From a virus: 25,140 bases of DNA. Below, in pieces: positions 1-25,140 of the stretch (positions are counted from its first letter, which is position 1; each line of letters starts with the position of its first letter). The stretch is from positions 1-25,140 of IMG/VR virus record IMGVR_UViG_3300006802_000514; one strand, written 5' to 3'. Under the pieces are notes generated by a model. It saw only the letters and a list, made by a program, of their open reading frames with translations. It was not told where the DNA came from and did not search any database. The position numbers and the translations under genes were made by a program.

Positions 1-349
1 CGTCAAGAGCTGTAGCAGCATTTGCTGTTAGTGTAGAACCCGTAAGAATATCTCTACCCGTGTTTATATCTACACTGTAATCCTGATAATTAGTCCTACT
101 CTCCTCAATCAACAACCCTAAACTTTCACCAGTCTCAGGATCATGATCAAATCTTGGTTCATCAGCAGCAGCAGTCTTAATTAAACCATCAGAACCAACA
201 TAAGTACCAGTGCTACTTCTGGTGAATGTAATTAGATTTGTCTCGGACATAGAATCTATCAAAGACTTTCTTCTTGCAAAGTCTAAAAATAAACTTGGTC
301 TACCATAATCAATAAAAGTAGACCTTCTTTCTCCATATTCAATTCCCAT
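1..349 (-). CDS. Phage tail-fibre / receptor-binding-type protein, N-terminal part (runs off the window)
   Basis: The reading frame opens with ATG at 349 (MGIEYGERRSTF...) and stays open for 116 codons to base 1, so only the N-terminus is visible. Residues about 19-32 read PSLFLDFARRKSLI; further on come TFTRSSTGTYVGSDG, EPRFDHDPETGESLG and LLIEESRTN. This series is the N-terminal module I know from many phage tail-fibre and adhesin proteins, in which an RxSTxTYVG...DG segment is followed by PRFDxDPxTGExxGLLIEExRTN, usually ahead of lectin-like or other receptor-binding domains. A role in host recognition is inferred from that family and from the two LamG genes just upstream. The leader contains a CTAAATA octamer but only a weak Shine-Dalgarno sequence (AAGAT next to the ATG). 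Not in doubt as a gene; the exact function is open. Confidence 0.8.
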   Translation of the reverse strand, partial: MGIEYGERRSTFIDYGRPSLFLDFARRKSLIDSMSETNLITFTRSSTGTYVGSDGLIKTAAADEPRFDHDPETGESLGLLIEESRTNYQDYSVDINTGRDILTGSTLTANAATALD

Positions 350-374
350 ATCTTATAATCTTTTGCTGTTTTTA

Positions 375-382
375 TATTTAGA
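375..382 (-). promoter_or_regulatory. Putative T4-like late promoter (TCTAAATA) for the fibre gene starting at 349
   Basis: On the minus strand the octamer TCTAAATA overlaps the TAA stop of the LamG gene (380-378) and lies 26 bases before the ATG at 349. T4 late promoters have TATAAATA as their only strong element, so this is a one-base variant at the second position. The same octamer stands after the paralogous LamG gene at 1333-1340. The rest of the 28-base gap (350-377) is AT-rich leader. Confidence 0.45.
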
Positions 383-1058
383 TTCCAAAACGAGACCTAT
401 GCATATTGAAGTTTTGTTGGATTTCTGATGCTGTGAGTGCTCTGTTGTATATGGAGACTTGTGATATGTTTCCATTAAACCTATAATTAGGATTTCTTGG
501 ACTTCTTCCAATATCAACAGCAGTAGAACTTGTACTACTATTAGAATTATATGATCTTGTTATATCAAATTGCCCATTAACGTAAAATGAAACTTGAGTG
601 TTATTTTTAGATATACAAACATTAGTCCAAGTATTTGGTGGAATTCTAATCGTAGAATATTTCCAAGATCCATCATACGATGCTAATAATTTTCCTGTTG
701 CTGGAGAATCACTGCTTATCCACATCATATATCCTCCGCCAACTCTATAATCTACCGAGTCACACACCAGCATCCAACCAGTATAACCAGTATCTTCATA
801 TCTTATCCAAGCAGATGTTGTATAATATATTGATTTTCCTAAAGTTGAGGATGCTGGTAAATTAACATAATCATCCGATCCATCAAAAAGAATAGAACTA
901 TCACTATAAGTCGGTCCATTTCTTAGAGTTCCATTATTTCCATTACCACTCAAATCAGTCCAAGTGGTTCCAGAACCAGGATAAGAGTTAGTATCACCAG
1001 CATCAAGTGCTAATACTAATCCATCCTCACTAATATCAGGTCCAGCATAAGCACCCAT
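378..1058 (-). CDS. LamG/concanavalin A-like lectin-fold virion protein, copy 2 (226 aa)
   Basis: A secreted-lectin-like jelly-roll domain fills the protein: residues 12-40 carry DGLVLALDAGD, NSYPGSGTTW and DLSGNGNNGTL, then FDGSDDYVNLP, a central TSAWIRYEDTG strand, WTNVCISKNN, VSFYVNGQ and the closing GNISQVSIYNRALTASEIQ. This is the LamG/Laminin_G_3 pattern (WxxxxxT, YxNGx, GxIxxvxiYNRALTxxEI) of phage adhesins and carbohydrate-binding proteins; a fibre-tip or decoration role is inferred. I place the start at 1058, not at the in-frame ATG at 1088. From 1058 the protein aligns end to end with its paralogue at 1336-2043 (both have 11 residues before DGLV), the ATG overlaps the upstream stop as TGATG, and GGAGG lies about 10 bases before it. 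It ends RSRFGI, as does the paralogue. Confidence 0.8.
   Translation of the reverse strand: MGAYAGPDISEDGLVLALDAGDTNSYPGSGTTWTDLSGNGNNGTLRNGPTYSDSSILFDGSDDYVNLPASSTLGKSIYYTTSAWIRYEDTGYTGWMLVCDSVDYRVGGGYMMWISSDSPATGKLLASYDGSWKYSTIRIPPNTWTNVCISKNNTQVSFYVNGQFDITRSYNSNSSTSSTAVDIGRSPRNPNYRFNGNISQVSIYNRALTASEIQQNFNMHRSRFGI
932..1026. repeat. Direct repeat, LamG paralogue copy at the 5' end of the 378-1058 gene
   Basis: This stretch matches 1917-2011 with an offset of 985 bases. The shared segments include CAAATCAGTCCAAGT, CAGAACCAGGATA and GCATCAAGTGCTAATACTAA, separated by scattered substitutions. It encodes the strongly conserved N-terminal region of the two LamG proteins and marks a gene duplication. 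Confidence 0.8.
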
Positions 1059-1312
1059 CAGACCATTTCCTCCATAGGTGCTGACCATTCAGGTGTGGAA
1101 AGAATATCTAAAATCTCTGAGTAAGTATAAGGTCCTTCAAGTGTTGTGAGTTCTGAAACAAAATCTGGTTGTTCTCCATCCCATTTCACAAAGGTCTTGG
1201 TTTCATCTACTGATTTGCATAGAGTATCAGCAGAAGTCTCACAGACTAATGAGAAATCAACCTGATTAATTTCTGTTGTGGAGAAGATTGCGAAGCTTCT
1301 ATTTTCGTACAT
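1058..1312 (-). CDS. Small phage protein of unknown function between the LamG paralogues (84 aa)
   Basis: A soluble 84-residue acidic protein (MYENRSFAIFSTTEIN...). Visible features are VCETSADTLCKSVDETKTF around residues 23-41, the WDGEQP turn, and the C-terminal EGPYTYSEILDILSTPEW segment. I recognise the overall pattern (ETSxxTLxxSVDxTKTFVKW ... EGPYTxxEIL) as one found in small proteins next to tail-fibre genes of marine T4-like phages, but know no function. The ATG lies 21 bases after a TCTAAATA octamer, in the context AAGACAATG; its TGA overlaps the ATG of the next LamG gene, suggesting translational coupling. Being sandwiched between two LamG paralogues suggests a fibre-associated or chaperone role, which is only inference. 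Confidence 0.75.
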   Translation of the reverse strand: MYENRSFAIFSTTEINQVDFSLVCETSADTLCKSVDETKTFVKWDGEQPDFVSELTTLEGPYTYSEILDILSTPEWSAPMEEMV

Positions 1313-1332
1313 TGTCTTATTTGTTTTGTAAG

Positions 1333-1340
1333 TATTTAGA
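1333..1340 (-). promoter_or_regulatory. Putative T4-like late promoter (TCTAAATA) for the 84-aa gene
   Basis: TCTAAATA on the minus strand overlaps the TAA stop of the upstream LamG gene (1338-1336) and stands 21 bases before the ATG at 1312. It has the same octamer, in the same relation to an RFGI stop, as 375-382, so it seems to have been duplicated with the LamG gene. The remaining leader (1313-1335) is AT-rich with no other signal seen. Confidence 0.45.
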
Positions 1341-2043
1341 TTCCGAACCTTGAACGGGTTGCATTGAAGTTTTGTTGGACTTCTGATGTTGATAGTCCTC
1401 TATTATAAACTTTAGCAACTGATATTTTTCCATTAAAATATTGAGTTGCTGCTATAGTTCCAGTTCCACCAGAACCAATACATAGAGGATTATTGCTACT
1501 AGCAGTTGATGCTGCTGCCCAAGATTCAATTTGAGTTCCATTATAATAAATTCTTGCTGTTCCTGATGATTCACTATATGTAACCATCAAGTGTGCCCAA
1601 GTATTAAGTGGAAGTTCATTATTTCTTTCTGCTCCACCTGCTAAGCAAGTATGTCCATTACCAGTGCCAACACAACCATATATATCAGCACCATTATTAA
1701 AATCTACGGCAAGAAAATAATTTTCCCATTTTGAAATTATTTTTGCAAGAGTTTGTCCTGCTGGTGCTCCACCCTCTCTCCTACACCAAGATTCAATACT
1801 CCAAGCAGTTTCCATATCTAATGTTGGACTATCTGGTGCTTCAGCAAAATCGTCTGTCCCATCAAAATCAAAACATCCACCACCCAAAGAGTTGTAAACT
1901 GCACCTGATATTGTTGCATTATTTCCGTTCCCACTCAAATCAGTCCAAGTAGTACCAGAACCAGGATATGAGTTTCTGTCTGCTGCATCAAGTGCTAATA
2001 CTAATCCATCAGTAACTACTTTTGGTCCGTGCCCCAATGCCAT
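1336..2043 (-). CDS. LamG/concanavalin A-like lectin-fold virion protein, copy 1 (235 aa)
   Basis: Residues 12-40 (DGLVLALDAAD, NSYPGSGTTW, DLSGNGNNAT) are almost identical to the paralogue at 378-1058. The jelly-roll signature continues with FDFDGTDDFAEAP, WSIESWCRREGG, NTWAHLMVTY, ARIYYNGTQIES and the final GKISVAKVYNRGLSTSEVQ. LamG-like domains on phage virions usually bind surface sugars; I infer a fibre-associated or receptor-binding role. The middle (residues 75-190) diverges strongly from copy 2, including a Cys/Gly-rich stretch with GCVGTGNGHTCLAGG, so the two copies probably differ in ligand. The ATG overlaps the previous TAA as TAATG, with AGGAG about 10 bases upstream. No signal peptide or membrane segment is seen. 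Confidence 0.82.
   Translation of the reverse strand: MALGHGPKVVTDGLVLALDAADRNSYPGSGTTWTDLSGNGNNATISGAVYNSLGGGCFDFDGTDDFAEAPDSPTLDMETAWSIESWCRREGGAPAGQTLAKIISKWENYFLAVDFNNGADIYGCVGTGNGHTCLAGGAERNNELPLNTWAHLMVTYSESSGTARIYYNGTQIESWAAASTASSNNPLCIGSGGTGTIAATQYFNGKISVAKVYNRGLSTSEVQQNFNATRSRFGI
1917..2011. repeat. Direct repeat, LamG paralogue copy at the 5' end of the 1336-2043 gene
   Basis: Partner of 932-1026 (offset 985). The match falls within the N-terminal coding region. A second, shorter match joins the two genes at their 3' ends (TTGAAGTTTTGTTGGA at about 1365 and 407) and runs through the stop codon into the TCTAAATA octamer. Confidence 0.8.
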
Positions 2044-2231
2044 TATTCAAAATCTCCTTCTGCCTTTGTTCCTCTTTTAGGTTTTTTTAACTTCTCAAGT
2101 TCATTACTTAAGGACTGAACAGTTGCATTGAGTTTTTCTACTTGAGTTTCTAATACAATATTCTGATTCAACAACTCAAAAGTTTTCTGTTGATACTTTG
2201 AAAGAACCAATTTCAAATCTTCTTCAGACAT
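2043..2231 (-). CDS. Small coiled-coil phage protein (62 aa), unknown function
   Basis: The protein reads MSEEDLKLVLSKYQQKTF... and is nearly all helix: heptad-like Leu/Val/Ile spacing runs through residues 5-50 (NQNIVLETQVEKLNATVQSL, then NELEKLKK), followed by a basic-acidic tail with KKPKRGTKAEGDFE. A short parallel coiled coil fits a trimeric fibre-associated or adaptor peptide, but no function is known to me. Start choice is uncertain. ATG at 2231 gives the natural MSEED start but has no Shine-Dalgarno sequence. An in-frame GTG at 2243 would add MYFF and has AGGA six bases upstream, but it lies inside the terminator hairpin arm. The stop overlaps the next ATG (TAATG), so the LamG gene is probably translationally coupled. 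Confidence 0.75.
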   Translation of the reverse strand: MSEEDLKLVLSKYQQKTFELLNQNIVLETQVEKLNATVQSLSNELEKLKKPKRGTKAEGDFE

Positions 2232-2263
2232 AAAAAAATACACCCAGTTTCCTAGGTGTATTT
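2232..2263 (-). terminator. Intrinsic (Rho-independent) terminator after the fibre gene
   Basis: On the minus strand, AAATACACCTAG (2263-2252) pairs with CTGGGTGTATTT (2247-2236): twelve base pairs including one G-U wobble, closed by a GAAA tetraloop (2251-2248). The stem runs into seven consecutive T (2238-2232) just before the ATG at 2231. The GNRA loop plus U tract is the classic intrinsic-terminator layout for minus-strand transcription out of the 654-aa gene. It lacks a U tract on the plus strand. Confidence 0.8.
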
Positions 2264-2266
2264 AGG
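2259..2266 (-). promoter_or_regulatory. Putative late promoter (CCTAAATA) overlapping the terminator left arm
   Basis: CCTAAATA on the minus strand shares the CTAAATA core with 1333-1340 and 375-382. Its last five bases form the outer end of the terminator's left arm. A second similar heptamer (TTAAATA, 2277-2271) lies just upstream. If used, transcription would begin inside the hairpin and the new RNA could not form the terminator. Confidence 0.4.
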
Positions 2267-2282
2267 ACTTATTTAATCAACC

Positions 2283-4247
2283 TCAAAAAGTTCCAGCGTC
2301 AATAGTGATGTTCTCTAGATTTCTTGTAGTTCCTGTACAAGAAATAACTTGCGACTGACCTGCACAATCATTTACCCATAGTGCTCCGATTTCAATTGGA
2401 GCAAAAGCAGTGAAAGTAATTTGTGGACTATTGTTGTCAGTACCACCACCATCAGAAATCTCAGAAGCAAACTTAAATCTTGAATCTCCTTGTTCCCAAG
2501 CAACCGCTGCTTTCTTTGCGGAAGTTTGATAGTAGTTGAAGAGAACACCCAAGTCCCAAGTGGTTGTTGTAGATGGTGCAGAACCATTTACAATACCAAG
2601 TTCAATAGTTCTATCTTCAACAGTCATTGAAGAAGTATTAACTTGTGTTGTGGAACCATTAACATAAAGGTTTCCACTGACAGTTAAGTCATTTCCAATC
2701 GTAACATCATTTGGAAGTCCATAAGTAATACTTTGGCCAGCAACTGTTACATCAATTTCATTCGTAGTTCCAGCAAACGTCATTGTTTGACTGGTTGCTA
2801 CTGAACCTCCACCACCACCAGTTCCATTAGTTCCTTCAGCAGTTGTGATTGTTAAGTCAACAGCAGCAATTGCAGTATCGGTATAATCCTTAACTGCTGC
2901 GGATGTAGGAAGTGTGGTGTCGTTATCATTTGATGCAATACCTTCACCCTCTGTTACGATTGCAGAAGCAGCAAAATCAGCAACTTCTACGTTTGATAGT
3001 GAGTTGCCAGTTCCATTTGCATTAAATGTTTTATTTGTAAATGTTAATGTATCTGAAGCAATATTTGCATCTTGTGCATCAACATATGCTTTAATTGACT
3101 TTGCTGATGCAAGAGTGTCATCTGAAGCAGAAACTGAAGAAAGGTCTGTGTCAACAGATGTAATTGCAGTTCCTGAACCAAATACTACACTTGTAAATGT
3201 AGGTGTGCTTGAAACACTAACAGTTGCAATATTTCCGCCAGCAGTACCAGTTACTACTAGATTATCAGTGAACTTAATGTTGGTGATGCTTCCTGCAGTT
3301 CCTACAGTTCCATTTGTATCACTAACTGAAATACCATCCAATACACCTGCACCAGCAGAAGTAACTGGTTGCCAACTCCATCCACCAGAACCATTTGCTA
3401 CTGGTACATAATCAGTTGCACCAAAATCAGAACCATCAGGAGAGATTTGATTTACATCAATTCTATCAACAGTTAATGTTCCTGCAATTGATACATTATC
3501 AGGAAGACCTACGGTTACTGTTCCGTTAGTTCTGGAAACCTCAATTTCACTTGCGGTGCCATTAATTGCAAGAACCGCTCCATTGGCACTATCTCCAAGA
3601 GAAATTACACCGGAGGATGAATCAAAATCGTCCGCATCAAATGCTGCAATACCCTTTGTTGAACCATCAGCAGCAGCATCACCTATAGAAACATCACCAC
3701 CACTAACTGTAAAATATGATGCACTAAAAGATGCAACACCAGCATTACTGGAAGATGCAATCTCTGCAGCAATTGTAATCTTATTATTAGAAACAGTTGT
3801 ATCTACACCTTCTCCACCTTCAAATGTTAAAGTTTCACCTGTATTAAATGTATCATTAGAACCAGTATCTGCAGCAATTGTAAATGATGATGCTGCAGGA
3901 GAACTGAACGAAAGATTCCCGTTTCCATCAGTAATCAGAACATTGCCACTAGATCCATCAGTTCCTGGTAATGTATATGTAACAATTCCAGCAAGACTAT
4001 CTGGTGATTTCAGAGTAATATAAGAAGAACCATTAGAAGTTCCTTCAACTAGATTTACTCCACTACCAGTTGAAGTTGCTTCTCTTGTCCAATAACGGTG
4101 TGAACCAAAGAACTTATTACCTTCTGTGCTACTGTTGATACCGACATAAAGTTCATAGGTGTCGGTAGTGAGTGCGGGTTCACCTGCCTGAAGACCAGGA
4201 AGATTAGCAAAGGCACCCCTTTTAAACTGAATTACGGGAGAAGCCAT
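2283..4247 (-). CDS. Tail-fibre-like structural protein (654 aa)
   Basis: The N-terminus (MASPVIQFKRGAFANLP, then LQAGEPALTTDTYELYVG, residues 1-37) is the virion-attachment motif seen in many phage fibres and in tropism-determinant-like proteins. The body is Ser/Thr/Gly/Ala-rich beta-repeat sequence expected of a trimeric shaft. It contains two copies of a unit: TASEIEVSRTNGTVTVGLPD followed by NVSIAGTLTV (about 3470-3570), and TTNEIDVTVAGQSITYGLPN followed by DVTIGNDLTV (about 2670-2780). A Gly run (GTGGGGGS, about 2810) could be a hinge. Near the end comes MTVEDRTIELGI, a fibre motif, then a compact C-terminal domain with CAGQSQVISCTGTT. It ends IDAGTF. The start at 4247 follows a 33-base gap holding an AATAAATA octamer; no clear Shine-Dalgarno sequence. 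Several plus-strand open frames here are shadows. Confidence 0.85.
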   Translation of the reverse strand: MASPVIQFKRGAFANLPGLQAGEPALTTDTYELYVGINSSTEGNKFFGSHRYWTREATSTGSGVNLVEGTSNGSSYITLKSPDSLAGIVTYTLPGTDGSSGNVLITDGNGNLSFSSPAASSFTIAADTGSNDTFNTGETLTFEGGEGVDTTVSNNKITIAAEIASSSNAGVASFSASYFTVSGGDVSIGDAAADGSTKGIAAFDADDFDSSSGVISLGDSANGAVLAINGTASEIEVSRTNGTVTVGLPDNVSIAGTLTVDRIDVNQISPDGSDFGATDYVPVANGSGGWSWQPVTSAGAGVLDGISVSDTNGTVGTAGSITNIKFTDNLVVTGTAGGNIATVSVSSTPTFTSVVFGSGTAITSVDTDLSSVSASDDTLASAKSIKAYVDAQDANIASDTLTFTNKTFNANGTGNSLSNVEVADFAASAIVTEGEGIASNDNDTTLPTSAAVKDYTDTAIAAVDLTITTAEGTNGTGGGGGSVATSQTMTFAGTTNEIDVTVAGQSITYGLPNDVTIGNDLTVSGNLYVNGSTTQVNTSSMTVEDRTIELGIVNGSAPSTTTTWDLGVLFNYYQTSAKKAAVAWEQGDSRFKFASEISDGGGTDNNSPQITFTAFAPIEIGALWVNDCAGQSQVISCTGTTRNLENITIDAGTF

Positions 4248-4270
4248 TTCTATCTATTATTACTTATTAT

Positions 4271-4278
4271 TATTTATT
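4271..4278 (-). promoter_or_regulatory. Putative T4-like late promoter (AATAAATA) for the 654-aa fibre gene
   Basis: AATAAATA followed by ATAAT on the minus strand, just after the TAA stop at 4283-4281 and 23 bases before the ATG at 4247. The extended context ATAAATAATAAT recurs exactly upstream of gp15 (6684-6673). The gap 4248-4280 is otherwise A/T-only apart from a few G and one C. Confidence 0.55.
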
Positions 4279-4280
4279 GA

Positions 4281-4517
4281 TTAAAATGTTCCTCCATCAA
4301 TACCAAATACAATATTGTTTATATCAACTTCTTGTTCTACTTGTGTTACGAAATCATCAGGTAAGTCATTATCTTCTGATGATGTTGATAAAACTTGGTC
4401 TGCAGTAACTAGAACAAATTTATCTGCTGATGCACTATATCTCATTACATATTTGTTTTTTGTGCTATCCAGATTTTGTAAATCAGTATCTGTTAAATCC
4501 CGTAATCTTGTAGGCAT
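4281..4517 (-). CDS. Small tandem-paralogue phage protein B (78 aa)
   Basis: Reads MPTRLRDLTDTDLQNLD... From residue about 28 to the end (SASADKFVLVTADQVLSTSS, EDNDLPDDFVTQVEQEVD, then IDGGTF) it is a near copy of the C-terminal half of the upstream 107-aa protein; the N-terminal 25 residues are unrelated. Such small acidic proteins occur near fibre genes of marine T4-like phages, but I know no function. Its ATG overlaps the upstream TAA as TAATG, and a perfect GGAGGT lies 8 bases before it inside the upstream gene's DGGTF codons, so coupled translation is very likely. The conserved unit looks like a small adaptor or assembly module between unlike N-termini; that is inference. Confidence 0.75.
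   Translation of the reverse strand: MPTRLRDLTDTDLQNLDSTKNKYVMRYSASADKFVLVTADQVLSTSSEDNDLPDDFVTQVEQEVDINNIVFGIDGGTF
4329..4426. repeat. Direct repeat copy 1 (98 bp) in the 78-aa gene
   Basis: Matches 4568-4665 at 94 of 98 positions (offset 239). The part 4366-4426 is identical to 4605-4665 over 61 bases, including third codon positions. It encodes the DKFVLVTADQ...DLPDDF unit. Confidence 0.93.
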
Positions 4518-4840
4518 TAAAAAGTACCTCCATCAATATTATCAATCTGAATTGCACCCAAATCTAATTCTTGTTCTAATTGTGTGATGAAATCATCAGG
4601 TAAATCATTATCTTCTGATGATGTTGATAAAACTTGGTCTGCAGTAACTAGAACAAATTTATCTGTTGTACTATCATATGAAACTAAAAGTCCATCTTTT
4701 GTAGCATCTAATGTTCCAAATGCAGTATCACCCATCTCTTGAATAATAGATGGTTGTCTGGCAGATTGCACTTTTTTTGTTGTTACTGCTTTCTTTGCAA
4801 CTACATTAGAAATAAATTGTACTTTTTTGACTACAGCCAT
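4517..4840 (-). CDS. Small tandem-paralogue phage protein A (107 aa)
   Basis: The N-terminal 35 residues are basic and Val/Lys-rich (MAVVKKVQFISNVVAKKAVT, TTKKVQSARQPS) and look unlike the rest. Residues about 50-107 carry the module STTDKFVLVTADQVLSTSSE, NDLPDDFITQLEQELD and the C-terminal NIDGGTF, shared with the following 78-aa protein. Function unknown; the acidic DLPDDF(I/V)TQ(L/V)EQE(L/V)D helix suggests a protein-interaction segment. The GGT codons at the end carry the Shine-Dalgarno sequence of the next gene. The ATG at 4840 follows the previous TAA by five bases in the context AAGACAGATGGC, identical to the start context of the gene at 5181. Confidence 0.78.
   Translation of the reverse strand: MAVVKKVQFISNVVAKKAVTTKKVQSARQPSIIQEMGDTAFGTLDATKDGLLVSYDSTTDKFVLVTADQVLSTSSEDNDLPDDFITQLEQELDLGAIQIDNIDGGTF
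4526..4531 (-). promoter_or_regulatory. Shine-Dalgarno GGAGGT embedded in the DGGTF codons of the upstream gene
   Basis: On the minus strand GAT GGA GGT ACT TTT TAATG: GGAGGT is a perfect anti-16S match with 8 bases to the ATG at 4517. It encodes the last Gly-Gly of the upstream protein. It fixes the start of the 78-aa gene and indicates translational coupling. Confidence 0.85.
4568..4665. repeat. Direct repeat copy 2 (98 bp) in the 107-aa gene
   Basis: Partner of 4329-4426: four mismatches in 98 bases, with a 61-base identical core at 4605-4665. The near absence of synonymous differences points to a recent duplication or to gene conversion. Confidence 0.93.
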
Positions 4841-4845
4841 CTGTC

Positions 4846-5181
4846 TTAAGTCGTAATGCCTGCTGTTACAAGTGCCATTCCTTCCACTAACCTTGATACT
4901 GCACCACTTCCAGATGTTAATCTTACATCATAATAATATCGTCCAGGTTCCAAACTAGTTGTTGATGATGCTGGTAATGTAATAGTAACTTCACCAATCG
5001 CTGCAGTAATAGAAACTGAAAACGATGTTGATGTTGTTGCACCAGGATGCTTTTTCATTTTAGCAGCACCAGAATATCCGGCAAGGTTTGATAATGAACC
5101 ATCATTTTCAGTGGAAACAAAAGTTTCTGAAAAATCAGCACCCTGAGGAATTGATATATTAATGACTGGATTGGCTGCCAT
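4846..5181 (-). CDS. Small beta-rich phage structural-type protein (111 aa)
   Basis: Reads MAANPVINISIPQGADFSET..., with NLAGYSGAAKMKK, SFSVSITAAIGEVTITLPAS, TSLEPGRYYYDVRLTS and RLVEGMALVTAGIT. Pattern: PQGADF, alternating beta strands, an LxPGRYxYDVxLTSxxGxVxRLxEGxxxV close. I recognise this Ig-/BppU-like shape from small phage proteins encoded near tail-fibre genes, where it may form a baseplate or fibre-attachment domain; the function here is unproven. The start follows a GATAAATA octamer by 14 bases with no good Shine-Dalgarno sequence (AAAAAAGACAGATGG). It is the first gene after gp16, where T4 has gp17. Confidence 0.78.
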   Translation of the reverse strand: MAANPVINISIPQGADFSETFVSTENDGSLSNLAGYSGAAKMKKHPGATTSTSFSVSITAAIGEVTITLPASSTTSLEPGRYYYDVRLTSGSGAVSRLVEGMALVTAGITT

Positions 5182-5194
5182 CTGTCTTTTTTAA

Positions 5195-5626
5195 CTATTT
5201 ATCACCACCAAAGTCTTTTGACTTTAATAATTTTGCTAAATCTGCAGTAGAACCAACAAAAAGGGCATTATTGACTGTAGATGGGCCTTTTGCTTGCTTT
5301 TCTTCTTCCACATCTTTGAGTTTTTTCTGCAACTCCATTAACTTGTCTGTAGCATCAGCAACATTTTTAATTAATTGTCCAGCAACTTCATATGCTCTTG
5401 GCATTTCACTCTCTTGTGCAAGTTCAAGGATACCATTAATTGCCTCTTGTCCCTTTTCAATCAAAGAATAAAGATTTCCTCTTGTATATTCATAATCTTT
5501 TTGGATATCAGTATTTTGTGATTTTTGTACTTCAACTTCAGTATGCTTCTCAATCTCTGTTGATACTAATTCACCATCAACATTAAAAGTATTGTTTAAT
5601 TCGTCAAACTTTTTTGTCATTTTCAT
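5195..5626 (-). CDS. gp16: gp16, small terminase subunit (143 aa)
   Basis: Small terminase: the oligomeric ring that regulates the gp17 motor and recognises DNA for headful packaging. The N-terminus is acidic and polar. KDYEYTRGNLYSLIEKGQEA (about residues 43-62) matches the T4 gp16 motif DDYGVVRRNM, and the central helices (GILELAQESE, PRAYEVAGQLIKN, DKLMELQKKLKDVEEEK) form the coiled-coil ring core. The C-terminal NNALFVGSTADLAKLL matches T4 NATVFMGSPTEL. At 143 residues it is slightly shorter than T4's 164. ATG at 5626 begins 6 bases after the gp15 stop; a second in-frame ATG follows two codons later. The stop codon sits within a GATAAATA octamer for the next gene. gp17 does not follow in this window. 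Confidence 0.9.
   Translation of the reverse strand: MKMTKKFDELNNTFNVDGELVSTEIEKHTEVEVQKSQNTDIQKDYEYTRGNLYSLIEKGQEAINGILELAQESEMPRAYEVAGQLIKNVADATDKLMELQKKLKDVEEEKQAKGPSTVNNALFVGSTADLAKLLKSKDFGGDK
5196..5203 (-). promoter_or_regulatory. Putative T4-like late promoter (GATAAATA) at the gp16 end
   Basis: GATAAATA on the minus strand is formed by the last two codons and the TAG stop of gp16. It lies 14 bases before the ATG at 5181, leaving room for only a very short leader, so it is less convincing than the gp15 example. Confidence 0.35.
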
Positions 5627-5632
5627 AACTTA

Positions 5633-6640
5633 TCAGAAAGTACTACCATCAAAACCAAAATCATCTCCAATTTCTATTAATGCATCATCTGCATCGTTGA
5701 TTAGATGAATATCGGTTCCTGAAACATGAGATTCTTTGGGAGTGCCATCTTTTCCTCTTTCAACTTTAAGTTTTGTTCCTGATATAATTTCAAGAACATA
5801 AACCTGCTCATTGTCAATAGTGAGATAACTTGCATCTGATATTCCCGAAGTATCTGCAACTTCAATGTATTTTGATGTTGTCCCGATATCTTGGGATAAA
5901 GTTGTAATTGCATCTCCTGTATAATCTTTAATTGCTCTAGGAACAACAGAGTATGTAATATCTCTTGTTGGAGTATTTGTAGTGTCTCCCGCAATATAAC
6001 CAATTTGAACTTTTTTGATAAGATCTTTGGATACTCCAGATGCAATTGGGCCAAATAGATATGTTTTTGCAGTAAATCTAATTGTATAATAAAGAGATCT
6101 TCTAGTTGTGAAATCTCCTTCATAATCATCTTGCATTGAAATGTTTTCAATTACAACAGGAATATCTCTCTTTTCACCAATAGATTCTGCTAAGTCAACA
6201 GTCAAATTAAATGATGGTTGAAAATATGGCAAAATTTGCTCAACGATTTGGAGCATATCATCATTTAATTTTGTATATATTGTAAGTTCAAATGCCATGT
6301 TATATGGAACAGGCATGTATGCTTTTCTGACTTCTGTCTTGTCGTTTGGATTGGTTGTTATAAAAGTTTGAGTTGTTGTTACCTTTCTAGAAGCATCATA
6401 TTGTAACCCAGTAAATTCAAATGACATTCTAGGTAAAGAGATTTGAGTTCCTTTACTCAAATTTGGAGATTGTTCTAACCTTGCTAGAAACTTCTGTGTT
6501 GGTCCATATGCTAATGGAACCTTAATAATCTCTATAGTAGAATCTGAAGAATTAGTATGTTTAATTTCAATGTTGTTAAAAAGAGTACCGAAAGTAATAA
6601 TTGTTTTTCTTAAGATTTCGTGATAAAAATATTCAAACAT
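5633..6640 (-). CDS. gp15: gp15, tail sheath stabiliser and completion protein (335 aa)
   Basis: gp15 caps the tail sheath and tube and joins the tail to the neck. The start MFEYFYHEILRKTIITFGTL FNNIEI aligns with T4 gp15 (MFGYFYNSSFRRY...LFSNIQI). DDMLQIVEQILPYFQPSFN (about 127-145) is almost identical to the T4 segment DDMFQIVEQILPYFQPHFN; KRDIPVVIENIS and FTTRRSLYYTIRFT also match. The protein is longer than T4's 272 residues because of a C-terminal module (about 244-315) with YLTIDNEQVYVLEI, SGTKLKVERGKDGT and SHVSGTDIHLI, followed by an acidic tail ending GFDGSTF. Similar RG...GT...H modules occur in the two giant proteins of this window. ATG at 6640 has AGGT six bases upstream and a CATAAATA octamer before that. 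Confidence 0.93.
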   Translation of the reverse strand: MFEYFYHEILRKTIITFGTLFNNIEIKHTNSSDSTIEIIKVPLAYGPTQKFLARLEQSPNLSKGTQISLPRMSFEFTGLQYDASRKVTTTQTFITTNPNDKTEVRKAYMPVPYNMAFELTIYTKLNDDMLQIVEQILPYFQPSFNLTVDLAESIGEKRDIPVVIENISMQDDYEGDFTTRRSLYYTIRFTAKTYLFGPIASGVSKDLIKKVQIGYIAGDTTNTPTRDITYSVVPRAIKDYTGDAITTLSQDIGTTSKYIEVADTSGISDASYLTIDNEQVYVLEIISGTKLKVERGKDGTPKESHVSGTDIHLINDADDALIEIGDDFGFDGSTF

Positions 6641-6677
6641 AACATTACCTACTTTAATTCTACTAACCGTTAATTAT

Positions 6678-6685
6678 TATTTATG
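6678..6685 (-). promoter_or_regulatory. Putative T4-like late promoter (CATAAATA) for gp15
   Basis: CATAAATA followed by ATAAT on the minus strand, directly after the gp14 TAA (6688-6686) and 37 bases before the gp15 ATG. The 45-base gap has room for a start site and leader with its own AGGT Shine-Dalgarno sequence, making this one of the best candidates in the window. Confidence 0.6.
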
Positions 6686-8101
6686 TTATGGAGTTCCGAA
6701 AGGATTTGTTTCTGTAAAATCAAGTATCTTGTCGGCTTCCACTTCAATATTATCATTATCTGGGAATTCGCCTATTGTATTATATTCTTCTTTAGATGTA
6801 AGTTTATATAATGCTCCACTTTCGGCACCATGAACCGTTTCTCCAGGAGTAAAGTCTGCGGTAACATTTGTAATCGTAAGAACTCCTGTACTTCTTGTCC
6901 AAGATTTGACTCTTGCAGTTGCTCCGCTTATTGTTCCAGTAACAATCTCATTATGAATAAACGTTCCAATGCCAATAGTTGCTCCAATGCCTGTGGGTGG
7001 TGCAATAGTTACAGTAGGAGCGACAGTATATCCAGCACCAGCATTGGTATATCTAATTGCAGTAATTGTTCCTGCAGCAGAGACTATGGCAACACCAGTC
7101 GCAGTTGTGCCAATACCTGGACTGCTGAATGTGACTAGTGGGGGATTTACATATCCTCCACCCCCGTTGGTTATTGATACAATTCCAAGAACACCATTAC
7201 CAATTCTAGTTGTAGCTGCAGCACCTACACCAGGATCAGTAGAATATCCTACCAATACAATTCCTGGAGCGACTGTATATCCACATCCAGGATTTGTAAT
7301 TTCAACTCCCTGAACTTTACTTCCAATCTGAGTTCCATCACAATTAGTCAAATTGCTAATTAAAGTTGCAATACCAGCAGCAGTATAACTTGAACCAGAT
7401 GGAGATATTGAGAAAGCAACTGCTGGAGGAATGCGGTATTTTTCTCCTCTGCTTGTCATTGTAACAGACATAACGCCACCAACAGTGCAGATACCAACAA
7501 CAGATGCTGTAGCAGTTACTGCAGCTCCAATAGAAACAAATGTCAGAGATTGAATATTTCCTTCAGTTATAGTATTATCATCAATTTCATCAACTTCAGT
7601 ATCAATAACTTCATCTTCATAACGAAAGAGTTCGCATCTCAGATCATAAACATAATTTTTTTGCAACTGATAAAATGGTTTTTCGTGCTCAACAAATTTA
7701 ATTTCAAAAAGTCTATCTCCAAGAGGAAAATATATCAAATCGCCTTCTTTTGGACGAGTCGCTAATTCAATATTTGGTAAACTTTTAGTTAATGGTGTTA
7801 TATAATTTTCAAATCTCTCTTGAGAGATTATTAAATTAATTTCATTAGTTGCTTGTATTCCAAACTTTGATAGTAATTGCGTATTGTCTCCATAACCTTC
7901 ATAATTATTGACATATGCTTCAATTGGATATGCACTATCAAATTTTGATTCAATAACTTCTTGTATTATTGTATTTTTTGTTATATATTTTCTTGGCAAA
8001 TAATATACTTCAACACCATACATTCTCAACTGCTCGTTGATTAAGTCTTGAATAAGACTTTGTTCAGTCTGTGAACCTTGAAGAAAAAATGGATTAAGCA
8101 T
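6686..8101 (-). CDS. gp14: gp14, neck protein with inserted repeat domain (471 aa)
   Basis: gp14 forms the neck with gp13, closing the head-tail joint. The N-terminal 165 residues match T4 gp14: MLNPFFLQGSQTEQSL, YGVEVYYLPRKYI, LLSKFGIQ, ARPKEGDLIYFP-type TRPKEGDLIYFPLGDRLFEI and CELFRYEDEVIDTEVDEID. The C-terminal EVEADKILDFTETNPFGTP also has the family form (DxILDFxxxNPFG). Between them lies an insertion that makes the protein almost twice T4's 256 residues. Residues about 185-375 hold four GxGY units (Tyr at 222, 275, 317, 358; later spacing 41-42), and about 378-435 an SGATA-type unit (VTGTISGATARVKSW, FTPGETVHGAESGA). The ATG overlaps the gp13 stop (TAATG), indicating coupling. Confidence 0.92.
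   Translation of the reverse strand: MLNPFFLQGSQTEQSLIQDLINEQLRMYGVEVYYLPRKYITKNTIIQEVIESKFDSAYPIEAYVNNYEGYGDNTQLLSKFGIQATNEINLIISQERFENYITPLTKSLPNIELATRPKEGDLIYFPLGDRLFEIKFVEHEKPFYQLQKNYVYDLRCELFRYEDEVIDTEVDEIDDNTITEGNIQSLTFVSIGAAVTATASVVGICTVGGVMSVTMTSRGEKYRIPPAVAFSISPSGSSYTAAGIATLISNLTNCDGTQIGSKVQGVEITNPGCGYTVAPGIVLVGYSTDPGVGAAATTRIGNGVLGIVSITNGGGGYVNPPLVTFSSPGIGTTATGVAIVSAAGTITAIRYTNAGAGYTVAPTVTIAPPTGIGATIGIGTFIHNEIVTGTISGATARVKSWTRSTGVLTITNVTADFTPGETVHGAESGALYKLTSKEEYNTIGEFPDNDNIEVEADKILDFTETNPFGTP
6977..7549 (-). repeat. Four imperfect GxGY protein repeats within gp14
   Basis: Protein-level repeats about 42 residues long in the gp14 insertion, each with a core like ITNxGxGYxxxPxVxF. 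Examples are ITNPGCGYTVAPGIVLVG, ITNGGGGYVNPPLVTFSSP and YTNAGAGYTVAPTVTIAPP, with a more degenerate first copy TSRGEKYRIPPAVAFSISP. Each is separated by Gly/Ala/Thr-rich linkers with GIGTT or GVGAA. At DNA level 7275-7301 matches 20015-20041 in the gp7-like gene at 24 of 27 bases. Confidence 0.85.
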
Positions 8102-8943
8102 TATCCTATCATGTCAAGAGGAGGAAGTTCATATGTGTTTGACATCTTTTCCATAATCATATCAATTTCCTTTTGTGCATCATCATAGATTTGCCTTCCA
8201 TTAAGTTCTACTCCTCCTGGAAGTTTTACTCCTTGGAATTTAATTAAGTTTTGTCCCCATTGACGTTTGATTAGCGAAGTCAGATATGGCTTTAAGAAGG
8301 AATCATTCCAAACTCTAGCATAATCATTTGGATTTAATGCTCTATAACAATCCATGATGAGATAATCGCCTACAGTCAAACTACCCCAATCAATATCAAG
8401 ATATAATCTATCCTGTCTTTGATTAAATCTTATTTGCTTCTCTGTGGTTAATAAGAAATCAATATCTTCAAGATATGTTTTTGTCATTGCATATGTGAGA
8501 AGTTCAGTAGAACCCCAATAGTAAATATCATTCAAAAATAGTTGATACTTAACACTGAACATATTATTTGTTACAGTGTTTGAACCATCAAAGTGAAATA
8601 TCTTTTGAACTCCAATCACTGCTGGAGGAACTTGAAGATAATTGCTATTTTCTTTCCAGTTAAAATCTACATTTGCTCCATCAATAGTTGCAGATGCAGT
8701 TGTTGTTACAATTCCAACATTTGTATTATTTGGAGCTCTTCCTCTATCAATATCTGCTTGTGTTACTTGATATTTCAAAAACATCTGAGTGACACCATCA
8801 AAGTGTCTCTCTTGAAAAAACTGAATGGCATCATCTACAAGATCATCAATTTGCTCATCAGCAACGTTAATCTCTAGAACTGGAGCGCCCAGTTTTCTTT
8901 TACAATAATCTATTAACTCTTGTCTAGTAGATGGTTGTGCCAT
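8101..8943 (-). CDS. gp13: gp13, neck protein (280 aa)
   Basis: gp13 acts with gp14 as the neck complex to which the tail docks after packaging. The N-terminal ELIDYCKRKLGAPVLEINVA (residues 9-28) followed by DEQIDDLVDDAIQFFQERHF is the family hallmark (T4 gp13 has ELINYCKRKLGAPV-type sequence). VIGVQKIFHFDG, LNDIYYWGS, YLDIDWG, LIMDCYRALNP and the C-terminal WGQNLIKFQGVKLPGGVELNG fit the rest of the family; the length is a little under T4's 309. ATG at 8943 has AGAGG ten bases upstream and a CATAAATA octamer 22 bases upstream. The stop overlaps the gp14 start. Confidence 0.93.
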   Translation of the reverse strand: MAQPSTRQELIDYCKRKLGAPVLEINVADEQIDDLVDDAIQFFQERHFDGVTQMFLKYQVTQADIDRGRAPNNTNVGIVTTTASATIDGANVDFNWKENSNYLQVPPAVIGVQKIFHFDGSNTVTNNMFSVKYQLFLNDIYYWGSTELLTYAMTKTYLEDIDFLLTTEKQIRFNQRQDRLYLDIDWGSLTVGDYLIMDCYRALNPNDYARVWNDSFLKPYLTSLIKRQWGQNLIKFQGVKLPGGVELNGRQIYDDAQKEIDMIMEKMSNTYELPPLDMIG

Positions 8944-8965
8944 TTACGGAATACCTCTATGAAAA

Positions 8966-8973
8966 TATTTATG
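8966..8973 (-). promoter_or_regulatory. Putative T4-like late promoter (CATAAATA) for gp13-gp14
   Basis: CATAAATA on the minus strand is formed by the last codon and TAA stop of the 75-aa gene, 22 bases before the gp13 ATG. It is the same octamer as at gp15 and would drive gp13 and the coupled gp14. Confidence 0.5.
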
Positions 8974-9196
8974 GTGCTTCTGAAACCAAAATTCGTAATA
9001 AGTTTTTAATTTCGCTAATATCGTCTTTCATATTGGCAACATCAGATTCAAGATTCTGTATTTGTTGCTTTTCTTCAGATTTCATATCTCTTCTAGAGAC
9101 ATACTCTCGATATTCTGCCATGTTTTTATTAACTATAGAATTGGTTTTTGGATCTCTATAGAGATGAGTATGTCCCTCAACTTTCAAATGTTCCAT
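8969..9196 (-). CDS. Small coiled-coil phage protein (75 aa), unknown function
   Basis: Reads MEHLKVEGHTHLYRDPKTNS IVNKNMAEYREYV, then a helical second half with QQIQNLESDVANMKDDISEI and KNLLRILVSEAP, a probable coiled coil (residues 42-70). The HxxLxRDxxTNxIVNxN N-terminal pattern is one I recall from small proteins between the large structural gene and gp13 in marine T4-like phages; no function is known to me. The position suggests a virion or assembly factor. I use ATG at 9196, which starts one base after the TGA of the DUF4815 gene (TGATATG); an upstream in-frame TTG at 9205 would overlap and is less likely. No clear Shine-Dalgarno sequence, so coupling to the upstream gene is probable. 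Confidence 0.8.
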   Translation of the reverse strand: MEHLKVEGHTHLYRDPKTNSIVNKNMAEYREYVSRRDMKSEEKQQIQNLESDVANMKDDISEIKNLLRILVSEAP

Positions 9197-9197
9197 A

Positions 9198-12100
9198 TCA
9201 AGCAAGTGCGATAACTCTCAAATCCTTCATTCTTGGAACATATGCTTGACTGGTTGAAGTCATGACAATTTTGATTCTGTATGCTTTGAATGATGAAAGC
9301 TCATCTGCGGTGAATGTATATTCTCTATAACCAATTTCATCAGGAGAGAATCCTACATTCTGAATTGGTTCATGATAAACATCTGGTAGTCCATCATTAT
9401 TAGCAACATCAATAACTTGTCCTCTATCGTCAATGTTGTTATAACCTGGGAAAGGAACATAAATTGGTTCAAAGTTATCAGTTTCGCTGATAGCATAAAA
9501 TGCTCTGATATTAGAATACAGATTTACATGAGCATTAACCAAAATCTTAATAGAGGAAGCGGGGTTTTCCAAATTAATCTCTTTAGAGAGATATTGGAAA
9601 GCAGTTGGATCTTCAGAGATGCTATTTACTCTATTATCAGTTACATAGTTAGTTACAACGCTGTTAACTCTATTTGATGTAAGAATTGTACTTATTCTCT
9701 GAGTGTCAATGACTGGACTTATTCTTGAATCAACACTATTAAGGTTGATTCTCAAGTTCATGGATTTATTTCCAGAAAGTGTGCTCAGTTTATTAGTTTC
9801 ATTAATCTTGGATGCAATAATTCTTGGACTTGTCAAGTAATTTGTCTTATTGAGAGAAATAGGTTCAAATCCCTGATTAAGATATGGAATTTCACTACCA
9901 CTGATGCTTGAAGCACTTATAGTTCTAACTTCAGCGTTAATAGATGTTCCCTGAACTGTCAAATTCTGAACAACTGGAGTAATAATTTCAAATGGAATGT
10001 TCTGAGTAGCCTTGATTGAATTTCCACCAGCAAATTTAGTTTGTCCCATGTAAAGCTTGGGGAAACTTGTTCCAGTAGTTCTTCCAACTCCACTTGAACC
10101 CATATCCAACTTAACGTTGTATGAATCAAATGTAATTGGATTTGCAACTGTTACATTCTCTAAGTTGTGAGTTTTGTTAATTCTTCTCAGAGATACACCA
10201 CCAAGTTCATACTTGTAAACTGGAGTTCCTGCTGGATAGTTCTTGGAAAGAGTAGAGTCAACTCCTCTTACAATTTCACCACCAATAGTTGAACCACTGA
10301 TAGAACTATAAGAAATAATTTCATCGCCAATTTGAATATATCCAAGATTTGTTGTTCCAACTCCTACATTCTCAAAGGTTGAGAAGTTGGCATTACTATC
10401 AACGACAATTGGCGAAGTTGAAGTAGAATTATAAGATTCTGCCAGTTTTGTAGGAATAATATCAGATTCTACATCAGAAATAGTTACATAGTTGGCATTA
10501 AAATACATTCCATGATTTTTATGATTTACAACGATGTGTAAACCATCATTATCAACTTCAATTTCGGAAATCTGAACATTACCGCCAGATGCACTGTTCA
10601 GTGTAGTTGTAAGTCCAGAATTATTAATGTATTGAACTGTATTTCCAACTCCCGAAACTACGAAATCGCCCTGAACATTATGAAGAACAAGTTCACTGGT
10701 GTTTGCAATAGAAACAACAGAAAGTCTTGCGCCAAGTCCAAGAGAATTATCTCCAATAGTTCCAATTCCAAGAACATCACCAATAACATAACCAGTTCCA
10801 GATTCTGTAATTGTTGCGGCTACAGCGACTCCGTTATTGATAGTAATATCTGCTTTTGCATCTCTACCATTTCCAGTAACTGTGGTAAGAGGAACACTGC
10901 TGAACAGTAATGAGCCAGATGCTGGAGTATATCCAATACCCGAATTGATAACGTTCAGAGTTCCAGTTGCAATACCAGCACTTCCAAAATAATCTCCAGT
11001 TGCATTTGTTCCTTGTTGAAGAACAGTATTTCCTAAAGTCAAACTATCATCTTGAAGAGTTGAATTGATTCCAATTCTAATCTCTCTGGAATTGAGATTT
11101 AAAGTATTGGGAAGAAGTTTTGCAATTTCGCCATTTCCTTCAGATAACTCTGGATTATAGAATTCAACTGAGCCATTAGAAACGAAGTCTGCTCTATAGA
11201 GAGTAAACTTGAGATCTTCCCACTGACTTGGTTCCCAAGTAGATGCATTTTGAGACTTGAACAGAGAGCCAAGATATGGTTGATTTGAAATAAATGTTTG
11301 TGTGACTAAATCAGTTTCGCCAACTCTTGAAATGTAAGCGCTATACTTGGTAGAAAGTGACAATAAGCAAATAGCATACTCTTTCCCACCTTCAAGATAA
11401 ACGGGGGACTTAAATGTAAATGATGTTGCAGTTGAACCATTTTCAGAAACATTAATATCTGAAGGATCTAAAATAACTTCCGAGAAAGGAATTACCTTTT
11501 GAGTTGGAAGTCCTAATTCCATTGTTCTCAACTGCATGATGACAGGAATATCCATGTCATCCTTAGAAGCAAAGAATACATCACACTTGGTTAAGAATAA
11601 ACCGGTTTCATCATCAACATAGAATGATTGTGCAAGAGGATCTATTCTTCTACGTCTACGTCTTGTGGTTGAAGAAATAACATTCGAAGAAACTACTTGA
11701 GTTCCAGTAGTTCTTGAAGAGACTCTTTCTTCAAATTCTCTGTTGTTCTCAATTCTAGCATTTCTGACAGAAACAATGTCTTCTTGGACGGTTTCTAATG
11801 TACCAGATGAAATAAATCCTTCTTCTGCAATAGTTGATGCCGAATTTTGATTATTATCTGGATTATTGACAAGAGTAAATACCTTGTTTCCAGTTTCAAA
11901 TCTTGGATTTGCACTATTGTTTGGATTTGGAATAAAGAAGCTTCCAATAAGCGTTGAAGTAATATCTGAAACAAGTTTTACGTCAGAAATTGTTGCTTGA
12001 GCACCACTTGTTTGTCCAACAAGAATCATTCCGGTTTCAGCGTATCCAGAGAAATTACCTTCAGGTTGATTTGATAACGAGAAAGTATCTACGTTCAGAA

Positions 12101-15100
12101 TTGGTGATGTGGATGAATATGTTGAAGATAATAATTGTCCAGTATATGGACTTGTTGTAAATCTTGTGGTAGGTGAATTGTATGGGCCTTCTTTATGGTT
12201 TGATGTAGCAACTCTAAAGGTAATTCTAGCGTCAGTATTTCTGGTATCTAAAGGAAGAGAACCAATTGGCCTTGTTCTTCCAATAACAGTTTCTCCAACC
12301 TCAAAAACACCAGAAATCATATTGATTTCAAGAAGTTTTGGAACACAATATTTCGTGACATCAACACCATCAAAGAAAGCATACATCTGGGTAGATGGTT
12401 TTATTCTCTTGGAGATAAATTGAACATTTCTTGATCTCATGAATGAAATCAAGTTTCTGCTTACAACTCTATCTCCAGTAGAAGTATTATCAAACTGCTC
12501 TGTAACAATTGAACGTATTCCAGTTCTAGTTTCTACACCAGTGTTTCTAACTTCACGTAATGTATCTTGAATAACATTAGTAGTTCTTCTTCTTGTTGTT
12601 TCCGTTCTTGTTCTTGTAGATTCAACTATTTCCTGGCCAGTCCAATTTGTTTCCCAAGAGTTCCAAATTGTTGGTGCAAAACCAGTTTGTGGATCCACGT
12701 CAAGAGTTCTAGATGCAATCTCAAGAGTTTGTGCATAATTACCTTCAACATTAATAATCTTTGGTTGCAATCTTGCAGTATCAATCCAAGTATCGGTGGT
12801 TGGGGTAAGTTCCATAGAACCTTCCCAGAAACTGATGATGAAGGGGGTTACACTTTCTGTTCTAGTAGCAAAAGTTTGCTTTAACCACTCAATTTCGGTG
12901 TAATCAAGTGTAATAACATCACCAGTTTTGGTAATATTTGAACCTTCTGGAGTTGTGAAAGAAATATCTGCGTTTGGATCTACATTTTGAACTGGGCCAG
13001 CAATTAAATCGATAGAATCGGTGTGATGCTGAGGTCTCAATACCTTATTGGCAATGTCAATACTATTGTTAAATCTAGCACTTTCTTCTTGTGCTAAGAA
13101 TGATGTGAAGTTGTCAACAAAGAATCCAGATTTGAATCTATTGAGTCCGGTTGAATCTGGAATGAACAAGTTTGAAGTATTTGCTTCAAGAAGAGACAAT
13201 GAAGTGTAATACTCAAGAGATCTGATTCTATTTTCAAGATTCTTGATGTCAACCATTCTATATCTCTTGTGATCCAAGAAACTAATAGATGCTTGTGATA
13301 CATCATAGAGATATGGAGGCAACGAAACTGTTGCAATTTCCAGTGAATCGTCAATAGAAACAGGCTTTTCTGGTTTTTCTGCTGGTGTTCCATACTTAAT
13401 TTGGAACTTGCCGTCCTTAGTCAAATAAACTCTGTCAATTCTTCCAAGATAGAATGAGAAGTTTGTGACAATAGACTCATTTGATGCCAGAATATTAGCA
13501 GCAGAATCTCCAGAACCAGTAAAGGTTCTTCCATAAAATTCAAATGGAGATCTTGAATTTTCTGAAACTGTATAAGAAGAAACTCTAGGTCTGATGTCAA
13601 TAATATCAGTGTTTCTTACATAATTTACTGTTTGAATATCATTAGCATAATCAAATGCATCATATGAGTTTACTGTTGTAATATCGCCATCATCTGTTGA
13701 TTGGTAATAACCACTTTCAAAGTAAACTTTCAGTTTTCTATTTGGTGCTTTTACGTTAGATTTCTTAGAAATATAACCATAGTCATAGAAAGCAGAATTT
13801 TGTCCGCTAGCAAATGAATAATTTGAAGATACATTGATACTTGGCGTATCAATTGTTGTAATGATTGCTTGAATATTGGATTCTGCAAATACTACAACTT
13901 CACCTTCTCTAAAGTTTTTATTATTTTTGCCAATGAATGCTATCTTGGAATCTGTTAATCTCTCCGCACAGATTGCAACTGCTCCAGTATCTCTTCCAGT
14001 GATTTTTTCTCCAATTATAATATCGGAAGTTTTTCCAGTTGGGCCTGTAATCGAAGAAAGTATGAAAGTTGGTGCAGATGCATTAGAAGTATCTACCGAT
14101 TCAAAAATTCCATGAATGTTTACAACATCTGGAACATTCAAAGAGATTTTTTCGTCTTGAACCCTAGTTCCATACGCATAATTGCCATATGAAAGTCCAT
14201 CATTTAGAGTTGTTGCGCCAATTCCAGATGCCTCAAGTTTTGATTTATCTACGACTATACTATTAACTCTATTCTTTAGTTTAATCTTAGATTTTGGTTT
14301 AATCTTGGTTAAAGTTGCAACCAGAGTGGCATCGTCATTACCAGAACTCAGATTATAAATCTGCAGTTGAGTTGAAGATGCATTGAAAGATAGTTTGTCA
14401 GAAGTTAAAACTTCAATCGTACCATCTTTTTTGATTAATTCATATCTTTCTGGTTCAAATGGCAAGAAAGTTTCATTTTCCCCAGCACTGACTGCCACAG
14501 ATAATTGATTTCCAGAAATATTAACAGAATATGACTTTCTGACTGTCAAAGATGCGTCTGTTAAATCAACTTCTGCAATATTATCTTTTGGAAGTTTTGT
14601 ATAGAAAGAATTATCTACAGAACCTTCAAGTTTTGTTGCTACAACTTTTAAATCAGAAACTGATAATGCAGATGCTGGAAGTTTTCCATCACAAATACCA
14701 GTTACGGTTGTGACTCCACTTACAGAAATGAGTGACGAACCAACACTAACAACAGAAGCAAGGACTGGATCTGATGATGTTTGATTGCTGAATTTGAGAA
14801 TATTTCCAACTTTAATTTTTCCTGGGAATTGTGGATTTGTGCTAGAAATTACACTAATTCCAGTAGCACCATCAACTGCTCCAATCGAAGATACGCCAAC
14901 ATTAAGTAAATCGGATTGAATTGTATCTGCAGTAAATGTTGCTCCTACTCCTGCCGCGGCTGCAACAGACTTAACATCAGAAATTCCATAAGTCGTTACT
15001 GCAGTCGCAACTCTAGTATTTTCGATACCATTAAAAATAAATGGTTCATTCTTTATAAAGTCACCCTTTCTATCATATAATGTAAGTCCTGTTGATGCTG

Positions 15101-16610
15101 TTACTGATGTACTTAAGAAAGCAGTCGCACCACTATACTTGCCCTTAACAAAGGTTGGAGTAGACAGTGTGATTGGTTCGTTTAAAGTGATTTCAGAGAA
15201 TGTCTGAACATCATACAAAGAAATGTTCCACTCATTTAAATTTAAATTAGCGGCGTTGTATGAGCCAGATTCTAATTTGAAATCATAAACTCTAGCTAAA
15301 CCAATTTCTTTTCCAGGAGAATTGGTTTGAGTTTCGCCAACTCTAGAGTCTCTTAAACTGAGAATATAAGTGTTTCCGATTCCAATAGTTGGTGAACCAT
15401 AAACTCTATTGAGTTTAAGAGTAGATCCAGTTTGATAATTGACTGCTTGATTATTTAATACTTTAAGAGTTCTTGTTTTTGGAACATCCAAAAATGTTGG
15501 ACTAATAGTTTCAACTTCATACCCCTTAACAAAGGCTTTTCCTGGCGAAACTTGATATAATGCTAAATCTTCAGAAGGACTTGAACCTCCATAAGTTTGT
15601 TGGTTGGCATTAAATACGCCTCTATTGCCAATATTGTCATTTAAAGATTCTTTGACTGTTAAATCAAAAGGAGTTACATAGTAATCTCCAGATTCTGCAT
15701 ATGTTCTTCTTGCTAATTCACTCTCAATAACATTGTATTCAGTTGTTTTATTTTGAGATCTTAAAACACCATTATTAATTGTGGCAAGTTCAATAAATCC
15801 ATTGTCATCAAAATCAGTCAGTTCTTTTTTAAACAGAGATGATGTAATTTTTAATCTATCTGCTCCTGGAGCAGAATAGTTATTAAATCCCTTAGAATTA
15901 TCATTTAGTGATGGATCAATATCAGCATTAACAATCTCTTCAGTGAGTAAAAGTCCTATTCTGTAACTTGGAGTATCTGAATACTGATCAAGAATAATAG
16001 TCTCATCACTTACATTTAAAAATTGTCCTCTACAAAAATAAATTCCATTTGAGATAGAAAATGCAGAACCAATAGCATTCGAATCTGTCGCTATGGTGGT
16101 TGCAAATGGTTCTCCAACAGCGACGATAGTGTTTGCTGATGAAATTGTAACGTTAGAGGTTAAATTCTCACCATTCGAGAACTGGACAGTAGAATTATCT
16201 GACGAATTTGAACCAAGATAACTTATATAAAGAGTAGTATTTCCTCTTTCGGACTCATCTGAAAGAATAACTTTATTTACGACTGCAGTTACTCCAGATG
16301 TTTGTCCAGTAATTTTTGCACCAATAAGTTGATTGATATAGTCAGAAACTGGAATTCCAAGATAACTGTTTTCTATCTGAATTGCAGGATATTGTGCAAT
16401 ATATGCAGTATTTCCAGGAATAACCTTTGCACCCTCTTTAAAAAAGTGCTGTCCAAATTTTTCAATTTGGTTTTGTAATATTGACTGAAGAGTAGTTAAT
16501 TCTCTTGCCTGAACAGGGTACCCTGGTTTGAATAATACTTTATAATAGTCATTATTTGCATCAAAATCGTCAAAATATGGTGCTACGTTGAGATTCGTTT
16601 CCTGAGACAT
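9198..16610 (-). CDS. Giant DUF4815-type tail/baseplate structural protein (2470 aa)
   Basis: The N-terminus (MSQETNLNVAPYFDDFDANN; then YYKVLFKPGYPVQARELTTL and QSILQNQIEKFGQHFFKEG) is the DUF4815 signature of large marine-phage virion proteins. Around residues 1300-1420 comes a conserved block with GFAPTIWNSWETNWTG, an Arg/Thr-rich stretch, and FMRSRNVQFISKRIKPSTQM with YAFFDGVDVT. Around 1650 is RRRRRRIDPLAQSFYVDDETG leading into VDDETGLFLTKCDVFFASKD, YISRVGETDLVTQ and LFKSQNASTWEPSQWEDLKF. It contains GxGY units (about 10710-10960), an RG module (10200-10345) and several SGATA-like units. It lies where T4 encodes gp9-gp12, so it probably links the baseplate to fibres; that is position plus family inference. 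ATG at 16610 is 6 bases after the gp8 stop, with only a weak Shine-Dalgarno sequence. Confidence 0.85.
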   Translation of the reverse strand: MSQETNLNVAPYFDDFDANNDYYKVLFKPGYPVQARELTTLQSILQNQIEKFGQHFFKEGAKVIPGNTAYIAQYPAIQIENSYLGIPVSDYINQLIGAKITGQTSGVTAVVNKVILSDESERGNTTLYISYLGSNSSDNSTVQFSNGENLTSNVTISSANTIVAVGEPFATTIATDSNAIGSAFSISNGIYFCRGQFLNVSDETIILDQYSDTPSYRIGLLLTEEIVNADIDPSLNDNSKGFNNYSAPGADRLKITSSLFKKELTDFDDNGFIELATINNGVLRSQNKTTEYNVIESELARRTYAESGDYYVTPFDLTVKESLNDNIGNRGVFNANQQTYGGSSPSEDLALYQVSPGKAFVKGYEVETISPTFLDVPKTRTLKVLNNQAVNYQTGSTLKLNRVYGSPTIGIGNTYILSLRDSRVGETQTNSPGKEIGLARVYDFKLESGSYNAANLNLNEWNISLYDVQTFSEITLNEPITLSTPTFVKGKYSGATAFLSTSVTASTGLTLYDRKGDFIKNEPFIFNGIENTRVATAVTTYGISDVKSVAAAAGVGATFTADTIQSDLLNVGVSSIGAVDGATGISVISSTNPQFPGKIKVGNILKFSNQTSSDPVLASVVSVGSSLISVSGVTTVTGICDGKLPASALSVSDLKVVATKLEGSVDNSFYTKLPKDNIAEVDLTDASLTVRKSYSVNISGNQLSVAVSAGENETFLPFEPERYELIKKDGTIEVLTSDKLSFNASSTQLQIYNLSSGNDDATLVATLTKIKPKSKIKLKNRVNSIVVDKSKLEASGIGATTLNDGLSYGNYAYGTRVQDEKISLNVPDVVNIHGIFESVDTSNASAPTFILSSITGPTGKTSDIIIGEKITGRDTGAVAICAERLTDSKIAFIGKNNKNFREGEVVVFAESNIQAIITTIDTPSINVSSNYSFASGQNSAFYDYGYISKKSNVKAPNRKLKVYFESGYYQSTDDGDITTVNSYDAFDYANDIQTVNYVRNTDIIDIRPRVSSYTVSENSRSPFEFYGRTFTGSGDSAANILASNESIVTNFSFYLGRIDRVYLTKDGKFQIKYGTPAEKPEKPVSIDDSLEIATVSLPPYLYDVSQASISFLDHKRYRMVDIKNLENRIRSLEYYTSLSLLEANTSNLFIPDSTGLNRFKSGFFVDNFTSFLAQEESARFNNSIDIANKVLRPQHHTDSIDLIAGPVQNVDPNADISFTTPEGSNITKTGDVITLDYTEIEWLKQTFATRTESVTPFIISFWEGSMELTPTTDTWIDTARLQPKIINVEGNYAQTLEIASRTLDVDPQTGFAPTIWNSWETNWTGQEIVESTRTRTETTRRRTTNVIQDTLREVRNTGVETRTGIRSIVTEQFDNTSTGDRVVSRNLISFMRSRNVQFISKRIKPSTQMYAFFDGVDVTKYCVPKLLEINMISGVFEVGETVIGRTRPIGSLPLDTRNTDARITFRVATSNHKEGPYNSPTTRFTTSPYTGQLLSSTYSSTSPILNVDTFSLSNQPEGNFSGYAETGMILVGQTSGAQATISDVKLVSDITSTLIGSFFIPNPNNSANPRFETGNKVFTLVNNPDNNQNSASTIAEEGFISSGTLETVQEDIVSVRNARIENNREFEERVSSRTTGTQVVSSNVISSTTRRRRRRIDPLAQSFYVDDETGLFLTKCDVFFASKDDMDIPVIMQLRTMELGLPTQKVIPFSEVILDPSDINVSENGSTATSFTFKSPVYLEGGKEYAICLLSLSTKYSAYISRVGETDLVTQTFISNQPYLGSLFKSQNASTWEPSQWEDLKFTLYRADFVSNGSVEFYNPELSEGNGEIAKLLPNTLNLNSREIRIGINSTLQDDSLTLGNTVLQQGTNATGDYFGSAGIATGTLNVINSGIGYTPASGSLLFSSVPLTTVTGNGRDAKADITINNGVAVAATITESGTGYVIGDVLGIGTIGDNSLGLGARLSVVSIANTSELVLHNVQGDFVVSGVGNTVQYINNSGLTTTLNSASGGNVQISEIEVDNDGLHIVVNHKNHGMYFNANYVTISDVESDIIPTKLAESYNSTSTSPIVVDSNANFSTFENVGVGTTNLGYIQIGDEIISYSSISGSTIGGEIVRGVDSTLSKNYPAGTPVYKYELGGVSLRRINKTHNLENVTVANPITFDSYNVKLDMGSSGVGRTTGTSFPKLYMGQTKFAGGNSIKATQNIPFEIITPVVQNLTVQGTSINAEVRTISASSISGSEIPYLNQGFEPISLNKTNYLTSPRIIASKINETNKLSTLSGNKSMNLRINLNSVDSRISPVIDTQRISTILTSNRVNSVVTNYVTDNRVNSISEDPTAFQYLSKEINLENPASSIKILVNAHVNLYSNIRAFYAISETDNFEPIYVPFPGYNNIDDRGQVIDVANNDGLPDVYHEPIQNVGFSPDEIGYREYTFTADELSSFKAYRIKIVMTSTSQAYVPRMKDLRVIALA

Positions 16611-16616
16611 AATTCT

Positions 16617-18170
16617 TTAGAACTGCAAAATGACTTTGATATCTTCTTTTTGATTTATTGATCTTGTGATCGATGGACGATTATCTACGTAAATAATATT
16701 TCCAGAATATTTTTCAACTTCTGGTTGAGCAACTCCTTGCGTAAATGATTGGCCAAGGTAATATGTCCTACTATTTATTACGGTTGAGACACCTGTGAAG
16801 GATGTCTGAATTGCCAAAGTTGTAGAACCACCAAGAATGTTTATAGAACCACCAGAACCAGGAGTTGCGGTAAAACGTTGCAACCTAAATCCATATGTGG
16901 GTGAGGTATTTTGCGTTCCATCAGTATTGAATCCTGCAAGTGATCTATCTTGCCAATACTTCAATATACCCGTCGTAGCATCATAAGAAATAACTCTGCC
17001 GACTGCAGTTGAACCAACTCCGACTGTTTGTGTAACAAATGCGTCTGCGTCAAATGTAGTTGAACTGTATCCAGTACCTGTTAATTTGAGAGCATAAACC
17101 GCACTTGCTTTATCTAGAGAAAGATTTTCTGTGGAATTGTATGCATTTGGATTCCGAATGATTCCAATTCTGGAAATTTGGTTTCCAGTTATAAAATCTG
17201 GATTTTCGGTATCATTCTCAATTCTAGAATAGATTAATGTATTTCTTGCGCCAAGTTCTCTGTAAATGTCTGCACCATGTCCACCTTGAGGAGGAATAAT
17301 AACATTAAATACAGGACTTGTGGAACCAGTTGGAGCTCCACCGCCAGCAAGATCTACGGTTCCATAAGTGTATCCAGAACCACCTGATGAAATTGTAATA
17401 GATTCAACTTTTGAGTTGCTATTGATTACAACTGTTGCTTCCGCTCCAGTTCCATCACCTTTAATTGGAATTCTTGTATATGTCCTTCCTGCAGTTCCAA
17501 CTCCAACTCCCCTATTAGTAATTGTTACAATTTTGAGTTGTCCGCTAGTTGATGCATTGGTTCTAACTGATGCATTAGTAGTGCTGGTTTCCCAGTTAGC
17601 GGGAACTGGCATAAAGTTTGTAGAATCAAACTTAGTAATATCACTTGGGCTAATAGTATAAAGATATTTCCATAAATATCCATCACCACTTGTTCCTGCT
17701 TCTCTTGGTTCTAAGTCAGTGAACGTTGGTTCATCAAGTGATGCTTTTCCAGATGGATTTTCTGGATTGGTTCCATTTTGAAGACAAATATAAACTCTAT
17801 AGTCAGAATTGACTACGTAATAGTTTGCATCATATAAACTAATTGCATTTGAAGGTCTTGATGGATTTGTTGCTTTAATGTCATGCCTATACATGTCATA
17901 GGTGACACCAGATTGCCAAGTTACCTTTCTAACAACTTGTTTAATATCTGATTCATTAATTTTTTTGAGAGCAACCATTGTGTCCCAATAATTGTTCTCC
18001 TCATCAAAATTATCTCTAGGATCTGGTGGATCCGTGTCCCATGTAGAACTTACTTCAGTTGCATTAGGTAATCCAACAAAACTATAATAAGAGTTGCTAG
18101 TGGAAGCCACACTAGCAACGAATTCTTTCGCATTCAATATACGAAGTTGATCAGTTATAATTGCTGACAT
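16617..18170 (-). CDS. gp8: gp8, baseplate wedge protein with insertions (517 aa)
   Basis: gp8 is a wedge subunit that joins gp7, gp6 and gp10 in the T4 baseplate. The best evidence is the two ends. GDGYLWKYLYTISPSDITKF with MPVPANW (residues 162-193) matches T4 GDGYVWEYLFEIPPD...IVVPW. The C-terminal SGNIIYVDNRPSITRSINQK EDIKVILQF matches T4 SGEMIYMENRPPIIMAMDQTEEINILFTF. T4 gp8 has 334 residues; the extra length lies mostly in about 205-485, with a GGSGYTYGTVDL repeat, the block PPQGGHGADIYRELGA, and an SGATA-like unit (VTQTVGVGSTAVGRVIS). ATG at 18170 follows a 25-base gap with overlapping AATAAATA octamers. An octamer inside the gene at 16792-16799 could serve the next gene. Confidence 0.92.
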   Translation of the reverse strand: MSAIITDQLRILNAKEFVASVASTSNSYYSFVGLPNATEVSSTWDTDPPDPRDNFDEENNYWDTMVALKKINESDIKQVVRKVTWQSGVTYDMYRHDIKATNPSRPSNAISLYDANYYVVNSDYRVYICLQNGTNPENPSGKASLDEPTFTDLEPREAGTSGDGYLWKYLYTISPSDITKFDSTNFMPVPANWETSTTNASVRTNASTSGQLKIVTITNRGVGVGTAGRTYTRIPIKGDGTGAEATVVINSNSKVESITISSGGSGYTYGTVDLAGGGAPTGSTSPVFNVIIPPQGGHGADIYRELGARNTLIYSRIENDTENPDFITGNQISRIGIIRNPNAYNSTENLSLDKASAVYALKLTGTGYSSTTFDADAFVTQTVGVGSTAVGRVISYDATTGILKYWQDRSLAGFNTDGTQNTSPTYGFRLQRFTATPGSGGSINILGGSTTLAIQTSFTGVSTVINSRTYYLGQSFTQGVAQPEVEKYSGNIIYVDNRPSITRSINQKEDIKVILQF

Positions 18171-18184
18171 TTCTAAATGGTTTT

Positions 18185-18196
18185 TATTTATTTATT
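18185..18196 (-). promoter_or_regulatory. Putative T4-like late promoter (two overlapping AATAAATA) for gp8
   Basis: Two copies of AATAAATA, 18196-18189 and 18192-18185 on the minus strand, lie directly after the stop of the gp7-like gene and 14 bases before the gp8 ATG. They form an AAATAAATAAATA run, so simple-sequence drift is an alternative explanation. Confidence 0.45.
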
Positions 18197-21100
18197 TAAC
18201 TATAATCAGACAATTTCAAAGGTTGTACTCTAGTCAAGGTTGCCGATGTTGAAATTCCAGCAGAACCATTCGAAGTATATGAATTAAATGTTTGTGGTGA
18301 GGTTCTGGCTCCCAAGTCAACCATTCCCCACGAATACTCTCCATAGAATTCGGTTGCTCCGATTCCAGAAATATTACCCAAATCACTAACACTAACGGTT
18401 ACTCGTCTAATGTAAGTAACACCAACACCAGCAACAGATGTTGTTGCAGTTGAAACGGCAGCCACTTCATATACACAATCCAAGAATTGTGTAGTAATTC
18501 CCAGAACAGTATTGTCTTGATAAAGAGAAGTAACTCCACTTCCAACATTACTATCTTTGACAACGAAATAATCGCCAGTTTGGATACCACTAATGGTTGT
18601 AGCAGTGCTAACAATGGTAGTATCTCTCAAGTAAGAATTAATTGGAATAAACAAATCAAGAACAAATCCAGTAGATGCAACGCCAACAGATGTAGATGTT
18701 ACACCAACGATAATGCCAAAATCTCCAGTGTAAGAATCTGAAGTGTTATTTTCATAAATGGTTTGTGGAATCTCAATAAGAACAACAGGTGGGTTTGTAT
18801 TTGTGTATGCAGTTCCTGGAGTAGAAACTGTAATTGAAGAGACAGAATCACCAGTAAGAGTTGCAGTTGCCGTTGCTCTTGCAGTTGTTCCGTATCCAAC
18901 AGGATTTGCAATAGTTACTGTTGGTGCAGTTGTATATCCAACGCCACCATCAGAAATAACTATTGAAGTGATTGTTCCAGCAACAGAAACAACGGCGGTT
19001 GCTGAAGCCCCAACAATTGAATCTTGTGAGGTTAACACAATGTTCTGAGTATTACGGGTAGTATTGTTTTCTTTTTCAGAATTGAAGAAAGTTCTTACAC
19101 TTTCAACATAAGCAATAGTAGAACCAACACCAACTGGTTGAATAATATTAGTGGTTGGATTTACAAGAGCAGCATTTAATACTCTTGCTTTACTTACAAT
19201 CTGTCCATTAACAATTTTATCAGATGTTTGCTTACACCAAGTAACGACTCTTTGATTATTTGGATCTTCATCAATCCCCGCTCCATTATAGCCATTTGTT
19301 CCAACAGTATCAGAGGAAATAATTTCTTCAACCAACCTAACATCCTCACCGTCAATTTGGAGAGTATCTCCTTTTTTGACAGTTTCTAGTAAATCGCGGA
19401 AAACTACATCAACATCACCACTTCCCTTATAGAAGAGAATTTTACAAGTATCTCCATCAAATGAACCATCAGCAGATGGACCCTTAGGTGCCTCTGAGAA
19501 CACTAAGGTGCTGCCACCAACAAATAAGTAACCTTCACCTGGGACTTGAAGAATATCATTCAGGAAAACGAGCAATGTTGACTGAACATCAATAGAAGAA
19601 CCTTTTGCTGCTCTAATAGTGATTGGAGAAGAATTATTTTTTAATGTGAATGATTTTTTAGTTCCATTAAATTGATTTTCAATTTTATCAAGAACCAAAA
19701 GTTCTCCAAAATGCCATCCAGTAAACTTATCGGATTCAGTTCTTTCAATTGTAATTTGGAATTCTTCAAATACTTTTGTTGTATCAGTAGGAATTCCTGT
19801 TGCTCCTCCGATGGGAACAGTCAAAATTTGACTTTGGCTATAACGATATCCAGAATTTTGAATTTCAAAATCAATAACACTAGAACCTTGGCCAACCACG
19901 ATATTAACAGTTGCCTCTGTTCCAAATCCAGAAGCAGAATCGTCACTATAAACAAGAGGGATATTTGAATATGAGAGTGGGGCATCAAAAATTACAATTG
20001 GTGGATTTGAAGAAGTATATCCAGTACCAGGATTTGTAATTGTAACGCTAACAATATGTCCACCACTGATTGTTGCTGTTCCAATATTCTCAATGGAAGG
20101 TGTTCCAGTGTTTTGGGTAGTAACTCCAACATTAACAGTCTGAGAACCAGAACGATATCCAGAACCGCTATTGCCAATGCTTACGGAAGAGATGGTTCCA
20201 GCAATAGAAACCACCGCTGTTCCTCCTGCCGAAACAAGAGGTTGATAACCAAAACCACCAGTAGAACCAACAGAAACAATAATTCCTCCAACAGGAATTG
20301 ATGCATTATTTGGATCGTATGCAATAGAAGTTGCAGTACCAGTAAAAGTAATGCTAGTAATACCAGTAGACTCATTCAATGAATAATCCTGCTCTACTGA
20401 CAATTGTCCAGTTGGGCCTTGGAAAATGCCGTTGATTAATATCGCTGCATTATTTGTACTAAATCCCGTGACGTTATTTTTATCTGATTTTAATGTAAAT
20501 GTTTTTTCAGTCGCATCAAATTCTTGTGAAATGTCATCAAAAATATAGTTTGTTTCGTATGATTCAGCAGAAGAATTTTCTATTCCAGATCTTGTAAATA
20601 CCCTTCCTTGGAAAGTGGAGAATGTGGTAATTCCAGTCCAATCTCTTTCATCAGGAGCATTTGTTGTGCTGCTAATTGGAATTACACCTTTAGGTGCAGT
20701 TATAAAGTTGATTGTATTGTCAACAATATTGTAATTACCTACAATTTTAGTAACTAAGGAATTTTGTGCATGGGTTGCAATGCCAGTTCCCATCCATCCA
20801 CGATCGACAAGAATATCAGTTGCACTTCCGCCATAACCAACAGTATTAATCTTCATAATTTCATCATTAATTTGAATTAAATCACCCCCAAAGAATGAAG
20901 TAATTCCAGTAAAACCTAAAACTGCCGCCGATCTAGTGGCATTTGTAGACAGTCCAGTTGTTACAGAAGTTGAAACAATTGGAGATTGAATATAATTATC
21001 AATCGCAACTAAACATTTTGTATTTTGATTTTTTGCAGTTAATGTATGGAAAGTTCCAACACCAACACCAGTTATATCAATAGGAACAGGAGTGGTGTTC

Positions 21101-24100
21101 AGTGCATCAGCAGCACTTGCAGCCAATTTAATCTTTTGATCGTTAATCTTAATCGCATAAACAGATGTTGTTGTAATTCCAATTGAAGTTTCATCACTAC
21201 CATAAGAGTAAACCAACTCTTCTCCAGTTACAAAGAAGTGTTCTGGAAGTAAAATTGTATTTTCTGTAACATCAACAACATCAGAATCACTTCCATCAAA
21301 GTTTCTGAGGAAAATTTCTCTTCCTTTGTGTCTCAATTCAAATGCTCGTTTGATATCAATATCAGTTCCTTCATAGAAACCATAACCAGCAGTAATTGAG
21401 GCATTATTTAAATCAAGTTCTCCAGCCCTATCATCGTCAGCATCAATTAAATGCAGAGACATTTGGAAAACTCTAACCTGAATATCAATTCCTGCAATTG
21501 GAGTATAGTGTAGGTTTACATCGCCACTATCATTAACTCCTACTCCAATTGTTCCAAGTCCAACAGCAGTTGTTACATTTCCATATTCTGTCAGGTAAAC
21601 ATTACTGCCACCATTTGCAATAGATATCAATTCTGACATCTCATATCTATTATTTGTAGTGTCTTCAATACTTACAATATAGTAAGCAGCACTAAGTGAT
21701 GAAGAGTAAGTTGAAATCGTATTTATTCCTGGAGAACCAGAAGCAGAAATGTAAGTGGTTTTGCTTTCGATATGACAAATATCAGATCCATCATCAGTTC
21801 CAATGTGAATAGTACTTCCAGTACCAGCACTAATTGTGCTTGCAAGAGAAACTGTAATGGCATTAACAGTACATGCAATACCTGCAATAGGATTAAATGC
21901 AATATTTACATTTCCACCAGAAATAGAAGCACTATATGTTCCAAGGCCTGAATTTCCAGTTTCATCTAAAGGATTAGTTGTCAGTTGTCCATATTCTAAC
22001 AACTCAACATCTGTTCCATCATGAATGACGTTCAATTCATCATATTCTAAAACTCCATTGTCTGCATCAATTTCTAGAATAATCTTGGAAGTTCTATATG
22101 TTGATGCAATAGAAACAACGTCTGTAGATGATGATACTGACTCAACCTTAGAAGAAGAAATAACAGCAGTATCGCCAAGAGCTGTTGATCCAATTCCAGC
22201 AACAGTATTATCAATATCAAAATTTACAAGAGTTACGTTGTAATTGTTTACTGCATATTTTGTGGGGTAGAATAATAGGTAACCCTCATCTCCCGATATT
22301 GTAAAGTCATATCCACCAAGATCTAAAACAGTTTCAACCCTACCATATTGTCCAATGAATGCTTGAGATTTATTGTGGAGTATGGTGACAAATAATGCTT
22401 GTCTTTCACCTGTAAATCTTCTATCACTTGCAAGGGTAAAGATTTTCTTGACTCTTTGATTGATATTAAATTTATTGACAACGGAGAATCTTTCTGTTCT
22501 TGGGGTATCATTAAATTGAGTACTAATATCATCAATTGTTAATACTCTGTTTCCAAAAGATTCAAAATAGTCAGTTAAAACTCTTGTGCTGAAATAAATT
22601 TCATCAGAAATAGTTCCAAAGTCACCATTAAGTGCATTTTCAGTAACAATATCAAAATAAGGGTAGCAATTTAAATCAATGAACCTGGAAATATCTGCTA
22701 TAACATCCACAGTGCTTCCTTGATAGTCTGAATAAACACCTTGGAACGCTGCATCTTGAGATTCAACTATTAAATCGCTGAACTTTAGGAAGCCTGAAGT
22801 ATGGTTCAGAGAACTTACTGCATCATCCCAGGTTTCAAGAGAAATTTTGGATTTGAGTGAATATGAGAAGTTTTGATAGTAATTATTATCTGGAATTCTT
22901 TCTGTATTGAAGTTTAAGAATCCAGTTTCTCTATTCCATCCTTTCTTGACAATCGACGAAGAGGATAATTTAATCTCTGCATTAAAGTCAATTTTTTTCT
23001 TAATATTTCCTTGAGTTTTTGAAGTTTGTCCAATTACTAAATCATCAACATTAAACTCATTTGCACTGGAAACTTTTAATATTTCAATTTCATTATTCCA
23101 ACTTTCTACTTTACCAACATTACCACTAGATTTAACTTCTTCTCCAAGAATGAAGTTATTTTTCTTGAATTTGACATCAAAGACTGGGAAATCTTTTTGT
23201 GGAATAATTTTGCCATATGATTCTAGCGCACTAAAATTACCTGGATATTTTCCTTCGGGCAGATATCCATCTAAACTATAAGTAACAATTCCAACACTTC
23301 CACCCAGAGGAATATAAACCTTAGAAAGAGTGAAGAGTGAATATCCGTAATTAGATGAGTTGTATCCATATCCAGTGCTACCAACACCGACGCTGATATT
23401 TTCAATTAATACTTTGTCTCCAACAGATAGTGGTGCTGAGTCGCTAAAAGACGTATTCAGTCCAACAGTAACTTCCTTGGTTGAAGAATCGTAACTTATG
23501 TTATTAATTCTTATTCCATTTGTATTATTGGTTGGAATAATTTTTGGTGTAATGTTGTAAATACCAAAAGTATTTTTTAGAATAGTTACTTTTGTATCAC
23601 CAAGCTCATATCTTAAGTCAACATCGGAGACTTGTTTTCCAGTAAATCCATCAATAACAACCAGATTTGGTGCTAATGAATAATTGTTTCCGGCAGAACT
23701 GATACCAATTTCTCTGAATGAAGAAAGTGGTTCAATTTGAAGAATTTCTGGAGGATTGATGACGGGTCTTAGTGTTTTATCGGTAGGATAATCAAAACCA
23801 ATTCCATCAATTTCACTAGAAAGTATTCTACCAATTGATGTGCTAGATGGTTCCAAAATAGCCCCATTTCTATCTGCATTAGTTGAAACCCCAACGATTG
23901 TAGATATGCCAACTACATCCTTATACCCAGAACCTTTGTATGTGATTTGAACATCACTTATGGCACCATACGCTGTTGTTGAGTTGGTGGTATAAGATGT
24001 AGTTGAATTTGTGGAAGAGTAAGAATCTCTTTCTGGAACTTCAGGTAAGTTGTAAGTGAAAGTAGCAGTTGTTTCAAGTCCGGTTACTGAGAAAGAACCA

Positions 24101-25140
24101 GAATACAAACTCTTGACAACATTAATTTCATTGCTTCCGGAAACTTCAGTATCAATTATAATTTCTTGTTTTGTGCTTGAAACAAAACTTGGATTTACTA
24201 CAGTAAACTTGTAGTATAATTTTTCTGGAATAGTATTATTAACAACTAAAGACAGAGAAGCATTTGTGCTGATACCAACTGTTCCTATTTTAGTTACCTC
24301 AAAAGCACTAGAATTTCTGCTGGATTCAAATACACTTGTAAGTTCTCTATCAGTGTAGAGATTCATATCAAATGCTGAATACAGAGTAGAACCACTCAGA
24401 GATGATAATGAAGAATCTGACAAATCAAACTTGACAGTGTTTCCTCTATATGCATTAATTGCTGGGTTGATTGCAGAAATAGTTCCGGATGAAGCTGATG
24501 AAATATCAACAACTTCTGGATTAAAACTTAGCGATTGGTATCTGCTGTTGCAAAGTTTGATTCTATCTTTTGTATATCTAATAACATAATAAATTTTCTC
24601 ATCTTCCAGTCCACCAGATGGAGACGCTGAAGTATGAATAACTTTATCTCCACTATTAAATCCATGATTATTAATAGTGATTGTATTTTCTGAAACGTCA
24701 ACATCACCAGATACAAATGATTTTGGATTGAAGACTATTCTTCTGTTGTAATCATCATACTGAACAGTGATTGTAGTTGTAATTCCAGGAACGACATCAA
24801 TATTAATATTGTCCTTCAAGGATAATCCATGAGTGGAAGCCGTCGCTACAGTAACGATATTCTTAGTTGCTTCACATGTAACAACATTTGAATTGACAGT
24901 TGTAAAACTGTGATTTGTTCCAGTTCCAATACCAGTCAAATAAAGTAACCCACTGGTTGCTGTTGTACTTGCAATACCAACAAATGTTCCAGTGCTACCG
25001 AGTCCAACCTTAAATGTAGATATACCAATTAAATCGTTGGATACTTTTGCAACATACAGAGGAGTATCATTTGCGATTCTAAAAGTAGTTACTCCAGATA
25101 ATACTTCAATGGAGAGTCCATCATTGTTATTATATGATAC
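18196..25140 (-). CDS. Giant baseplate/tail structural protein in the gp7 position, 5' end outside window (2314 aa visible)
   Basis: The frame is open from the window edge to the TAA at 18196; reading it by hand above 24939 gives continuous coding (for example DGLSIEVLSGVTTFRIAND and TFVGIASTTATSGLLYLTG), so a TTG at 24939 is not the start. No catalytic motif is seen. The protein is a chain of small beta-rich units. These include HGF..GDKV units (24520-24690 and a copy at 21095-21275), a duplicated LLEYG...IAGI unit (21835-22020, 21455-21620), a duplicated KTFTLK/KSFTLK...LINGIFQ/FLNDILQ unit (20330-20545, 19465-19695), GxGY units (18750-18960, 19810-20200, 23650-23950) and one RG module (20737-20885). 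The gene directly before gp8 in T4 is gp7, a wedge protein of about 1032 residues; I infer the same role, but see no clear gp7 sequence match. Confidence 0.75.
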   Translation of the reverse strand, partial: VSYNNNDGLSIEVLSGVTTFRIANDTPLYVAKVSNDLIGISTFKVGLGSTGTFVGIASTTATSGLLYLTGIGTGTNHSFTTVNSNVVTCEATKNIVTVATASTHGLSLKDNINIDVVPGITTTITVQYDDYNRRIVFNPKSFVSGDVDVSENTITINNHGFNSGDKVIHTSASPSGGLEDEKIYYVIRYTKDRIKLCNSRYQSLSFNPEVVDISSASSGTISAINPAINAYRGNTVKFDLSDSSLSSLSGSTLYSAFDMNLYTDRELTSVFESSRNSSAFEVTKIGTVGISTNASLSLVVNNTIPEKLYYKFTVVNPSFVSSTKQEIIIDTEVSGSNEINVVKSLYSGSFSVTGLETTATFTYNLPEVPERDSYSSTNSTTSYTTNSTTAYGAISDVQITYKGSGYKDVVGISTIVGVSTNADRNGAILEPSSTSIGRILSSEIDGIGFDYPTDKTLRPVINPPEILQIEPLSSFREIGISSAGNNYSLAPNLVVIDGFTGKQVSDVDLRYELGDTKVTILKNTFGIYNITPKIIPTNNTNGIRINNISYDSSTKEVTVGLNTSFSDSAPLSVGDKVLIENISVGVGSTGYGYNSSNYGYSLFTLSKVYIPLGGSVGIVTYSLDGYLPEGKYPGNFSALESYGKIIPQKDFPVFDVKFKKNNFILGEEVKSSGNVGKVESWNNEIEILKVSSANEFNVDDLVIGQTSKTQGNIKKKIDFNAEIKLSSSSIVKKGWNRETGFLNFNTERIPDNNYYQNFSYSLKSKISLETWDDAVSSLNHTSGFLKFSDLIVESQDAAFQGVYSDYQGSTVDVIADISRFIDLNCYPYFDIVTENALNGDFGTISDEIYFSTRVLTDYFESFGNRVLTIDDISTQFNDTPRTERFSVVNKFNINQRVKKIFTLASDRRFTGERQALFVTILHNKSQAFIGQYGRVETVLDLGGYDFTISGDEGYLLFYPTKYAVNNYNVTLVNFDIDNTVAGIGSTALGDTAVISSSKVESVSSSTDVVSIASTYRTSKIILEIDADNGVLEYDELNVIHDGTDVELLEYGQLTTNPLDETGNSGLGTYSASISGGNVNIAFNPIAGIACTVNAITVSLASTISAGTGSTIHIGTDDGSDICHIESKTTYISASGSPGINTISTYSSSLSAAYYIVSIEDTTNNRYEMSELISIANGGSNVYLTEYGNVTTAVGLGTIGVGVNDSGDVNLHYTPIAGIDIQVRVFQMSLHLIDADDDRAGELDLNNASITAGYGFYEGTDIDIKRAFELRHKGREIFLRNFDGSDSDVVDVTENTILLPEHFFVTGEELVYSYGSDETSIGITTTSVYAIKINDQKIKLAASAADALNTTPVPIDITGVGVGTFHTLTAKNQNTKCLVAIDNYIQSPIVSTSVTTGLSTNATRSAAVLGFTGITSFFGGDLIQINDEIMKINTVGYGGSATDILVDRGWMGTGIATHAQNSLVTKIVGNYNIVDNTINFITAPKGVIPISSTTNAPDERDWTGITTFSTFQGRVFTRSGIENSSAESYETNYIFDDISQEFDATEKTFTLKSDKNNVTGFSTNNAAILINGIFQGPTGQLSVEQDYSLNESTGITSITFTGTATSIAYDPNNASIPVGGIIVSVGSTGGFGYQPLVSAGGTAVVSIAGTISSVSIGNSGSGYRSGSQTVNVGVTTQNTGTPSIENIGTATISGGHIVSVTITNPGTGYTSSNPPIVIFDAPLSYSNIPLVYSDDSASGFGTEATVNIVVGQGSSVIDFEIQNSGYRYSQSQILTVPIGGATGIPTDTTKVFEEFQITIERTESDKFTGWHFGELLVLDKIENQFNGTKKSFTLKNNSSPITIRAAKGSSIDVQSTLLVFLNDILQVPGEGYLFVGGSTLVFSEAPKGPSADGSFDGDTCKILFYKGSGDVDVVFRDLLETVKKGDTLQIDGEDVRLVEEIISSDTVGTNGYNGAGIDEDPNNQRVVTWCKQTSDKIVNGQIVSKARVLNAALVNPTTNIIQPVGVGSTIAYVESVRTFFNSEKENNTTRNTQNIVLTSQDSIVGASATAVVSVAGTITSIVISDGGVGYTTAPTVTIANPVGYGTTARATATATLTGDSVSSITVSTPGTAYTNTNPPVVLIEIPQTIYENNTSDSYTGDFGIIVGVTSTSVGVASTGFVLDLFIPINSYLRDTTIVSTATTISGIQTGDYFVVKDSNVGSGVTSLYQDNTVLGITTQFLDCVYEVAAVSTATTSVAGVGVTYIRRVTVSVSDLGNISGIGATEFYGEYSWGMVDLGARTSPQTFNSYTSNGSAGISTSATLTRVQPLKLSDYS

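Follow-up and report, generated by a model that had tools for sequence, protein, structure and literature searches.

A probable fused terminator and late promoter between late genes of a T4-like cyanophage

The junction that follows a fibre-like gene in a cyanophage genome fragment (positions 2266 to 2232, minus strand) is probably a fused one-way terminator-promoter, in which the foot of a terminator hairpin is also a late-promoter-like box. Promoter and terminator activity, the points at which transcription starts and stops, and the role of the element as an insulator are what we infer from its sequence and from that of its relatives. Polymerase arriving from the fibre-like gene would copy both arms of the hairpin, which would form ahead of the T tract, and upstream transcription would end just before the ATG at 2231. 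Late polymerase carrying the phage gp55-type sigma factor would recognise CTAAATA and start at about A2253. The resulting RNA would keep two bases of the left arm, thereby form no hairpin, pass the T tract and express the coiled-coil/LamG cassette behind a leader of about 22 nt. Such a junction would be one-way, with upstream transcription blocked and downstream expression set by its own promoter.

The window, that is, the whole stretch of DNA analysed, is a 25,140-base IMG/VR virus record (IMGVR_UViG_3300006802_000514) that represents part of a T4-like, cyanophage-type genome; its main genes lie on the minus strand. Its gene order (tail-sheath stabiliser, small terminase, three small genes, fibre-like gene, small coiled-coil-like gene, structural genes) matches that of the Synechococcus phages S-B05 and RN05-S, both T4-like cyanophages. 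Genes for gp55 and the sliding clamp are absent from the window, itself a genome fragment. The gene upstream of the junction (4247-2283, minus strand) encodes a fibre/structural-like protein of 654 aa with an Mtd_N domain. Downstream lies a gene for a coiled-coil-like protein of 62 aa (2231-2043, minus strand; weak match to phrog_10610), the stop of which is overlapped by a gene for a 235-aa protein with a Laminin_G_3 domain (2043-1336, minus strand). The ATG at 2231 directly abuts the 3' end of the T tract. The relatives point to this ATG, rather than the GTG at 2243, as the most likely start of the 62-aa gene: the ATG is retained in them, and in many the right arm contains no start codon; the GTG, which is not conserved, was rejected. 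A tblastn search with the 62-aa protein against cultured phages gave no match, and relatives were therefore drawn from IMG/VR and by synteny. Elsewhere in the window, a perfect 10-bp inverted repeat (GTTGCTAGTG/CACTAGCAAC) was seen at 18093-18119, in the 5' part of the gene at 16617-18170.

Read 5' to 3' on the minus strand, the junction is TCCTAAATACACCTAGGAAACTGGGTGTATTTTTTTATG. It is composed of the CTAAATA box (2265-2259), the left arm of the hairpin (2263-2252), a GAAA loop (2251-2248) that is not conserved among relatives, the right arm (2247-2236) and a tract of seven T (2238-2232), the first three of which are also the base of the right arm. Both arms were assigned from the fold and from covariation in relatives. 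The fold (2263-2236, with the T run continuing to 2232) confirmed the 12-bp hairpin, GAAA tetraloop and seven T that had been described in a sequence-only reading of this DNA, and also its claim that the box gives its last five bases, AAATA (2263-2259), to the foot of the left arm. The stem has 12 pairs including one U-G wobble and a predicted free energy of -16.1 kcal/mol (z -4.1), against -6.7 +/- 2.3 for shuffled sequences, and none of 200 shuffles was as good. A stable stem-loop is thus followed at once by a T tract on the coding strand, as in intrinsic terminators. The first three T of the tract pair with the AAA of TAAATA, so that four T stay unpaired in the fully zipped hairpin. One such box-in-terminator composite was observed in the window, as against none in 100 Markov-simulated windows, and no Rfam family matched the element at 2232-2266. 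A second, weaker box, TTAAATA, lies 11 bases upstream of the element (2276-2270, minus strand) and occurs in the closest relatives only. RNA from this box, if it were active, would include the entire left arm and the full hairpin and would stop after about 30 nt.

The promoter side of the element rests on the distribution of TAAATA. In the 261 noncoding bases, TAAATA occurs ten times on the coding strand and never on the opposite strand, and none of the other 14 arrangements of its letters occurs there more than 5 times. Every gapped late gene in the window has TAAATA 14-38 nt from its start codon. The resemblance of CTAAATA to T4 late promoters, on which the earlier proposal of a promoter had drawn, held for the core, a strand-specific TAAATA (10:0) upstream of late genes as in the T4 box TATAAATA. 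The full 8-base box, CCTAAATA, is two bases off TATAAATA. The cyanophage late promoter has been given as NATAAATA (PMC2984593). The T4 late box spans positions -13 to -6 (PMC2988020), which places the predicted +1 six bases past the end of TAAATA, at A2253 in this element. The base composition at this position fits the prediction: across 187 hairpin-free late-promoter-like sites, nearly all of them in cyanophage genomes, it is purine-rich and has the lowest C content among its neighbours (A 64%, G 19%, C 4%). An A stands there in 37 of the 41 distinct relatives of the near family. The idea that +1 is A everywhere was rejected, since a broader set has G in 26 cases, A in 8 and T in 3, and it holds in the near family only. 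A Sigma70 scan of the window gave no excess over shuffles.

Conservation of the element was followed in 80 IMG/VR loci that encode relatives of the 62-aa downstream protein. In 77 of them (41 distinct composites), TAAATA lies within 45 bases of the ATG at the foot of a stem, and the remaining three (L030, L071 and L072) lack the box, the hairpin and the T tract together. A stem kept without the TAAATA core, named beforehand as the observation that would count against a fused element, was looked for in the 80 loci and found in none. TAAATA is invariant in all 41 distinct versions. The stem cores vary (CACCC/GGGTG, GAGGG/CCCTC, GACCC/GGGTC, CGCAT/ATGCG and others), with 14 cores among 27 in-register strings. 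The relatives share ancestry and the comparison is anchored on TAAATA, so these counts are not independent observations, and within them 97.6% of stem cells are paired versus 78.6% in shuffles, with 43 double-change cells versus 9.4. The covariation score is 0.49 versus 0.12 in shuffles, slid registers come nowhere near it, and pairing of the stem core falls from 97% to 49% when whole right arms are shuffled. The comparison of related phages that had been proposed as a check has thus been run, with compensating stems around a constant box as its outcome. The T tract has at least five T in 38 of the 41 distinct relatives, RNA from the predicted +1 would retain exactly two bases of the left arm in 34 of 40, and a gap of 4-7 nt separates the base of the hairpin from the ATG, both in the window and in each of the 41. 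A varying stem with a constant box and a constant geometry is what the fused model would predict. In some relatives (L020-L070 and L309-L426), left arms are often purine-rich (GAGGAG, GAGGGAG, GGGGGAG) and right arms pyrimidine-rich, so that late RNA leaders would be made of C and U only.

The same comparison bears on two simpler readings. Opposite a T tract one expects the left foot to be rich in A, and TAAATA might accordingly be no more than such a foot on an ordinary terminator, with the real promoter elsewhere. TAAATA is exact in 41 of 41 versions even though AAAAA would give better pairing. Pairing does not explain its conservation, since it stays unchanged even where its second T faces a T (9 of the 27 in-register strings). 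Together with the TAAATA placed at 14-38 nt before each gapped late gene of the window, this makes a plain terminator very unlikely. Hairpins at 3' ends can also protect mRNA, and terminators and stabilisers look alike in sequence. The junction could then combine a promoter with a hairpin that stabilises the processed fibre mRNA and terminates nothing, but the T tract conserved beside the stem is expected for intrinsic termination and is not required for protection, and we regard this reading as highly improbable.

The fused terminator-promoter also recurs before other genes. A scan with the pattern box-N14-24-C-T7-ATG was carried out with the boxes CTAAATA and ATAAATA and with permuted boxes, and a match was scored when the hairpin started within one base of the box and a gene of at least 50 codons followed. 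The fraction with hairpin plus gene among the matches listed was compared, not raw motif counts. Among the matches listed, 37 of 185 distinct hits had both, versus 3 of 191 with permuted boxes (Fisher p about 1e-9), and an association that is absent with permuted boxes speaks further against an ordinary terminator with a chance A-rich foot. The genes that follow the composites among these matches are non-homologous and include the coiled-coil gene, structural proteins with PEGxFGPxCD (phrog_773), phrog_3316 and others. The fused design was found at psbA/psbD borders, near lysis genes and before structural genes; in cultured phages, TAAATA composites stand in S-B05 (TAAATA sites 44918 and 177254) after psbA and in front of the coiled-coil position, in P-SSM4 after psbD, and in S-PM2 (TAAATA site 115171) before p152. 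The strict TAAATA composite scan found none in T4, Syn9, S-RSM4, P-SSM2 or HTVC008M. In a loose genome-wide count, TAAATA stood at the foot in 14 cases among 117 terminators versus at most 10 for other orders of its letters, the runner-up (10) being ATAAAT, which overlaps TAAATA. This count is modestly above the other orders, and the claim therefore rests on the strict geometry. In six loci (L380, L426, L551, L576, L585 and L640), such an element precedes a gene for a phrog_3316 protein (MFNFNFGKK..., about 135 aa). In L380 and L426 the gene upstream of the element is lysozyme-like or lytic transglycosylase-like, a possible lysis cassette.

Some terminators with a T tract abutting an ATG have no TAAATA and carry an extended -10 at the foot, and the junction 3' of psbD was therefore sampled. 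In this sample of 74 distinct junctions, 56 have a terminator. The Sigma70/SigA-type extended -10 TGnTAnnnT lies at the terminator foot in 30 of the 56, with the hairpin beginning right after its last base in 24 of these 30, and TAAATA lies there in 10. A promoter element of either type is thus present at 40 of the 56 feet and neither at 16. Two junctions (L803 and L804) combine the extended -10 with a -35 element (TTGACA/TTGACG) across a spacer of 17 bp. Often the extended -10 takes its TG from the TGA that stops psbD; Syn9 is an example, and its gp219 has an annotated start directly after the T tract. The promoter type hence changes at an orthologous border and the geometry stays, which is a further point against TAAATA being merely the A-rich side of a terminator. 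Elements such as TGATATAAT and TGATATACT were seen fused to the terminator foot after psbD, and extended -10 elements after psbD are located among junctions L778-L857 and at Syn9 168314, S-PM2 138879 and S-RSM4 6261 (minus strand). In genome scans, extended -10 composites were found in Syn9, S-PM2, S-RSM4, P-SSM2 (after pstS) and S-B05, with a Markov expectation near zero.

The proposal that RNA started from the box lacks the left arm agrees with the predicted folds. The predicted +1 leaves about two left-arm bases, and RNA from there is predicted to be nearly unstructured, compared with -17.8 for the read-through RNA. The logic first put forward for the junction, a putative terminator for upstream RNA and a putative promoter for downstream RNA, gains support from the same geometry at unrelated junctions with two promoter types. 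Such recurrence at unrelated genes suggests that the geometry is itself under selection. A wider and doubtful extension would make a -10 of either class fused to a terminator foot a general junction part of T4-like cyanophages that, in addition, lets a terminated polymerase slide back by about 20 bp and re-initiate there, so that transcription would pass to the next gene under a different class of promoter.

Phage genomes are dense and leave very little room for keeping transcription units apart. An element of about 35 bp at which one transcript ends and the next begins, and which by its geometry cannot stop its own RNA, would be a compact one-way insulator. It is relevant to the separation of photosynthesis genes (psbA, psbD) from structural genes during infection, and for synthetic constructs it would offer a ready-made way to stack genes. 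Its novelty is that two known parts, a terminator and a promoter, are fused in a conserved geometry. A search of the open literature, with many subscription papers outside it, found no description of such a composite.

Both parts have counterparts in known systems. Like T4-type late promoters (PMC2984593, PMC2988020), the box has a TAAATA core that is strand-specific and lies 14-38 nt upstream of late genes; unlike them, its first two bases are CC instead of TA and it is shared with a hairpin arm. Like the intrinsic terminators of T4-like phages (PMC2988022, PMC3037559), the hairpin has a stem, a short loop and a T tract directly after the stem. It differs from them in that its left foot is a promoter element and its T tract abuts the next start codon.

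The closest parallel in logic is found in T4 genes e, soc, 49 and I-TevI, whose inhibitory mRNA hairpins have a late promoter within the left arm (PMC3014915, PMC2988022). There as here, a T4-type late promoter supplies the left arm, late RNA is without the hairpin and only RNA from further upstream folds. The junction might by this precedent be a translational switch of the gene e/I-TevI type, with the read-through hairpin blocking ribosomes at the ATG at 2231 and termination minor or absent. The 4-7 nt between hairpin base and ATG in all 41 relatives make some ribosome block plausible, and since the stem ends only a few bases from the ATG, the hairpin likely affects translation of read-through RNA as a secondary effect. 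In the T4 genes, however, the helix hides the ribosome site, whereas here the ATG lies outside the helix, after the T tract, with no conserved Shine-Dalgarno sequence in the stem and none in the pairing at normal spacing; the element is therefore not classed with e, soc and I-TevI. The T tract, kept in 38 of 41 relatives as a terminator needs and absent before the ATG in the window's other late leaders, points to termination. A switch acting mainly on translation is thus unlikely, and a fused terminator-promoter is the preferred reading. A further parallel comes from E. coli, where the frd terminator overlaps the ampC promoter region, is located past the ampC start and attenuates ampC RNA as well. 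As in frd/ampC, the terminator of one operon overlaps the next promoter region; unlike ampC RNA, the downstream RNA at the cyanophage junction should escape the terminator.
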